A stretch of DNA of 64,000 bases, taken from positions 372,001 to 436,000 of the forward strand of contig NZ_VMBG01000001.1 of assembly GCF_007559335.1 (NCBI RefSeq). The letters run 5' to 3'. The notes under the pieces are model-generated. The model was not told the origin of the DNA. It saw only the letters and a program-made list of their open reading frames with translations, and did no database searches. Shown here in pieces: positions 1-64,000 of this stretch (the first letter of the stretch is position 1; each line of letters starts with the position of its first letter). The position numbers and the translations under genes were made by a program. The stretch is from Rariglobus hedericola. Its GTDB lineage: Bacteria; Verrucomicrobiota; Verrucomicrobiia; Opitutales; Opitutaceae.

Positions 1-174
1 GGCCACTGGTTCGAGCCGCGTCCGGGGGCCGCCGACTCCACCCAGATTGGTCTGGCCAACCTGCGTCGCCGGTTGGCACTGCTCCATGGCGATGCCGCTG
101 CGCTCACCATTCATCCTGACGCGCACCAAGTGAGGATCGTAGTGACGCTTCCGGTCGCCCCATCCGGAAAATAA
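1..174 (+). CDS. sensor histidine kinase, C-terminal end (LytS-type), partial
   Basis: Only the last 57 codons are in the window and the gene begins upstream. The residues IGLANLRRRLALLHG match the end of the HATPase_c ATP-binding domain of LytS/YehU-type kinases, where a G-L-x-N-x-R-x-R-L motif precedes the last strand. The stop is 23 nt before the ATG of a LytTR response regulator, so the two probably form a two-component pair in one transcript. The sensor domain and the stimulus cannot be seen. Confidence 0.8.
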   Translation, partial: GHWFEPRPGAADSTQIGLANLRRRLALLHGDAAALTIHPDAHQVRIVVTLPVAPSGK

Positions 175-197
175 TCACGCTGACCAACGACGACCTC

Positions 198-977
198 ATG
201 CCTGCCGCCACTCATTCCGCAGCTCCCACCGCCGAACCTCTCAACGTTCTCCTCGTCGATGATGAACGTCTTGCCCGTAAATACCTGCGCGAACTTTTGA
301 GCGAGCAGGCCGGAGTAAGCGTCATCGGCGAGGCCGACTCGGTTGCCGCCGCTGCGGAACTCGCGCGTCAACTCCGGCCCGACGTCATCTTCCTTGATGT
401 GCAAATGCCTCCCGCGAGCGGCTTCGATCTGCTCCCGCTGCTTGATCCCGCGCCGGTGATTGTTTTTGTCACGGCGCACGACGAATTCGCGGTGCGCGCA
501 TTTACGGTCAGTGCAGCCGACTACCTGCTCAAGCCCGTCGCCACCGATCGGCTGGCACTCGCGCTTCAGCATGTGCGTAACCGCCTCAATGTGCCGGCGA
601 TCGTTCCCTCTGAGTCGGCCACACCTTTTGCTTTGGGACTCGATGACCCGCTGATCCTGCGCGATTCGGGCCGGCTTCGTCGTGTGCGTGCCCGGGACAT
701 CGCAGCGTTGGCGGGCGAGGGAAGTTACACCCGTGTTTATCTGTCCGACGAGCGTTCGATGCTCGTGTTGCGTCGCATGGATGCGTGGGAAACGATGTTG
801 CCCGCGCCGCCGTTTTTGCGCGCCGAACGCTCGCTGATTGTGAACTTGGAACGGGTAGACAGCCTCGACATCCGTTCACGGGATGAAGGCGTGCTGCGAC
901 TGGCGGCAGATGGCGCGCCCGCTCGGGTGCTCGGTCGCGTTGCGCTCTCGCGGCTTCGTGCGGCGTTGCGCATGTAG
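198..977 (+). CDS. LytTR-family response regulator
   Basis: This 259-residue protein has an N-terminal receiver domain (about 15-125) with the acidic pair in LLVDDERLARKYLREL, the phospho-acceptor Asp in VIFLDVQMP and the conserved Lys in YLLKPV. A LytTR DNA-binding domain (about 150-258) follows, with GEGSYTRVYL and a late RAERSLIVNLERV segment. The family binds short direct repeats and often controls exported products or cell-surface functions. It follows the kinase end by 23 nt. No terminator is obvious downstream, and the next gene starts 144 nt later. Confidence 0.93.
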   Translation: MPAATHSAAPTAEPLNVLLVDDERLARKYLRELLSEQAGVSVIGEADSVAAAAELARQLRPDVIFLDVQMPPASGFDLLPLLDPAPVIVFVTAHDEFAVRAFTVSAADYLLKPVATDRLALALQHVRNRLNVPAIVPSESATPFALGLDDPLILRDSGRLRRVRARDIAALAGEGSYTRVYLSDERSMLVLRRMDAWETMLPAPPFLRAERSLIVNLERVDSLDIRSRDEGVLRLAADGAPARVLGRVALSRLRAALRM

Positions 978-1121
978 GCATGCCTGGAAAATAGGTATAA
1001 CGCCCCGGTGGGAAAATAGTGTCCGAAGCGGTGATGGTCGTTTCGTTGAAGATTCAGCCGGTTTCATGGAAGCGGACTTATAAAGCGGCGCGATGCACCG
1101 CTAAGGGTTGCACCTTCACTT

Positions 1122-1739
1122 ATGAAATACCGTTCCACCTCGATTTCCTTTCTTCGAATCGCCGCTGTTTGCGCCGCGCTTTTTACGGGCTCGAATGCCT
1201 TCGCCGTGATTCTGGTAAACCTGACGTTTGATCAAAACAGCGTGCAGCTCGGGACGACTGGCACCTTTACCATTTCGGGCAGTGCCACGAGCGGCGGCAG
1301 CACCAGCAGTAATGGTTGGCAGACCTACAGCAACGGTGCTCCTGGAAATTTGGTCCAATGGCTTAACGTATTCGTGGTCACGGAAAGCCTGCCCGTAGGT
1401 GTTACCATCGGCAGCCAGACGTTCAACCCGAGTATGGTGGGGAGCAACCTCGTCAACCTCGGCGGTTCAAATAATTTTCGTCTCGCGAGTCCGAGCACCA
1501 ACTATGGATTTTCGGACGTGTTGCAGATTGGCAATGGCACGACCGACCAGATCTCCGGCACTTTTATCCTGAGCGGCAGTGAGACGGGTATCGATTCGCT
1601 CACCGTGGCCGATTTCAATATGAACATCGGCAACGTGACCGTGACTGCCTCGGCCGTGCCCGAGCCCGCCACGTATGGCGTTCTGGCAGGCGCTGCCGTT
1701 CTCGGACTCGCGTGCATCCGTCGTCGTCGGACCGCTTGA
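1122..1739 (+). CDS. PEP-CTERM sorting-domain protein
   Basis: This is a 205-residue exported protein. A signal peptide (about 1-28, ending near GSNAFA) precedes a Ser/Thr/Gly/Asn-rich beta-type body. The C-terminus is a textbook PEP-CTERM signal: AVPEPATYG, a hydrophobic helix, then the basic tail RRRRTA. Such tails are handled by exosortase in the inner membrane; no exosortase gene is in this window. The body matches nothing I recognise. A LytTR regulator lies just upstream and might control it, which is inference from position only. Confidence 0.85.
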   Translation: MKYRSTSISFLRIAAVCAALFTGSNAFAVILVNLTFDQNSVQLGTTGTFTISGSATSGGSTSSNGWQTYSNGAPGNLVQWLNVFVVTESLPVGVTIGSQTFNPSMVGSNLVNLGGSNNFRLASPSTNYGFSDVLQIGNGTTDQISGTFILSGSETGIDSLTVADFNMNIGNVTVTASAVPEPATYGVLAGAAVLGLACIRRRRTA

Positions 1740-1777
1740 GAACTTCGCAGCGTTCCAAGCTAAGAAAGTATCTTGTT

Positions 1778-1804
1778 ATCAACCGCCGCGCGCAGGCGGT
1801 TGAT
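1778..1804. terminator. hairpin between convergent genes, candidate bidirectional terminator
   Basis: A perfect 10-bp stem (ATCAACCGCC / GGCGGTTGAT) has a 7-nt loop and lies between the end of the PEP-CTERM gene and the end of the convergent glycosyltransferase gene. There is no strong T-run on either side, so intrinsic termination is likely but not certain. Confidence 0.5.
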
Positions 1805-1853
1805 TATCACCTGATCCGTCGGAGATTTCAGACAGGTGAAATCTGGCAGTCGT

Positions 1854-3431
1854 CTATCCTGCTTTCTTGAAGAGACCACTTACGGCGCGCCAAAGACGGT
1901 AGATTTGGAAGCCGCAGGCGCCCGGCAGCGTAGTGCGTTGGGCGAGTTTTTTATTAAGCTGAGTAACTCTAGTTTGGAGCAGGGCGATGGGGTGGGTGGC
2001 TGCGAGCATTCCATCGATAACGTTATTTTGCAGTAATTTGACCCCGATGCGGGTGGGATCTGTTTCCAGTTGGATTTGGATTTCCACCGCTTTGAGAATC
2101 TGGCCGCCGTCGGTCGGAGGAGCCTGCAGGCCGATGACGGAATCAGCGTTGCCCTTGATGAAGGCAAAGTAGTGCGCGTGCTGAATCGGGAAGGCGTTGT
2201 GAACGATAAACGTTTTTTCGCGCAGGAGTTTTCCGCTGAGCACGCACTCTTTTTCCGGATGGTCCCAGATCCAGCGCACCTGCACGAGTTCCACCACGGC
2301 CGAGAGACAGGCGATGCGGAGATTCGTGGCGGATGAAAGGCGCGGATTGTCCAAGGGAAAGCGCACCGTCTGGAGAAGACGGGAACTGGCGGAGATAGTT
2401 TGGGCGATGACGCCCGCCACTTCCGGTCCGGAGAATTCCAGCCGGGCCAATTCATCGACTTGATTGCTCGCCGCCGGTGTGGCGGCGGCGTGGGTGGCCG
2501 CTTCTTTGACGAGAACCTCCGCATAGCCGATCAGGTTTGCGACGAGCCGGGTGTAGTCGCTTGTGCACGAGGTATAACGCAACGGTCCCCCGCGATAAGG
2601 CAGCGGATCGTGGATGATCACCGGGGTGAAGGACGGGATCTGCTCCATGTAGCTCGGTATCCGTTCGTAGAAACGTCGGGAGAAACCTTCGAAATCGGTT
2701 TTAAGTTCCTCCAAGTGGGCGAGGTAATACGACGTGTTGCCCCCACGGTGGGAGCTCCGGTAAGCCTCCTGCAGGCTGAGGATGGCGATTTTCGAGCTAT
2801 AGTGACCCGCAGACCGCAGCGAAAAATGTGCGTAATCAAAGCCGGGCCAAAACGTATGGGGCGGTTCCTGGTTTGAACTGAGGATAAAGTGATTTCCATG
2901 GGTCACGCAGGTTCCGGGCTTTCCGGCCAGCGCGCGCGGCACGACGGCCTTCACCAGATAGCGTCGCTTATCCAGCGTGTCATGTTCGTAGGGCTCTTCC
3001 GCCAACCGATGTTGGATACGCTCCACCGGATTGATGACGGACGGGTCGTCCGACGGACGCACTTGATAGGTCTGCCAGCCCACCTTAAGGAATCCGGTGG
3101 AGTTGCCGGCCTCGGGCAAAGGCAGGTGATCGCCGTCGCAGCGGATCAGCTCGTCGGCGTCGAGCAGCAGCACCCAGTCGGCTCCGTGTTCGTTGACGGC
3201 GAGGTGCATCAGGCGCGTCATTTTTTCGGCCTGGAATTTCCCTAGTGACGGATCGTTCTCGACCACCAGCGGCAGACCTTCGGCGACTAACCGGGAGAGA
3301 ATGGAGGAGGTGCTGTCCGTGCTGCCGTGGTCCAGCACGATCAGCTTTTGCAGGTAGAACAGATTGTGACGGACGAAGGCCTCAATGATGTCCTCTTCAT
3401 TTTTCGCGCAGGTCACTCCGATGATTGTCAT
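1854..3431 (-). CDS. family 2 glycosyltransferase
   Basis: The protein starts MTIIGVTCAKNEEDIIEAF, typical of the Glyco_tranf_2_4 group (cytoplasmic GT-A enzymes that add sugars to cell-surface glycans). The nucleotide-sugar DxD motif is in WVLLLDADELI near residue 93. At about 525 residues it is longer than a bare GT-A domain, and the C-terminal 200 residues have no assignment. I chose the ATG at 3431 because the fold begins there; the open frame extends to 3524 but that extra segment has no family similarity. Donor and acceptor are unknown. Confidence 0.82.
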   Translation of the reverse strand: MTIIGVTCAKNEEDIIEAFVRHNLFYLQKLIVLDHGSTDSTSSILSRLVAEGLPLVVENDPSLGKFQAEKMTRLMHLAVNEHGADWVLLLDADELIRCDGDHLPLPEAGNSTGFLKVGWQTYQVRPSDDPSVINPVERIQHRLAEEPYEHDTLDKRRYLVKAVVPRALAGKPGTCVTHGNHFILSSNQEPPHTFWPGFDYAHFSLRSAGHYSSKIAILSLQEAYRSSHRGGNTSYYLAHLEELKTDFEGFSRRFYERIPSYMEQIPSFTPVIIHDPLPYRGGPLRYTSCTSDYTRLVANLIGYAEVLVKEAATHAAATPAASNQVDELARLEFSGPEVAGVIAQTISASSRLLQTVRFPLDNPRLSSATNLRIACLSAVVELVQVRWIWDHPEKECVLSGKLLREKTFIVHNAFPIQHAHYFAFIKGNADSVIGLQAPPTDGGQILKAVEIQIQLETDPTRIGVKLLQNNVIDGMLAATHPIALLQTRVTQLNKKLAQRTTLPGACGFQIYRLWRAVSGLFKKAG

Positions 3432-3584
3432 TTGAAGGGGCTGATCAACGTGCGCACTCCGGTGAAGGCAATTGTTTACCGGCATGCGCCGCGGGAAGGT
3501 CACTTGGTGATCATCTGCAATCACCTTGCCTTCATCGTGCGTCGGGCCAGACAGGAAACTTCAGTTCAACCCTGACCATTTCCG

Positions 3585-4133
3585 ATGCCAATCCCGCCTC
3601 CGATTCCTTCGCCCGCGACGACGCCTCCGCCGCTTTCATTTCAAGACGAACTCGCGCTGCGCATGTCGCAACCTCTGTTGGTCGAAGGCCGGCCGCTGGC
3701 CGGCACCGAAGGCATGACGCTCGGTGACGTCGAACTCGACGTGCTGAAGGGCGGTCGATTTGTGCGCTACTATTGGAACATCTCGGTCGTGGTGCTGAGC
3801 TTTCGCAACAGCACGGCTCTGACCTACGTCCGTTCTGATCGCTCCGCCGGAATGGGCGCACTAGGCTGGGGCACGGTTTCCCTCTTCTTTGGTTGGTGGG
3901 GGTTTCCCTGGGGCATCGTCCATACCCCGCTCAGTCTCTGGCACAACACCCGCGGCGGGTCGGATCACACGCATGAAGTCCTCAAGGCCTATCTCGGCGA
4001 CGACCACTCGAACGAAATCATCAAGCAGGCGCCACGACGCAAAGCGGACGCCGCGCTCTGGATACTGCGCGGGCTCGTGTTGAGCTTCGTGGCCATGATC
4101 GCGATCTTCATCTATCAGGTCGCGAATGCGTGA
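3585..4133 (+). CDS. hypothetical membrane protein
   Basis: A 182-residue protein with no family I recognise. It has a proline-rich N-terminus and an aromatic, Gly-rich hydrophobic segment about 92-112 (GWGTVSLFFGWWGFPWG). A clear C-terminal membrane helix lies about 160-180 (GLVLSFVAMIAIFIYQ). The middle contains a polar linker with HTHEVLKAYLGDDHSNEI. It is divergent from the glycosyltransferase at 3431, with 153 nt between that probably hold both promoters. Confidence 0.6.
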   Translation: MPIPPPIPSPATTPPPLSFQDELALRMSQPLLVEGRPLAGTEGMTLGDVELDVLKGGRFVRYYWNISVVVLSFRNSTALTYVRSDRSAGMGALGWGTVSLFFGWWGFPWGIVHTPLSLWHNTRGGSDHTHEVLKAYLGDDHSNEIIKQAPRRKADAALWILRGLVLSFVAMIAIFIYQVANA

Positions 4134-4202
4134 TAAGACGCGTGAGGTGAACGCACGGTTCATCATCGTGCGGGCGACACGTGGAGCTCCCTTGTCGTTG
4201 GC

Positions 4203-4220
4203 GGGAGTTAAAGAACTCCC
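4203..4220. terminator. hairpin between convergent genes
   Basis: GGGAGTT-AAAG-AACTCCC forms a 7-bp stem with a tetraloop and sits 7 nt from the stop codon of the minus-strand ATP-grasp gene and 70 nt after the plus-strand membrane protein gene. It has no poly-T tail. It is a candidate terminator for one or both genes. Confidence 0.45.
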
Positions 4221-4226
4221 CGCAGA

Positions 4227-5597
4227 TTATTGAAAAAAAGCGTCCACCGGCAGGCTCTCTTTGTGACGCTCCAGCTTGAGTGTCCGGCGTATGAAAGCGG
4301 GAGCGCGACCCGTATAACGAGAGACCTTGTCCAACGCCGAAGGCGGACGGGTGTTCCACTGGATGAGAGCGCGGATTTTTCGTTCGACTTCGTCCGCCTC
4401 GTCGAGCGTGCGGCAACGGGTCATCAGCGCGTAGGGCGAGGTCATCAGGTTGTTGGTCGTGGCGAGGTGCTGACCAAGGGCGGGCTTTTCCGTCCAAGTC
4501 TCGAATTGTGGAAGCCGTTCGGTCTCACGCACGCCTTGGAGGTGACGGATTTTTTCGGTGCGGGATGACACGCCCCGGATCTTGATCAATAGGGATGCGT
4601 CGTAGTTTTTCCAGTTGAGCGCGAGAGGGCCGTAAGGCTCGGACGAGCCGTAGTAATGCGCAGCCAGGTCGATGACGTCGAATTCGGGGCCGTGCATCAG
4701 ATGGATGAATCGTGCCCAGCCTGCGCCGACCAGCCGCGCGGCGCATTCGAGCAGGCAAGGGCCTGACTCGTCCACGCGCAGCTCGGCATGGAAGGGACTG
4801 CGACGGAGTCCAGAGGCGACGATCATGCGTCGCGTGTAATCAGCGATGAGGGCGAATTCAGGCGCGGTGAAAGGGATCTGGTCGGTGCGCAGACAGACGA
4901 TTTCCTGCTGGTCGGTCTCGGCGTAATGAGTGCGACCGACGTCGATGATCGAGACATTGCCCTCGGCATCGATCTGGCCGTTGCAGTGGTATTCGTGGCC
5001 TCCGATGAACTCTTCCAACAGCACCGTGCCGGCGCGGGTGCGCAGCCAGTAGTCCTCAATCAGGGAAGGGGGATCGTCGGCGGAAAAGATGCCGACATTC
5101 ATGTTGGCGGCGCCGTCGTTGGGTTTGAGGACGAAGCGGGCGAGCCGGTTTTGTCGGACGATGTCGAGCGCGTGAGCCGGGGAGTTGGCCAGCTCGGCGT
5201 AGTTGATTCGCAAGCCCGGATCGGTCGCGCGCAGGTGGGATTTCAATGCGAATTTATCACGGAAACGGCGCATGATCGCCGGTTGCACCCAGTCCAAGCC
5301 GAGGCCCTCGGCAAGTGTGACCGCGTTGGAGACCGTCATCTCACTATGAGGGATGATCGCGCTGATGGCGTGGTGCCGGCGCAGATGCTCGATGAACCGT
5401 GGGAACGCATCCGGCGTGGCGACATAATGCGCGGCGATATAATCCTTCGACCATAATTCGGGATGGAGCCGGGCGGATGAAGGCACGTTCGCCGTAGTGG
5501 TGTGGAAGCATACCGCGCGCGCACCGAAACGGCGATGCATGCGACGGATGAAGTCCAAGGCATAGCCGCCGGTGGGGTTTTGGATGAGGTATTGCAT
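4227..5597 (-). CDS. ATP-grasp domain enzyme
   Basis: This 456-residue protein has the ATP-grasp layout: an N-terminal Rossmann-like segment, then RFVLKPNDGAANMNVGIF (ATP-binding lysine region), LLEEFIGGHEYHCNG (hinge/nucleotide-binding Glu) and FHAELRVDESGPCLLECAAR (metal-binding Glu and Asn/Arg region). Such enzymes couple a carboxylate to an amine or thiol through an acyl phosphate. The substrate cannot be read from sequence; the layout resembles carboxylate-amine ligases of the biotin carboxylase/L-amino acid ligase type. The ATG at 5597 is followed at once by a sensible N-terminus, MQYLIQNPTGGYALDFI. Confidence 0.8.
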   Translation of the reverse strand: MQYLIQNPTGGYALDFIRRMHRRFGARAVCFHTTTANVPSSARLHPELWSKDYIAAHYVATPDAFPRFIEHLRRHHAISAIIPHSEMTVSNAVTLAEGLGLDWVQPAIMRRFRDKFALKSHLRATDPGLRINYAELANSPAHALDIVRQNRLARFVLKPNDGAANMNVGIFSADDPPSLIEDYWLRTRAGTVLLEEFIGGHEYHCNGQIDAEGNVSIIDVGRTHYAETDQQEIVCLRTDQIPFTAPEFALIADYTRRMIVASGLRRSPFHAELRVDESGPCLLECAARLVGAGWARFIHLMHGPEFDVIDLAAHYYGSSEPYGPLALNWKNYDASLLIKIRGVSSRTEKIRHLQGVRETERLPQFETWTEKPALGQHLATTNNLMTSPYALMTRCRTLDEADEVERKIRALIQWNTRPPSALDKVSRYTGRAPAFIRRTLKLERHKESLPVDAFFQ

Positions 5598-5781
5598 CGA
5601 TGAGAAAGAGAAGGCCTGCCTGCGCCCGAGGACGAATTGTGAGCGGAGGACACTGCGTTGTGTTTATTCGCAGGCAATCCCGAGGTGCAGGTTGCGGATG
5701 ACGAACTTGGCCGATGGCCGTTTTTTGAGAGTGCTTCGATTGCCTGATGGAACCATTTCGCCGGCCGGCGGTCGCGGCGAT

Positions 5782-7062
5782 GTGACTTTCGAATCCTGGA
5801 TGATTCTCATCAGCGGCCTGCTGCTTCTTATGGGGCTTTCCACGGCTTACGTGAGCCGTTGGCCGTTCACGGGCACGATGGTTTACTTATGTATAGGTGT
5901 GCTGCTCGGTCCGGTTGGCTGGGGCATTCTCCAGTTGGACCCGCACCGGCAGGTTTCCCTTTTTCTACATGCATCGGAGGTAACCGTGGTAATTTCTCTC
6001 TTTACCGTCGGTTTGAAACTCCGACTTCCGTTGCGCGATCCGCGCTGGGGGCCGGCCGTGATGCTCGCCTTCGGTTCGATGACGGTGACGGTGGGACTGA
6101 TCACCGTGACGGGGATGTGGGCGCTTAATCTACCACTTGGCGCCGCAGTGTTGCTTGGCGCGATCCTAGCACCCACCGATCCCGTGCTCGCTTCGGACCT
6201 GCAACTCAAGCATGCGGGCGATCGATCCGAACTGCGGTCGGCACTGACCGGTGAAGCCGGCTTTAATGATGGCACCGCATTCCCTTTTGTCATGCTCGGT
6301 CTCGGGCTGCTAGGCCTTCACGATCTCGGAGCGGGCGGTTGGCGTTGGTGGGCCGTGGATGTGATCTGGGCGGTGGGCGGGGGACTCGGGATCGGAGTGG
6401 CGATGGGCTATGGCACCGGTCGTTTGATTGTCCATCTGCGTAAACGCGAACGCGAAGGTGCCACGCTGGACGAGTATCTCTTGCTCGGATTGATCGGGGT
6501 CTCGTATGCCGTCGCCGTGAAACTTCACGCCTATGGTTTCCTGTCGGTATTTGCGGCGGGAGTCGCTGTGCGCGCGATTGAAAGGCAAGGCCCCGGCACA
6601 CGACGAAAAGGCACCGGCAAGGAAACACGACAGACCGAGCCGTCCAAAGTCGAATCCGCGAACCCGGCGGCGGCGATGTTGTCGTTCAATGAACAGTTGG
6701 AGCGAATTCTGGAAGTCGGCATGGTGGTGCTCGTGGGCGCGGCCTTGCTGGTGGTCGGGCTCTCAACACATGCGCTCTGGTTTGTCCCGTTGTTATTCTG
6801 CGTGGTGCGTCCGCTGGCGGTCTGGCCATTGGTATGGCTGCGCAAGTTTCATCGCAAGCAGCTCACGGGCATCATGTGGTTTGGGATCCGCGGCATCGGC
6901 TCCATTTATTATCTGATGTATGCGATCGATAAGGGATTGCCGCCGGATCTGGCGCGACCGTTGGCTGCGTTGACCTTCACCGTGGTGGCCGCCTCCATCG
7001 TGTTGCATGGCATCTCGGTTACTCCGCTGCTGAACCGCTTGCAGCGAAGACCGCGAACCTGA
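5782..7062 (+). CDS. cation:proton antiporter, CPA1/NhaP type
   Basis: A polytopic membrane protein with about 12 hydrophobic segments. The TDPVLASDLQ motif in helix 5 is the ion-binding signature of CPA1 Na+(K+)/H+ antiporters, and GEAGFNDGTAFPFV matches the helix 6 signature. A hydrophilic loop with many Lys/Arg/Glu residues lies about 260-310. I place the start at GTG 5782 (VTFESWMILISG), as close homologues begin there. ATG 5800 and ATG 5698 are alternatives, and an open frame reaches back to 5572, overlapping the divergent gene. Likely role: pH and cation homeostasis. Confidence 0.85.
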   Translation: MTFESWMILISGLLLLMGLSTAYVSRWPFTGTMVYLCIGVLLGPVGWGILQLDPHRQVSLFLHASEVTVVISLFTVGLKLRLPLRDPRWGPAVMLAFGSMTVTVGLITVTGMWALNLPLGAAVLLGAILAPTDPVLASDLQLKHAGDRSELRSALTGEAGFNDGTAFPFVMLGLGLLGLHDLGAGGWRWWAVDVIWAVGGGLGIGVAMGYGTGRLIVHLRKREREGATLDEYLLLGLIGVSYAVAVKLHAYGFLSVFAAGVAVRAIERQGPGTRRKGTGKETRQTEPSKVESANPAAAMLSFNEQLERILEVGMVVLVGAALLVVGLSTHALWFVPLLFCVVRPLAVWPLVWLRKFHRKQLTGIMWFGIRGIGSIYYLMYAIDKGLPPDLARPLAALTFTVVAASIVLHGISVTPLLNRLQRRPRT

Positions 7063-7241
7063 TTCTGGATTACGGCAGGGAGACGTCGTTCTGAAAATGG
7101 ATGCGACCTAGGTTATTTCTTGGGCTCGGCCTGTATATTCGAACACTGAAGAACTGATGTTTTCGACTTTTACTTAGTCTCGCTCCGACGGTTTCATAAC
7201 TATTGTTCAGTTCGCTTTACCCCGAAAAAGACACCCAAACT

Positions 7242-8330
7242 ATGTCCGCCTCCGTCTCCACGGTTTCACCTTCGTTGCCGCCTTGGGCGCTCGGTCCCTT
7301 TGTCCGCCCTGACAATGCCCGCCCTTTGATCCGCCCCAACGCCGCCTCATGCTTCGACTGCCCGTTGAGCCGGAAGCCAGTCGCGTGGGAGGCGCGCCAC
7401 ACTTTTAACCCCGCTGCCGTGGTTCATGAGGGGCGCGTGGTAATTCTTTACCGCGCCGAGGACGACCAAGGCCCCGGCGGCATTGGTGGCTACACCTCGC
7501 GCCTCGGTCTCGCCGTCAGCGACGACGGCGTCACTTTTCGCACCGAACCGCAGCCGGTTTATTTTCCCGCCGAAGACGCGCAAAAACCCTTCGAGTGGAC
7601 CGGCGGTTGCGAAGACCCGCGCCTCGCCACCGGCCCCGACGGCACCTACGTGCTCACCTTCACCCAGTTCCCCGGCCGCAATCCCGTCGGCGGCAACTTC
7701 CCGTGGCGCGTGGGTCTCGCCACTTCGCGCGACCTGCGCACGTGGACGAAGCACGGCAGCGCCTTCCAAGGCACGCCCCACGAAAACCTCCGCATCAAAT
7801 CCGCCGGCATTCTCCAGACGCTCGACCACGGCCGCCTCGTCGCCGCCCGCGTGCGAGGCAAATACTGGATGTATTTCGGCGAGTCGTTCGTGAGCATCGC
7901 CTCCTCGGACGACCTCGTGCACTGGACGCCGCTCACCGACGCGCACGGCGCACCGCTTCAGATCATGCGCCCGCGCGCCGGCTGTTTCGACAGCGAGTTC
8001 ACCGAGGTCGGACCACCGCCGCTGCTCACCGAGCACGGCATTGTGCTGGTTTATAATGGCAAGAACCGGGACCACGCCGCTGGCGGCGATCCGAAGCTGC
8101 CCACTGGTGCCTACGCCTGCGGCCAGGCGCTCTTCGACAAGGATGATCCCACGAAACTGCTCACGCGACTCGATCGCCCGTTTTTCCAACCTGAGCTCGA
8201 TTGGGAAACCGCCGGCCAATACGAGGCGGGCACCACCTTTGCCGAAGGTCTGGTCTTTTTTGAAGGCCGCTGGCTCCTCTACTACGGCTGCGCCGACACC
8301 TTTGTCGGCTGTGCACAGACTTCAGCTTAG
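7242..8330 (+). CDS. glycoside hydrolase family 130 protein (beta-mannoside phosphorylase type)
   Basis: GH130 enzymes phosphorolyse or hydrolyse beta-mannosides with a five-bladed beta-propeller. Visible family features are FNPAAVVHEGRVVILYRAED near the N-terminus, EWTGGCEDPRLA with the catalytic Asp, IKSAGILQ, and the closing-blade sequence WLLYYGCADTFVG. At 362 residues it has the usual length. I use ATG 7242; an upstream in-frame TTG at 7203 adds 13 unrelated residues. The last residues (CAQTSA) do not look like the family's usual VGVA ending. Repeat-derived sequence follows about 60 nt downstream, so the 3' end may have been altered. Confidence 0.85.
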   Translation: MSASVSTVSPSLPPWALGPFVRPDNARPLIRPNAASCFDCPLSRKPVAWEARHTFNPAAVVHEGRVVILYRAEDDQGPGGIGGYTSRLGLAVSDDGVTFRTEPQPVYFPAEDAQKPFEWTGGCEDPRLATGPDGTYVLTFTQFPGRNPVGGNFPWRVGLATSRDLRTWTKHGSAFQGTPHENLRIKSAGILQTLDHGRLVAARVRGKYWMYFGESFVSIASSDDLVHWTPLTDAHGAPLQIMRPRAGCFDSEFTEVGPPPLLTEHGIVLVYNGKNRDHAAGGDPKLPTGAYACGQALFDKDDPTKLLTRLDRPFFQPELDWETAGQYEAGTTFAEGLVFFEGRWLLYYGCADTFVGCAQTSA

Positions 8331-8390
8331 AAATCGGGTGAGTCCTTCAGTTTTAGTGAAATAGGACGGGAAGGATGCGCGGCTGGAAAG

Positions 8391-8420
8391 GCGAATACTG
8401 AAGGCCCATCCCCTTTCGGT
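8391..8420 (+). repeat. short interspersed repeat, copy 1
   Basis: CGAATACTGAAGGCCC followed by an ATCCCCTTTCGG segment recurs near 16285-16312, where the second part is GACCCCTTTGGCTCGA. It belongs to the REP-like family around the RAYT transposase at 14.2-15.3 kb. It sits in the 229-nt gap after the GH130 gene, in which I see nothing else clear. Confidence 0.6.
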
Positions 8421-8559
8421 CATTTGCACGCATTTGGCAATTTGACGAGTATTCGTCACGGAAACGTCGCGGCGCGTTTATTGCATTGGGAGTGGTCTGG
8501 TCCTCGTCTGATGCGGGCCATTTTGATCAGCCCGCCGCCATCCGAGTTCTCGCTTCACC

Positions 8560-11136
8560 ATGCCGCCTCTTCGTTTTTTCCGCGTTCGATTTTGTTTCTG
8601 TTTCCTGGCGTGGATGCTCGGGTTGGTCGCATCGCTGCAGGCGGACGAACGCATTCGCATCGTGGCGGCCAATCTCACCAGCGGTAACGCCCAGAGCTAC
8701 GATGCTGGTCACGGCGGTCGGATCCTGCAGGGACTCCAGCCAGATGTCGTGCTGGTGCAGGAATTCAACTACCTGAACCACACGACGGCGGATCTCCGCG
8801 CGTGGGTGGACGCGAATTTCGGCGCATCGTTTTCCTACATGCGCGAGCCCAACGCCGGCCAGATCCCCAACGGCGTTGTGAGCCGCTACCCGATTCTCGC
8901 CTCTGGAAAATGGGAGGATTCCAATGTGAGCAATCGCGATTTCGCCTGGGCGCGGATCGATATTCCGGGCGACCGCGATCTGTGGGTGATCAGCGTGCAC
9001 CTCCTCACCACCAGCGCCTCGAATCGCAACGCCGAGGCGTCGCAGATTCTCAACTACATCACGGCGCAGGGCATCCCGGCCGCTGATTACGTGGTGCTCG
9101 GCGGCGATTTTAACACCGTCAGCAACACCGAGGCGTGCATCGACACGCTGTCGTCTTACTTCGTGACCAGCGGTTCCTGGCCGGTCGATCAGGCGGGCAA
9201 CGGCGGCACCAATCGCAACCGCGACAAGCCCTATGACCGCGTGCTGGCCGACACGGATCTGAACGCCCGCAAGGTCCCCGTGGTCCTCGGTTCGCAGAGC
9301 TTCCCCAACGGCCTCGTCTTCGACAGCCGCGTTTATTCGCCCTTGCCGTCGCCGGTGCTGGAGAGCGACAGCGCCGCGACCAACATGCAGCACATGGCGG
9401 TGGTGCGGGACTTCATGATTCCCACCACCAGCGCGCCGGCGGTTCCGGCGATCTACAGCGCCGCCAACGCCAGCGGCACGGCCGGACAGACGTTCAGTTA
9501 TCAAATCGCGGCAACCAACACCCCGACAACATTCGGCGCCAGTGGTCTGCCGTCAGGGTTGAGCGTCAACACCGCCAGCGGCCTCATCTCCGGCACGCCA
9601 GCCGCGGCGGGCAATGCCACCGTCTCGCTCTCCGCGACCAACGCGAGCGGCACGGGCACGGCCACCCTGGCTCTCACCATCGTCGCCGCCGGCAGCGGCG
9701 GCGGGGGAGGGCAACCGGGCGTGGAGTTGCTGCGCGAGGATTTCGCGGCGCTGACGACCGGCAGCGACACGTCCAGCAGCGGCCCCAGCGGCACTTCGCA
9801 GAGCACCTTCGCGCCCAACTTTCCCTCCACCGCCCAGTTCTTTCCCGCTGGAGGCACGGTCAAACTGGGCAGCGGTTCAAACGTCGGTTCGATGACCAGC
9901 AAAGTTCTCAATCTCAGCGGCTCAGGCGGAGCCTTCACCGTGAGTTTCAAGGTCAAGGGATGGACCGCGGTTGAGGGCGATATCACGGTGACCGTCACCG
10001 GCCTGATCGCGCAAACGGTCACCTACACCAACACGCTTGCCGATGGTTACGTGACCAAGACGCTCAACTTCACGGGCGGCACGACCAACTCGACCGTCAC
10101 CATCGCCACCACGGCGAAGCGGGCCTTTATCGACGACGTGGTGGTTGCCAGCGCCGCAATCCCCGCCACCCCGACGCTCGCCACCAGCGGCACGCTCGCG
10201 GCGGTGAACACCATCTATGGCACCGCTTCATCGACACCCACCAGCTTCAGTGTTTCCGGAGCAGATCTCACTGCGGGCATCCTCGTAACGCCGCCCGCGG
10301 GCTTCGAGGTTTCGCAGACGACCGGCGGCGCGTCCGGCTACGCCTCCACGCAAACCGTGGGCGCGTCGGGCACCGTGGCGTCCACGACGATTTACGTGCG
10401 CCTCGCGGCGAGCACCGCGGCGGGTAATTATGTGGGCGTGGTGACCTGTTCCAGTGTCAGCGCCTCATCGGCGACCGTGCCGGTGGCGGCCAGCACGGTT
10501 GCCCGCCGGTCTTTGGTCGTCACCGCGCAAGATCGCAGCAAGCCCTTCGGCGAAGTGTGGAGCGCGGGCACCTCCGCGTTCACGGCGTCGGGTCTCGTGT
10601 CAGGACAGACCATCGCCGCGGTTGTGCTCAGCACGGTCGGCGGCACGGCGGCCTACGATGCCGCAGGAAGCTATTCGATTTTCCCCTCGAATGCTTCCGG
10701 CGGCAGTTTCACCGCCGCCAACTATAGTATTTCCTACGTGCAAGGCACGCTGACGGTGACCGCTCCGACCTTCGCGGAGTGGGCCGACGGACTGGCCGAC
10801 GCCACCCCAGCAGGTGATCCCGATGGCGACGGCATGGTCAATCTCCTCGAGTATTATCAAGGGCTCGACCCCGAGGTGTCGGACGGCCTTGCGCCGCAGA
10901 TCCAGTTCAACGGGGCCGAGCTGTCTTTCGAGTATCGTCACAGCAAGACGGCCAACGGCGTGACCGGCGCCGTGGAATGGACCACCGACCTCGCGGGCAC
11001 CGCCGTGTGGTCCGACGAGGAGGTCACCGATGAGTTGATCGAGACCTTCGACCTCTACGAACTCCGCCGCGCCACCGTGCCGGTGACCGCCGCCGAAACC
11101 AAGAAATTCTTACGCCTCCGAATCAGCCAGCCCTGA
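8560..11136 (+). CDS. secreted endonuclease/exonuclease/phosphatase family protein with Ig-like domains
   Basis: An 858-residue exported protein. A signal peptide (about 1-28, ending SLQA) precedes an EEP (DNase I/sphingomyelinase fold) domain at about 30-285. That domain has QPDVVLVQEFNY (metal-binding Glu), VVLGGDFNTVSN (GDFN) and a late MQHMAVVRDF in place of the usual SDH motif. A putative Ig/He_PIG domain follows at about 295-380, then a Gly-rich linker and a jelly-roll-like segment at about 390-530. Two MBG-like beta domains occupy about 540-745. The tail DPDGDGMVNLLEYYQGLDP is common in secreted verrucomicrobial proteins. Likely an extracellular nuclease or phosphodiesterase. The missing SDH Asp makes activity less certain. 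Confidence 0.82.
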   Translation: MPPLRFFRVRFCFCFLAWMLGLVASLQADERIRIVAANLTSGNAQSYDAGHGGRILQGLQPDVVLVQEFNYLNHTTADLRAWVDANFGASFSYMREPNAGQIPNGVVSRYPILASGKWEDSNVSNRDFAWARIDIPGDRDLWVISVHLLTTSASNRNAEASQILNYITAQGIPAADYVVLGGDFNTVSNTEACIDTLSSYFVTSGSWPVDQAGNGGTNRNRDKPYDRVLADTDLNARKVPVVLGSQSFPNGLVFDSRVYSPLPSPVLESDSAATNMQHMAVVRDFMIPTTSAPAVPAIYSAANASGTAGQTFSYQIAATNTPTTFGASGLPSGLSVNTASGLISGTPAAAGNATVSLSATNASGTGTATLALTIVAAGSGGGGGQPGVELLREDFAALTTGSDTSSSGPSGTSQSTFAPNFPSTAQFFPAGGTVKLGSGSNVGSMTSKVLNLSGSGGAFTVSFKVKGWTAVEGDITVTVTGLIAQTVTYTNTLADGYVTKTLNFTGGTTNSTVTIATTAKRAFIDDVVVASAAIPATPTLATSGTLAAVNTIYGTASSTPTSFSVSGADLTAGILVTPPAGFEVSQTTGGASGYASTQTVGASGTVASTTIYVRLAASTAAGNYVGVVTCSSVSASSATVPVAASTVARRSLVVTAQDRSKPFGEVWSAGTSAFTASGLVSGQTIAAVVLSTVGGTAAYDAAGSYSIFPSNASGGSFTAANYSISYVQGTLTVTAPTFAEWADGLADATPAGDPDGDGMVNLLEYYQGLDPEVSDGLAPQIQFNGAELSFEYRHSKTANGVTGAVEWTTDLAGTAVWSDEEVTDELIETFDLYELRRATVPVTAAETKKFLRLRISQP

Positions 11137-11167
11137 GCCCAGAGTCAGCAAGGAAGACTTAAATAGT

Positions 11168-11199
11168 ATCTAGCGGCGTGGCCCTTTGGATTGACTCCC
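11168..11199 (+). repeat. short interspersed repeat, copy 2
   Basis: ATCTAGCGGCGTGGCCC followed by TTTGGATTGACTCCC closely resembles 16555-16585 and, more loosely, 13657-13684. It occupies the 97-nt gap after the secreted nuclease gene. Same REP-like family as the other copies between 8.4 and 16.6 kb. Confidence 0.6.
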
Positions 11200-11233
11200 T
11201 CTTTTGCTCTACTGCTAGACGGTCCCCGGAAGG

Positions 11234-12138
11234 TCAGATTTGGGTCTGCAAGAGGGCATTGAGATTATAATGAGCGAAGACTTTCCTGATTTGGAGATCA
11301 TTGCCGCCACCCACGACGTTGCTTTGTGAGAGAGAGGTTTTTTGCGAGTGACGGGTGGTGGGCAACTGACGGTTTTTACCCGGCAGCTTTTTGACTTTGG
11401 AACCGGCTAAAAGCGCCATGGCCTTGAGCCAGACATCATCAGCGTGGGGACAGAGGGATTGAAAGAGGGCTATATTGGTGACGTCCGGGTGAAGGGAACC
11501 GGGCGGGTAAAGCACGCCGACATGACCGGTAGGGAAAAGCAACGTCGAGGGGCCGGTGTGTTGAGTCTCCCATTCCCATTCCTTGTAGTTCTGGATTTCG
11601 CCGGTGCTGCTCAAACGCATGTGATGAGCCCGGTAACAATGAATATGGGCGGGCTCGGCAGCGAAGGCATCATAGAGCCGGGCAAAAAGATCGGGCGGAT
11701 AATGGGCATCGTCGTCCACTGTGAGAATAGGCAGGTCGGGAAAATCCCGCAGCGCATGAATTATTTTGGTATAGGGCCGAGGTCGGGTGCTCTCCTTATT
11801 TCCAAGCCACGACGGGACTGGCGCCGCAAGGCCGTGGAAATTTCTCGATCTTTGACCGAGTCATCGATCCAGAGAATCAGCCGCAGCGGTTGCACGGTCT
11901 GGCCCAGCAGGGTTTCAATGGCGATGTGGACCCGTTTCAGGCGTTCGCCGTAAGTCGTGAGGGAAACAATGAACGGACGGGTGACTGCGGGGAGCGCGGT
12001 GCGCGGACGTTTCGAGTAGCGTGCCAGTAAAGCAAGGCGGGCTTCGCGCTTCCGATCGGGCAGAGTGCTCATTTCCTGATTCATCCTTCGGCGAATACGC
12101 TCAATCAAGGACAGCCTAAGTGATGGGGACTGAGACAT
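11234..12138 (-). pseudogene. glycosyltransferase, frameshifted
   Basis: Two minus-strand frames together encode one glycosyltransferase. The upstream part (12138 to 11761) begins MSQSPSLRLSLIERIRRR and has PFIVSLTTYGERLKRVHIAI and PLRLILWIDD. It then runs into a stop just after RRAPDLGP. Shifting frame there continues as YTKIIHALRDFPDLPILT, followed by VDDDAHYPPDLF with the DxD-like motif, down to the stop at 11234. One missing base near 11770 (in the GGCCCTATACC stretch) explains the break. It may be a real loss or a sequencing error. The rest of the reading frame is intact, suggesting a recent event. Confidence 0.8.
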
Positions 12139-12322
12139 GGCGCGGGGATGAAGGAGAATCGGGAGATAAGAGTCTTTGATGTGGATTTGCAGGTGAAATT
12201 TGCAAAGCAACTACGTCGCTCTTTTTGGCCCATGTCGGATCGGAGGCGGCCAGAGCCCCTTACGCTCGATCCTATTTCCAAGGATAGGAGACCCGCGGCC
12301 TAAGGGGTGAACGCGTTCGGCT

Positions 12323-13186
12323 TCACGGTGCGTAGAGCACGCGATCCAGGAAGGTGATTGCGGCTTTCTCGGCGCCGGCGTCGAAGAGGAAACCGGTGAT
12401 GTGTCCGCGGTTTTTTATCCAATAAACGGGTTCGTGAGAAACACCGGCGGCAGTGAGAGCCGCTTCGAAGCGGACGGCGTGCTCGGTGGGAACCAGTTTG
12501 TCGTTGCCCGCGTGATAGAGGAATACGGGCGGGGAGCCGGCCGAGATATGATTGATCGGTGACGCCTCGCGAAAGGTGGCGGGGATTTGGTCGATCGTGC
12601 CACCGAGGAATGCGGGCACCAGATCGCCGCCGGGATAAAGCGTGAGATCGCTCGGCGCGCCTCCGGCGACGATGGCCTGCACCCGCAGTTCGGGCGGCCC
12701 ATCCATCAAGCCGACCAATGCCGCGAGGTGTCCGCCGGCCGAATATCCGAAGGTCGCGACCCGGTCTGTCCGCAGACGATACTCATCGGCGTGGGCATGC
12801 AACCAGCGCAAGGCCTCGCGGAGATCCTCGACCGGCGCGGGATAGGTGAATGCGGGCGCACCGCGATAGGCCGCGTTCATCACGACGTAGCCGCGGGCGG
12901 CGAGTTGTTTCGCGATGGATTTCATCTGGTAGCGGTTGTCGGAAGGTTTCCAGCCACCGCCGTAGATCAGGAGCACGCCAGGAAACGGCCCGGCGCCTTT
13001 GGGTAAGTAAAGATCGGCCTCCAATGCCTGCGGCCAAGTGGCCGGCGTATAAACGATATCGTCCTGTCGGATATAACTCGTCTGACGCGCCGGAGCGGGT
13101 TGTCGGCTGCCGCTGGCGCAGCCGGTCATTGATGCGAACAACCCAAGGCAGGCGAGGGCGACAAAAGGGGCGACGGCAATTTTCAT
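12323..13186 (-). CDS. alpha/beta hydrolase, BD-FAE/esterase type, predicted lipoprotein
   Basis: A serine hydrolase of the acetyl-esterase (BD-FAE) group: oxyanion loop GVLLIYGGGW, nucleophile elbow FGYSAGGHLA, acid in HAGNDKLVPTEHA and catalytic His in NRGHITGFLF. The N-terminus MKIAVAPFVALACLGLF with the lipobox SMTGC indicates export and lipid anchoring. The start at ATG 13186 gives 287 residues and this signal; the open frame to 13249 adds an unlikely leader. The family removes acyl groups from glycans or other esters; the substrate is unknown. Confidence 0.87.
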   Translation of the reverse strand: MKIAVAPFVALACLGLFASMTGCASGSRQPAPARQTSYIRQDDIVYTPATWPQALEADLYLPKGAGPFPGVLLIYGGGWKPSDNRYQMKSIAKQLAARGYVVMNAAYRGAPAFTYPAPVEDLREALRWLHAHADEYRLRTDRVATFGYSAGGHLAALVGLMDGPPELRVQAIVAGGAPSDLTLYPGGDLVPAFLGGTIDQIPATFREASPINHISAGSPPVFLYHAGNDKLVPTEHAVRFEAALTAAGVSHEPVYWIKNRGHITGFLFDAGAEKAAITFLDRVLYAP

Positions 13187-13289
13187 AAAGGCGTGCAGCA
13201 GCAGACCCTCAATTCCCCGAATGGTCGCGAATCTTGTTGTGCCGACCATCCTTCTTGCCGACGTGCGCGGCTACGACGACGCTCAAGCC

Positions 13290-13628
13290 ATGGCCAAGTA
13301 TCTCATTTCGTTTCCTGCGGAAGCCATGCAGTTAACGCCCGCGGATCTTCAGCAGGCATCCATCGACTCTCACGCGGTGGTTGCCGAGGCAAAGGCGGCG
13401 GGCGTGTGGGTGTTTGGCGGTGGCATCGATGAGAGCGTCGCGCCCGTGTTGGTTTCTGGGGACGGTTCGGTCTCGCCGACGATTCACCCGGGCAGCCGGT
13501 TGACGGGTGGGTTTGCGGTGTTGGAAATTGCGACACGCGACTCAGCGCTCGAGTGGGCACGGAGGTTCGCGGTGGCTTGCCGCACGTCACAGGAATTACG
13601 CGTGTTCCTGTTCAATCCGGAGAGCTGA
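13290..13628 (+). CDS. YCII-related domain protein
   Basis: A small (112 residues from ATG 13290) protein with the YCII/ferredoxin-like pattern: N-terminal MAKYLISFPAEAM, an AGVWVFGGGID strand and VSPTIHPGSRLTGGFAVLEI, ending in RVFLF. The frame is open back to ATG 13221, but MAKYLISF looks like the true start. YCII proteins are small cytoplasmic enzymes or accessory domains of mostly unknown function. The 3' 190 bp and the repeats after it are duplicated at 16318-16585. Confidence 0.72.
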   Translation: MAKYLISFPAEAMQLTPADLQQASIDSHAVVAEAKAAGVWVFGGGIDESVAPVLVSGDGSVSPTIHPGSRLTGGFAVLEIATRDSALEWARRFAVACRTSQELRVFLFNPES

Positions 13629-13640
13629 GGGTGGCGGGTG

Positions 13641-13684
13641 GTCCCTTTGGCTCGCATCTAGCGGCCTGATCGCCTCGGCTCGAC
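13641..13684 (+). repeat. short interspersed repeats, copy 3 (tandem pair)
   Basis: GGTCCCTTTGGCTCG is followed by ATCTAGCGGCCTGATCGCC and CGGCTCGA. The same two-part arrangement recurs at 16521-16585 after the duplicated YCII fragment. Between the two halves that copy carries about 18 extra nt. Confidence 0.6.
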
Positions 13685-13703
13685 GGCCCATAGATCGCGA
13701 AGA

Positions 13704-14231
13704 CTAACAAAATGTCTTATTATTGATCGCCTCTCGCACACGGGTGATCATTTCCGGGTTCGCTTGGGATATCAGGCAGGCCAAGGAAGTGCGTCGGGTG
13801 GTTCCGTCTTCTTGGCGCACGTTCAAGTGCAGGGTGATTTCTTCGTCGGTCGTCTCGGTGATCAATGAGTCGATGAACTTCCACGGAAGCAGGTGGCCGT
13901 TGTTGAAGCCGTTTTGGATAAACAGGCCATGGCGCACCGGCTGCCAGCGCGTGAGAAAGTGGGGAGCGAAGCGCGGCACATGGCTTAAAAACAGCGGAAG
14001 ATAAATCATCAGGCTCACAGCAAACGGGGCCAATAACAGGCCGGTGATCAGTCGGGTGGGCGGAGCTTCGTCCGCACCCGCGTGGTAGACAATCCACAAT
14101 CCCAACAGTCCAAGCAGCGGGCCAAGAATCAATGTAGTGCGAAGAACGGGCCATGCTCCCTTTCTTAACTCCTGTTGACGAAGTGGAAGCACGCGCTGTG
14201 TTTCGTGGAAGATGAGTTTGGCTTTGGCCAT
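13704..14231 (-). CDS. hypothetical membrane protein with two transmembrane helices
   Basis: A 175-residue protein. A basic N-terminus precedes two adjacent hydrophobic helices at about 29-52 (TTLILGPLLGLLGLWIVYH) and 60-84. A soluble C-terminal half contains LPWKFIDSLITETTDEEITL, which resembles PH-like/YcxB-type domains that follow a membrane hairpin. That resemblance is weak. The function is unknown. Its start codon is 17 nt from the left inverted repeat of the RAYT element, so its upstream region has probably been replaced by the insertion. Confidence 0.6.
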   Translation of the reverse strand: MAKAKLIFHETQRVLPLRQQELRKGAWPVLRTTLILGPLLGLLGLWIVYHAGADEAPPTRLITGLLLAPFAVSLMIYLPLFLSHVPRFAPHFLTRWQPVRHGLFIQNGFNNGHLLPWKFIDSLITETTDEEITLHLNVRQEDGTTRRTSLACLISQANPEMITRVREAINNKTFC

Positions 14232-14248
14232 GGTCGCTTTTCGTGAAT

Positions 14249-15263
14249 GGGGTCAGGCCGAGTATTATTGTATTTTGCTATTTCTGGATCGGCTCATCAT
14301 CGAGCGTGCAGTGCCTTCTGCACCGAGTGCCAATTCTCGCGTCAGCCAGGAAACGGACGCGCCGCTTTCCGTGCGCACGGACTGGGCAAGCTTAAGCTTC
14401 CACGGGGCGGTCTTGGGTGCAGCCAAAGCTTCGGTCTGATTGCGGCCGGTCTCACGGAGTTTCTTGTCGAGCAACTCCCGCCATTGTGCCTCACGCAAAG
14501 CACGCGCTTCCTGAGAGGCCAATCCTGGCGTCAACGCCATGCTCTTATGCTCGGCGGCCAGCGTGCGTTGCCAGTCCGTTCCGCCGATGGCCCAGCCCGT
14601 GGAAAACGCTTCATATCCAAGGCGTTTTTGTTCCTCTTGGTTGGCCGCCAGTGCGATCAAGTGCTCGACGTAGCCCGACCACCCATCGGGCGTATCGCTC
14701 CAGCCACGCCCGTTCAAAGCCCCCTCGGGGTCCAGTCCGGCAAACCGCGGTCCTCTGAGAAAACGCGCCAGACTACTCCAGCGAAACGCTCCGACTTGGG
14801 AAGCTTCTACGACCTGGGCTCTCACTGGATTGAGATGCACATAATCGATCACATGCCCCATGACACGCGCATCTTCAATCGGAAGGGCCTGATAACGCCC
14901 TTGGAAAAGATGCCCGCGCTCCTGGCGGAAGCGATTAAACCGGGTTGCCGTGGTGCTCATCAGCCAATGCATCCCCTCGGTCAGGTTCGGTTGCGGCGTC
15001 TCCACGACCAAATGAAAGTGATTGCTCATCAAAGCATACGCCTGCAACCGCCACCCATATAAAGCTACCGCCTCCTCCAGCGTCTGCACAAAGGACTGCG
15101 CCGCACCGACAGTTTCAAAGACATCGCGGCGATAGTTGCCGCGGTTGATGACGTGGTAGATCGCGCCGGGGTATTCGAGCCTCAGTTTTCTGGCCATGAG
15201 GGGATTGCGGCGAATCGGGCGGGGCGTTCAAGGCAGAAATACAACAATACTCGGCCTGACCCC
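14249..15263. mobile_element. RAYT element bounded by 27-bp inverted repeats
   Basis: The left end (14249-14275) and right end (15237-15263) are reverse complements over 27 nt with one mismatch, with core CTCGGCCTGACCCC and an A/T-rich inner part. Between them is a single transposase gene, whose stop codon lies inside the left repeat. The layout matches REP-associated tyrosine transposases flanked by inverted REP sequences. I see no clear target-site duplication. The element separates the hypothetical membrane gene from a PEP-CTERM gene fragment. Confidence 0.72.
14265..15197 (-). CDS. REP-associated tyrosine transposase (RAYT, Y1_Tnp/IS200-like)
   Basis: A 310-residue protein of the TnpA_REP group, single-strand DNA transposases related to IS200/IS605. 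The N-terminus MARKLRLEYPGAIYHVINRG is typical. The HUH pair is in ALMSNHFHLVVETP (H-x-H). The helix with the likely nucleophile Tyr is in HLFQGRYQALPIED, followed by VIDYVHLNPVRA, another family hallmark. A C-terminal extension of about 130 residues is polar and poorly conserved. Such proteins move or maintain REP sequences, and related repeats are scattered over the surrounding 8 kb. Confidence 0.93.
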   Translation of the reverse strand: MARKLRLEYPGAIYHVINRGNYRRDVFETVGAAQSFVQTLEEAVALYGWRLQAYALMSNHFHLVVETPQPNLTEGMHWLMSTTATRFNRFRQERGHLFQGRYQALPIEDARVMGHVIDYVHLNPVRAQVVEASQVGAFRWSSLARFLRGPRFAGLDPEGALNGRGWSDTPDGWSGYVEHLIALAANQEEQKRLGYEAFSTGWAIGGTDWQRTLAAEHKSMALTPGLASQEARALREAQWRELLDKKLRETGRNQTEALAAPKTAPWKLKLAQSVRTESGASVSWLTRELALGAEGTARSMMSRSRNSKIQ

Positions 15264-15279
15264 CTTGGCTCGACGCGAC

Positions 15280-16053
15280 AGCCTTAACTTCGGCACCGGC
15301 GCCGTGTTGATGGAAGCTTCCGAGACAATGACAGTCAACGGCAGCACTCTGACCATGGGCGGTGTGATCAGCAGCAGCGAAGGCGGCGGAATCACCAAGG
15401 CCGGTGCAGGCACGCTCGAGCTCGGCGGAGCCAACCTCTACAACGGCGCCACCTTGGTCAATGCGGGCACCCTGCTCGTCAACGGCTCGCTCGCCTCCGG
15501 CAGCGTGGTGACGGTGAACTCGGGCGGAACGCTGGGCGGCTCCGGCACGATCAACGGCGCGACCACCATCGCCACCGGCGGCACGCTCGCCCCCGGTAAC
15601 AGCCCCGGCCTGCTTACCTTTGGCAGCAACCTCACCCTGGCCACCGGTAGCACCACCGTCTTCCAAATCGACGGCACCAATCGCGGCACCACCTACGATG
15701 CGATCAACCTCACCACTGGCACGTTAACCTACGACGGTGCGTTCAATCTGGTCTTCGGCACGACCGTCCAGGATGGCACCGCCCTCGATTTCTTCCGCCT
15801 GTCGGGTAACGGAAGCACTGGCAGTTTTTCGTCGATTCTCGCGAGCGGCAGCTATAGCGGCCTGTTTACGAACGACGGCGGCGTGTGGACGCTCGTCAAC
15901 GGAGCGCAAACGCTCACGTTCTCGCAGACCACAGGCGATCTTTCGTTTTCCAGTGCCGCCGTCCCCGAGCTCTCGACCTACACGGCACTTTTCGGCGCGT
16001 GCTCCCTCGGCGTCGCCGCGTGGCAACGCCGGCGGAAGTTGCGGGCGGCGTGA
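15280..16053 (+). pseudogene. autotransporter-type beta-strand repeat protein with PEP-CTERM-like tail, 5' end missing
   Basis: The reading frame continues through the right end of the RAYT element (LTPLARR is encoded by the repeat), so the native start and signal peptide are gone. What remains is a passenger C-terminus: GITKAGAGTLELGGANLYNG and GTLLVNGSLASGSVVTVNSG, then the GNSPGLLTFGSNLTLATGST pattern usual just before the end. The tail AAVPELSTYTALFGACSLG with QRRRK is a PEP-CTERM-type signal in which the second Pro is Leu. No start or export signal remains, so I treat it as a remnant. Confidence 0.78.
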
Positions 16054-16226
16054 GTGCCCCCTCTGCCGGAACGTTCCAGTCGAATGCAGGACCGGCGCTG
16101 CACCGGGGTGGCGTCCGGCAATTTCAGTGGCGATTCGGGCTTGCGACGGCCACGTCTCCTCAGCGCTCCATCGCCGCGCGCAGACGGGCCAACGCAGCGC
16201 GGCCGAGAGTGAGCCGCCGCGGAAAT

Positions 16227-16317
16227 GGGGTCGGTCCGTCAGTTGTCGAAAAAATAGGGTTGGTTTGAGGCGGGGCTTAAAAATTCGAATACTGAAGGCC
16301 CGACCCCTTTGGCTCGA
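16227..16317. repeat. inverted pair of short repeats (copies 4 and 5)
   Basis: GGGGTCGGTCCGTCAG at 16227-16242 faces the copy at 16283-16317 (CGAATACTGAAGGCCC, then GACCCCTTTGGCTCGA), making an imperfect inverted pair around about 40 nt. The second copy abuts the truncated YCII fragment. Apart from these repeats I see nothing in the gap 16054-16317. Confidence 0.5.
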
Positions 16318-16509
16318 CGCGCGCCTGTGTTGGTTTCTGGCGACGGTTCGGTCTCGCCGACGATTCACCCGGGCAGCCGGTTGACGGGTGGGTTTGCGGT
16401 GTTGGAAATCGCGACGCGCGACTCAGCGGTCGAGTGGGCACGGAAGCTCGCGGTGGCTTGCCGCACGTCGCAGGAATTGCGCGTTTTCCCGTTCAATCCG
16501 GAGAGCTGA
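16318..16509 (+). pseudogene. truncated second copy of the YCII gene 3' end
   Basis: This stretch repeats the last 190 bp of the YCII gene at 13290-13628 with about ten mismatches by eye (roughly 95% identity) and ends at the same stop, FNPES. It begins exactly where a REP-like repeat ends (GGCTCGA), so it lacks the first half of the domain. The remaining frame can start only inside the repeat. Most differences are silent or mild, so divergence is fairly recent. Confidence 0.8.
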
Positions 16510-16520
16510 GGCTGAAGGGT

Positions 16521-16585
16521 GGTCCCTTTGGCTCGATGGGACCTGAAAACTAGCATCTAGCGGCCTGACCCTTCGCTCGACTCCC
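16521..16585 (+). repeat. short interspersed repeats, copy 6 (tandem pair)
   Basis: GGTCCCTTTGGCTCGA (16521-16536) is followed by ATCTAGCGGCCTGACCC (16555 on) and CGCTCGACTCCC. This is the same pair that follows the intact YCII gene, duplicated together with the gene fragment. It marks the edge between the scarred region and the lower-G+C three-gene operon. Confidence 0.65.
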
Positions 16586-16618
16586 ATCGGCTCGATGCAA
16601 CACTGGGGTGGATCATGC

Positions 16619-18085
16619 CTAACGTAGCGGTTTTACACCGCCTCTGCGTCCTAATCCGAATGCTATACGATAAACGTCAGGCATCTGTATGCGGCCATCA
16701 CTCAATTGCTGAACGATGCCTAGATCTTCCAAATCAATTAGCACGCCCATTCCACCTTCTCCGAGGCGAGGAGGGGGGAGTTTTACGTCGCCCTGTATAC
16801 TTGCAGTTTTTAGTGTCTTAATGACATTGCTCCCTGACCATAATTCCATAATTTGGTCTACTTCACAGGGGACGGAAATACTGCTGAGGGGTTCTATAAG
16901 CGATTTCACCCACGGGTAGTCTTCGATCACCTCAGCAACCCGGATTTGAGAGGCTGCTTGAACCCCTGTTTGTATGGATTTGTAATGGAGCGGGTATTCC
17001 CACCCATGCGGCAGATCGCCAGCCGCAGCCCTACGAAGTGCCGCGGAGAAACTACGCGGGCTTACCTGTTCGCGACCATCAAGAAGGTGATTTGGTAGCC
17101 ATGTATACGGATAGCCGCGTTTATTTCCGCTTCCCATTGCTGGGCCTGCAATGGCGTGAAATGCGTTTCTTTGAGTAACCTCATCTATTCTAAGGATGCT
17201 GGGTAATATCCAGGTATTAGTGGTTTTGTCTTCTTTCCAGCTCAATCCATAATGCTTTTTAAAGTGGATGCGTATTTCTTCACCGCTATTTTGTGCATTA
17301 CCTAAACATTGAAATAATAGAGCATATAGGTCTACACTTCGCCAGGTGAGCGTTACCTTTCTGGCTAACAATTTTGAAGAGTCTGGAAATGCTAAAATTT
17401 CCTTGTCCTCTATCATGTCAGGACGAACAAATAGCTTGAGTCTGATGGCGCGACAGCTGCGAATATCTAGAGCAAGTTGAAAAAGAGCCTTTGCCAAGGG
17501 GCGAATTGAAACCCAATCGTTTGCTAGCCTATCTAAGGCATCAAACAATACTAGATGGAGTCTCTTTGCCTTTAAAAGGGCGCAATCAGCGTTTTCAAGT
17601 AGCTCGTCGTAATCCTCTGGGTTTTCAGAGGTCCACTTAACTCTTTCCGCCCACTTGCCTTCTCTGCTCGGAAAAGGCGATGGAAAATCAAGATGCGTTG
17701 CTATTACAGCTTTCCAGATGTCTCTACAGGCGTATTTTTTCGTTAGTAAATCGAGGGTGTCTTTACTAGGAGCGTCGACCTTTGTTAGTCCTGTTCCAAA
17801 TCCATGCGATATTTTGAGGTTAGTGCCAATTCGAGCCTCCGGGAAAACCGAAGCTAGGTAGTTCCTGTGTGGTTTTGAGTTTAGCACAGCCCACCAGTGA
17901 CTTTTCCCTGCACCTCGTATACCTTCGACTATTGTGTTGTCTGGATCAAGGGCCTTGGCGTGGCTTGCAGGAACGTAGGTGAATGCAGGGTCCCGTGTAG
18001 TAAACGAAGATGATTCGTCATTTCCAGGAAGTGCTTCGATTAGTGCACTGCGAGTGACCTGTCTGGGGAATGTATCTGTGTTCAT
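16619..18085 (-). CDS. P-loop ATPase of a three-gene putative conflict operon
   Basis: A 488-residue protein of no family I can name. A Walker A motif GIRGAGKS lies at 55-62, and the preceding NTIVE strand is usual for STAND/AAA-like NTPases. A Walker B-like strand RLHLVLFDALDRL lies at 175-187, with the acidic pair D182/D185. Between them are about 110 residues without motifs. After Walker B, RLKLFVRPDMIEDKEIL resembles a sensor strand, followed by a long mixed C-terminal half that could recognise a partner or ligand. It is the last gene of the operon; its ATG overlaps the stop of the ParA-like gene by 4 nt. Base composition is visibly lower in G+C than flanking genes. Confidence 0.72.
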   Translation of the reverse strand: MNTDTFPRQVTRSALIEALPGNDESSSFTTRDPAFTYVPASHAKALDPDNTIVEGIRGAGKSHWWAVLNSKPHRNYLASVFPEARIGTNLKISHGFGTGLTKVDAPSKDTLDLLTKKYACRDIWKAVIATHLDFPSPFPSREGKWAERVKWTSENPEDYDELLENADCALLKAKRLHLVLFDALDRLANDWVSIRPLAKALFQLALDIRSCRAIRLKLFVRPDMIEDKEILAFPDSSKLLARKVTLTWRSVDLYALLFQCLGNAQNSGEEIRIHFKKHYGLSWKEDKTTNTWILPSILRIDEVTQRNAFHAIAGPAMGSGNKRGYPYTWLPNHLLDGREQVSPRSFSAALRRAAAGDLPHGWEYPLHYKSIQTGVQAASQIRVAEVIEDYPWVKSLIEPLSSISVPCEVDQIMELWSGSNVIKTLKTASIQGDVKLPPPRLGEGGMGVLIDLEDLGIVQQLSDGRIQMPDVYRIAFGLGRRGGVKPLR

Positions 18086-19392
18086 TCGTTTTCCTTAGTG
18101 GCCAAATGGAATGCCGCTTCAAGGAACTCCCCGAAGCTAGAATCGATATCCGATTTGGTTAAAATTTTTCGAGAAAGGAGTAGTGGGTCGAATTCTTGAA
18201 ATCTATTATTCCATTTGATGCGTAGCGGTGAATGCGGCGCTGACTCGTCCTTTAGATCAAAGCTAAATGTGTTTTCTTCGTTTTGGCCGGGTGCGATCTC
18301 CTCATAGAGATTTTCCGAAAAAAGCTTATAAGAACGATCTAGAAATTGGGCCGCCCGTGTTGCTTGATTCGTTTCAGGGAAAAGTGCATCCACTATCCAA
18401 AGTTTCTCCCTTACTTTTTTTGCAATTTTGGGACGCATTCTCCAGTGGGAAAAGAGATGTCCGTAACCCTGCCATGTTTGTGCGGTATCGGTGGCAAAGA
18501 GGAATGCATGTGTCGCCAACACGACTATGCTTAGTGCACCTAGATCATGCAGGCCAGCTCTGCTATCGATTAAGATTACATCTGGCTTTTCTTGTTCTTC
18601 CAGCGAGTTGATGAGTTTTGCGATGCGCTCCGAAAACCGTAAACTTTTCCCTCCGGATGATACGTCTGCATAAACACGTGACAATTTGTCCAAGTAAAAT
18701 GACTCGTCCATGCCCATCGATGCCGCTATGCGGATCTGCCCAGTGGTGGTCTCCGCTAGTGGACTTACTGATATCATTCTTGATAAAACCGCGTCGCCTT
18801 GGCCATTGGCATCTTCCAATAGCCAATCAATAATTCCAAATTCAGCCATCTTGTCCGGGGGGAGGAGGAGGCCGGAAAGACCCGGTGATTCTAGATCTAG
18901 GTCAATCAAAAGCACGTTTTTTCCCTCTTGGGCTAACCGATAGGCAAGCATTGTAAGGGCTGTAGACCTGCCTACGCCACCTTTTAGACTAAAGAAAACT
19001 AGGCGAGGGATATTAGTCGTGGTTTCCGGTTCAATTGAGGACCAATCTTGGCCAGTGATTTGCCTGTCCAGGAGCTGTATTTTGAGCGTTTGTCCGTCAA
19101 CAGGGATAAATACTTCCAGAATGGCTGGATCGTTGAAGATATCGTTACTGTTGAATAGTTCGTCTTTGAATATGACTCCAGAGTCGGCGGCGAGATATGT
19201 ATCGATAGCACCTAGTTTTGAGATAATCTCTGTGCGTAGATTTTGATGCTCATCGGAATTTGCGTCTATGGCGACTCTAATGCGGCCGTGTATATCTCTA
19301 ATCACTAATGGTTTTATGCCAGCAGGGAATTCGATTTCATTTAATACCTTAGCCGCGCCTTTTATGGCGTCATTGAAAAAAATGGGTTTCAT
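18082..19392 (-). CDS. ParA/MinD-type ATPase with KGGVGR Walker A variant
   Basis: A 436-residue protein. Residues 1-125 form an N-terminal domain I cannot assign. A SIMIBI-class ATPase domain follows: FFSLKGGVGRST at 133-144 (deviant Walker A, keeping signature Lys137 but with Arg142 in place of the P-loop Lys), LLIDLDLESPGLSGLL at 161-176 and DVILIDSRAGLHDLGAL as the Walker B/switch region. No ParB, centromere repeats or septum-site genes are nearby, so partition or cell-division roles are not favoured. It is coupled by 4-nt overlaps to the HEPN-like gene upstream and the P-loop ATPase gene downstream. KGGVGR-type ATPases occur in other poorly characterised multi-gene systems. Confidence 0.8.
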   Translation of the reverse strand: MKPIFFNDAIKGAAKVLNEIEFPAGIKPLVIRDIHGRIRVAIDANSDEHQNLRTEIISKLGAIDTYLAADSGVIFKDELFNSNDIFNDPAILEVFIPVDGQTLKIQLLDRQITGQDWSSIEPETTTNIPRLVFFSLKGGVGRSTALTMLAYRLAQEGKNVLLIDLDLESPGLSGLLLPPDKMAEFGIIDWLLEDANGQGDAVLSRMISVSPLAETTTGQIRIAASMGMDESFYLDKLSRVYADVSSGGKSLRFSERIAKLINSLEEQEKPDVILIDSRAGLHDLGALSIVVLATHAFLFATDTAQTWQGYGHLFSHWRMRPKIAKKVREKLWIVDALFPETNQATRAAQFLDRSYKLFSENLYEEIAPGQNEENTFSFDLKDESAPHSPLRIKWNNRFQEFDPLLLSRKILTKSDIDSSFGEFLEAAFHLATKENE

Positions 19393-19832
19393 GTGCTGAC
19401 TCCGTCAATTTTTGCTGCTTGTAGCATTGCGATGACTTCTTCGGCGGCGGCCTTCCATTTATCAGTCGATGTGGGAATGCTGCTCTCCTTGTAATATCTA
19501 TGATCTACGTTCCAATCTCCAAAATGACTAATTTTTGTGAGCATTGACGTGTATTTAACCGCCGTTCTTCCGCTGAGTGTTAAGTTGATCGCGTTAAATT
19601 TGGCGGGAAGTGCATTAATATGATTTCTTAATGCACTTCCGTAGGGTGGCGATCCATTGGCGTCTTCCGCGTGCCTGTGCCACATGAATAATGCTTTAAT
19701 CCCGCACTCTGCACAGAACCCATATAATTGACCAGCATTTGGCATTCTTGAATTCGAACGCAGTAGCTCAGCATCATCGAAGTGGCGTTTAGCTGATGCA
19801 AAAAAGTCAACTGGTTTGAGTGCCGCGGTCAT
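19389..19832 (-). CDS. HEPN-like small protein, first gene of the three-gene operon
   Basis: A 147-residue, mostly helical protein. FASAKRHFDDAELLRSN followed by NAGQLYGFCAECGIKALFM fits the helical pair of HEPN-type proteins (RHxxDAxxL, then a long helix with AECxxKA). I do not see a clean R-x4-6-H RNase motif. RNHINALP at about 81-88 is the closest candidate. HEPN proteins often act as RNases or as adaptors in toxin-antitoxin and anti-phage systems. The start is 28 nt from the stop of the isocitrate dehydrogenase gene, leaving little room for a separate promoter. Confidence 0.55.
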   Translation of the reverse strand: MTAALKPVDFFASAKRHFDDAELLRSNSRMPNAGQLYGFCAECGIKALFMWHRHAEDANGSPPYGSALRNHINALPAKFNAINLTLSGRTAVKYTSMLTKISHFGDWNVDHRYYKESSIPTSTDKWKAAAEEVIAMLQAAKIDGVST

Positions 19833-19860
19833 TTGTTAGGCTATGGGAGCTGTCGATTAA

Positions 19861-22269
<2,409 letters not shown>

Positions 22270-23250
22270 TCAGCGGGTCTTTTCGCAGCGGGCTTTGATG
22301 ATGAGAAGGATGTAGTTTTGCAGGTCGGCCATCAGGGCCTCGGTCCACAGGTGTGAGTAAAAATTAAAGCGGGTGGAGAGGCGTTGATCGCTGGAGAGGT
22401 GCAGGATGACGCGATCGGGGCCGAGGGACTCGATGTAGTAGGTGCCGTGGAGAACGTCGAAGTAGGGGCCGCCGATGGTGACGTGTTCGTCGAAGGTCGT
22501 GGGCGGGATGTTTTCCGTGTCGGCTTGGATCGAGAACGAGATGCGGACGGGCTCCTGCCATTCGGTGATGCGCTCGAGGAAGAGCACGTTGCCCTCGAAG
22601 CGGGCGTAGCGCACGGCGCCGACTCCGGTGCCTTCGAGCAAGGCTTCGGTGGGGCGCGGAAAGCCGAGCAGATGACTGAAGTTGAGCGAGTGCTCGGATT
22701 CAGTGATGAGCGGGACGGATTTGATCTGGTTCCATACGGTGGCCGGCGAGGCGTTGATCTCGATGGAGGTTTCGACGCGGCGGATTTCCGTGGAGGCTTC
22801 GCGCAGGGATTCGAGGGGGGCGGCGACGAACGGTATCAGGGCAACCACCGCTGCGCAGTAGTTACGGCTGCTGTCTTGAGTGAACGCGAACCGGATGAGG
22901 CCGGCCAGCAGGCCGCCGAATGATGACAAAACCAGAACCAGAGGAAGCCAGATAATCACGCAGATCAGCCCCTCCCAGGCGAAGAGCAGACAGCAGCCCA
23001 GGCACGCGAGCGATGAGAGCCAAGGCATAAGGATACGGCGGCCCCAACTATAACGTTTACGGTATTCGCCCAGCCAGACGGTGAGGAAGCCGAGAGCGAT
23101 GGGAACGCCGATGATGAAGGTGGAACTCATCACTTCGAACAGCGTGCCTTTGTCGGCATCGAGGCCAAACATCAGGCGGACGAAAAGACCGTAAAGAGCT
23201 CCGCTCAATGCGCCGATCCAGACGAGTTGTTTGCGAGACAGGGTGGGCAT
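22270..23250 (-). CDS. membrane protein with C-terminal SRPBCC (START-like) domain
   Basis: A 326-residue protein. Four hydrophobic segments lie in the first 130 residues (starts about 12, 37, 77, 94). A soluble domain follows from about 160: VETSIEINASPATVWNQIKS is the classic first strand and helix of polyketide cyclase/SRPBCC folds. FERIHI-type motifs are absent, but GTGVGAVRYARFEGNVLFLE and YYIESLGPDRVILHLSSDQR fit the sheet. SRPBCC domains bind hydrophobic ligands. Membrane tethering suggests a lipid or signal sensor, which is inference. Confidence 0.72.
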   Translation of the reverse strand: MPTLSRKQLVWIGALSGALYGLFVRLMFGLDADKGTLFEVMSSTFIIGVPIALGFLTVWLGEYRKRYSWGRRILMPWLSSLACLGCCLLFAWEGLICVIIWLPLVLVLSSFGGLLAGLIRFAFTQDSSRNYCAAVVALIPFVAAPLESLREASTEIRRVETSIEINASPATVWNQIKSVPLITESEHSLNFSHLLGFPRPTEALLEGTGVGAVRYARFEGNVLFLERITEWQEPVRISFSIQADTENIPPTTFDEHVTIGGPYFDVLHGTYYIESLGPDRVILHLSSDQRLSTRFNFYSHLWTEALMADLQNYILLIIKARCEKTR

Positions 23251-23322
23251 TCAGGCGAGTCGAGCCGTTGGCGATGTCGGAGGCAAGGCGAGGCACGTCA
23301 AGGCCTTCAGCCTCCCTCGTGT

Positions 23323-24108
23323 TCAGCGCCCGCGCGGGCTGTGGCCGAATTTCTGACGGAAGGCGCGGCAGAAGGTGTTGGCGCTGGTGTAGCCGCTGGC
23401 GAGGGCGATGGATTCCACATCGGTGTCGGTCGCGGCGAGCATGGCGCGGGCATGCTCCAAGCGCAGACGGCGGAGCAGGGCGCCCGGGGATTCGTGGTAG
23501 CGGCGGGTAAACTCGCGGATGAAGTGCTCGCGGCTTACGGCGCATTTGCCGGCGACGAGTTTGAGGTTGATGGGCGAACGGAAGTGGCTGCGCAGGTAAT
23601 GGTGCCCGAACTCGATGGGATCGGTCGTCTGCGTGCCGCGCACCTGTTCGCGGTAAAGCGCGATGAGCAGACCGTGGATCAACTCGGCCTCATGGAGGCG
23701 GTCGCGGAAGGTGCGTTGCTTAAAGCGGGTGCCGATCTCGTCAAAGAGGGCGGACGCTTCCGAGTCGTCGGACATGCGCACCACCGAACCGAAATCGGTG
23801 CGCAATCGCGCGAGCAACGGAGCGAGCGTTCCGATCATGAGGGTCACATAACGTAAATCGTAAGGTGCGGTGGCACCGGCGGGATAACCGTAGGCCGTGG
23901 GTTCGTCGTGGCTGAACAGCATGGCGTGACCGGCGGGCACATCATGGGTGCCCGCGGCATCGCGAAACCAGCCGCGGCCGCTCTGGGTTCGCTGGATGGC
24001 GACGTGGTGGGACCGCCCGCCGCGCAGAGTGTTGTCATACTCGTAGGCGGAGGAACTGCGCACCTCGTCGGCGGCGCTGATGATGATGGGGAAAACCTCC
24101 TCGGGCAT
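23323..24108 (-). CDS. AraC-family transcriptional regulator
   Basis: A 261-residue protein. An N-terminal cupin-like sensing domain (about 1-140, with VPAGHAMLFSHDEPTAYGYP) precedes a C-terminal pair of helix-turn-helices: VAGKCAVSREHFIREFTRRY and SIALASGYTSANTFCRAFRQ, ending KFGHSPRGR. It is divergent from the GH4 gene, with 120 nt between the starts. It is therefore the natural candidate to control that gene in response to its sugar. Confidence 0.92.
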   Translation of the reverse strand: MPEEVFPIIISAADEVRSSSAYEYDNTLRGGRSHHVAIQRTQSGRGWFRDAAGTHDVPAGHAMLFSHDEPTAYGYPAGATAPYDLRYVTLMIGTLAPLLARLRTDFGSVVRMSDDSEASALFDEIGTRFKQRTFRDRLHEAELIHGLLIALYREQVRGTQTTDPIEFGHHYLRSHFRSPINLKLVAGKCAVSREHFIREFTRRYHESPGALLRRLRLEHARAMLAATDTDVESIALASGYTSANTFCRAFRQKFGHSPRGR

Positions 24109-24228
24109 GCCTTCATGTCACAAATTGCACATCGTATATCAAACTTTTCATATCCGCCTTTAAGGGTGCCGCAGGTTTGAGTGCAGGCGGTCGCACTGAG
24201 TGGCGTCCGTATTTAACAAATCCCCTCC

Positions 24229-26382
24229 ATGGCTAAAATTACCCTGATTGGCGCCGGCTCGGTCGTCTTCGCGAAGAACCTGATTTCCGACATCCTGCAA
24301 TTTCCCGAATTGAGCGGTTCGACCATTACGCTGATGGACATCGATCCGGCGCGTCTGGAAACGGCGCGCGTCATGGCCGAGCGAGTGGTGCGTAAACTCG
24401 GCGTGAAGGCCAGGATCGAGGCGACGCTCGACCGTCGCAAGGCGATCACGGGCGCGAACTACGTTATCTGCACGATCCAGGTCGGCGGTTACAAGCCGGG
24501 CACGGTCATCGATTTTGAAATCCCGAAGAAGTTTGGCCTGCTCCAGACGATCGGCGACACGCTCGGCGTGGGTGGGGTGTTCCGCGGATTACGCACTATC
24601 CCGAAGACGTTGGAAATCGCCCGTGACATCGCGGACGTGGGCGCGCCGGGCTGCACGTTTCTCAACTACACGAATCCGATGGCGATGTTGTGCATGGCGG
24701 CCGACCGCGCGGTGGGCGTGCCGATGGTGGGCCTGTGCCACAGCGTGCAAGGCACCAGCCAGCAGCTCGCGAATTACGCGGGGCTCGACGCCAAACACGT
24801 CACGTATCGCGTGGCGGGCATCAACCACATGGCGTTCTTCCTCGACTACAAATACCGCGGACAAGACGCGTATCCGCTGTTGTTCAATCTGCTCAACGAC
24901 GGAGCGTTCACGCAGGACAAAGTGCGCTTCGAGATGATGCGCCGACTCGGTTATTTCGTGACGGAGTCGAGCGAGCACCAGAGCGAATACAATCCGCACT
25001 TCATCCATCACGGGAAGTCGGTGATCGAGAAGTTCGACATTCCGATCGACGAATACCTGCGCCGTTGCGAGTCGATCATCGCGACGTGGAAAAAAGCCGA
25101 GGCCGAGCTCATCGGCGAGGACGGCGACATCACCGTGAATCCGCAGACGCACGAATACGGCAGCTTCATCATTCACTCGATGGAGACGAACACGCCGCGC
25201 GTGATCTATGGCAACGTGCCGAACACCGGACTCATCACGAATCTACCGGACCGCTGCTGTGTGGAGTTGCCGGTGCTGGTGGATGCGCAAGGCTTGCAGC
25301 CGACGCACATCGGCGACCTGCCGCCGCAGCTGGCCGCGATTTGCCGGACTAACGTCAACGTGCAGGAGCTCACCGTGGCGGCAGCGCTTACGGGTAAACG
25401 TGAACACATTTACCACGCGGTCATGACGGACCCGCATGCGGCCGCGACGCTGCCGCTCGATAAGATCTGGGCGATGTGCGACGAGTTGATCGAGGCGCAC
25501 CAGAAGGTCGGCCTGCTCGGTGAGTTCGCTCCGACCATCAAGAACACCGGCCGCGCTTACGCGGGCACGGGAGACAAGGTCATCGTGTCGGTGGAACCGG
25601 TGAGGCCGTTGGCTGAAGTGTCGGGTGCACCGATCGAGTTTAACTTCACGGCGGTGAACCAAGGGACGACGGCGTTCACCGGGAAGTTGGTCTTCGAAGC
25701 CAACGGCGTGGCGGTTCCGATTAAAGGAGGCGCTGTTTCAATCAAGCTCGCTCCCGGTGCGACACTGGTGAAGCGCGTGGTGTTGCAACCCGCCGCGACC
25801 ACGGCGCTCACGTTGCGCGGGATCTCGACGGATGCGCGTGTGATGGGGCGCGATTACATCTTCAGTCCGCCGCGCGTGATCAAGGTGTCCGCCGCGGACG
25901 CCGTGGCAGTGGACGTGGAGTTCATGGCGAACAAACTACTGAAATCCGCGATGACCGTGAAAGGCACCGTGCTGGAAATCACGGGGCGAGTGATCGACAC
26001 GGCGGTGAAGGTCGATGTGGCCGCGCCGTGGGCAGCCTCGACCATCGAGTTCTTCGTGAAGCCGGCGCGGGTGGGCGGCGGGACGACCCAGTTGTTTTTG
26101 TTGCCGCGGGCGAAGGGCGCGACCGTGCTGGGCAAGACGCGCAAGCCCTCGAAGGCGGTGGCTTTCAAGGTGAAGATCGACAAGGGCGGCTACGATTTCA
26201 CGCTGCGCTGCGATTTGAAAAAACTCGGTGTGCAGGTGAACGCGGGCGAGGCGTTTTACCTCGATTTGTTGATCTCCGCCGGCGCGCTCGGTGATGCCCA
26301 CGGTTCCTGCCGCGTGGGTTGGAACGGCAAAACGAATAGCTCGTCACGCTCGGAGCACTTCGCGCTCATTGTGCCGGTGTGA
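24229..26382 (+). CDS. glycoside hydrolase family 4 (alpha-galactosidase/MelA-like) with long C-terminal extension
   Basis: GH4 enzymes are NAD- and Mn-dependent glycosidases working by an oxidation-elimination mechanism. Residues 1-435 are a complete GH4 domain: NAD motif LIGAGSVVF (6-14), TNPMAMLC, metal-binding Cys170 in GLCHSVQGT and His200 in AGINHMAFF, and a long arm with HYNPHFIHH-like EYNPHFIHHG. The remaining 280 residues are unusual. A beta-rich segment (about 445-555) is followed by a C-terminal domain (about 570-717) with YDFTLRCDLKKLG and SCRVGWNGKTNSSS, which resembles a CBM9/DOMON-type carbohydrate-binding fold. The AraC regulator is divergent. Confidence 0.88.
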   Translation: MAKITLIGAGSVVFAKNLISDILQFPELSGSTITLMDIDPARLETARVMAERVVRKLGVKARIEATLDRRKAITGANYVICTIQVGGYKPGTVIDFEIPKKFGLLQTIGDTLGVGGVFRGLRTIPKTLEIARDIADVGAPGCTFLNYTNPMAMLCMAADRAVGVPMVGLCHSVQGTSQQLANYAGLDAKHVTYRVAGINHMAFFLDYKYRGQDAYPLLFNLLNDGAFTQDKVRFEMMRRLGYFVTESSEHQSEYNPHFIHHGKSVIEKFDIPIDEYLRRCESIIATWKKAEAELIGEDGDITVNPQTHEYGSFIIHSMETNTPRVIYGNVPNTGLITNLPDRCCVELPVLVDAQGLQPTHIGDLPPQLAAICRTNVNVQELTVAAALTGKREHIYHAVMTDPHAAATLPLDKIWAMCDELIEAHQKVGLLGEFAPTIKNTGRAYAGTGDKVIVSVEPVRPLAEVSGAPIEFNFTAVNQGTTAFTGKLVFEANGVAVPIKGGAVSIKLAPGATLVKRVVLQPAATTALTLRGISTDARVMGRDYIFSPPRVIKVSAADAVAVDVEFMANKLLKSAMTVKGTVLEITGRVIDTAVKVDVAAPWAASTIEFFVKPARVGGGTTQLFLLPRAKGATVLGKTRKPSKAVAFKVKIDKGGYDFTLRCDLKKLGVQVNAGEAFYLDLLISAGALGDAHGSCRVGWNGKTNSSSRSEHFALIVPV

Positions 26383-26405
26383 GCGGAGTCCGCTTTGAAT
26401 GATCA

Positions 26406-26438
26406 CCCGGACCGCGCCTGCAAGGTGCGGCTTCCGGG
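26406..26438. terminator. hairpin between convergent genes
   Basis: CCCGGA plus CCGCGCCT pair with AGGTGCGG plus TCCGGG around a 3-nt loop, interrupted by a 2-nt bulge. It lies 23 nt after the GH4 stop and 6 nt before the stop of the convergent Uma2 gene. Probably terminates one or both transcripts, though there is no poly-T tail. Confidence 0.5.
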
Positions 26439-26444
26439 CGGCGT

Positions 26445-26918
26445 TCAGTGACGCGAGAAAATATCCGCGACGGGATAGCTTGAGCCGTTCAAGGCGGCGT
26501 CGGTGAGGAATTCGTGGCTCGCGAGGATCCACTCAAGGCGGAAACCGGTGGACTGACTTCCGTAAACTTCGACGTTTTGATAACGGGAATCGACCACCCA
26601 CAGACGGGGCACGCGGCAGTCGGAGTAAACCTGTTTTTTGAGGACCGTGTCCGGATGATGATCGCCCGGCTGGAGCACCTCGGCGGCGAGGTAGAGCTCG
26701 TTGTTATCGCGACGCACGAGGGCGAGGTCGGGGCAGATGACGGTCCCGGCTCGGAGCGTGAGCGTGGTGCGGCGCGGCAGGAGCTTCAGCGCGGAATTGG
26801 CCGGCAGGTGGCGGGCGACCCAGGCGTGGAGACGGTCGCAGAGGACTTCGTGCGGGCCGTTAAGCGGGCCGCGGATGAAGGTCTCGCCGTCGATCAACTC
26901 TTCGTAGGGATCGGGCAT
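26445..26918 (-). CDS. Uma2-family (PD-(D/E)XK fold) protein
   Basis: A 157-residue DUF820/Uma2 protein, predicted restriction-endonuclease-like fold. MPDPYEELIDGETFI at the start, ICPDLALVRRDN (the PD strand), YLAAEVLQPGDHHPDTVLKK (acidic and Lys positions) and RLWVVDSRYQNVEVY are typical. Start chosen at ATG 26918; the frame to 26978 adds an unrelated leader overlapping the neighbouring gene. Function of the family is unclear, and it often occurs in many copies per genome. Four nt separate it from the small membrane protein upstream. Confidence 0.82.
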   Translation of the reverse strand: MPDPYEELIDGETFIRGPLNGPHEVLCDRLHAWVARHLPANSALKLLPRRTTLTLRAGTVICPDLALVRRDNNELYLAAEVLQPGDHHPDTVLKKQVYSDCRVPRLWVVDSRYQNVEVYGSQSTGFRLEWILASHEFLTDAALNGSSYPVADIFSRH

Positions 26919-26922
26919 GCGG

Positions 26923-27156
26923 TTATTTTTTGATGAGACGGGCCAGCCAGAGAAGCAGCAGACTTCCGCCGATGGCAAAGATCACCTGCATGGCCATGCG
27001 GCTGACTTGGGTGAAAACGAACCAGCCGAGAAAGGCGCCGGCACACGAAACAACCAAGGCAACCGGGAGCGCGGTTTTGCCTTTGCCGGTGAGCGCGGAG
27101 AGCACTCCGACGATGACGCCGATGACAAGCAGAGTGAAAAACGTCTGGAGATTCAT
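26923..27156 (-). CDS. small membrane protein resembling GlsB/YeaQ/YmgE
   Basis: A 77-residue protein that is almost all membrane helix: three segments at about 7-22, 28-48 and 55-74, with a basic end ARLIKK. Size and pattern resemble transglycosylase-associated (GlsB/YeaQ/YmgE) proteins, though the Gly pattern is only partial. ATG 27156 is 4 nt from the rsmA stop, so it is cotranscribed with rsmA and uma2. Confidence 0.65.
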   Translation of the reverse strand: MNLQTFFTLLVIGVIVGVLSALTGKGKTALPVALVVSCAGAFLGWFVFTQVSRMAMQVIFAIGGSLLLLWLARLIKK

Positions 27157-27160
27157 GCGC

Positions 27161-28000
27161 TCAGGCGGCGGGTGGAATCTGCAGTTTTTGCCAGACGGCC
27201 ACGGGCACATCCTCGGCGCGGCTTTGCGGGCTGTAGCCGGCGGCGGTAAGCTCGACAAACCAGGCGGCACCGCCGTCGGGGAGCTTGTCGCGAAGGAGGG
27301 CGCCGAGCTGCTTGCGACGCTGCTGGAAGCAGGAACGGATGAGGAGCTTCACCTCGGGATCGAACACGAACGGCGCGGGTTTGCGCACGAGGTTGAGCAA
27401 GTAGGATTCGACGTCGGGGCGCGGGTGGAAGCACGCGGCGGCGACCTTGTGGCCGGGGGCGATGTCGTAGGCGGACTGGAGGAAAATCGAGATGGCTCCG
27501 AATTGTTTGGAGCCGGGCTTGGCGGCGTAGCGTTGCGCGGCTTCCTGCTGGAGCATCAGCACGAGATTGGTCGGCAACGGACCGGAGAACACCGCGTCCA
27601 TCCATGGGGTAGAGATGGCGTAGGGGAGATTGGCGACGACTTTGAAACCGGCGGCGGCTTTGTCGGCGGGGAGGGCGGCCAGGGGCTGATCGACGGCGTC
27701 GCCTTCGAGGAGGTGGAACGTGTTGGGAAACCGGGGCAGGAGCGTGGCCTCGAGGTGAGCGTGGAGGTGGCGGTCGAACTCGACGGCCCAGAGATCGGCG
27801 CCGGTTTCGAGGATGGCGGTCGTAAGCGTGCCGAGGCCGGGGCCGACCTCGACCACTGTGTCACCGGCGCGGACGCCGGCGAGTTCGAGTGACTTGAGGA
27901 CGATGTTGCCGTCCACGAGGAAGTTTTGCCCGAGCGCGCGCTTGGGAAAGTGGCCGAGTTGATCGAGGAGATCGCGGGTGGCTGAAGGAGAGAGAGGCAC
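27161..28000 (-). CDS. rsmA: 16S rRNA (adenine1518/1519-N6)-dimethyltransferase
   Basis: RsmA (KsgA) dimethylates two adjacent adenines near the 3' end of 16S rRNA during ribosome maturation. FPKRALGQNFLVD, VVEVGPGLGTLT (SAM-binding motif I), WAVEFD, KVVANLPYAISTPWM (catalytic NLPY) and FHPRPDVESYLL are all present. I favour GTG 28000 (PLSPSATRDLLDQLG) because that matches family N-termini. An in-frame GTG at 28018 lies inside a short repeat. Cotranscription with the two small genes downstream is likely. Confidence 0.93.
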   Translation of the reverse strand: MPLSPSATRDLLDQLGHFPKRALGQNFLVDGNIVLKSLELAGVRAGDTVVEVGPGLGTLTTAILETGADLWAVEFDRHLHAHLEATLLPRFPNTFHLLEGDAVDQPLAALPADKAAAGFKVVANLPYAISTPWMDAVFSGPLPTNLVLMLQQEAAQRYAAKPGSKQFGAISIFLQSAYDIAPGHKVAAACFHPRPDVESYLLNLVRKPAPFVFDPEVKLLIRSCFQQRRKQLGALLRDKLPDGGAAWFVELTAAGYSPQSRAEDVPVAVWQKLQIPPAA

Positions 28001-28010
28001 GGATGATGGG

Positions 28011-28044
28011 TTAACCACTAATTAGCACTAATGGGCACTAATTT
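28011..28044 (+). repeat. CACTAAT-type repeat, copy R1
   Basis: TTAACCACTAATTAGCACTA followed by ATGGGCACTAATTT. It is nearly the same as R2 at 28489-28522 and the reverse complement of the R3 pattern at 28429-28459. It lies between the rsmA start and the end of the GxxExxY gene. Confidence 0.75.
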
Positions 28045-28052
28045 CAGGAAAA

Positions 28053-28442
28053 TCAGAGGATTCGACGTTTCCATTCGAGGCTGGGTTGGGCGCCGAAGTT
28101 AACGATATAGCCGACACGTTTTTTGGTGGCGCGGAGATAGTTGATCAGCTGCGCCTCGTGCTCGGGGAGAAGTGTTTTCACGGCTTTGATTTCTACGACA
28201 ATTTCTCCGATTACGATGAGGTCCGCTTCGTAATATTTTCGGAGCGGCCGTCCTTTGTAGAAAAGTTGGAGTCGGGCTTGAGCGGTAAAAGGAATCGCCC
28301 GTTCGGTGAGTTCAAGTTCCAAGCTTTCCTGATATACTTCTTCAAGGAATCCGTGGCCGAGCTGGTTATAAACCTCGAAGCAAGCAGCCATGAAGTCATA
28401 GCCCTCTTGCTCGAATACACCCTGTGCTGAATTAGTGCTCAT
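28053..28442 (-). CDS. GxxExxY protein (PD-(D/E)XK fold)
   Basis: A 129-residue protein with the name-giving signature GFLEEVYQESLELEL at about 31-45 and the nuclease-like YYEADLIVIGEIVVEIKAVK (D, E-x-K) in the middle, ending in YIVNFGAQPSLEWKRRIL. Its biochemical role is unknown. The start codon and first residues (MSTNSA) are encoded by the inverted repeat copy R3. An inner start at the Met of FMAACFEVY is possible. It is framed by R1 and R3, suggesting it travels as a small module inserted between trpC and rsmA. Confidence 0.88.
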   Translation of the reverse strand: MSTNSAQGVFEQEGYDFMAACFEVYNQLGHGFLEEVYQESLELELTERAIPFTAQARLQLFYKGRPLRKYYEADLIVIGEIVVEIKAVKTLLPEHEAQLINYLRATKKRVGYIVNFGAQPSLEWKRRIL

Positions 28443-28459
28443 TAGTGTGAATTAGTGGT
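28429..28459 (-). repeat. CACTAAT-type repeat, copy R3 (inverted)
   Basis: On the minus strand this reads ACCACTAATTCACACTAATG, then AGCACTAATTC. It matches R1 and R2 in the opposite orientation and contains the ATG of the GxxExxY gene. R1 and R3 together make an inverted pair around the gene. Confidence 0.75.
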
Positions 28460-28488
28460 GGAAATCTGAGGTCTGAGAAGGAAACGGA

Positions 28489-28522
28489 TTAACCACTAAT
28501 TGGCACTAATGGTCACTAATTT
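28489..28522 (+). repeat. CACTAAT-type repeat, copy R2
   Basis: TTAACCACTAATTGGCACTA followed by ATGGTCACTAATTT, differing from R1 at two positions. It lies 22 nt before the trpC stop codon. Confidence 0.75.
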
Positions 28523-28543
28523 CGGGCAATTAAGAGGTGTGGT

Positions 28544-29347
28544 TCACGCGGTTTGAAATTCCGTAATCAGGGCGGCGGTGTCGGGGGCCTTCATGAGGGC
28601 TTCGCCGCAGAGGATGGCGTGGGCGCCGGCGGCGTGGACGCGGGCGGCGTCGGCACCCGTGAAGATGCCGCTCTCGCTGACGGCGATCACGTGTTTCGGG
28701 AACAAGGGTATGAGTCGTTCGCTCAGACCGAGGTCGCACTTGAAGATGGCGAGGTCGCGGTTGTTCACGCCGATGATCTTTGCGCCGTGTTTCACCGCGC
28801 GCTCAAGTTCGGACTCGTTGTGAATCTCGAAGAGGGCATCGAGTCCGGCGAATTTGGCGGCGGCGAAGAGCGCGGCGATCTCGTCGTCATTGAGGGCGCG
28901 CACGATGATGAGGATGGCGCCGGCGCCGGCTTCGCGGGCCTGAAGGACCTGGATGGGGTGAACCATGAAATCCTTGCGAATACACGGAATGGCGGGGCGG
29001 TCTTGGCGGAAGAAATTCGTCACGCCGGTCAAGTCGTCGAGCGTGCCGCCGAAGAATTTTTCGTCGGTGAGGATGGACAGGGCGGAAGCGCCGGCGGTGC
29101 GGTAGTTGATGGCCTGATCGGTCGCGGAGAGCGTGGTGGCGGCGATGGCACCGGCGGAAGGCGAGCGGCGTTTGATCTCGGCGATGACGGCGAGTTTACC
29201 GTCGTCACGGCGGAGGGCGGCGGCGAAAGACGGGGGCTTGGGGGCCATCGCGTTGAACGCGGCCAGTTCGGGCAGGGACACCGCGCGGATGAGCGGGGCG
29301 ATCTCCTGTCGTTTCCAAGCCATGATCTCTGTGAGTTTGTCGGACAT
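28544..29347 (-). CDS. trpC: indole-3-glycerol-phosphate synthase
   Basis: This tryptophan-pathway enzyme closes the indole ring from carboxyphenylamino-deoxyribulose phosphate. The TIM-barrel motifs are clear: IAEIKRRSPSAG (catalytic Lys), ILTDEKFFGG, CIRKDFMVHPIQV, FEIHNESELE, IGVNNRDLAIF and AVSESGIFTG. 267 residues from ATG 29347 is the usual size; the longer frame to 29389 reads into a flanking repeat. No other trp gene is nearby. Confidence 0.96.
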   Translation of the reverse strand: MSDKLTEIMAWKRQEIAPLIRAVSLPELAAFNAMAPKPPSFAAALRRDDGKLAVIAEIKRRSPSAGAIAATTLSATDQAINYRTAGASALSILTDEKFFGGTLDDLTGVTNFFRQDRPAIPCIRKDFMVHPIQVLQAREAGAGAILIIVRALNDDEIAALFAAAKFAGLDALFEIHNESELERAVKHGAKIIGVNNRDLAIFKCDLGLSERLIPLFPKHVIAVSESGIFTGADAARVHAAGAHAILCGEALMKAPDTAALITEFQTA

Positions 29348-29364
29348 GTCGTAAGGAACAATAG

Positions 29365-29449
29365 CCGCAAAGAGGTGCAAAAGGCGCAAGAAACAATCCC
29401 GCGGTGATTCGAGGGTTTACCTTTTCACGTCTTTTGCGCCTCTTTGCGG
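29365..29449. repeat. inverted CCGCAAAGAGG-type repeats in the trpC-mazG divergent gap
   Basis: CCGCAAAGAGGTGCAAAAGG (29365-29384) and its near reverse complement TCTTTTGCGCCTCTTTGCGG (29430-29449) differ at two positions. The second arm ends 7 nt before the mazG ATG, so it replaces the usual ribosome-binding region. The gap must also hold both promoters. Confidence 0.7.
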
Positions 29450-29456
29450 ATAATTT

Positions 29457-30128
29457 ATGAGCGCTGTTGCCGATCTTCGCAAAACCATCGCCGCCCTCCG
29501 CGCCCCCGGCGGTTGTCCCTGGGATCAGGAGCAAACCCACGCCACGCTGACGCGTTGCCTGATCGATGAAGCCAGCGAGTTGCTCGACACCATCGACCGC
29601 CTCGACATGCCCCACATGCGCGAGGAATTGGGCGATGTGTTGATGCAAGTGGTGTTTCATGCGCAACTCGCCGAGGAGGCCGGACACTTCGATCTCGAAG
29701 CGGTCGCGGCGGAGGCCAACGACAAGCTCGTGCGCCGGCATCCGCATGTGTTCGGCACGGGCGACAAAATCGGCACGTCCGAGGACGTCATCGTGAAGTG
29801 GGAGCAGATCAAGGCGCAGGAAAAGAAGAACGGACCCGTGCAAAAAGGTGTCTTCAAGGACCTGCCGCCGCGACTGCCGGCGTTGATGTTTGCCGAGACG
29901 ATCTGGAAACAAATCGAAAAGAAAAACCTGTCCGTCGACGGCGTGGTCGATGTCGCCCAAGTGAAAGCGCTCGGCGCACAGCTCGACGAGGCGACGCTCG
30001 GGCGGATGTTGTTCGAACTCACGGCGGCGGCGCGCGTCAAGGGACTTGATCCCGAAGGTGCGTTGCGGCTCCACGCCACGCAGGTCATGCGCGATGTCGA
30101 AGCCCGCGTTACATCCGCCACCGCCTGA
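29457..30128 (+). CDS. mazG: nucleoside triphosphate pyrophosphohydrolase
   Basis: MazG hydrolyses (d)NTPs to monophosphates and pyrophosphate, a house-cleaning function. The hallmark start is LRAPGGCPWDQEQTHATLTR, followed by the metal-binding EASELLDTID and EELGDVLMQVVFHA. KLVRRHPHVFG and a degenerate second repeat close the protein. At 223 residues it is a little shorter than the 260 of typical two-domain MazG. Its last 35 nt overlap the start of the Xer gene. Confidence 0.94.
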   Translation: MSAVADLRKTIAALRAPGGCPWDQEQTHATLTRCLIDEASELLDTIDRLDMPHMREELGDVLMQVVFHAQLAEEAGHFDLEAVAAEANDKLVRRHPHVFGTGDKIGTSEDVIVKWEQIKAQEKKNGPVQKGVFKDLPPRLPALMFAETIWKQIEKKNLSVDGVVDVAQVKALGAQLDEATLGRMLFELTAAARVKGLDPEGALRLHATQVMRDVEARVTSATA

Positions 30129-31038
30129 ACCGGTGCTTGCGCGCTGGTGGGCGCCGTTTGCGGAATTCCTGGAGAAGGAACGCCGTTACTCGGTGTATAC
30201 GCTGCGCAACTACCGGCAGGCGTTTGATGATTTTTATCGTTGGTTGAACGCGACCGGTTTGTGGGAGCGCGGATTCGACCAACTCAGCACGCGGGAGCTG
30301 CGCGATTTCGTGATCGAGGCGCAGTCGCGTTTCGACCGTCGCACGCTGCACAATCACGTGTCGGGGCTGCGTGCGTTTTTTAAATTCTGGCTGCGACGCG
30401 GCGGCGTGAAACGAAATCCGTTCGTCGGCGTGCCGCTGCCGAAGCTGGAAAAGCGTTTGCCGAAATTCCTCACCGAGACGCAGATGAAGCTGCTCTTAAA
30501 CGGGCCGCAGCGGTTGTTGGAAAACCAGTCGCTGGATGCCTTCACATCGTGGCGAGACCGGCTGGTGATGGAGCTGCTTTACGGCGGTGGTTTGCGTGTG
30601 AGCGAGCTGACGGCGCTCAACTACGGCCAGATCGATTTCACGAGTGGCGTGGCCCGGGTGCTCGGCAAGGGCAAGAAGGAGCGCCTGTGTCCGCTCGGGC
30701 GTGTGGCGATGGCCGTGCTTGAGAAATGGAAACGTGAATTTGCGAAGGACACGGGTCACGATTTGCCGGTGTTGGTGAACGGGAAACAGGAGCGGTTACC
30801 TGTGCGGCAGGTGCAGTTGTTGTTAAAACGCTACCTCGCGCTGGCGGACCTGCCGCTGGACCTGACTCCGCACAAACTCCGGCACAGTTATGCGACCCAC
30901 CTGCTAAATGCCGGTGCGGACCTGCGCCTTGTGCAGGAATTGCTGGGACATGTGAATTTGAATACAACGCAGGTCTATACTCATGTGAGTGTTGCGCGAC
31001 TGCGGGATGTTTATGCGAAAGCGCATCCGCGCGCCTAA
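30094..31038 (+). CDS. tyrosine recombinase, XerC/XerD type
   Basis: A 314-residue site-specific recombinase for chromosome dimer resolution. An N-terminal SAM-like core-binding domain (FLEKERRYSVYTLRNYRQAF) precedes a catalytic domain with Arg in YGGGLRVSELTALNY, Lys in GKGKKERLCP, His-x-x-Arg in TPHKLRHSYATHLL, and the nucleophile Tyr in TTQVYTHVS. All five catalytic positions are present. No prophage genes or attachment repeats are nearby, so a housekeeping Xer is favoured over a phage integrase. ATG 30094 gives the best N-terminus. Confidence 0.92.
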   Translation: MSKPALHPPPPEPVLARWWAPFAEFLEKERRYSVYTLRNYRQAFDDFYRWLNATGLWERGFDQLSTRELRDFVIEAQSRFDRRTLHNHVSGLRAFFKFWLRRGGVKRNPFVGVPLPKLEKRLPKFLTETQMKLLLNGPQRLLENQSLDAFTSWRDRLVMELLYGGGLRVSELTALNYGQIDFTSGVARVLGKGKKERLCPLGRVAMAVLEKWKREFAKDTGHDLPVLVNGKQERLPVRQVQLLLKRYLALADLPLDLTPHKLRHSYATHLLNAGADLRLVQELLGHVNLNTTQVYTHVSVARLRDVYAKAHPRA

Positions 31039-31192
31039 GTCTCAGAAGCAGGGTGTTGCCACCAAAAGAAGGATATGACTAGATATCACTAGGTTTGGTA
31101 AATTTTCGCCTCATTTTTACGTTTAGCTAAGATATAACGTAGTAATTTGTTAAAAGTTAGGCAATGCGGTCATTGCATCCCGCTTTCACTGA

Positions 31193-31894
31193 ATGTCGTT
31201 AACTTCGCCTTTATCCACCAATCAGCCCGCCGGTGACGTTAAAGTCATCATTGTGGACGACCATGCCGCGATCATAGGAATGATGACCCAAGTGGTTGAA
31301 TCCCTGCCTGGTTTCAAGGTGGTGGGAAGCGCGCTCGATGCCGATGCCGCGATGGAAGTCTGTCGTAATGAGCAGGCTGACATCATCATCCTAGATCTGG
31401 TGCTGCCGGGCGTGTCGGGCCTGGCCCTGCTGGGCGAACTGGGAATCATCTGCCCGAAGTCCCGCATCCTGATTTTTACCGGCAGCCTGAATGCTGCCGC
31501 CATGCGCGGAGCGCTCGCCGCCGGCGTTTTGAGTGTGGTCGAGAAGATGGCCACGCTGGAAATATTCCGCGCGGCCCTGCTTTCGGTTTCCCAAGGTCAG
31601 ACGTATTTCGGACCGCTCGCGGGCAATTTCATCAAGGCGCTCGTGAGTCGCGATCAATCGACGCCTGAGGCGAATGCCGGTATCAGCGAACTCACCAAGC
31701 GTGAGAAGACCGTGCTTTGCCACGTGGCGCAGGGTCTTAGCTCGAAAGAGATCGCGGACAAACTCGGGGTGAGCGTGCACACGGTGATCAATCATCGGAG
31801 CAACCTTATGAAAAAAACCGGGCTGCATCGTGTCGCGCAGCTTTCGCTGTTTGCCGTGCAGGCGGGTTTAGTGGGAGAGACGACGGATCGCTGA
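31193..31894 (+). CDS. NarL/LuxR-type response regulator
   Basis: A 233-residue protein. A receiver domain (about 14-135) has VIIVDDHAAIIGMM, phospho-acceptor Asp in IIILDLVLPGVSG and Lys in VVEKMATLE. A C-terminal LuxR HTH (about 165-228) has LTKREKTVLCHVAQGLSSKEIADKLGVS, here broken into LTKREKTVLCHVAQG and SSKEIADKLGVSVHTVINH. No kinase gene is adjacent. The 154 nt upstream are A/T-rich and probably contain the promoter. The next gene is the giant repeat protein in the same direction, a possible target. Confidence 0.93.
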   Translation: MSLTSPLSTNQPAGDVKVIIVDDHAAIIGMMTQVVESLPGFKVVGSALDADAAMEVCRNEQADIIILDLVLPGVSGLALLGELGIICPKSRILIFTGSLNAAAMRGALAAGVLSVVEKMATLEIFRAALLSVSQGQTYFGPLAGNFIKALVSRDQSTPEANAGISELTKREKTVLCHVAQGLSSKEIADKLGVSVHTVINHRSNLMKKTGLHRVAQLSLFAVQAGLVGETTDR

Positions 31895-32047
31895 GCGACG
31901 TCAGAGGCTGGTTTTTACACTCCCGATTGATGGGTAGGTGGATCACCCGATGTTTCGCAGAGGAAAACCTCTAGGTATCCGGTTATAATTACGCAGGTCT
32001 ATTTTTACACTTGTTTGATATATTCGCCGGGCTTGTAGATCGCGGGT

Positions 32048-35000
32048 ATGATCCCGCAAGTCACTTCGCCACGTCGTTTCAGGAGCAAGCTTCGCCTTGT
32101 ATCCATTTTTTGGGTATGTCCTGTTCTGATTCTGGGCGCTGTATCGACTTCCCACGCGGTGCCGGCCGGCACGAGTGCAGTGACTGGATTCAACTCCGGC
32201 GGATGGAACGCCGATGATGTGCGCGATTCCTTGGGTGCCGGTATTGTGAACGCGACCACGCATGCCCCGGGCTCGGCCACGGTGGTGGACGGAGCTGCGG
32301 TCGACTCGCAGATTTTCTGGCGCGATACCAACGGCTCGCTGGGAAATCTGGGTGGCGTTTCGCTGACCGGAACGCCTACGGGCAGTGGCAAAAGCACGAT
32401 CAGCGTGATGAACGCCACTTCCGGTCTGGCGGATGCGGCGACCGCGTTGGGTGCCGGTTTCAGTGCCGTGTATCGCTGGCAAAACACGGATACCACGGCT
32501 GCGGGCATCTCGTTTAAAATCGGTATCCAGTCGACGGCGTGGGGCACTTCACAAGCCGGCTACACGGCGACTCGCTCGGGTGAGTCTGCTTGGGATCTGC
32601 TTCTGGTGCATGATCCGGCCCAGCCGGGTAACACGCCCGGAAACACCACGGTGAACGGTGCGTTCGTGACGTCGGTGGTGAACACGACGACGAGTAAATT
32701 TTTCCTCTACGGACAGGCTGGAAATACGAACCTCACTCCGCCCGAAGGCAGCGTTGCGAAAACCCTCGCCGAGTGGGCGTTGGATCCGGTGTGGGGACCG
32801 TTGCTCTTCGGTGACGGGGCGAAGGTCACGAATACGCAGTTTGGCTTTGGTTCCGGCAATGCCGCGGCGTCGGGTGTTCTCGACTATGCGACTGTAAGTT
32901 ATCTGAACTCGGGTGCGCGTATCGATTTTGTGGATGCGGCGCGTTACACGGGGGCTGGATCGAATTTTGACGATGCGGCGAACTGGGGCGGCGTGACGCC
33001 TGGTTCGATGCAGAATCTTTTTATCGATCAGGATGCCTCGCTGTCGGTCACGGGCGTGCAGAGCACCCGCAGCCTCGGTGTGCTCGCGGGCACCACGGGG
33101 CTCGTTCTTAACGACGGCGCGACGCTGGTGCTCAACTCCGCTGAAAACGGCACGTTGTCCGCCGATGCCGGTGCCACCCTGAGTGTGACCGGTGCGGGCG
33201 CGTTGCAGGCCGCAGTCATCGAGGCGGGTGGCACGATCAATCTGGCCACGATCACCACGCTGGATGGCGGCGCGACGCCACACCCGGTTCGCGACGGCAC
33301 CAGCCCCAGCGCGGTCAGCCGCTATGGCTTGGTCGTTTTTAACGGAGGCACGGTGAACCTCCAGTCAGGCGCGAATGTCACGGTGGCCAACAACACCGGC
33401 GTCAACGGGCTCAAGGCGATGATTCGAGTGGGCGAAGCATCGGGTGCCGCGGGAGCGGGCGTCCTCAACATCGCCAATGGGGCGACGCTCACAGTGGGCA
33501 GTCTGCATGGCACGGATAGCTGGGGCGCGTTGCACGTCGGTGATTGGGGTGGCTTGGGCATCGTCAATCAGAACGGCGGCACGGTGGATATTTTTGGCGG
33601 ATTGATGATCGGCAACGAAGGCGGCACCGGCACCTACACGATCTCCGAGGGCGCGTTGAATATTTATCGTCCGGTAGGCGACAACGGCGCAATCGTCCTG
33701 GGCCGTGCGACGAACAACCGCGTTTCAAGCGGCACACTCAACATCGATGGCGGTTTGGTGACCTTGGGCGCCGACGGCGGTGCGAACGGAAATGTGGCGC
33801 TCGTGGTCGGCGGACTTTCCGACGACGTCGCGGCTTACTCGGGCGGGCAGGGCACGGTGAATCAAAATGACGGCGAAATGTATTTCCAGAACGGTATCCT
33901 TAAATTCGGACGAGGGCAGGGCACGTATAATCTCAACGGCGGCGTGCTCTCCATCGGCGGAACCAACGGCATCAGTGCGACGAATAACGGCGTGTATGCG
34001 TTCAATTTTGGCGGAGGCACGTTGCGCGTGACCGGTAGCGCTCTTGATACGGCAATCAACGCCACGCTGGTGACCGGCAAGACATCCGTCATCGATACCA
34101 ATGGAATCGGCGCCACCTGGCGGGGAAATTTTACGGGTTCGGGCACCTTGAACAAAATGGGTGAAGGCGTTCTCACTTTGCGTGGAAACAATGTTTTCGG
34201 TGGTGAAGTCTATGTGGTCGGAGGGGCCATCGCCCAGACAGCCGGCGTATCCAGTATCAAATACTTTGGCGTGGGTTCGGGACCCGCAGCGGACGGCGCT
34301 TATGATCTTTCGGCGGGCACGCTTAACATCAGTCAGGCGCTGCAAGTGGGCGACTGGAGCGGCAAGGGCGTGTTCAACCAGACGGGGGGAACGGTCAACG
34401 TGGTCGGTTCGTTCAACGTCGGCAATCAAGGCGGCGAAGGTGAATACAACCTGTCGGGCGGCGTGCTCAATCTGTCCGGCGGACTTTACAACATCGGGCG
34501 CAATACCGACACGAAGCCGGCGAGCACCGGCGTGTTCAACCTCTCGGGAACCGGATTGCTGGATATCGCCGGAGGTAATTTCGTGATCGGCAACCGCGAT
34601 GCGACCGCGACGCTCGGCAATGGCACGGGAGTGTTTAACCAGACGGGTGGCACGTTCCGGCTCAGCGGGACCACGGGCTCGGACAACTTGTTTCTCTCCG
34701 GTTACGGCGCGGGTGAATACAATCTGCTCGGCGGCACGCTGGAGATCGGAGCCGATCGTCTTCGCGGCAGTTACGCCTCGGGCGCCTATGCCTTCAATCT
34801 TGGCGGCGGCACGATCAAGGTCATCACGACCGCATTGGTGACTTCGGTGGATTCGACCTTGGTCGATGGTGCGCGCTCTTACATCGACACCAATGGACTT
34901 GGTGCGACCTGGTCCGGCGATATTGATGGTGCGGACGGTGGTTTGACCAAGCGTGGAGTCGGCACCCTGACGTTTACGGGTGGCGCCACGCGCGCGATCG

Positions 35001-37369
35001 GAAGTTTTTTTGTGGAGCAAGGAACGACGGTTCAGTCCAACGGCACGTCAACCATCTCGGAGCTGGCCGTGGGCACGGGCGCGGGCAATTCCGGCACTTA
35101 CACGCTCGACGGTGGAACCTTGCTGTTGAGCGGCACGCCTCCGTTCAGTTCTCCCGGCGCGGCGGCTTCATTCCGCGTGGGTGATTTTGGCGGCACGGGT
35201 GTTTTTAATCAGAACGGAGGCAGCGTGATTGTGGGTTCTTCGACGGAACTCGCGGCGCTGAACATCGGCAACCAAGGAGGCACCGGCACTTATAATTTGA
35301 ACGACGGTGTGCTTGAACTGGCGGGCGGCATCAATGTCGTCGGACGTTCCAGCGGTGCCAATGCCGACAGCACCGGCACGCTCAACATCGCGGGCTCCGG
35401 CTTGCTCGAAATCAAGAACGGCAGCTCGCTGATCATCGGTAACAACTTTGTCCGTTCCTCCTATGGCACGGCGACGGTTAACCAGAATGGTGGCACGGTG
35501 CGTATCACCGACGGCACGTTGTTTGTCGCGGGCTTTGGTGATGGCACTTACAACTTGAACGCGGGCACGTTGGAAGTGGGCGGCGACAGTTTGGTTGCGC
35601 GTTACAACAATCCAACCGCGACGAGCGTCTTTAATTTCGGCGCGGGCACGATCAAGGTGATTAACGAAGATCTGGTCACCGATGTGCGCGCCGTCCTCGT
35701 CGATGGCGCAGTGGCTACGGTCAATACCAACAGCTTTAACGCCACCTTCTCCAACGGTTTTTCAGGCACGGGCGGTTTTGCAAAGACGGGTGTCGGTGCG
35801 CTCACGTTGAATGGGATCACGGATCTTCAATCCGCTTCGACTGTGCGCGGAGTGCTGCGCATCGGTGCGGGCGCGGGCAAGTCGGGCACGCTCAATCTGA
35901 CGGATGATCTCACGGTCTTCATCACGAACGGCGTCGGTCGTCTGCAAGTCGGAGTCGATGGCGGTAGTGGTATTGCCAACTTCAATACGGGGGCGTCGTT
36001 CACGATCGACGACTCGGCAGTGACCAGCGGCTGGGGCACCCTGGATATCGGTCGTGGCGCGGGTTCTGTCGGTGTGCTGAATCATTCCGCAGGCCTCGTA
36101 GATATTTCCGGCGGCGCCTTGCAGGTCGGCTATTCCGGAGCGACGGGCACCTACCATCTGTCGAGTGACGCGACGTTGGATATGGGGGAGAACTCTTCTC
36201 TCTTCATTGCGTCGGGTGATGGTGCGAGCGGTTTGCTGACCATCGCGGATAACGCGGTGTTCAACACGGCCGGCCAGGTGTTTGTGGGCGCGGGCGCCTC
36301 TGCGACAGGAACGATCACGCAAACGGGTGGTTCGGCAACATTCACCGGGGCGACGGTCTGGTTCGGCACGAACAGTGATGAGTTAATTACCACCCAAGGC
36401 ACCGGCATCTATAATCTCGAAGGGGGCGTGCTGGTCTTCAACGGGGTTTCGCAAGACGTGCGCTTCGGTGACAGCGCCGGTGGTGCAGGCGAGTTCAATC
36501 AAAGCGGCGGCACGGCGACGTTTACCGATACGAAACTGCGCGTGGGGGCCCGCGGCAGCTACAATCAATCGGGCGGTGTGCTCGAAGTCGGCGGGGTAAA
36601 TCTGACTGGCTCCGGAGCCTACAACTTGGGCGGTGGCACGATCAAGGTCGTAGGCACTGCGTTGAGCACGGGAATGAATGCCACGCTTACCGCTGGAAAA
36701 AGCCTGACGGTGAACACGAATAATCTGGGCGCGACCTTCTCGGGTTCGCTAACCGGTTCGGGCGGTCTCACCAAGATCGGGCAAGGCACCTTGAGTCTCT
36801 CGGGCAACAGCAATTATTCGGGATCAACGGTCGTGCAGGACGGCACGTTGCGAGTCGATGGTGAGCTGGCCAACACCGTGATCATCGTGAATGCGGGTAG
36901 TTTCCTTTCCGGTCACGGTTCGGCGGGGGGAGTCGTGATCAAGAATGACGCGAGCTGGATGCTCGGTGGGGCGACCGGTGCGTTCTCCGTCACGGGCGAC
37001 GTAATTCTGGAGGCTGAGAGCTACACCCTGCTGCGTATCGCCTCGGTCGGCAGCCATGACTATTTGAATATCGGCGGCACGCTGTTTGCAGGCGGAGTCC
37101 TGGAAGTTGTTTTGTTGAATGATTTCAACCCGCTCGATGGCGAAAGCTTCACGCTGTTTAATGCGGGCGGTTTCGACGGCACGTTTGATGAACTTTTGCT
37201 GCCGGTGCTCACGCCCGGCCTGAAGTGGAATCTCGATTCGCTCTACACGAGTGGAGTGCTGTCCGTGCAGGTTGATGGCTTCACAATTCCCGAGCCGTCC
37301 AGCTGGGCGGTGATCTTCGGTGCGGCCGCCTTGACGGCCGCACTCTGCCGCCGCCGGCGGGGGCGCTGA
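32048..37369 (+). CDS. giant autotransporter-type beta-strand repeat protein with PEP-CTERM tail
   Basis: A 1773-residue exported protein. A signal peptide (about 1-37, ending STSHAV) precedes an N-terminal PEP-CTERM-type domain to about 300, then a repeat region. Units such as GVFNQTGGTVNVVGSFNVG and GTYNLNGGTLEVGGD recur many times. A longer module (YAFNFGGGTxxV, then a TNxxGAT step and a GxGTLTLxG close) occurs four times, near residues 650, 915, 1195 and 1525. These are typical of right-handed beta-helix passengers. The end carries GSTVVQDGTLRVDGELANT, a closing block, and IPEPSSWAVIFGAAALTAAL with RRRRGR. No outer-membrane barrel is present, so it relies on exosortase sorting. Confidence 0.9.
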   Translation: MIPQVTSPRRFRSKLRLVSIFWVCPVLILGAVSTSHAVPAGTSAVTGFNSGGWNADDVRDSLGAGIVNATTHAPGSATVVDGAAVDSQIFWRDTNGSLGNLGGVSLTGTPTGSGKSTISVMNATSGLADAATALGAGFSAVYRWQNTDTTAAGISFKIGIQSTAWGTSQAGYTATRSGESAWDLLLVHDPAQPGNTPGNTTVNGAFVTSVVNTTTSKFFLYGQAGNTNLTPPEGSVAKTLAEWALDPVWGPLLFGDGAKVTNTQFGFGSGNAAASGVLDYATVSYLNSGARIDFVDAARYTGAGSNFDDAANWGGVTPGSMQNLFIDQDASLSVTGVQSTRSLGVLAGTTGLVLNDGATLVLNSAENGTLSADAGATLSVTGAGALQAAVIEAGGTINLATITTLDGGATPHPVRDGTSPSAVSRYGLVVFNGGTVNLQSGANVTVANNTGVNGLKAMIRVGEASGAAGAGVLNIANGATLTVGSLHGTDSWGALHVGDWGGLGIVNQNGGTVDIFGGLMIGNEGGTGTYTISEGALNIYRPVGDNGAIVLGRATNNRVSSGTLNIDGGLVTLGADGGANGNVALVVGGLSDDVAAYSGGQGTVNQNDGEMYFQNGILKFGRGQGTYNLNGGVLSIGGTNGISATNNGVYAFNFGGGTLRVTGSALDTAINATLVTGKTSVIDTNGIGATWRGNFTGSGTLNKMGEGVLTLRGNNVFGGEVYVVGGAIAQTAGVSSIKYFGVGSGPAADGAYDLSAGTLNISQALQVGDWSGKGVFNQTGGTVNVVGSFNVGNQGGEGEYNLSGGVLNLSGGLYNIGRNTDTKPASTGVFNLSGTGLLDIAGGNFVIGNRDATATLGNGTGVFNQTGGTFRLSGTTGSDNLFLSGYGAGEYNLLGGTLEIGADRLRGSYASGAYAFNLGGGTIKVITTALVTSVDSTLVDGARSYIDTNGLGATWSGDIDGADGGLTKRGVGTLTFTGGATRAIGSFFVEQGTTVQSNGTSTISELAVGTGAGNSGTYTLDGGTLLLSGTPPFSSPGAAASFRVGDFGGTGVFNQNGGSVIVGSSTELAALNIGNQGGTGTYNLNDGVLELAGGINVVGRSSGANADSTGTLNIAGSGLLEIKNGSSLIIGNNFVRSSYGTATVNQNGGTVRITDGTLFVAGFGDGTYNLNAGTLEVGGDSLVARYNNPTATSVFNFGAGTIKVINEDLVTDVRAVLVDGAVATVNTNSFNATFSNGFSGTGGFAKTGVGALTLNGITDLQSASTVRGVLRIGAGAGKSGTLNLTDDLTVFITNGVGRLQVGVDGGSGIANFNTGASFTIDDSAVTSGWGTLDIGRGAGSVGVLNHSAGLVDISGGALQVGYSGATGTYHLSSDATLDMGENSSLFIASGDGASGLLTIADNAVFNTAGQVFVGAGASATGTITQTGGSATFTGATVWFGTNSDELITTQGTGIYNLEGGVLVFNGVSQDVRFGDSAGGAGEFNQSGGTATFTDTKLRVGARGSYNQSGGVLEVGGVNLTGSGAYNLGGGTIKVVGTALSTGMNATLTAGKSLTVNTNNLGATFSGSLTGSGGLTKIGQGTLSLSGNSNYSGSTVVQDGTLRVDGELANTVIIVNAGSFLSGHGSAGGVVIKNDASWMLGGATGAFSVTGDVILEAESYTLLRIASVGSHDYLNIGGTLFAGGVLEVVLLNDFNPLDGESFTLFNAGGFDGTFDELLLPVLTPGLKWNLDSLYTSGVLSVQVDGFTIPEPSSWAVIFGAAALTAALCRRRRGR

Positions 37370-38656
37370 TCAGAGACCGCGGATCGCGCCGGTGAGCACC
37401 TCACAGGCGCGGTCAATGGCGGGGCCTTCGTGAGCGGTGCTGATGAAACCGGCTTCGTAGGCGCTGGGGGCGAGATAAACTCCGCCCTCGAGCGCGGTGC
37501 GGAAGACGCGGGCGAAGAGTTGGGCGTCGCCTTTTAGGGCGGTGTCGTAATCGCGCACGGGCGTGTCGGTGAAGAAGAAGCTGAACATGGAACCGCACTG
37601 GGGCGTCTGCACGGCGATGCCTTTGGCTTTGCAGGCGTCGGCCACGGCACTGACCAACTGGCGGCCGAGCGTGTCGAGACGGGCGTAGGGATTGAGTTCT
37701 TCCAACAGACGCAGCGACGCAATGCCGGCGGCCATGGCGAGCGGGTTGCCGCTGAGCGTGCCGGCCTGGTAAACGGGGCCGAGCGGAGCAAGCATGTCCA
37801 TGATATCGGCGCGTCCGCCGAAGGCACCGACGGGCAGGCCGCCGCCGATGATTTTGCCGAGACACGTGAGATCAGGGACGATGGCTTCGCGTTCTTGGAC
37901 GCCACCCTTGGCGATGCGGAAACCGGTCATGACCTCGTCGAAAATGAGGACGGTGCCGTGTTGCGCGGTGATCTCGCGCAGGTAGGCGAGGTAACCGGCG
38001 TCGGGCATGATGAAACCGACGTTGCCGCAAAACGGTTCGATGATGACGCCGGCGATCTGGCCGGGATTGGCGGCGAAGGCGGCGTCGAGGGCGGCGCGAT
38101 CATTGTAGGGAAGGACGACGGTTTCACGCGCAAACGAGGCAGGGATGCCCGCGCTGTCGGGGTGGCCATGCGTGAGCGCACCGGAGCCGGCTTTGATGAG
38201 CAGCGAGTCGGAGTGGCCGTGGTAACAGCCGGAGAATTTGATGATCTTGTCGCGCTTCGTGAAACCGCGCGCGAGGCGAATGGCCGACATGGTCGCCTCG
38301 GTGCCGCTGCTGGTCATGCGGACTTTTTTAATCGAAGGAACGAAGCGTGTGATGAGCTCGGCCATTTCGACCTCGTAAGGATTTGGCGTGCCGAAGGACG
38401 TGCCGTGTTCGAGCGCGGCGGCGATGGCGGCCTTGATGCGCGGGTGGTTGTGGCCGTGGATGGCGGGACCCCAGGTGCAGACGAAGTCGATCAGCTCTTT
38501 GCCGTCGGCCGTGGTGAGCGTGGCGCCTTGGGCGGACTTCGTGAAGAACGGCGCGCCACCGACGGAACGGAACGCACGGACGGGGGAATTGACGCCGCCG
38601 GGAATGAGTTCCTTGGCGCGGGCGAAGAGGGAGTCGGAGAGCGTTGAGTCGGACAC
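37370..38656 (-). CDS. hemL: glutamate-1-semialdehyde 2,1-aminomutase
   Basis: This PLP enzyme makes 5-aminolevulinate in the C5 haem/tetrapyrrole pathway. [74 protein letters not shown] and [15 protein letters not shown] (PLP-binding Lys) are canonical. The start is GTG 38656, and 428 residues is the usual size. Its stop abuts the stop of the convergent repeat-protein gene with no gap. Confidence 0.96.
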
Positions 38657-38771
38657 GGCGGCGATATTAAAAGGAATTAAGGCAGGTGGCTTTATTGGTC
38701 TTTGCGCGTGATTGATTCAATCGCCGAGTTGCACCGGGGCGGGTAGGCCGCTCATCGTGGTTGCGCAATAC

Positions 38772-39476
38772 ATGGATAATCGCAAAAAACGGTTGCTGGG
38801 CATTCTGGGCGCACTGGTGGTGATCGGCTGCGTGGTCGGTCTGCTGGCTATGCAAATGGACCTGGGCACCCAGGTGAAACGCTGTCTCGAATTCGTCCGT
38901 GCTCAGGGACCGGGCGTGTTTTTTCTGGCGATGGCGGTGCTGCCGATGTTCGGGTTTCCGCTTTCACCCTTCATTTTTTCAGCGGGGCCGGTGTTCGCGC
39001 CGACGCTCGGGCCGGGCGTGGTGATCGCCAGCGGGATGACGGCATTGGCGGTCAACGTGTCGTTGAGTTACTGGTTTGCGGCCTTCGCGCTCAGGCCGTG
39101 GCTGGAGCGGTTGATCAGCTGGCTGGGTTATCCGATGCCGAAGCTGCCGGCCGGCCGTGATTGGGAATTCACGCTGGTCGTGCGCGTGGTGCCGGGCACG
39201 CCGTTTCCCCTGCAAAGTTATCTGCTGGGGCTGGCTCGCGTGAAATTTTGGATCTACCTGCTGGTGTCCACGCTGGTGCCGTCGGGATACTTGATCGCGG
39301 CGGTGGTGGCGGGCGATGCGCTGGTGCAAGGCGACAAACGCAAGCTGGTGTTCGCTGGCATCCTGTTCGCCATCGTGGGGACGACGCTGCATTTCCTGAG
39401 GAAACGCCTCGCCGCGAAACGTGCGCTTACGCGTGTGCCGTCCGACGCTGATAAACCAGCTCAAACAGGGGCGTAG
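38772..39476 (+). CDS. TVP38/TMEM64 (VTT/DedA-like) membrane protein
   Basis: A 234-residue protein with five to six hydrophobic segments and the VTT-domain pattern: LPMFGFPLSPFIFSAGPVF in an early re-entrant loop, and VVRVVPGTPFPLQSYLLGL with the conserved Arg-Pro-x-Pro stretch. The family is linked to lipid scrambling or transport in other organisms. Start at ATG 38772; the frame to 38712 has no signal. The last 50 nt overlap the end of the convergent antiporter gene. Confidence 0.85.
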   Translation: MDNRKKRLLGILGALVVIGCVVGLLAMQMDLGTQVKRCLEFVRAQGPGVFFLAMAVLPMFGFPLSPFIFSAGPVFAPTLGPGVVIASGMTALAVNVSLSYWFAAFALRPWLERLISWLGYPMPKLPAGRDWEFTLVVRVVPGTPFPLQSYLLGLARVKFWIYLLVSTLVPSGYLIAAVVAGDALVQGDKRKLVFAGILFAIVGTTLHFLRKRLAAKRALTRVPSDADKPAQTGA

Positions 39477-40665
39477 CCATCAACGTGGTCACGATGGCCA
39501 TGAGCACCATGATGGTGAACAGTGTCGGCGTGATCAGCCCGCGCTCGAGGCCGATGTTGAGGATGATTAATTCCATGAGTCCGCGTGCGTTCATAAGCGC
39601 CCCCACACCGAGCCCATCGCGATGGGTCTCACCGCAGGCGCGCGCAGCTAGGTAGCAGGCACCCATTTTACCGATGACCGCGCCGGCCAGCACCACGCCG
39701 GCGACCAGCCAGAGGCCGGCATCGTTGACCAGGTCGAAGCGGGTGTTGAGACCGGAATAAATAAAGAACAGCGGCAGCAATAATTGGGTCGCGATCGGCT
39801 CGATGCGCTCCTGGACCTTTTCGGTGAACTTCCCACGCGGCACGGCGGCGCCGAGGATGAACGCCCCGAACACGGCATAGATGCCGATGCTGTCGGTAAA
39901 CCAGGCGGCGAGCATGAGCAGCACGAGCAACCACCCAAACATGTGGCGGCTGTCGGCTTCGCTGCGTTCACCGCGGGTGACGATGGCTCCGAGCAAACGC
40001 TTGCCGAGGGTAAAGGTCACCGCGACCAGCAGGACGCTGCCGCCGATTGCGTAGAGGGCGATGGTCGCATCGCCGGCAAAGCTCGCCAGCACGAGCGCGA
40101 GCACGCACCACGCGGCCGCGTCGTCGATGGCGCCGGCGGCCAGCGCAAGTGCGCCCACGGCAGTGCCGGTGAGCTTTCGCTCAACGATGATACGTGCGAG
40201 CATCGGAAATGCGGTGATTGCCATGGCCGCACCGAGATAAGGCATGGCTTGCCAGAGACTGACGCCGGGATTGAAAAAACCGCCGCGTGCCAGCAGCCAG
40301 GCGGCGATGCCGCAGCCGAGTATGAACGGTGCGAGAATGCCCGAAGCCGAGATGGCGACCGCGCTGCGCAGGCGGTCCCTCACCAGATCGATGCGGAATT
40401 CCAGTCCGACGACGAACATGTAGAGCACGAGGCCGACCTGGGCCACTGTGAACAAGATGGGTTTTGAGGCTGCGGGGAAGAGTTGCGCCTGCCAATACGG
40501 CGCGAGCAGCCCGAACAACGACGGGCCCAGAATCACGCCGGCGATCATTTCGCCGACTACGGGCGGCTGGCCGACGCGCGTGCCCAGCCAGCTGACGAAC
40601 CGGCAGACGCACAGGATGATCGCGAGCTGCAGGAAAAACCGGACGGAGAGCTCGAAGGGCGTCAT
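39427..40665 (-). CDS. cation:proton antiporter, CPA2 family
   Basis: A 412-residue membrane protein with about 12 helices. VGEMIAGVILGPSLFG, FVVGLEFRIDLVRD, AAGAIDDAAAWCVLALVLA (the DD ion-binding pair) and MNARGLMELIILNIGL match Kef/NapA-type CPA2 exchangers. No TrkA-N or other regulatory domain follows. It is divergent from the chorismatase-like gene at the end of the pigment cluster. Confidence 0.9.
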   Translation of the reverse strand: MTPFELSVRFFLQLAIILCVCRFVSWLGTRVGQPPVVGEMIAGVILGPSLFGLLAPYWQAQLFPAASKPILFTVAQVGLVLYMFVVGLEFRIDLVRDRLRSAVAISASGILAPFILGCGIAAWLLARGGFFNPGVSLWQAMPYLGAAMAITAFPMLARIIVERKLTGTAVGALALAAGAIDDAAAWCVLALVLASFAGDATIALYAIGGSVLLVAVTFTLGKRLLGAIVTRGERSEADSRHMFGWLLVLLMLAAWFTDSIGIYAVFGAFILGAAVPRGKFTEKVQERIEPIATQLLLPLFFIYSGLNTRFDLVNDAGLWLVAGVVLAGAVIGKMGACYLAARACGETHRDGLGVGALMNARGLMELIILNIGLERGLITPTLFTIMVLMAIVTTLMATPLFELVYQRRTAHA

Positions 40666-40776
40666 ATTAAATGAAAAGGCCTGACTCCGGCGTGGGCGCG
40701 CAATCAGGGCAACGCCTAACTAGCCCTTATAATTAAACTTGAAGCTCCGATGGGGGCTTCGTGTTCTCGCTCGCGC

Positions 40777-41715
40777 ATGTCATCCGTCGAATTTTCGCAC
40801 AACCGGTCACCCCTTGCCGATTTTGTCGTGCGCTTCGGGGTGGACGCCGACGGACAGGATTCGGTGTTTGCACTGCCGATGCCGGTGATCGCGGGTGAAG
40901 TGGATGAAACGATTTTTTCCGGACTCACAAAACTACCCTCGCGCGACGGGTTTCGTTTGTTCGAGCGCGACGGCCTTTTGATCGGCGCCATTGATGAAGT
41001 GGCGGAAATCGATCTGGCCGCGCAGGCACACCGGCTTTACCGAAGCCTATTAATTCTCGCGGAAGGGCGGCGACTGGCTCGGGTGTGGAATTACGTGCCG
41101 CGCATCAACGAGCCCGATGCGGCGGGATTGGAGAATTACCGGGCATTCTGCCGCGGGCGCTCACTGGCGTTTGAAGAACGACTCGGCGAAGGCTACGCGG
41201 AGCATCTGCCGGCGGCCTCGGCGGTGGGCGGAGTGGACGGCCGGTTGACAGTGATTTTTGCCGCGACGCACGGCGCACCGGCCCATGTTGAAAACCCCGA
41301 GCAGACTCCGGCCTACGAATATCCGATCGAACACGGGCCGCGGGCACCCAGTTTTGCACGGGCGACCCAGGTGACCGAGGCGGGCAATCGTTATGTGTTC
41401 ATCTCAGGCACGGCGGCGATCAAAGGCCACGCGACCATGGCGACGGATGATCTGGCCGGTCAGATCGCCTGCACGCTCGATAACCTGCGGATCATTTCCC
41501 GCGCGTGCGGCCTGGGCGAACGTTTCGGCGCGAACGAGGAATGGAGCCGTCATTTTAAAATTTATCTGCGTCATCCAGGAGATTATCCGGCGGCAGCCGA
41601 GGCTCTGGCGGGAGTTTTGTTTTCTGCAGCGGACCGCGTGACGTGGCTGAAATCGGACATCTGCCGCTCGGCCTTGCTGATTGAAATCGAAGCGACGCTG
41701 GTGGCGTCAGCGTAG
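40777..41715 (+). CDS. chorismatase-like enzyme (FkbO/Hyg5/XanB2 family)
   Basis: A 312-residue protein. Chorismatases hydrolyse chorismate; XanB2-type members give hydroxybenzoate, the starter of xanthomonadin-like aryl polyenes. Family features seen are ARVWNYVPRINEPD, LENYRAFCRGRSLAFEE, PAASAVGGVDGRLTVIF and the RidA-like C-terminal half FISGTAAIKGHATMATDD with SWSRHFKIYLRHP-like EEWSRHFKIYLRHP. In proteobacterial pigment clusters the same gene sits beside the ligase, MMPL and LolA genes, as here. It is convergent with the cluster and overlaps its last gene by 9 nt. ATG 40777 preferred over 40750. Product position (3- or 4-hydroxybenzoate) cannot be read. Confidence 0.75.
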   Translation: MSSVEFSHNRSPLADFVVRFGVDADGQDSVFALPMPVIAGEVDETIFSGLTKLPSRDGFRLFERDGLLIGAIDEVAEIDLAAQAHRLYRSLLILAEGRRLARVWNYVPRINEPDAAGLENYRAFCRGRSLAFEERLGEGYAEHLPAASAVGGVDGRLTVIFAATHGAPAHVENPEQTPAYEYPIEHGPRAPSFARATQVTEAGNRYVFISGTAAIKGHATMATDDLAGQIACTLDNLRIISRACGLGERFGANEEWSRHFKIYLRHPGDYPAAAEALAGVLFSAADRVTWLKSDICRSALLIEIEATLVASA

Positions 41716-42471
41716 TTGCGCATCGGCGGGAATCACACAGCGCAGGCCGCGGGCATCCAAGCCGGCCAGCACTTGGGCGATGGCGGTGACGCGCACAGCA
41801 TCATGCAATGGAGCACCCTCGTGAAGCAGCAGGATCGAGCCGGGCTTTGCCAGGCGAAGAACGTGCTCGGCGACCTTTTGGGGATCGCGGGCGAACGAGT
41901 CGCCACTGCGCACATTCCACGAAACGCAAATGAGTCCGCGTGCGACAAGCGCGCACTGAAGCCAGATGTTTTTAATGCCGACCGGAGGGCGGAAGCAACG
42001 GGGAGGAACTCCGCCGGGAGGCGTGAGCGGACCGGTCGCCGCGTCGAGTTGTCGTTTCACCTGCGCCGGCGTAGAGCACCAAAATGTGCCCGCGGGATGC
42101 GTGTGCGTGTGGTGGCCGATCTCGTGGCCGCGGCGGGCGATTTCCGCTACGAGCGCGGGGTGGCGGGCGGCGCGTTCACCCACGAGAAAAAAAGTGGCGC
42201 GCGCTCCGTGCTGATCGAGCAGATCGAGGATGCGCGGAGTGTCGTGTTCGTCGGGGCCATCGTCGATGGTGAGCCACACCTCGGGCCGATCGGTTTGAAA
42301 TCGGGTGAACGTGCGCACCAGTCCGGATGCGCCGGGCATGAAGAGATGATAGAGCACCCAAAGATCAGGGACAAAAAAGAGAACCAGTGCCCAGCCCATC
42401 GACACGCCGATCAGCCCGAGGATGAGGGCGGCGATTTTTATGATAACGATGCAGAGGAGTGAAAAACGCAT
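41707..42471 (-). CDS. polysaccharide deacetylase (NodB domain), membrane anchored
   Basis: A 254-residue protein with two N-terminal hydrophobic segments (about 1-50), then a NodB domain: VWLTIDDGPDEHDTP (metal Asp), EIGHHTHTHPAG (metal His pair), PRCFRPPVGIKN (motif 3) and SILLLHEGAPLHDA (catalytic His). Such carbohydrate esterases remove N- or O-acetyl groups. As the last gene of the pigment operon, it may act on a glycan carrier of the pigment. It overlaps the PAP2 gene by 1 nt. Confidence 0.85.
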   Translation of the reverse strand: MRFSLLCIVIIKIAALILGLIGVSMGWALVLFFVPDLWVLYHLFMPGASGLVRTFTRFQTDRPEVWLTIDDGPDEHDTPRILDLLDQHGARATFFLVGERAARHPALVAEIARRGHEIGHHTHTHPAGTFWCSTPAQVKRQLDAATGPLTPPGGVPPRCFRPPVGIKNIWLQCALVARGLICVSWNVRSGDSFARDPQKVAEHVLRLAKPGSILLLHEGAPLHDAVRVTAIAQVLAGLDARGLRCVIPADAQLR

Positions 42472-43115
42472 CAGACGTCGGGCTGATCGGGGCAGAGGCG
42501 CAGGTTAATGGCGGCGACTATCCAACCCAGGGCGGCTCCGGCAAGCACATCGAGGGCGACGTGTTGCCGCGTGGCGATTGTCGAGTAGGCGATGGCGACG
42601 GCCCAGAGCACGTTGAGGCACTGGATGAAGGTGCCGGCGTGCATGCGGCGTAAAACACGCGCGAGCCAGCAGGCGCCAAAGACGGCGAAAGCCACGTGTA
42701 GCGACGGACAGGCGTTGCCCGAGGCATCGATGTTTTTGAGAAACTGCATTTGCGGATGCGCCGACCAGTCGATGTGCGACGGCGGGGTGATCGTGGGCCA
42801 CAAAATAAAAATCAGCAGGCCGATCCCGCCCAGGGCGATCGCGCCCAGCGCATGATCTCGCAATTCGCGCAGCCGCATCATCAGGGCGGATGGAATGATG
42901 ACATAGAGCCAGAGCGAGGCGTAGGGAATCAACGCCCACGGTTGAAAGCTGATCCAACGGTCGGGCGCGGTGTGCGGCACCTGCACGGGCGGCGAGAGCG
43001 GGTGGTTCAACACCTGAAAATAGATGACAAAGAATGCCACCATCAGAACCGGTGTGGTCGTGGCTTTGCGCCAGTGGTAGGTGGCGATGCGCGTGCGGAC
43101 GGAAGGAGGAGACAT
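42471..43115 (-). CDS. PAP2-family phosphatase
   Basis: A 214-residue membrane protein with about six helices and the acid phosphatase motifs: CPSLHVAFAVFG (SxHxxF-type, H) and AYSTIATRQHVALDVLAG (SR/T..HxxxD). The family dephosphorylates lipid phosphates such as phosphatidic acid or undecaprenyl pyrophosphate. The first phosphate-binding motif KxxxxxxRP is not evident. It sits 1 nt after the ligase gene and 1 nt into the deacetylase gene, so it is part of the operon. Confidence 0.85.
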   Translation of the reverse strand: MSPPSVRTRIATYHWRKATTTPVLMVAFFVIYFQVLNHPLSPPVQVPHTAPDRWISFQPWALIPYASLWLYVIIPSALMMRLRELRDHALGAIALGGIGLLIFILWPTITPPSHIDWSAHPQMQFLKNIDASGNACPSLHVAFAVFGACWLARVLRRMHAGTFIQCLNVLWAVAIAYSTIATRQHVALDVLAGAALGWIVAAINLRLCPDQPDV

Positions 43116-43116
43116 G

Positions 43117-44436
43117 TCAGTGATGGGTCAGCAGTGACTGCAAGGCGCGGGTGTCGGGTTTACCGCGGGCGGTGAGCGGGAACTCCGCGACGATCACCAG
43201 CCGGCGGGGGATTTTCCACGTGGCGAATTCCTTGCGCAGCAATACGCGGACCGACGGCGCGTCGAGCGACGTGGCGAGCACGGCGGCGAGTTCGTCGGGT
43301 GTTTGCGGATGCAGGCAGGCGAAGGCATCACGCACGCCGGGCAAGGCGCGCAACAGCCGCTCAAGATCGCCGAGATCAAGGCGGCGTCCGGCGATTTTCA
43401 CCAGACGCCCCGAACGGCCCTTGAGAACGAGTTCACCGTGCTCGTTGATCACGGCGAGATCGGCCGGTGAAAAGGAACCTCGGGCGCGCACGGTGTCGCT
43501 GGTTACACGGATGCGGCCGCCGCGCGCCGGAGTGAGCGTGACGCCCTCAAGCGGTGTGCCCACGCTGCGGCCGGCAAGCGTGGCGTCGCCGCTGCGATCA
43601 TAGGTGATGCCACCGGTTTCGCTGGAACCGTAGAAACTATGCGCACGCAGGTTGAATTTGGCGGAGAACGCCTGTGCGATTTCAGGCGACAAGGGCGTGC
43701 CGGCGGAGATGACCGTGCGCAGACTGTTGAGCGCATCGGCGGGCAGATCGGCTTGGGCAAAGGCACGCAACAATGCGGGCACGGCGGGGAAAACCGTGGG
43801 GCGCCAGAGGGCGATATCGGCCGCGAGCGCGTGGGGAAGCGGCACGCTGGAGCAGATGAGCGCGGTGCCTTGGATGAGCAGCGGCATCACGAGATTGCCG
43901 AGACCGTAGGAATGCCCGAGCGGAATGACCGCGAAGTTCACGTCGTCGGGACCGATGCCCATGGTGGCGCAGATCTGACGGCCATCGGCGATCATTTCCT
44001 CATGGGTAAACGCCAGTGCGCGCGGTTGTCCGGTGCTCCCAGAGGTGAGCTTGACGACGAACGTGCGACGATCCGGTTTGTAACTTATTAAGTTACAAAA
44101 TGGCTCGAGTGAGTCGTTGATCAGGGCGAAGCGGGCGTGGGCGGCGGAGGCGAGTTGACGCTGGGCGTCGGGTGGCTCGGAGGGGTCGAGGGGGACGGGG
44201 ATGGCTCCGGCGCGCAGGAGCCCGATGAATACCGCGAACCAGCGTCCGCCATTGGGCAGGGCAAACGTGACACGCTGATGACGGATGTTGTCGGGCAGGG
44301 TCGCGCGAAACGCATCGGCCTCGGCATCGAGTTCGCCGCGCGTCCAAGCGCGGCCGGTGGCAGCTTCGACGACCGCCAGCGCCTCGGGTTGAACTTGGAC
44401 GAGGCGCGTCCAATGGTCGGACACGGTTTCGGTCAT
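43117..44436 (-). CDS. AMP-binding aryl/acyl ligase
   Basis: A 439-residue adenylating enzyme. The phosphate loop VVKLTSGSTGQPRALAF, SFYGSSETGGITYDR, LVLKGRSGRLVKIAGRRLDL and the late TARGKPDTRAL (catalytic Lys) are all there. In aryl polyene clusters the equivalent enzyme activates the hydroxybenzoate or cinnamate starter and loads it on ACP. The protein is somewhat short because the N-terminal domain is compact. A 23-nt palindrome is embedded in frame near residues 112-120, coding FCNLISYKP just before the phosphate loop. It overlaps the MMPL gene by 4 nt. Confidence 0.85.
   Translation of the reverse strand: MTETVSDHWTRLVQVQPEALAVVEAATGRAWTRGELDAEADAFRATLPDNIRHQRVTFALPNGGRWFAVFIGLLRAGAIPVPLDPSEPPDAQRQLASAAHARFALINDSLEPFCNLISYKPDRRTFVVKLTSGSTGQPRALAFTHEEMIADGRQICATMGIGPDDVNFAVIPLGHSYGLGNLVMPLLIQGTALICSSVPLPHALAADIALWRPTVFPAVPALLRAFAQADLPADALNSLRTVISAGTPLSPEIAQAFSAKFNLRAHSFYGSSETGGITYDRSGDATLAGRSVGTPLEGVTLTPARGGRIRVTSDTVRARGSFSPADLAVINEHGELVLKGRSGRLVKIAGRRLDLGDLERLLRALPGVRDAFACLHPQTPDELAAVLATSLDAPSVRVLLRKEFATWKIPRRLVIVAEFPLTARGKPDTRALQSLLTHH
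44077..44099. repeat. palindrome, copy 1, inside the ligase gene
   Basis: A perfect palindrome with 11-nt arms and a single central base, core GTAACTTAWTAAGTTAC with TTT/AAA at the ends. The identical 23-mer (allowing strand) occurs at 58346-58368. The A/T-rich sequence contrasts with the surrounding G/C-rich gene. Confidence 0.75.
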
Positions 44437-46772
44437 GCGACGACGGGTGGTTTTTTGCGACTCAACGGCTCCAGTTCAACCATGACCAAGGCGGTAATCA
44501 CGATGAGAGCGACGGTCGAGCCGAGCGCGGAGACGACCGGGATCTTGCTCAGTGCGAGCACGCCGAACGAAGCCGCGGTGGTGAGTGCGGAGAGGCGGAT
44601 GGAAATGGGCGGCGGTTCGCCACGGCCGGCGTTTTCGGCGGAGAAAATCGCGTAGTTGTGGCTCAGGCAGACGCCGAGAAACGCCCCGAGGAGATGGAAC
44701 ATGTTGAGCGAGTTTCCGGCGAAACCGAGCAAGCCAAACGTGAATAAACACGAGCCGCACGGGATGATGAAAATGCGCAGGCCGCGACGGATTCCGTAGA
44801 GGACGAAGACGCTGATGCCGATCAAGCTGAGTCCCATGATGCTCAGGCGGAGGGCGCTGGCACGGTAACGGCCGAAGAGCGAATTGAGAGTTTCCAGTTG
44901 ATTGGTGCCGACGGTGCCCAATTCCGGCGGCGGTTCGGAGCCAGGCTCGTGATCGGCGATGGTGAGGAACCACGTCGAGTGTCCGCTGGTGAAAAACAAC
45001 ATGCCTAGGGGACCGGTTAATGCGCTCTGTAAATCCGCGGCGAGTGCATCGTAAGCCGGCGGTGCGGAGCGCGCGGCGAGGGCGCGCCAGTCGTTGAAAA
45101 ACGGATCGAAAGAATCCGCCGTGTAGCCGCGTTGTTCGAGGGTGGCGCGGAGTTGCGATTCAAAGCCGGAGAGTGCGACGATGCGTGCAGGCGTGGCGGT
45201 GAAATCGGCATGCGTGGGCAAAACGAGTCCCATGCTGGAGGCACTGGTGTCGGGGAAGGCGGAGGTGTGCCAGGTCTGGAAGGCTTCGAGGCGGTCGCGG
45301 GCGTCGGTGATGCTGTCTCCGCGCGTGATGTAGATGGCGCGTCCGTCGGTGTCGCCGAAGTAGGACCGCACTTCGCGGTCGTTGTCGTTGAGCGACGTGT
45401 TGGGCACGTCGAGCTGGCGGATGTTATCCTGCCAGTTCAGCAGCCACGGACCGACGGCGGAGATGACGATGGCAATGATGCCGAGAATGCGAACGACGTT
45501 GCGATGGCGGATACCGATGGCGTGCACCGCGAAATTGCGGGCTTCGAGATACGGGTGGTTGAGTTGCGCGAAGTAGAGAATCGCGCCCGCAAGTGCGCTG
45601 ATCAGACCGGCGCTGACAAAAACGCCGAGCTGGCGGATGAGCGGCAGTTCCGAAAAAAGCAGAAACGAAAACCCGATGACCGTGGTGAGGCAGCTGGTGA
45701 GAAGCGGCTTCATCAAACGCGCGAGTTTTTCGCGATAACGCTCGCCGGCGTGCAGCGCGGGTTGGAGATAGAGATAAAAACCGTAGTCGATGGCGACGCC
45801 GGTGAGCAGCGCGCCGACCACGAACACAAGGATGTGAATGCGTTCGAAGGCCATCGTGGCGGCGACCCAGCCGCCGAGGATGGAGAACAGGATGACCGGC
45901 ACGAGGTGCAGGGATTTCCACGGACGGCGCACGAAGAGCACGGCGACAGCGAGCACGGCGATCATGGAAAGGATGTTCAACCATTCGAGCTCACCGCGGA
46001 TGCGCTCCTTGCTGGCGGCGGCGAAACGGTTGACGCCGCTCCATTGAAGCGTGAGGCCGGGATGCGTGGACTGCAGGTCGGCGAGCGCCTGGTCAATGAC
46101 CGCGAAGACGGGCGCCTGGCCGGCTTCGTCGAGAGGCGAAACCGCGAGTCGGGCCCAGACCAGCGAATGGCCGCCGGCGGGCGTGCTGGCCGCGAGCGAC
46201 TGGGTCTGCAGAACGAGGGAAGGGACGAGCAATAGCGGATCGCTTTGCACGATCTCTTGAAACGCGGTGGCCTCGGGGCGCAGAAGGAAGGCATCGAGCC
46301 CGTCGACGATACGGGTGGAGAGCCAGGCGCTGCGCGCGGCCTCGGGTTGTCCGGTGGCGGCAAACGCGCGGTCCTGCGCCGAAAGCCAGGTGGGCAGCAG
46401 CAAGTCGAGACGACGTTGATAGAGGAAGGCGCCGAGCGCGTTGTTGACCGCGGCATCTTTGAGCGGCGTGGCTTCGGCGAAGAGCGGGGAAGCGCGCAAC
46501 GCGGCGGCAAACTTCACGGCAGCGTCCTCGGGCGGCGGCTCGTTGGGATGCGCGGGATCGGCGAGGGCGAGGAGGACGACGCGAGCCTGGCGTTCGTCGG
46601 CCAGCGAACGCAGGAGCGTGATCTCGGGCGAACGCTCGTCGGCGGGCACGAGGTCGATGACGTTGGTGGAAATCTTCTGCGCGTAGTCGATGCGCGAGAG
46701 CCAGAAGAGCCCGAGTGCGCTGAATACAATCAGCAGGAAGCGGGCGGTGATTTTCTGGCGGCTGGGTTCCAT
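44433..46772 (-). CDS. MMPL-family exporter
   Basis: A 779-residue RND/MMPL transporter. There is one N-terminal helix, a large periplasmic domain (about 35-260), five to six helices, a second periplasmic domain (about 440-600) and five to six more helices. VVGALLTGVAIDYGFYLYL and FLGVCLSHNYAIF are the helix 4/10-type segments with the proton-relay Asp in the first. In aryl polyene clusters the MMPL protein moves the lipid-linked pigment out of the inner membrane. It overlaps the ligase gene by 4 nt. Confidence 0.9.
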   Translation of the reverse strand: MEPSRQKITARFLLIVFSALGLFWLSRIDYAQKISTNVIDLVPADERSPEITLLRSLADERQARVVLLALADPAHPNEPPPEDAAVKFAAALRASPLFAEATPLKDAAVNNALGAFLYQRRLDLLLPTWLSAQDRAFAATGQPEAARSAWLSTRIVDGLDAFLLRPEATAFQEIVQSDPLLLVPSLVLQTQSLAASTPAGGHSLVWARLAVSPLDEAGQAPVFAVIDQALADLQSTHPGLTLQWSGVNRFAAASKERIRGELEWLNILSMIAVLAVAVLFVRRPWKSLHLVPVILFSILGGWVAATMAFERIHILVFVVGALLTGVAIDYGFYLYLQPALHAGERYREKLARLMKPLLTSCLTTVIGFSFLLFSELPLIRQLGVFVSAGLISALAGAILYFAQLNHPYLEARNFAVHAIGIRHRNVVRILGIIAIVISAVGPWLLNWQDNIRQLDVPNTSLNDNDREVRSYFGDTDGRAIYITRGDSITDARDRLEAFQTWHTSAFPDTSASSMGLVLPTHADFTATPARIVALSGFESQLRATLEQRGYTADSFDPFFNDWRALAARSAPPAYDALAADLQSALTGPLGMLFFTSGHSTWFLTIADHEPGSEPPPELGTVGTNQLETLNSLFGRYRASALRLSIMGLSLIGISVFVLYGIRRGLRIFIIPCGSCLFTFGLLGFAGNSLNMFHLLGAFLGVCLSHNYAIFSAENAGRGEPPPISIRLSALTTAASFGVLALSKIPVVSALGSTVALIVITALVMVELEPLSRKKPPVVA

Positions 46773-46793
46773 GCGGCGGGTGATGACGGCGGA

Positions 46794-47450
46794 TTAACGG
46801 AAGAATTTAGTCAGTTCGGCTTCGTTAAACGTGACGCCGGTCTTGGTCTCGCCGATGAGAATTTCCACGCGCTGGGCGGCGGCTTTGCGCATCTCGATGG
46901 TTTTCACCAAGCCGTTGTCGCCGGTGACGGTGATCGGATTGAGCACGCTGGCGAGCGGGCCGGGATTGGGGACAAAGGTGAAGCGCCAGGAGCTGCCGTC
47001 GCGGGCACCGTAGAGTAAAAAATTTTTTGCGAGCTCGGGCAGGTCGAAACGCAGGACGTTGAGCAACGCCTTTGTGGCGGCCTGGGCACGCGGATCGTCG
47101 GGGAGTTCGCGGCGGCGGCCGCGTTCATCCATCATGAAGCCGCCTTTTTCATCGACGACCATGAGGCGGTCTTCGGGCGTGAGGTAGTGGAGGCTCAAGC
47201 CGCGCACCGGATCGAGTCGGATCTCGCCGGTGAGTTTGGCGGGACCTTTGCGGAAGGGGAAGTAGCGGTTCTCGTTGAAGACGGCCTTGAGCGGAGGCTT
47301 GGCCTTCAAGTCGGCGACCAAGGGCAACCATGAGGCGTCGTTTTCGCCGGGGACGATACGGTAATCAGGCGTGGCGAGATCGGCGGGAAACTCGGCGCGC
47401 AAGGGTAGGGCGCAGAGAGCGAGCAGGAGCAGGGAGTGGCGAAAGTTCAT
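46794..47450 (-). CDS. LolA-like outer-membrane lipoprotein carrier protein
   Basis: A 218-residue periplasmic protein with a signal peptide (MNFRHSLLLLALCALPLRA). VFNENRYFPFRKGPAKLTGEI and LSLHYLTPEDRLMVVDEKGG follow the LolA half-barrel pattern. LolA normally carries lipoproteins; the cluster-specific paralogue probably carries the pigment lipid to the outer membrane. ATG 47450 chosen, overlapping the glycosyltransferase gene by 4 nt. The longer frame to 47606 reads out of frame through that gene. Confidence 0.82.
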   Translation of the reverse strand: MNFRHSLLLLALCALPLRAEFPADLATPDYRIVPGENDASWLPLVADLKAKPPLKAVFNENRYFPFRKGPAKLTGEIRLDPVRGLSLHYLTPEDRLMVVDEKGGFMMDERGRRRELPDDPRAQAATKALLNVLRFDLPELAKNFLLYGARDGSSWRFTFVPNPGPLASVLNPITVTGDNGLVKTIEMRKAAAQRVEILIGETKTGVTFNEAELTKFFR

Positions 47451-48217
47451 AGGGAGGGAGTTTGTCGGCTGATACGACGGACAGCAGGCCAGCGCCAAAG
47501 TAACAGCTGGGTGATAAGACGGGTGTGCAACCACACCATTTTGACGTTGTCGCGCAGGTAGTGGAAATGCGACACGCCGCCATCGGCCTTGGTGAGGTAG
47601 CGGCACGGTGCCGGAATATTGAGCGTGGGCACGCCGGCCCAGACCATGCGCACGGCGATCTCGGGATCGAAGTCGAAGCCACGCGCGGCTCGCGTCCGGG
47701 CGAGGGCGTCACGCAACGCAGCGGCGGGATAAACTCGAAAGCCGAAGAGCGGATCACCAATGAGAGTTTTGCTGAACGTCTCAAAGTGCACGAGGCCCAC
47801 GCTGAGCTTGCGGCCGTGGAGACGTTCAAGCGGCACCTCGGGGCCGAAGACCGGCAGGCCGAGCACGAGGGCGGCGGGCGTTTTTTGAGAGGCGGCCATG
47901 AACGGCTCGATATGTGTGACCGGATGTTGTCCGTCGGAATCCATCACGAGCGCATGGGTGAAACCGGCGGCCAGCGCGGCTTCGATGCCGGTGAGCACGG
48001 CGGCTCCTTTGCCCCCATTGCTCAGGCGATGAATGATCCGCAGCGAGGGTTCGCGAGCGGCGAGCGGGGCGAGACTTTGCGCGCTGGCATCGGTGCTGCC
48101 ATCGATCACGACCCACACGGGCTGCCAGCGGCGCAACGCGTCTTCGACCGTGGGCAGCAGGCGGGAACCGGCGTTATAGCTGGGAATGAGAACGAGGTGG
48201 GTGGAGGAAGGCGTCAT
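47447..48217 (-). CDS. family 2 glycosyltransferase, pigment cluster
   Basis: A 256-residue GT-A enzyme: THLVLIPSYNAGSRLLPTVE, VWVVIDGSTDASAQ, LSNGGKGAAVLTGIEAAL and ALVMDSDGQHP (DxD). The layout resembles polyprenyl-phosphate mannosyl/glucosyl transferases, and a sugar may be added to the pigment or its carrier. The open frame extends to 48799 but that part is a shadow of the PlsC gene; ATG 48217 is right, with a 4-nt overlap. Confidence 0.88.
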   Translation of the reverse strand: MTPSSTHLVLIPSYNAGSRLLPTVEDALRRWQPVWVVIDGSTDASAQSLAPLAAREPSLRIIHRLSNGGKGAAVLTGIEAALAAGFTHALVMDSDGQHPVTHIEPFMAASQKTPAALVLGLPVFGPEVPLERLHGRKLSVGLVHFETFSKTLIGDPLFGFRVYPAAALRDALARTRAARGFDFDPEIAVRMVWAGVPTLNIPAPCRYLTKADGGVSHFHYLRDNVKMVWLHTRLITQLLLWRWPAVRRISRQTPSL

Positions 48218-48972
48218 GCGTTGGGGTCGGGCGGAGGCAGCGTGGCGTTGAAGTGGGCGGCGATGCGCGCCGTGAATTCCAGCGGGTCGCCGATTTCCGC
48301 GGCCGGAATCAATTCGTCGAGGGTGATCTCGATCCAGCACGGCAATGGCGGCACGCGCCACCACGGGTTGCCTTTGCGCGCGAGCTTGGGGCCGGAGCGG
48401 ATACGGATGAGTTGGACCGGGCATTGCGCGCGGCGGGCGATGACCGCGAAACCGGGCTTGAGCGCATTGATTTTTACGCCGCGTTCGGTGCGCGTGCCCT
48501 CGGGGAAAATCAACAGTGACTGGCCCGCGATAATGCGTTCGGCAGCGTTGCGGATGAGGTCGACGCCGTTTTCGCCGGCGGAAACGAATCCGCACATGCG
48601 CGCGGTGGGACCGGTGCAGGGATTGCGCAACAGGGCGGGTTTGATGATGCAAACGGTGTCCGGCAGGCGCCCGAGGAGGATCGGTGCGTCGAGGAGACAC
48701 GGGTGATTGGCCACATAGATGGTGCCGTTGCCGAGCGGGCGGTCGAAGCCGATCCATTTGGCGGGAATGACGTCGGAGAAGTGCAGCCAGCGGACCCAAA
48801 AATTAAACATCCAACGGGTGGTGCGGCGGGCGCGAGGACCGTAGCGCTCGGGATTCGGAAGGAGCAGCAACGGCACGCAGGCGATGTTGAGAAAAAGCCC
48901 GCCGAGGCCGAACCAGATCCAGCACAGGTAATAACCGATAGGCAGCCAGAGCCGATGGAAAAACGTCTTCAC
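48214..48972 (-). CDS. PlsC-type 1-acylglycerol-3-phosphate acyltransferase
   Basis: A 252-residue membrane-bound acyltransferase with YVANHPCLLDAPILLG (HX4D catalytic motif) and LLIFPEGTRTERG (phosphate-binding motif). An N-terminal hydrophobic hairpin spans about 10-42. In aryl polyene clusters such enzymes attach the polyene or a fatty acid to a glycerol/ethanolamine-type lipid. GTG start, overlapping the upstream acyltransferase by 4 nt. Confidence 0.9.
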   Translation of the reverse strand: MKTFFHRLWLPIGYYLCWIWFGLGGLFLNIACVPLLLLPNPERYGPRARRTTRWMFNFWVRWLHFSDVIPAKWIGFDRPLGNGTIYVANHPCLLDAPILLGRLPDTVCIIKPALLRNPCTGPTARMCGFVSAGENGVDLIRNAAERIIAGQSLLIFPEGTRTERGVKINALKPGFAVIARRAQCPVQLIRIRSGPKLARKGNPWWRVPPLPCWIEITLDELIPAAEIGDPLEFTARIAAHFNATLPPPDPNA

Positions 48973-49886
48973 GCGTCCTCCTCAACGGCGGGGTTGAGTT
49001 CGATGAAGTTGAACCACCAATACGGATTTATGCGCAAAAGGTCTTCGAGGATGTTGATGAAATCCTGGAAATGAACGCGGGCGTTCACGAGGTTGGCTTC
49101 GCGGCTGATCGCTGGATCGGGTCGCCAGACGGGGGAGCTGTAAATGTCGGTTTCACCGGGTTTCCCGGGCACGCCGACCGTGAGCAGAACGGGCATGCGA
49201 AAGATCAACGCGAGGTGATAAATGGCGAAGGGGAACAGCCTTCGTGCACCGAGGAACTGAAAGGGTTCACGCTTGGCGCTGAATTCGAGGCGGTCGCATT
49301 TCAGCGCGATGGAGTTTCCGGCGGTGATGGAGTCTTTGAGCGCGAACAGGAGGTTTTCGCTTTCGTTGACCCAGATGAACGACACCCACTCGGAGAAACG
49401 CGCACCGAGGCGGTCAATGTCTTCGGAATTGCCGACGCGTTGACGAATGAGGGACACATGGCGCTTTTCCTGACCGCCGATGAGAAAGCCGGTGAGGTCG
49501 GAATCGGCGAAATGAAACGTGCCTAGGAACGTCGGTTCCTGGGAGTGAAGAAAGGCGCTGAAGTCAGCTCCGGTGTTCGTGAGCACGCCGCGATGGGGGA
49601 GTCCGCGCGAGACGCGCAGCTTAAGCATGAGCGCTTCCTCGAAAACGAAGAAGTGGCGCAATACCTCGCGGCGGGTCGGCTCGCGCCCGAGGGCGGCGCG
49701 TAGGTAATCGCGCGAGTGCTTCGCCTGGGAGGGCATGTTGCAAAGCGCGATCCAGGTGCCGAACAAGCGAATCGGGCGGTAGATGAATTCGGGCACCACC
49801 CGGTCGGCGATGCGCAAAAAAGCGTAACCCCAGCTCGGGCCGGGATTGCGTTTGGGCAAAACAGGAATGTCCGCCGGTGTGCTCAT
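48969..49886 (-). CDS. LpxL/HtrB-like acyltransferase
   Basis: A 305-residue protein resembling lipid A lauroyl acyltransferases. LGTFHFADSDLTGF holds the HX4D motif, and VSLIRQRVGNSEDIDRL and IALKCDRLEFSAKREPFQFLG follow the family order. The C-terminus LLRINPYWWFNFIEL is also typical. With the PlsC-type enzyme it provides two acylation steps, presumably building the lipid part of the pigment. Overlaps the next gene by 4 nt. Confidence 0.83.
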   Translation of the reverse strand: MSTPADIPVLPKRNPGPSWGYAFLRIADRVVPEFIYRPIRLFGTWIALCNMPSQAKHSRDYLRAALGREPTRREVLRHFFVFEEALMLKLRVSRGLPHRGVLTNTGADFSAFLHSQEPTFLGTFHFADSDLTGFLIGGQEKRHVSLIRQRVGNSEDIDRLGARFSEWVSFIWVNESENLLFALKDSITAGNSIALKCDRLEFSAKREPFQFLGARRLFPFAIYHLALIFRMPVLLTVGVPGKPGETDIYSSPVWRPDPAISREANLVNARVHFQDFINILEDLLRINPYWWFNFIELNPAVEEDA

Positions 49887-50557
49887 AACCAGTCGAGGGT
49901 GAGCCGGCGCCCGGGCGCAATCAGGCCGGCGAACGGGGTCCGCGTGTGCACTAAGTCGAAAAACGCCAGGAGCGGCAGACGCACTTCCTGGGCGGATGCG
50001 TCGCGGTCCGCTTCCGAGTCGAGGTCAAGCGTAACGCGGGCTAAGGCGTTTTCGGGCGAGACGGAAAGGGCGAGCGCGAAGGCGAAGGTGCGTTCGCTGG
50101 CGGCGTGGTTTTCCAAGAGCCAGGTGCCACGTTCGTCGCCGCCGCAGAGAATGGTGCGCGGGGTTTCGGCGAGGAGGGCGACTTGCAGGGCCTGTGCAGG
50201 CAGAAACTCACTGCCGGTCATGGGGAAAAACTGACGCACGGCCTGCTGGCGGATGATGAGCGCCTGTTGCACGGCACTGGGATGGATCGAAGTTTGAAAC
50301 AGCGTGGGGCTCGCGCCGGGAAAACTGTCGAGGTAGCCCTCGAGTGCGCGGGTTTCGGCGTAACCGGACGCATAGACGAGCGTGTCGTTTTCGGTGGGCC
50401 CGAGTGGCTCGAGCGAGGCGCCGACGAGCAACCCGAGCTGGGTCATGCGCCGCGTGGCGTTTTTGGGGAAACGCTCTTTGAAACGCTCGCGCGTGGCGGC
50501 GGGTTCCTCGAGTCCGGCGTCCTCGGTGTGCAGGGCGGTGATCCAGCGTTCAAGCAT
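49883..50557 (-). CDS. chain-length-factor-like ketosynthase domain protein
   Basis: A 224-residue protein resembling the short 'ketosynthase N-terminal' partner (PF13723-like) of aryl polyene clusters. NDTLVYASGYAETRALEGYL and PTLFQTSIHPSAVQQALIIR are its markers; the second corresponds to the SP(T)xFxxSVHN stretch. The position of the KS nucleophile Cys is not occupied by Cys, as expected for a non-catalytic partner. Start at ATG 50557 overlaps the ketosynthase gene by 8 nt; the much longer open frame is a shadow. Confidence 0.75.
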   Translation of the reverse strand: MLERWITALHTEDAGLEEPAATRERFKERFPKNATRRMTQLGLLVGASLEPLGPTENDTLVYASGYAETRALEGYLDSFPGASPTLFQTSIHPSAVQQALIIRQQAVRQFFPMTGSEFLPAQALQVALLAETPRTILCGGDERGTWLLENHAASERTFAFALALSVSPENALARVTLDLDSEADRDASAQEVRLPLLAFFDLVHTRTPFAGLIAPGRRLTLDWL

Positions 50558-51659
50558 GACTGAGAAGGAGGGCCGCGTGGGCGCCACCAAAGGCGTTGCT
50601 GGTGCAGAGAACACTGTCGAAGCCGGCGAGATCGAACGGCGACAGCGCGACGTCCGGCGTAAACGCGGGCGCTTCACTGCCAACCGTGCCGGGAGCGCGG
50701 CCGACACGAATCGCGGCGGCGGCAATGGCGAGTTCGACCAAGCCGCAACTGCCCAACGTATGGCCGAGGCTGCCCTTCCATGACACGAGCGGAGATCCGC
50801 CGAAGTGACGCGCCAGCACACTGGATTCGAGGCGGCCGGCCTCGAGCGTGCCGGTGCCGTGGCCCTTGAGCCAGAAACGGCGGCCTGCGGTGGCGGCGAG
50901 CAAAGGCGCGAGACACGCCTCGAAGCCCGAGCCATCGGCTTGGTTGGCGGTGAAATGGTGCATCTCGTTATGCAGACTTTGGGCGCTCAGCGCGAAATCA
51001 CCGCGGTCGCGCGTGAGCACGGCAAACGCCGCGCCATCACCGAGGCCGATGGAACCGGTGGCGCGATCCTGGTAAGGCGTGGGCAGATCGGCGTTGAGGA
51101 TTTTCAACGCGTGAAAACCACCGGCGACGAATGGACTGAGAAAATCAAAGGTGAACACCAGTGCCTCGTCGGCGAGATTGGCCGCGAGCACGCGCGAGGC
51201 TTGCAGCAGGCCGAGATGCGCGGAGACGCACGCATGGGAAAACGTGGTGATGTTCGGGCCCCAGCCGAGTTGGCCGGCGAGCCAGTCCACACAACGAAAA
51301 GGCGTGCCGTAGTTCAGGTGCGCGGTGTCGCCGGTGCGGCGAAACGCGTGGAGACTGCCGACGCCGAAATTGCTGCTGGTGACAAATACCGGTCGGCGCG
51401 GCGAACCCCAGCCTTCGCCGGGAATACGGGCGGCGAGGGTGCGCACGAGTTCGATCCAACCGGGTGGAACGGTTTCGTCGTAGCTGTGACCGGCACATAG
51501 CGCGAGCGGCACGAGATCACCGCCATCGGCGCCGAGCACAGGAACGGGGGCGAGCGCGCGGCGGCCTGCGAGCAGTGCGGCGAGCGTGACGGCTTCATCG
51601 CCAAAGGCGGTGAGAGCGCCGCAGGCGGCGATGCGTGTCGGCGGGAGAGTGGCGCTCAT
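50550..51659 (-). CDS. beta-ketoacyl synthase (second ketosynthase)
   Basis: A 369-residue thiolase-fold enzyme with an apparent full triad: Cys in FSHACVSAHLGLL, His in LKGHGTGTLEAG and His in WKGSLGHTLGSCG. It is shorter and more divergent than the 420-residue ketosynthase upstream. It and the chain-length-factor-like protein may form the heterodimer that sets polyene length. Overlaps the latter by 8 nt. Confidence 0.85.
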   Translation of the reverse strand: MSATLPPTRIAACGALTAFGDEAVTLAALLAGRRALAPVPVLGADGGDLVPLALCAGHSYDETVPPGWIELVRTLAARIPGEGWGSPRRPVFVTSSNFGVGSLHAFRRTGDTAHLNYGTPFRCVDWLAGQLGWGPNITTFSHACVSAHLGLLQASRVLAANLADEALVFTFDFLSPFVAGGFHALKILNADLPTPYQDRATGSIGLGDGAAFAVLTRDRGDFALSAQSLHNEMHHFTANQADGSGFEACLAPLLAATAGRRFWLKGHGTGTLEAGRLESSVLARHFGGSPLVSWKGSLGHTLGSCGLVELAIAAAAIRVGRAPGTVGSEAPAFTPDVALSPFDLAGFDSVLCTSNAFGGAHAALLLSHA

Positions 51660-51685
51660 GAAGGCGGCCGGTTGTTTGTCCCGAC

Positions 51686-51961
51686 TCAGGCGGGCAGACG
51701 GTCGGGCGCGGCGTGGGCGCGGATGAACGTGGCCAGTGACTGGATGCTGGCGAGAGCCGTGCGGGACTCCTCGCTGCTGCTGATCTTGATGCCGAATTCC
51801 TTTTCCAGGCGCACGACGAGCTCAAGCGCATCGATGGAGTCCAGACTGAGACCGCCACCGATGAGGGGCTCATCGTCGGGGATTTCAGCGGCGACCACGT
51901 CTTCGAGACGGAGGGTTTCTACGACGAGGACCTTGAGTTTGGATAAAAGCGGATCGGACAT
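51686..51961 (-). CDS. acyl carrier protein
   Basis: A 91-residue ACP. GGGLSLDSIDALELVVRLEK contains the phosphopantetheine Ser in DSI, and EKEFGIKI and SLATFIRAH fit helices 2-4. ATG 51961 gives the normal length (the longer frame to 52042 reads into the ketosynthase gene). It carries the growing chain or the starter. Confidence 0.92.
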   Translation of the reverse strand: MSDPLLSKLKVLVVETLRLEDVVAAEIPDDEPLIGGGLSLDSIDALELVVRLEKEFGIKISSSEESRTALASIQSLATFIRAHAAPDRLPA

Positions 51962-52013
51962 GAACAGGAAGGGAATGACAGGGAGGGGAAAGGCGGGGTG
52001 CAAGCCTCTGAAA

Positions 52014-53276
52014 TCAGATGCGGCGGAGAACGTGGCAGACATTGCTGCCGCCGAAGCCGCTGCTGTTGTTGAGCACGAGCGAAGGGGCGACGGACAGCGT
52101 TTCGCGCGGGAGGTTCAATCCGGCGCAGGTTTCGTCGGCGTGGGAGAGATGGGCGTTGCCCGGCATGAAGCCTTCACGCAGGGCGAGAGCACAGAAACCC
52201 GCTTCCATCGCGCCCGCCATGGAAAGGCCGTGGCCGGTGAGACCTTTGGTGCTGCTGACGACGGGACTAGCCCCCGTATCGGTAAATACCGTGCGCAGGG
52301 CGATGGCCTCGGCGCGGTCGCCGATGGGCGTCGAGGTGGCGTGGGCGTTGATGTAATCGATCTGGCCGGGGGTGACGCCGGCGTCGCGCAACGCGCGCTT
52401 CATCGCTTCGCGCAAACCCGCGCCCTCGGGGTGCGAGATGGCGACGCTGTGGCCGTCGGAGGCCTGGCCCCAGCCGATGAGCTCGGCATAGGGCGTGGCT
52501 CCGCGACGGCGGGCCAGCGAGGCTTCCTCGATAATCAACACGACCGCGCCGCCCGTGCCGACGAAGCCATCGCGCGCCGTGTCGAACGGACGCGAGGCGG
52601 TCGCGGGATCGGTGTTGAGCGAGAGGGCGCGCATCGGTGCGAAGGGCAGGAGCGTGTCGGCGTTCAGCTCTTCGGCGCCGACCACGATCATGCGCTCTTG
52701 ACGGCCGAGGCGGATCTCGTCGATGGCGTAGCCGATCGCGTGGCTCGATGAGGCGCAGGCGGAGACAAAGCCGGCGACCGCTCCGGTGATGCCGTAGTGG
52801 GCGGCGAGGTTGAAGTTGAGCGTGCCGGCGATGGACGTGACGACGCCCATGGGATTGCCGCGCTCGAAGTTACTTGAGCGGGCATGCGCCAGGTGGTGGT
52901 GCAACATGAACGCGGATCCGGCCGAGGCGCAGAACAAGCCGGTTTCACCATTGCCGAGATCGGCCTTGGTCAGGCCGGCATCGGCCAACGCCTGTTCCAT
53001 GGCGCAAAACGCATAGACGCCGTGCGGCGCTAGGCTACGCAGAGTTTCACGCGGCACATCATAACGCGCGGGCCACGACCAGTCGCGCCAACTCGGCGAA
53101 TCGACCGTGAAGTCGCGCACGGGTGCGGCGACTTTCACGGGGATGTTGGGGTTGTCCCACAACGGGTGAAGCGCCATGCCGCCGCGACCGGAGCGCAGGC
53201 TTTCGGAAACGGTGGCGGCATCGTTCCCGATGCTCGTGATGAAGCCGAGACCGGTGATGAGGACGGAGCGCGACAC
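52014..53276 (-). CDS. beta-ketoacyl-ACP synthase, FabF-like
   Basis: A 420-residue ketosynthase with GTG start. The nucleophile is in VSACASSSHAIGY, the His pair in INAHATSTPIGDRAE and STKGLTGHGLSMAGA, and NNSSGFGGSNVCHVLRR closes the fold. It probably extends the aryl starter with malonyl units. It lies 9 nt after the upstream ACP gene. Confidence 0.94.
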   Translation of the reverse strand: MSRSVLITGLGFITSIGNDAATVSESLRSGRGGMALHPLWDNPNIPVKVAAPVRDFTVDSPSWRDWSWPARYDVPRETLRSLAPHGVYAFCAMEQALADAGLTKADLGNGETGLFCASAGSAFMLHHHLAHARSSNFERGNPMGVVTSIAGTLNFNLAAHYGITGAVAGFVSACASSSHAIGYAIDEIRLGRQERMIVVGAEELNADTLLPFAPMRALSLNTDPATASRPFDTARDGFVGTGGAVVLIIEEASLARRRGATPYAELIGWGQASDGHSVAISHPEGAGLREAMKRALRDAGVTPGQIDYINAHATSTPIGDRAEAIALRTVFTDTGASPVVSSTKGLTGHGLSMAGAMEAGFCALALREGFMPGNAHLSHADETCAGLNLPRETLSVAPSLVLNNSSGFGGSNVCHVLRRI

Positions 53277-53285
53277 AGGGTGGTG

Positions 53286-53681
53286 TCAGGTTTGGGACGG
53301 CAGGAGGGCTGCCACCTTCACGCGGACGAAATCACGAAGTTCTCCCACGGTCGTGATGGCCATGATCTCCTCGTTGGAGACGGAAACCTGATAAAGATCC
53401 TCGATGAAGAAAACGATCTCCGCGAGTGCGAGGGAGTCGAAGCCCAGGTCACCGATCAATTTGGCGGAGTTGGATAAATCGGCCGGCGACGCGGCGCGCA
53501 CCTGCATCGGCTGATGGTCGTGCACGATGGCGAGGACCACCAGGTCCAAGGCTTCGACATCACCCGTGGTCATGAAGCGCGTGTGGGCATCGCGAACGGA
53601 AAGTGAAAACTTTTCGAGCGGGCTGCGCTTGACCGGTTTGGGGGCGGGGGCCGAAGGAGGCGTTGTGGAGTCGTCGGACAT
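53286..53681 (-). CDS. acyl carrier protein with N-terminal extension
   Basis: A 131-residue protein. The first 45 residues are Pro/Ser/Lys-rich and unusual for ACPs. The rest is a normal carrier fold with IGDLGFDSLALAEIVFFIED (Ser in DSL) and a late VGELRDFVRVK helix. Two distinct ACPs in one operon suggest separate starter and extender roles, an inference. Confidence 0.88.
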   Translation of the reverse strand: MSDDSTTPPSAPAPKPVKRSPLEKFSLSVRDAHTRFMTTGDVEALDLVVLAIVHDHQPMQVRAASPADLSNSAKLIGDLGFDSLALAEIVFFIEDLYQVSVSNEEIMAITTVGELRDFVRVKVAALLPSQT

Positions 53682-53700
53682 GATACGTCGTGTAATGAAA

Positions 53701-55287
53701 TTAAAGAGTGGCGATGCTTTCCTTGCTGCCAGTGCTTTTCAAGGAGTTACAGGAACTTTCGGCGGGGGCCACCGGCGTGACAAACCACGTGCGCCAGCCC
53801 TCGCACAATTCCAGGCGTGCATACACACCGACTACTCCAATGAGGCGGAACGGGAGCGTCCACGTGAGTTCGTAACTGCGAAAACCGAAGTAGTGCTGGT
53901 GGTTATTGCGACCCCAGACGCCGCGAGCCAGGCGCGAACGGGCGATGGAAACCAACCGGCGGTGATAGCCGGAGATCAACCTGAATGGCAGCCGCGTATG
54001 CGGGCCGGCGAATGCGGGTGTTTCGAAGGCGGCGGCACCGTGTTTGAACGGCTGCGAGACGACACCGAAATAGTAGAGCCCGAGGTCGAGGCGGAAGGCC
54101 AGCGTCATGAGCTCGTGGTCGCCCATGTAGTAATACTTGTCCTGATAAATTGCGCGAAACCAGCGGTCGTAACTCGTCGTGAACAGCTCGTTGTGACGGG
54201 CGATGCGCGGGGCCTTGGGTTTGCCGCGGATCGAGCCATCCACGAGCGTGGCCGCCGAGCACGCGGTGTATCCGATCCAGTCCATCCCCGGTGAATAAAA
54301 CGGATCGATGAATCCCGCGGCGTCACCCACGAGCACGAAACCGTCGCCGGCGAACGTGGTGGAGCGATAGGCGAGGTTGCGGCGGAAATGCACGTCGCCC
54401 TCCTGCCAGCTCGCGTTGGCGAGCAGCTCGGCACCGGCGGGGTGTTCCATTAACATCGAGCGCAGACGCGAACCGATCGACTCACCGGCCGGCAGATCGG
54501 TGATGCGTTGATCGAAGACCACGCCCACGCTTACGTCGCCGCCTTTGAGCGGAATCATCCACGCCCACCAGCCGCGGCCGACGAGGTGATTGGTGGCGTT
54601 GTTGCGCCACCCTTTGGTGCGGCGCGACCACTCGGGAAACTTGTCGGCGAGCTCACGCGAGTCCCAGTTTTTCACACCGGTCCAACGGCTCCACGCGGAG
54701 GCGATGGGGTGATCGGTATTGGGGACGAGCCAGCCGTTTTTGCGGGCCAGCACCGCGGCCACACCTGACGCGTCGACCACCCAGCGGGCGAATTCCACGC
54801 CGGTCCGACCGTCTTCGGACGACCAGGAAATCGTCTGTTGTCCGCCGGCGACCAGCGTCACATCGGTGATGCGCACCGGGCGCAGCAGCTTGGCACCGGC
54901 GGCGACAGTGCGGGCGAGCAGCTCTTCGTCGAGCACCGCGCGATCCACTTGATAACCGGGCAGGCGGACGTTGTAGCCCGGACCGGTTTCACTGCACGAA
55001 TCCAGTGTGTGGGTGTGTTCGTTTTGAAACCAGAAACGCAGGCCCTGTTTGGTGATATGTTTTTCGTGCAGGTGCTCGTTAAGATCGAGCACGCGGCCGA
55101 GGAAGTAGCTGCTGACCTCGACTGTGGACTCGCCCACGCGACGTTTGAACTGATCGCTGCGCTCAAGGATGAGCACGCGCAGGCGGGGATTACGGCGAAG
55201 CAACAACCAGGCGGTCGAAGCACCGGAGAGTGCGCCGCCGAGAACGACGACGTCCCAGGCGGTTGAAGCGGTGGAGGGCGTTTCCAT
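53701..55287 (-). CDS. flavin-dependent halogenase-like oxidoreductase 1
   Basis: A 528-residue FAD protein. VVVLGGALSGASTAWLLLR (14-32) is the FAD-binding fold with a Gly-Gly-Ala-Leu-Ser-Gly variant of GxGxxG. KRRVGES (48-54) matches the family's GES segment, and WAWMIP (241-246) is a WxWxIP motif, which in flavin halogenases keeps the enzyme from acting as a monooxygenase. LVGDAAGFIDPFYSPGMDW is the second FAD site. Whether it halogenates is not provable from sequence. Overlaps the upstream gene by 1 nt. Confidence 0.78.
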   Translation of the reverse strand: METPSTASTAWDVVVLGGALSGASTAWLLLRRNPRLRVLILERSDQFKRRVGESTVEVSSYFLGRVLDLNEHLHEKHITKQGLRFWFQNEHTHTLDSCSETGPGYNVRLPGYQVDRAVLDEELLARTVAAGAKLLRPVRITDVTLVAGGQQTISWSSEDGRTGVEFARWVVDASGVAAVLARKNGWLVPNTDHPIASAWSRWTGVKNWDSRELADKFPEWSRRTKGWRNNATNHLVGRGWWAWMIPLKGGDVSVGVVFDQRITDLPAGESIGSRLRSMLMEHPAGAELLANASWQEGDVHFRRNLAYRSTTFAGDGFVLVGDAAGFIDPFYSPGMDWIGYTACSAATLVDGSIRGKPKAPRIARHNELFTTSYDRWFRAIYQDKYYYMGDHELMTLAFRLDLGLYYFGVVSQPFKHGAAAFETPAFAGPHTRLPFRLISGYHRRLVSIARSRLARGVWGRNNHQHYFGFRSYELTWTLPFRLIGVVGVYARLELCEGWRTWFVTPVAPAESSCNSLKSTGSKESIATL

Positions 55288-56567
55288 CAGGCGGGGTTTC
55301 CGCCGCTTCGGAGATCGGGCACGAGGTGAAAGCGGTGTTGGAATTTACAGACGAGCAAAAATATCTGAAACCGCCACCAGAGGGGCCAGGTGAGCTTGGA
55401 GTGTCCGGCCACGATGGACGTGATCGCCGGCGCGAGTCCCATGGGTGGTTGTTTGCACATGAAGACGGAGAAACTGTCGTTGTCGTAAAAGGCGTTGATC
55501 AGTTTTTGAAAAACGCCGGCGTGGGATTTTACGGCCTTCGTGTAGCGACGACATTCGGCGGGCGTGAGCGCGCGGTTTTCGGCGTGGGCGCGCACGATCA
55601 TGTCGGCGGCAAGCTTGGCCGAGTAGCACGCCATATAGACGCCCGATGAAAAAATCGGATCGAAGAAACCGCCGGCGTCACCTGTCAGCACGAAGCGGTC
55701 TTCGGCTAGTTCGCGGCGGAAATAACTGTAGTCGGCGGTGACGTGAAAATCGATGACCGGCTCGGAGCCCTCCATGAGTTCGCGAAGTTTCGCGGAGGAA
55801 GCCACGGCATCGTTAAAAAATGCCGCGGGTTGCAGGCGCGAGCGGCGCATCGCCTCGGAGGTGGTGACCAGACCGACGGAAGTGCGCTCGGCATCGATCG
55901 GAATAACCCAGAACCAACCTTCGGCCAGGCGCACGATGACGGTGTGGCCGGCGGCCATGCCGGGTGCGCGGACCACATTTTTGAAGTGACTGTAAATGGC
56001 CAGTCGCTTGGGAGCGCGCGCGGGTTCGAGATCGCGTTTCAATTCGCTGGGGAAAAACAAATCGCGTCCGCCCGCATCGATGACCCAGCGCGCGGTGACG
56101 CTGGTGTCGCCGCCCTCGGGCGAGACCAAGGTGACGCGATGGCCATCGTTTTCGGCGACGACACTGCGAACAGTGATGCCGGTATGCACCTGCGCTCCGG
56201 TGGTGCGCGCATGATCGGCGAGGATGGCGTCGAACTTCGCGCGATCGACCTGGAAGGTGCTTTCCAATCCGGGGACGAGACCGGTGGAGAAGATGACTTC
56301 CTTGTCCGCAGATCCATCGGCGAGGTGAAAACTGGCGCCGTATTTGGGGATGAAGCCGGCAGCCTCGACCTTGGGCCAGGCGCCGGTTTCACGCAGCAGT
56401 GCGTTGCCATGCGGGAGGAGTGATTCGCCGATGCGGAAACGGGGGAACGCTTCTTTTTCGAAGACGATCGTCTTGAGCCCGGCGGCGGCGGTGCGCGTGG
56501 CGGCTGAACTGCCGGCCGGACCTGCGCCGATCACCAGCACATCGTAATCGTAAGTGGGTTGGGACAT
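55287..56567 (-). CDS. flavin-dependent halogenase-like oxidoreductase 2
   Basis: A 426-residue FAD protein. GAGPAG at 14-19, FPRFRIGESLLPHG at 41-54, a WxWxIP motif (WFWVIP, 218-223) and VLTGDAGGFFDPIFSSGVYM are visible. The layout matches phenolic-substrate flavin halogenases and geranylgeranyl-reductase-like proteins of the FixC group. A flavoprotein halogenase-like gene also occurs in xanthomonadin clusters, whose pigments are brominated. It heads the cluster after nadE, with a 9-nt gap. Confidence 0.8.
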   Translation of the reverse strand: MSQPTYDYDVLVIGAGPAGSSAATRTAAAGLKTIVFEKEAFPRFRIGESLLPHGNALLRETGAWPKVEAAGFIPKYGASFHLADGSADKEVIFSTGLVPGLESTFQVDRAKFDAILADHARTTGAQVHTGITVRSVVAENDGHRVTLVSPEGGDTSVTARWVIDAGGRDLFFPSELKRDLEPARAPKRLAIYSHFKNVVRAPGMAAGHTVIVRLAEGWFWVIPIDAERTSVGLVTTSEAMRRSRLQPAAFFNDAVASSAKLRELMEGSEPVIDFHVTADYSYFRRELAEDRFVLTGDAGGFFDPIFSSGVYMACYSAKLAADMIVRAHAENRALTPAECRRYTKAVKSHAGVFQKLINAFYDNDSFSVFMCKQPPMGLAPAITSIVAGHSKLTWPLWWRFQIFLLVCKFQHRFHLVPDLRSGGNPA

Positions 56568-56576
56568 GCGGACGGG

Positions 56577-58220
56577 TTAGCTGACGTATTTTTGAACGAT
56601 GGGAATGCGACGGCCGACACCGAAGGCGAGGGGAGTGATCTTCAAGCCCGGTGCCATCTGCTTACGCTTGTATTCGTTGAGATCAACCTTGCGCACGATG
56701 TCGTTGACGACGGCTTCGCTGAAACCTTGCGCAACGAGATCGCGGCGCGAAAGGCCTTCCTCGACATAACCCTTCAAGATCGCGTCGAGCACATCGTAAG
56801 GCGGTAGGCTGTCCTGATCGACCTGGCCGGGGCGCAACTCGGCGGACGGCGGTTTTTCAATGGTGTTTACCGGGATGATTTCGCGGTCGCGATTGATCCA
56901 ACGGCAGAGGTCGTAAACCTGCGTTTTGAAGACGTCGCTGATGACGGCGAGACCGCCGCACATGTCGCCATAAAGCGTGCAGTAGCCGACGGCGACTTCG
57001 CTTTTGTTACCGGTGGTGAGGAGCAGCGCGCCGAATTTATTGGAGAGCGCCATCATCACGACGCCGCGCACGCGGGCCTGGATGTTTTCCTCGGTTACAT
57101 CGCGCGGGCGTCCGGCAAAAACGTCGATGAGTGAAGCCTCGGCGGCGGCCACGGTGTCGGCGATGGCGATGGTTTCGAAGCGCAGGTTGAGATTGCGGGC
57201 GAGATCGCGCGCGTCGTCGCGGGAATGCTGCGACGAAATGGCCGACGGCAGGGAAACTCCAATAACGTTCTCCGCACCGAATGCCTCGGCGGCGAGCACG
57301 GCAACGAGGGCGGAATCAATGCCACCCGAGAGGGCGATGAGTGCTTTTTTGAAGCCGCTTTTATGACCGTAATCCCGCAGCCCGAGCACGAGCGCCTGAT
57401 AAATGTCGCCCAGTTCGGCGGGATCGGGCGTCGCGGGGGCGAGGGGAGCGGCCGAAGCGATGTCGACTACGCGGGAATCGGCGGCGAACGCGGGGAGCAG
57501 CGCGGTGACCTGTCCTTGGGAATTGGATACGAGGCTGCGTCCGTCGAACACGAGCTCGTCGTTACCGCCGATGGCGTTGACGTAAACGACCGGGCAACCG
57601 AGCTGGCGCGCGGCGTCGGTGACGAGTTGCGTGCGCAGGTGGCCCTTGCCGTGGTGCCACGGGCTGGCCGAGAGATTGACCATCAGGTCGAGCTGTTGGC
57701 CGGCGAGCCAGGCGAGTGGCTCAAAGTGATAGAGATTGCGCGGGGCAAACTGCGGGTGCGTCCAGATATCCTCGCAGATGGTGATGCCGACTTTTTTCCC
57801 GTTGATCGTGATGACCGACGGCGGCGTTGCGGCGGGCTCGAAATAGCGGTCCTCGTCAAACACGTCGTAAGTGGGCAGGAGGCATTTGCGCGCGTAGCTG
57901 ACGACGCGGCCGTCCTGGCATAGTGCGGCGGAGTTGAAAAAGCGGCGACCGTCCTTGGCGGGGTTGCTTTCAACCGTGCCGATGAGGGCGGGCACGTGGC
58001 CGATCCCGGAGGCGATTTCCGCGAGAGAGGCTTCGATGTCGGACACGAAGCGGCGTTTGAACAACAAGTCGCGCGGAGGGTAGCCGCAGATCACGAGTTC
58101 GGGGTAAACGACCAGTTCGGCGCCTTGGGCGACGAGGGATTTATAGGCGTCGAGGATGAGCCGGCGATTGCCGGTCAGGTCTCCGACGATGGTATTAAGC
58201 TGGGCGAGGCCGATGCGCAT
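56577..58220 (-). CDS. nadE: glutamine-dependent NAD+ synthase
   Basis: A 547-residue fusion of a nitrilase-type glutaminase and an NAD synthase. Glutaminase triad: Glu in [15 protein letters not shown], Lys in [15 protein letters not shown], Cys in [11 protein letters not shown]. Synthase PP-loop: [17 protein letters not shown], then [19 protein letters not shown]. It amidates deamido-NAD+. It is first on the minus-strand run, 9 nt before the flavoprotein gene, so it shares or provides the pigment operon promoter. ATG 58220 gives [14 protein letters not shown]. Confidence 0.95.
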
Positions 58221-58341
58221 GGGCAGATGAAGAGGGCGCACCATTGAGGCGTGTTGCTCCGCTGACAACCCACAAGGCAACCCCCGTCGCAAGTGCGCCA
58301 ACTCGTTTCAAGAAACCTGTCCGAGAAATCGCGGTTAACCG

Positions 58342-58372
58342 CCAGTTTGTAACTTAATAAGTTACAAACTGG
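58342..58372. promoter_or_regulatory. palindrome, copy 2, in the nadE-maf divergent promoter region
   Basis: Perfect 31-nt palindrome (15-nt arms, one central A) whose inner 23 nt equal the palindrome at 44077-44099. It lies 122 nt upstream of nadE and 93 nt upstream of maf. It is either an operator or a repeat element; the remainder of the 244-nt gap shows nothing I can name. Confidence 0.6.
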
Positions 58373-58464
58373 ATCGTTTGGGTGAGGGCGTTGGCTGACG
58401 GGCCAAGCTGGGAGGCTGTAATTTGGTGCTTCCGTGCGGGCGGTGGGGCGGGCTTGGTGTGTGC

Positions 58465-59046
58465 ATGTCTCAACCTCCGCTGATCTTGGCTTCGGCTTCG
58501 CCCCGGCGTCGCGAATTGCTCGCGGGGCTGGGCGTGACGTTTGACGTGATCACTGCGCAAGTGACGGAACACGAAGACTCTACGACCGATCCGCGCGTGA
58601 TGGTGGCCCATAATGCCGCGCTCAAAGCCGACTGGGTTGCCGCGCGTCATCCGCAGTCGTGGGTGCTGGGCGCCGATACCACGGTGTTTATCGACGGCCA
58701 CGCGCTGAATAAACCCGCCGACGCCGCCGAGGCGCGGGCGATGTTGCGACGGTTGAGCGGACGCAGCCATACGGTGTTCACTGGCATCGCGTTGAGAAAT
58801 GAATCCGCGGGCGTGCGGATCGACGAAGGTGTGGCCAGCGAGGTCACGATGCAGGTGCTCGACGAGGCGATTATCGAATCCTACCTCGCGAAGGTGCATA
58901 CGCTCGACAAGGCCGGCGGCTACGGGATTCAGGACCACGGGGAGCTGATTGTGGCGAATTACACGGGCTCTCTCACGAACATCATCGGATTGCCGGTGGA
59001 TGAAACGAAACAAATTTTGACTCGTTGCGGTCTGCTCAAATCCTGA
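58465..59046 (+). CDS. maf: Maf-family nucleotide pyrophosphatase
   Basis: A 193-residue house-cleaning enzyme that hydrolyses non-canonical or modified nucleoside triphosphates. LILASASPRRRELLAGLGV, VLGADTTVFIDG, LSGRSHTVFTGIAL and DKAGGYGIQDHG are canonical. ATG 58465 fits family starts; the frame to 58423 adds an unlikely leader. Confidence 0.94.
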   Translation: MSQPPLILASASPRRRELLAGLGVTFDVITAQVTEHEDSTTDPRVMVAHNAALKADWVAARHPQSWVLGADTTVFIDGHALNKPADAAEARAMLRRLSGRSHTVFTGIALRNESAGVRIDEGVASEVTMQVLDEAIIESYLAKVHTLDKAGGYGIQDHGELIVANYTGSLTNIIGLPVDETKQILTRCGLLKS

Positions 59047-59062
59047 GCTGTCACCGCTTTTC

Positions 59063-60187
59063 ATGATCAAGCCACCGCCTTCATCCGCCCAACCGCCTGC
59101 GCCTGCCCGGCGTTCCGCGCGTTCGGTGTGGTCGCGCAATTCCGACGTGCGCGCCGTGCAGATCGGCGTGGTGGCGACGATTTTGGTGCATGTGCTCTTG
59201 CTCGTGCTCGCGCCGAAGATCGAACAGTGGATGGAGCTCCGTTCATCGTCGGACTCCGCCGAGGACTGGGCGTCGCGCGATTTTCAGATCGAGATGGCGC
59301 CTGCGGAAGTCGTTCCCGAGACCGTGCAGCCGCCGAAGTTCGTCGAGGCCAACCCCAACGCGCCTGATAACGCGCCCGACAAAACCGACAACGTCGCCGC
59401 GCAAAACCAGCAGGTCGCCCAAGAAACGCCCACGCCCGCCGGCAAAAGCGACGCGCCGGCCAGCAAGGGTGATCCGACCACGTCGTCTACGGCCATCGTG
59501 AGCGGCATGCAGGTCGAGCCGCAGCCACCCGCACGCCGGCCTCCGCCGTCCAACGAGCCGGAAACACCTGCGCAAGAGATCGCCCGGCGCGAGCAGTTGC
59601 CGTTGTCAGGCACCGAAAAATTCGAGGGCGACAGCGCCGACGGGATTGGCAGCAATGTCGGCAAGCCCGCGCCCAACGCTACCGGCGTGCCCGAGCGCGT
59701 CGAGGGCGTCGCCGATGCGAAATCCGACACCGGCTCGCGCGTGGGTCTTTATTACAAGGTCGATGCGAAGCGCCCGCAGTCTCGCCCCACGCTCGCGCCC
59801 GATATCGTGAAGGCCCGTCCGTCGCCGCTGGCGAATCGTGAGTTCGGCACCGAGAATATCGGCGCCGTTGCCTACAACGCCAAGTGGAGCGCCTACGGTG
59901 AATACATGCAGAAGTTCATCGAGTCGGTGCAAATCCAGTGGCAGCGCATCATCGGCCAGAGTAACATTTACCCGACCGCGGGGACCAAAGTGGTCGTGAA
60001 GTTTATCATGGATTCCAAAGGGGACATCCCGAAGATTGTCAGCGTCGAGAGTTCCGGAGGCCGTGCCGCCAAGGACGCCTGCGTGAGTGCGATTGTCGCC
60101 CGGGCGCCCTACGGTGCGTGGCCCGAGGACATGATCGGCGTGCTCGGCACCTCGCAGGAGATCACTTTTACTTTTCAATATAACTAA
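59063..60187 (+). CDS. TonB/TolA C-terminal domain protein, membrane anchored
   Basis: A 374-residue protein. A basic N-terminus and one helix (about 31-50, IGVVATILVHVLLLVLAP) anchor it. A long Pro/Ala/Glu-rich periplasmic stretch (about 80-260) precedes a TonB/TolA-like end (YMQKFIESVQIQWQRIIGQS, VVKFIMDSKGDIPKIVSVES). This layout transmits energy or tension from the inner membrane to the outer membrane. ExbB/ExbD genes are not in the window. 17 nt separate it from maf. Confidence 0.75.
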   Translation: MIKPPPSSAQPPAPARRSARSVWSRNSDVRAVQIGVVATILVHVLLLVLAPKIEQWMELRSSSDSAEDWASRDFQIEMAPAEVVPETVQPPKFVEANPNAPDNAPDKTDNVAAQNQQVAQETPTPAGKSDAPASKGDPTTSSTAIVSGMQVEPQPPARRPPPSNEPETPAQEIARREQLPLSGTEKFEGDSADGIGSNVGKPAPNATGVPERVEGVADAKSDTGSRVGLYYKVDAKRPQSRPTLAPDIVKARPSPLANREFGTENIGAVAYNAKWSAYGEYMQKFIESVQIQWQRIIGQSNIYPTAGTKVVVKFIMDSKGDIPKIVSVESSGGRAAKDACVSAIVARAPYGAWPEDMIGVLGTSQEITFTFQYN

Positions 60188-60196
60188 TACCGTCAC

Positions 60197-60982
60197 ATGA
60201 GCGCCTTTCCTTCAAAATTCTGGGAGCAACTCCCGCTCGGCAACGGAGTCACCTTGCTCACGCACGACGCCAATGGTCTCGCCGCATTCAGCAAGCCCGA
60301 GGGCGTGCTCTCGCATCCCAACATGGAGAGCGAGGTCCCGCGCGCGCTCCTGACCGTGCCTTATTCCATCAAGGACGAATCCTTCAACTGGACGCCCGCC
60401 GATGTCCCCGGTGCCGCGCCGCGCCGTCTGTATTTGTTGAACCGCCTCGATTCCGCCACGTCCGGCGTGATCCTCGCCACCGCCAACGAGGCGCTCGCGA
60501 CCTACATGCGCGAACTTTTCCTGAAGAAGGATATTCGCAAGCTCTACCAAGCCGTCGTGTTTGGAAAACCGTCCGAGGCTTCGCAGCTCTGGCGCGACCG
60601 CCTTTCCGTGCAGAAGCGTCGCGCCAAAATCCGCGTCGGCGTGGGCAATGCCGCCACCGGCGCCGCCAAGGCCTCCGAGTCGCGCATGACCGTGATCCGC
60701 CAGCGTCGCGACGTCGTGCCGCCGCTCGCCTTGCTGCAACTGGAGCCGCTCACCGGCCGCAGCCACCAGCTGCGCGTGCAGTGCGCGGGTCGCAACCTGC
60801 CCATCGTCGGTGACCTGACCTACGGCGATTTCCCCGCCAACAAACAGTTCGCCAAGACCACCGGTCACAAGCGGCTCTTTCTGCACTCCTACCAGACGAC
60901 GTTCGACTACGAGTGGCAGGGTAAAAAGTTCAATTTCACCGCCACCGCGCCTTTGCCTGAAGAGTTTGCCCAGTTGCTTTGA
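60197..60982 (+). CDS. RluA-family pseudouridine synthase
   Basis: A 261-residue enzyme that isomerises uridine in rRNA or tRNA. The catalytic Asp is in YLLNRLDSATSGVIL (Asn replaces the usual His of HRLD), and LQLEPLTGRSHQLRVQCA and LPIVGDLTYGD are typical. The first 80 residues lack a clear S4 domain. Start 9 nt after the TonB-like gene. Target site unknown. Confidence 0.88.
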   Translation: MSAFPSKFWEQLPLGNGVTLLTHDANGLAAFSKPEGVLSHPNMESEVPRALLTVPYSIKDESFNWTPADVPGAAPRRLYLLNRLDSATSGVILATANEALATYMRELFLKKDIRKLYQAVVFGKPSEASQLWRDRLSVQKRRAKIRVGVGNAATGAAKASESRMTVIRQRRDVVPPLALLQLEPLTGRSHQLRVQCAGRNLPIVGDLTYGDFPANKQFAKTTGHKRLFLHSYQTTFDYEWQGKKFNFTATAPLPEEFAQLL

Positions 60983-61019
60983 CAGCAGGCACATAATCGG
61001 CGGAATTCAGGCCCGCGAC

Positions 61020-62063
61020 ATGATCTTACCCAAGAGCAACCGCCTGACTCCCGCGCAACTGGCTGAGGTCACCGCCATCGTCGAGCCGTTCGGATGCGGA
61101 CTGCAGCCCATCGTGGGTGCGGTTCGCACCATTTACGCCATCGTCGGCGACGAGCGCGACGAGTTGATGATCACGCGCATCGAGGGCCTCGATTACATCG
61201 AGCGCGTTGATCGCATCCAGTCGCCGCACAAGCTCATGGACCGCCGGTCCGATCTCGCGAGCCACCGCATCACGCTCGGAAGTGTCACGCTCGGCGAGGA
61301 ACTTTTGGTGATCGCCGGCCAATGCACCATCGATCCGAAGAATCCCAACTTCCTCTACGAGACCGCTCACGCTGTGAAAGAGGCCGGAGCCAACGCGCTG
61401 CGCGGCGGTGTGTGGAAACCGCGCACCAATCCGTATTCGTTTCAAGGTGACGTGAAGTCGCTGGATATTCTCATGGAGGCGCATCGCCGCACCGGCCTGC
61501 CGGTCGATGCCGAGGTTATGGATGAGACGCAACTGCACCTCGCGCTCGATGCTGGCGTGCACATGCTCCAAGTCGGTGCGCGCAACGCCCTCAACTACTC
61601 GCTGCTCCGTGCCATCGGCCGCGCCGTTGCCGATCGCAAAACCATCGTCCTCCTCAAACGCGGCCTGCACATGGGGCCGATTAGCGAGTTCATTTCCGCC
61701 GCGGAATACATCGTGAGTTTCGGCAATCCCAACGTGCTCCTTTGTCCGCGCGGCACCGCTCCGGCGCTCGACGGTTACCGAAATCATCCCGACGAAAGCA
61801 TCACGCCGCTGCTGAAGGAAAAAACCTGGGCGCCCGTAGTCGTCGATCCGTCGCACTCGGTGGGCAAGGCTTCCTACGTTCCCGCCTGCGCCCTCGCGGC
61901 GGTCGCTTACGGCGCCGACGGCCTTTGCATCGAGGCTCACGTCCAGCCGAGCAAGGGAATCGGCGACGATCCGAAACAAGCACTCACACCCGAAGTCCTG
62001 GGCGAAACCATCCGGCAGGCGCGTCAATTGTGGACGCTGCGTCAACCGGTCAAAACTTCCTAA
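61020..62063 (+). CDS. aroF: 3-deoxy-7-phosphoheptulonate (DAHP) synthase, divergent
   Basis: A 347-residue first enzyme of the shikimate pathway. The N-terminal 70 residues form a ferredoxin-like regulatory domain. Metal and substrate sites are retained: Cys in VIAGQCTIDP, Lys/Arg in VLLKRGLHMGP, His in VVDPSHSVGKAS, and Glu and Asp in LCIEAHVQPS and KGIGDDPKQA. Two motifs deviate: GPC is GQC and CERG is CPRG. It may serve a specialised branch, possibly chorismate supply to the pigment cluster 3-20 kb away, but this is inference. Confidence 0.85.
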   Translation: MILPKSNRLTPAQLAEVTAIVEPFGCGLQPIVGAVRTIYAIVGDERDELMITRIEGLDYIERVDRIQSPHKLMDRRSDLASHRITLGSVTLGEELLVIAGQCTIDPKNPNFLYETAHAVKEAGANALRGGVWKPRTNPYSFQGDVKSLDILMEAHRRTGLPVDAEVMDETQLHLALDAGVHMLQVGARNALNYSLLRAIGRAVADRKTIVLLKRGLHMGPISEFISAAEYIVSFGNPNVLLCPRGTAPALDGYRNHPDESITPLLKEKTWAPVVVDPSHSVGKASYVPACALAAVAYGADGLCIEAHVQPSKGIGDDPKQALTPEVLGETIRQARQLWTLRQPVKTS

Positions 62064-62074
62064 TTCTTTTTCTC

Positions 62075-63037
62075 ATGACGATTCATCCTTTGGCCGTGCT
62101 TGGAGCGGCATTCTCTCTGCTGACTGTTCCGGTGTGGGCGATCAGCACGGTGCAGTTAAAAAGCGGTGCGACCATCGAGGCCGAAGTGCTCGCCGAAAAA
62201 CCCGACCGCATCGTGGTGGATCTCGGTTTCACCGTCGTGACGGTTCCCCGCGACGAGATCGAATCGCTCACCGCCAAGGTCGAAAAGGGTGGGATCGCCG
62301 TGGTGCCCGACAACGTCGATCTCTACCGCGTCGCCACCAATCCCTCGGTGTTCTCCGTGAAAGAAAACGTGGACCGGGTTGGCGAAGCAGTGGTGCTCAT
62401 TCGCACACCCGTCGGACTCGGCTCCGGTTTTTTTATTCATTCGTCCGGCTACATCGTGACCAACGAGCACGTCATCGCCGGTGAATACAATATCACCGTC
62501 ACACAGTTCCGCCGCGGCGCGACCGAGCTGGAAAAAGTGCAGTATAACAAAGTCCGCATCGTCGCCCTCGATTCTCGCCTCGACCTCGCGCTGTTGAAGA
62601 TCGAGGACGCCGGCCCGGTGCTTTTCCCGACCGTGGCGTTGGGTGACGGCGCCTCGCTCAATGACGGACAGACCGTCTTCGCCATTGGCAGCCCGCTCGG
62701 TCTCGATCGCACGGTTTCCCAAGGCATCGTGAGCGCACGCACGCGACCGCTCGACGGCCAGCTTTACATCCAGACCACCACGCAGATCAATCCGGGCAAC
62801 TCCGGCGGGCCGTTGTTCAATCTGCGCGGCGAGGTCGTGGGCGTGAATAACATGAAGGCCATGGAAGTCGGTGTCGAAGGCCTGAACTTCGCGATTCCCA
62901 CCGGCGTCTTAAAAAACTTTCTCAGCCATCGTGACGCTTTTGCCTTTGATCCGCGTAATCCGAACGCCGGCTACCGTTATCTCGAGCCCCCGCAACCGGT
63001 GAAAGCGTCCACGTCCGATAAACCGACCAAACCCTGA
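62075..63037 (+). CDS. secreted trypsin-like serine protease (S1C/DegP-type core, no PDZ)
   Basis: A 320-residue protein with a signal peptide (about 1-23) and a small beta segment to about 70. The S1C core follows: His in YIVTNEHVIAG, Asp in DSRLDLALLKIED and Ser in INPGNSGGPLFNL, with SPLGLDRTVSQGIVSA. No PDZ domain follows. Probably a periplasmic or exported protease. 11 nt after the DAHP synthase gene. Confidence 0.9.
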   Translation: MTIHPLAVLGAAFSLLTVPVWAISTVQLKSGATIEAEVLAEKPDRIVVDLGFTVVTVPRDEIESLTAKVEKGGIAVVPDNVDLYRVATNPSVFSVKENVDRVGEAVVLIRTPVGLGSGFFIHSSGYIVTNEHVIAGEYNITVTQFRRGATELEKVQYNKVRIVALDSRLDLALLKIEDAGPVLFPTVALGDGASLNDGQTVFAIGSPLGLDRTVSQGIVSARTRPLDGQLYIQTTTQINPGNSGGPLFNLRGEVVGVNNMKAMEVGVEGLNFAIPTGVLKNFLSHRDAFAFDPRNPNAGYRYLEPPQPVKASTSDKPTKP

Positions 63038-63058
63038 GCCCTCTTTTAAATCCATTTT

Positions 63059-64000
63059 ATGATCCGACCCATCATTGCATCCGCGTTTTTCACCTCTGCC
63101 TCCTTGCTCATCGCGGTGCCCGCCGTGCCGCTGGTTAACCTGGTTGATGACCAGACGCTCGCCGTGGTTTCCGTAAGCGATGCGCCCGCGTTGTTGCGCG
63201 GCTGGGATGCCGGCCCGCTCGCAAAAACCTGGAATGATCCGCAAGTCGTTAAGTTCCTCACGCCCTTCCGCGAGGAGATCAAAATCGACGAGTGGGATGC
63301 CGAGACGAAAACCGCGACCGGCCTCACGGTGCGCGAATTGCTGGCGCTCGCCAAGGGTGAGGTCCTGATCGCGGTGCCTTCGTTCAAGATTTCCACGATG
63401 GAAAAGAAATCGCCGCCGCCGTTCTTGGCCGTGCTCGAGGTTGGTGACGACAGCGAGAAGATCGAGAAAATCCTCGCCGAGTCTCTCGCTAAAAAATCGC
63501 TGCAGGAGGAGACCGAATTGTTCTCCGGCGTAAAGGTCCACATCCGCCCGCTGGCGAAAAAAGCGACCGATGAAAAAACGGACGATGCCACGGAAGACGA
63601 AGCCGACGAGATCAAGACTCCCGGTTCGTTCGCGTGGGCGATGTCGGACGGTCTCTGGTTCATCAGCTTGGACAAAGAGCGCGTGTTCGCCGCCATCGAT
63701 GCGTTAAAGCAAGGCGGAGTGAACGCGGCATTGGGCAAGACCGAGCGTTATCTGCGCACCCGCCAGCGCGTGGGCCAAGCGCAGGCTCTGGTCTATGTTA
63801 ATTTCCCCGCGGTGTATCCGTTGGTTCGTGACGCGGTGGCCGAGTCCAAGGCGAAATCGGCCGCAAAGCCGAACATGATGGGCATCGATTCCGAGGCGGT
63901 CCTGAATGCGCTGGGATTGGACGTGTTGGGTGAAAGTTATTTCTCGCTGGAGACCGGTGCTAACGAGACGAACATGGATTTCGGCCTTACCTACACTGAG
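63059..64000 (+). CDS. secreted hypothetical protein, partial at window end
   Basis: The first 314 residues are in the window and the frame is still open. A signal peptide (about 1-23, MIRPIIASAFFTSASLLIAV) precedes a soluble alpha/beta body without known motifs. It contains a Lys/Asp/Glu-rich loop about 182-196 and a segment near 245-260 like YLRTRQRVGQAQALVYVNFP. It resembles verrucomicrobial proteins annotated only as hypothetical. Confidence 0.6.
   Translation, partial: MIRPIIASAFFTSASLLIAVPAVPLVNLVDDQTLAVVSVSDAPALLRGWDAGPLAKTWNDPQVVKFLTPFREEIKIDEWDAETKTATGLTVRELLALAKGEVLIAVPSFKISTMEKKSPPPFLAVLEVGDDSEKIEKILAESLAKKSLQEETELFSGVKVHIRPLAKKATDEKTDDATEDEADEIKTPGSFAWAMSDGLWFISLDKERVFAAIDALKQGGVNAALGKTERYLRTRQRVGQAQALVYVNFPAVYPLVRDAVAESKAKSAAKPNMMGIDSEAVLNALGLDVLGESYFSLETGANETNMDFGLTYTE

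Follow-up and report, generated by a model that had tools for sequence, protein, structure and literature searches.

What are three low-G+C genes doing directly behind icd in Rariglobus hedericola, and how did they come to lie there? The window, here meaning the whole 64 kb stretch analysed, carries them at positions 16619-19832. The initial annotation proposed a mobile defence cassette of three minus-strand genes, in which two ATPases sense or assemble and a HEPN-like protein acts as effector or adaptor. The open reading frames agree exactly with its coordinates and its two 4-nt overlaps. The trio and the neighbours that matter for its context are as follows.

19389..19832, minus strand: gene A, HEPN protein, PDC-M28A, 147 aa (PADLOC PDLC04558, E 1e-38; AlphaFold model)
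18082..19392, minus strand: gene B, KGGVGR-motif SIMIBI ATPase, PDC-M28B, 436 aa (PADLOC PDLC04559, E 7e-147; NF047398)
16619..18085, minus strand: gene C, STAND/ORC-Cdc6-like P-loop NTPase, PDC-M28C, 488 aa (PADLOC PDLC04561, E 3e-173; structural matches)
19861..22092, minus strand: icd, monomeric isocitrate dehydrogenase, context only, outside the system (Pfam IDH, E 0)
14265..15197, minus strand: IS200-like (Y1) transposase, context only, outside the system (Pfam Y1_Tnp, 1.6e-13)

The A/B and B/C joints are each a 4-nt overlap, and the genes of homologous trios in other phyla are also tightly joined, so the overlaps are no effect of chance reading frames. Conservation of both gene order and joints rules out chance open reading frames altogether. 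The trio has a G+C content of 0.461, far beyond chance against the rest of the window, where stretches of the same length average 0.617 (sd 0.018, minimum 0.576); the drop relative to both flanks reported earlier is thus real.

Upstream of A, icd lies on the same strand, its stop codon ending at 19861, and the 28-base gap between them yielded neither a terminator-like nor a promoter-like site. A housekeeping or metabolic role shared with icd in one operon would fit this arrangement but is barely credible. Other genomes of the genus keep icd and gave no specific match to the trio, DNA homology with them stops at 19861, precisely the icd stop, and none of the annotated plasmid copies adjoins icd. 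The G+C anomaly also speaks against it, and the link was rejected on the distribution. The trio reached its site directly after icd by horizontal acquisition. On its downstream side lie short interspersed repeats, a duplicated fragment of 216 nt and the IS200-like transposase, set between 43-nt inverted repeats (arms 14233-14275 and 15237-15279), which makes "repeat-scarred" a fair description of that region.

Comparison with PADLOC identifies the trio. All three proteins are full-length matches to the candidate system PDC-M28 (models PDLC04557-04561), and the genes are adjacent in its A-B-C order, with no feature found to separate the locus from it. The trio is therefore a complete member of a kind already catalogued and uncharacterised. 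The initial annotation could not place it in a named system and held that such a match would count against its reading; the match removes the novelty of the trio and leaves the proposed function standing, PDC-M28 itself being only a candidate. A literature search found no paper describing or testing PDC-M28 and no function for it. These candidates derive from guilt-by-embedding work (Payne et al. 2024, bioRxiv 10.1101/2024.01.29.577857, as cited in PMC12988326). Because PDC-M28 was itself found by embedding, the embedding described below partly repeats the reason for its cataloguing.

The A-B-C order is common to 35 collected loci, 23 on non-viral and 12 on viral contigs, which span Verrucomicrobiota to Streptomyces and Calothrix. 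The three verrucomicrobial copies (the window, G284 and G456) fall into three separate clades, each with non-verrucomicrobial partners; the trio therefore moves horizontally. It is also rare, with full-length C in 3 of 388 genomes of the Verrucomicrobiota sample and in 6 of 395 from the phylum of G610. These counts rely on PDC-M28C, which matches none of 14 controls, because the PDC-M28B search matches all 14 and is swamped by ParA-type proteins.

Plasmids and prophages carry the trio as well. Some copies lie on conjugative plasmids, and B occurs on 15 of 72,556 plasmid records, in most of which C adjoins it. A single shared integrative element was considered as the spreader and rejected, as the adjacent plasmid tyrosine recombinases are only distantly alike, barring those of two Enterobacter plasmids. 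Other copies are cargo inside lambda-like and P2-like prophages, mostly lower in G+C than the phage DNA around them. Lambda-type NinB and replication genes stand on both sides in L125 and L138, P2-type portal, terminase or head genes adjoin the trio in L127 and L130, and integrases do so in L128, L129 and L135. A scan of viral contigs with B alone found none, whereas alignment-based scans did find trios. Isolated phage genomes gave no match to B, to one prophage trio at the DNA level or to a prophage C protein, and a DNA-level search of complete E. coli genomes found no trio.

Several copies are embedded in defence loci. On three plasmids the trio is nested in BREX type 2 operons, in either of two places: two operons have it between PglX and a DUF6079/"phage resistance" gene, and the third has it between PglW and PglX. 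Elsewhere it directly follows a type III restriction-modification (R-M) pair (MTase_III-REase_III), is flanked by a DUF1156 methylase and a PLD helicase, or adjoins an HKD+Snf2 helicase and a type IIG enzyme. Together with the plasmid and prophage copies, these settings bear out the claim that the cassette is mobile and defence-associated. For many of the collected loci, no defence gene is evident nearby. A back-up effector role has been ascribed to stand-alone HEPN genes within BREX (PMC12839542). The trio is no BREX component, and PglZ was not found in the genome of the window's host, so a BREX back-up role cannot apply there.

The AlphaFold model of A (pLDDT 83.3) supports the HEPN-like assignment. 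Its seven best solved matches all have the HEPN fold, a four-helix bundle, with Z 9.7-11.6 over 110-120 residues; Foldseek gives an E value of only 0.05 at probabilities up to 1.00. The alignments behind the A and C models came from genome loci only, and a PDB sequence search with A and C profiles returned no meaningful relative, so that folds alone gave relatives. Three codons of A mark its putative active site.

19707..19709, minus strand: E42, acidic residue of helix 2 (33/33 homologues)
19620..19622, minus strand: H71 (32/33 homologues; model helices 30-51 and 72-86)
19497..19499, minus strand: R112 in W-x4-RY, the HEPN-motif basic residue without a following H (33/33 homologues)

The canonical Rx4-6H motif is not conserved among the 33 A homologues and is wholly absent in 9, the window protein included. 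Instead, A has R112, H71 between helices 2 and 3, and acidic E42 in helix 2. This resembles AbiV and the AF0298-type HEPN-T proteins, which retain R, lack the H of Rx4-6H and have another H in its stead, placed between helices 2 and 3; an alternative active site with these H and R positions has been proposed for them (PMC3710099). AbiV from Lactococcus is an RNase according to the description of PDB 9bj6, a structure that matches A with Z 6.7. Unlike AbiV, A is encoded beside two NTPases, and the sequence match between them is weak (E 0.0046). Because its Pfam HEPN_AbiV score stays under the gathering cut-off (17.6 vs 27.1 bits) and the canonical motif is absent, A may not be a nuclease.

B has an N-terminal domain of about 115 aa and scores 186.2 bits against NCBIfam NF047398 (cut-off 90), which confirms the KGGVGR ATPase. 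C likewise proves to be the second P-loop ATPase. Both carry strongly conserved motifs.

18967..18984, minus strand: B KGGVGR P-loop, residues 137-142 (K137, G138, G139, G141 and R142 invariant, 35/35)
18553..18567, minus strand: B DSRAG switch/Walker B region, residues 276-280 (D276, R278 and G280 invariant, 35/35)
17900..17923, minus strand: C Walker A GIRGAGKS, residues 55-62 (G55, G58, G60 and K61 invariant, 35/35)
17531..17545, minus strand: C Walker B FDALD, residues 181-185 (D182 35/35; D185 33/35, E in 2)

In PHROG, B has a ParA-like match, but MinD/ParA partition ATPases have a lysine in their deviant Walker A (KGGxGK[ST]), whereas all 35 B copies have arginine (R142). Alongside its intact Walker motifs, C has a modelled STAND/ORC-Cdc6 fold (pLDDT 89.6), with archaeal STAND-like ATPases, CED-4 and ORC/Cdc6 among its structural matches (2qen Z 14.1, 2fna 13.6, CED-4 13.3, ORC2/Cdc6 12.7; Foldseek ORC2 1.7e-5, BrxC 2.4e-5). 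It also resembles the BrxC N-domain and TnsC/MuB folds. No Pfam family matched the window's C, and NACHT appears weakly in 11 of 18 homologues. C matches the Sll1717-family P-loop ATPases (NF047389) over residues 153-441 (E 8e-12), but its 45 bits lie under the 75-bit cut-off.

From these features we infer that the horizontally acquired PDC-M28 member behind icd acts as an infection-triggered, probably abortive antiphage switch, a reading with a probability of about 0.5. In the most likely mechanism, C would sense an infection cue or the failure of a primary defence (BREX, R-M) and then oligomerise. B would keep A silent and free it once C fires; because of its arginine P-loop, B probably turns over ATP slowly or in an altered way. 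A, through its AbiV-type E42/H71/R112 set, would then cleave RNA and halt growth. The earlier division into sensing or assembling ATPases and a HEPN effector is kept as a plausible candidate assignment. By analogy, the functional parallel of the proposed switch is PrrC, a HEPN nuclease kept silent by the R-M system that hosts its locus (PMC3710099). Both would place a HEPN nuclease under NTPase control as a second line embedded in another defence operon (for PrrC, the PrrI restriction locus), but PrrC is a single protein with an ABC-type NTPase, whereas the trio has separate HEPN, SIMIBI and STAND-like parts.

A rather doubtful alternative makes A a helical adaptor without nuclease activity that bridges B and C or ties them to nucleic acid, with the NTPases driving a block of phage replication or packaging. 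The loss of Rx4-6H would suit such a role, as would the best structural matches of A, which are stand-alone HEPN-T proteins and not known toxins, and the likeness of C to DNA-acting folds. A mere scaffold hardly explains why E42, K46, H71 and R112 are invariant or nearly so in 33 sequences with merely 23-46% identity to the window protein, nor why the H and R positions coincide with those proposed for AbiV, an RNase.

It is unlikely that the trio is instead a maintenance module of toxin-antitoxin or partition-like type, in which B, alone or with C, neutralises A and stabilises plasmids, prophages or islands, defence being secondary. Dyads of HEPN(MAE_18760) and ParA/Soj-type ATPases are predicted toxin-antitoxin systems (Anantharaman 2013, PMC3710099), and there too a HEPN gene adjoins a SIMIBI ATPase gene; the ParA kinship of B and the plasmid and prophage copies point the same way. 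However, the HEPN partner of those dyads retains Rx4-6H, which A lacks, and no third NTPase is described for them. B is also rare on plasmids, copies are found on chromosomes and embedded in R-M or BREX loci, the P-loop arginine departs from partition ATPases, and the trio travels without a ParB-type partner.

A more specific form of the antiphage switch is tentative: the trio could be a new type of immune switch, an arginine-P-loop SIMIBI lock between a STAND/ORC sensor and an H71/R112 HEPN RNase, guarding resident BREX or R-M systems and serving prophages as a weapon against rival phages. If true, one innate-immune circuit would join ParA-type ATPases, STAND-type sensors and HEPN nucleases, hinting at the purpose of the KGGVGR ATPase class. 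For PDC-M28, the survey supplies conserved residues in all three proteins, prophage and conjugative-plasmid variants, and BREX-2 copies at two positions. C also exists apart from A and B, so it must have other uses.

PADLOC models identify the trio almost certainly as the candidate defence system PDC-M28. Full-length PADLOC-DB matches were obtained for the HEPN protein A (PDC-M28A, 1.1e-38), the SIMIBI ATPase B (PDC-M28B, 7.3e-147) and the STAND/ORC-Cdc6-like NTPase C (PDC-M28C, 2.7e-173). In NCBIfam, B scores well above the cut-off for KGGVGR-motif ATPases, and the match of C to Sll1717 ATPases falls below its cut-off. The initial annotation, which could tie the genes to no named system, is thereby corrected, although the named system is itself a catalogued but uncharacterised candidate, of which the trio is a new member. 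PDC denotes a candidate found through embedding in other defence systems, by the account of Payne et al. 2024 cited in PMC12988326. The literature searched yielded no mention of PDC-M28, KGGVGR or Sll1717 and no experimental test of PDC-M28.

The trio is a true, well-delimited feature; its three minus-strand genes lie exactly where first annotated, with both overlaps present.

16619-19832, minus strand: trio, transcribed A, then B, then C, with a 4-nt overlap at each joint
A, minus strand: HEPN protein, 147 aa
B, 18082-19392, minus strand: KGGVGR-motif ATPase, 436 aa
C, minus strand: P-loop NTPase, 488 aa

The G+C content of this stretch is 0.461, against a mean of 0.617 (sd 0.018, minimum 0.576) for same-length windows in the rest of the 64 kb. 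The monomeric isocitrate dehydrogenase gene (icd) ends 28 bases upstream on the same strand; downstream lie an IS200-like transposase and repeated DNA, namely short interspersed repeats and a 216-nt duplication. DNA similarity to genus relatives extends through icd and ends at the stop codon of that gene in four cases and at most 7 bases off in a fifth, and the other genus genomes searched gave only weak ParA-type matches rather than the trio, which is therefore an insertion behind icd. A search of the icd-trio gap found neither a promoter-like nor a terminator-like site, and transcription may be borrowed from icd.

Copies of the 216-nt repeat lie at 13439-13654 and, directly downstream of C, at 16320-16535 (94% identity). 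Since the first overlaps an open reading frame at 13221-13628, the second appears to be a fragment of a gene left stranded there. The transposase, of the REP-associated type, is bounded by 43-nt inverted repeats (14233-15279 in all), with several 'CCCTTTGGCTCGACG'-like element copies nearby and repeats reaching 16600. A frame at 15196-16053, with a passenger-associated-transport repeat and an anchor-like C-terminal end, may be what remains of a larger autotransporter-like protein.

Gathered by protein similarity with genomic context unused, the cassette appears at 35 loci, 23 of them non-viral and 12 on viral contigs. Gene order and tight coupling are identical throughout, apart from Gemmobacter, whose C gene crosses the point at which a circular record begins, and two copies from Verrucomicrobiota in which ORF calls give only a short A frame. 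Its hosts range from Verrucomicrobiota and Desulfobacterota through alpha-, beta- and gammaproteobacteria to Streptomyces and Calothrix. It turns up sporadically: full-length C was found in 3 of 388 sampled genomes of the window's phylum, in 6 of 395 from the phylum of a Desulfobacteraceae genome (G610), and in none of 14 control genomes. In maximum-likelihood trees built separately for B and C, the window copy groups with gammaproteobacterial and desulfobacterial copies, a second verrucomicrobial copy (G284) joins those of Tistrella and Desulfobacterota, and a third (G456) falls with Burkholderia and Paraburkholderia plasmids. Because these three fall in separate mixed clades and the clades of the two trees largely match, the cassette evidently spreads horizontally as a unit. 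G610 itself carries three PDC-M28C loci, L078 (= L003), L075 (= L092) and L080 (= L094), two of them full trios in different clades.

Several copies sit among defence genes. The trio lies within BREX type 2 operons, between pglX and the gene preceding pglZ on Thiodictyon pTs417 and Sphaerotilus pSna507, and between pglW and pglX in Streptomyces NBC_01334. Elsewhere it follows a type III methylase-restriction pair (G610), separates a DUF1156 methylase from a PLD helicase (genome G938), or has an HKD+Snf2 helicase and a type IIG enzyme as neighbours (L003). Such embedding is not fully independent evidence, because PDCs are defined by it. The prophage-borne trios, unlike that definition, were detected without context. 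They lie between NinB and replication genes (L125, L138), or adjoin P2-type portal, terminase and head genes (L127, L130) or integrases (L128, L129, L135); one is near a serine recombinase (L133), and judged by sequence alone the gene beside another (L132) resembles a subunit of a type I restriction enzyme. Most have lower G+C than the surrounding phage DNA, the pattern also seen in the window. On plasmids, the trio adjoins an integrase (Enterobacter IncF conjugative plasmids) or recombinases (three further plasmids), and these recombinases do not form one close family. Defence against phage is favoured at a probability of roughly 0.75; a maintenance module is an alternative of lower weight. 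On an Enterobacter asburiae plasmid, a TIR-domain gene adjoins the trio (L045, 11100-11903).

The AlphaFold model of A is a helical bundle (pLDDT 83). Its best seven solved-structure matches are HEPN-fold proteins (Z 9.7-11.6 over 110-120 residues; AbiV 6.7), Z alone not being decisive as helical bundles match easily; Foldseek probabilities reach 1.00 with E only 0.05, and HEPN proteins top both lists. Across 33 homologues there is no change at R16, G38, E42, K46, R112 or Y113, and 32 of them keep H71 and W107. No conserved Rx4-6H column pair exists among them, and the window's A contains no such motif. In AbiV and AF0298 HEPN proteins the arginine is likewise kept, the histidine lost and a second conserved histidine placed in the helix 2-3 insert, and HEPN domains carry a conserved acidic residue in helix 2 (Anantharaman et al., PMC3710099). 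Since H71 falls between helices 30-51 and 72-86 and E42 lies within helix 2, A fits this alternative site. A may be an RNase; an adaptor HEPN is an alternative of lower weight.

B, a SIMIBI ATPase, carries the motifs DxDxE.PG and DxRxG. All 35 copies share K137 of KGGVGR and R142; in the N-terminal part (residues 1-117), which falls into no assigned family, R32, G36 and W117 are likewise invariant and D33 is kept in 34. R142 occupies the position of the usual P-loop lysine, a replacement expected to slow or alter ATP turnover, so B would be a switch rather than a motor. The confidently predicted model of C (pLDDT 89.6, pTM 0.88) is closest to the archaeal STAND-like ATPases 2qen (Z 14.1) and 2fna (13.6), followed by CED-4 (13.3), the plant NRC4 resistosome (13.1) and ORC/Cdc6 proteins (12.7). 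Foldseek adds ORC2, Cdc6 and the N-domain of the BREX ATPase BrxC. Almost every one of the 35 copies retains the Walker A, Walker B and FxRxD motifs.

The cassette, its mobility, its defence and prophage associations, the folds and the conserved sites are directly supported. Mechanistically, C would sense infection, B would gate, and A would cut RNA, halting the infected cell; with all three roles as stated, this scheme is tentative, plausible rather than probable. The nearest parallel already worked out is the HEPN nuclease PrrC, which is silenced by the restriction-modification system sharing its locus and freed when a phage disables that system (PMC3710099). Stand-alone HEPN genes within BREX loci have been interpreted as back-up effectors (PMC12839542). 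The window's own genome has no PglZ, so there the trio would act alone or with another partner. The conserved sites make the mechanism directly testable.

C also occurs apart from its partners. Streptomyces plasmids (L053, L099, L100, L101) carry it without A and B, behind differing upstream genes. At L093 (2452-3876, genome G962), where no A was found, a piece of B is apparently fused to C through deletion, and this seems a decaying or reduced copy. A divergent PDC-M28C-like protein stands alone at L094 (7684-9153) between the N- and C-terminal halves of a BREX PglX, with BrxC upstream and PglZ and BrxL downstream, and may be used by BREX itself.
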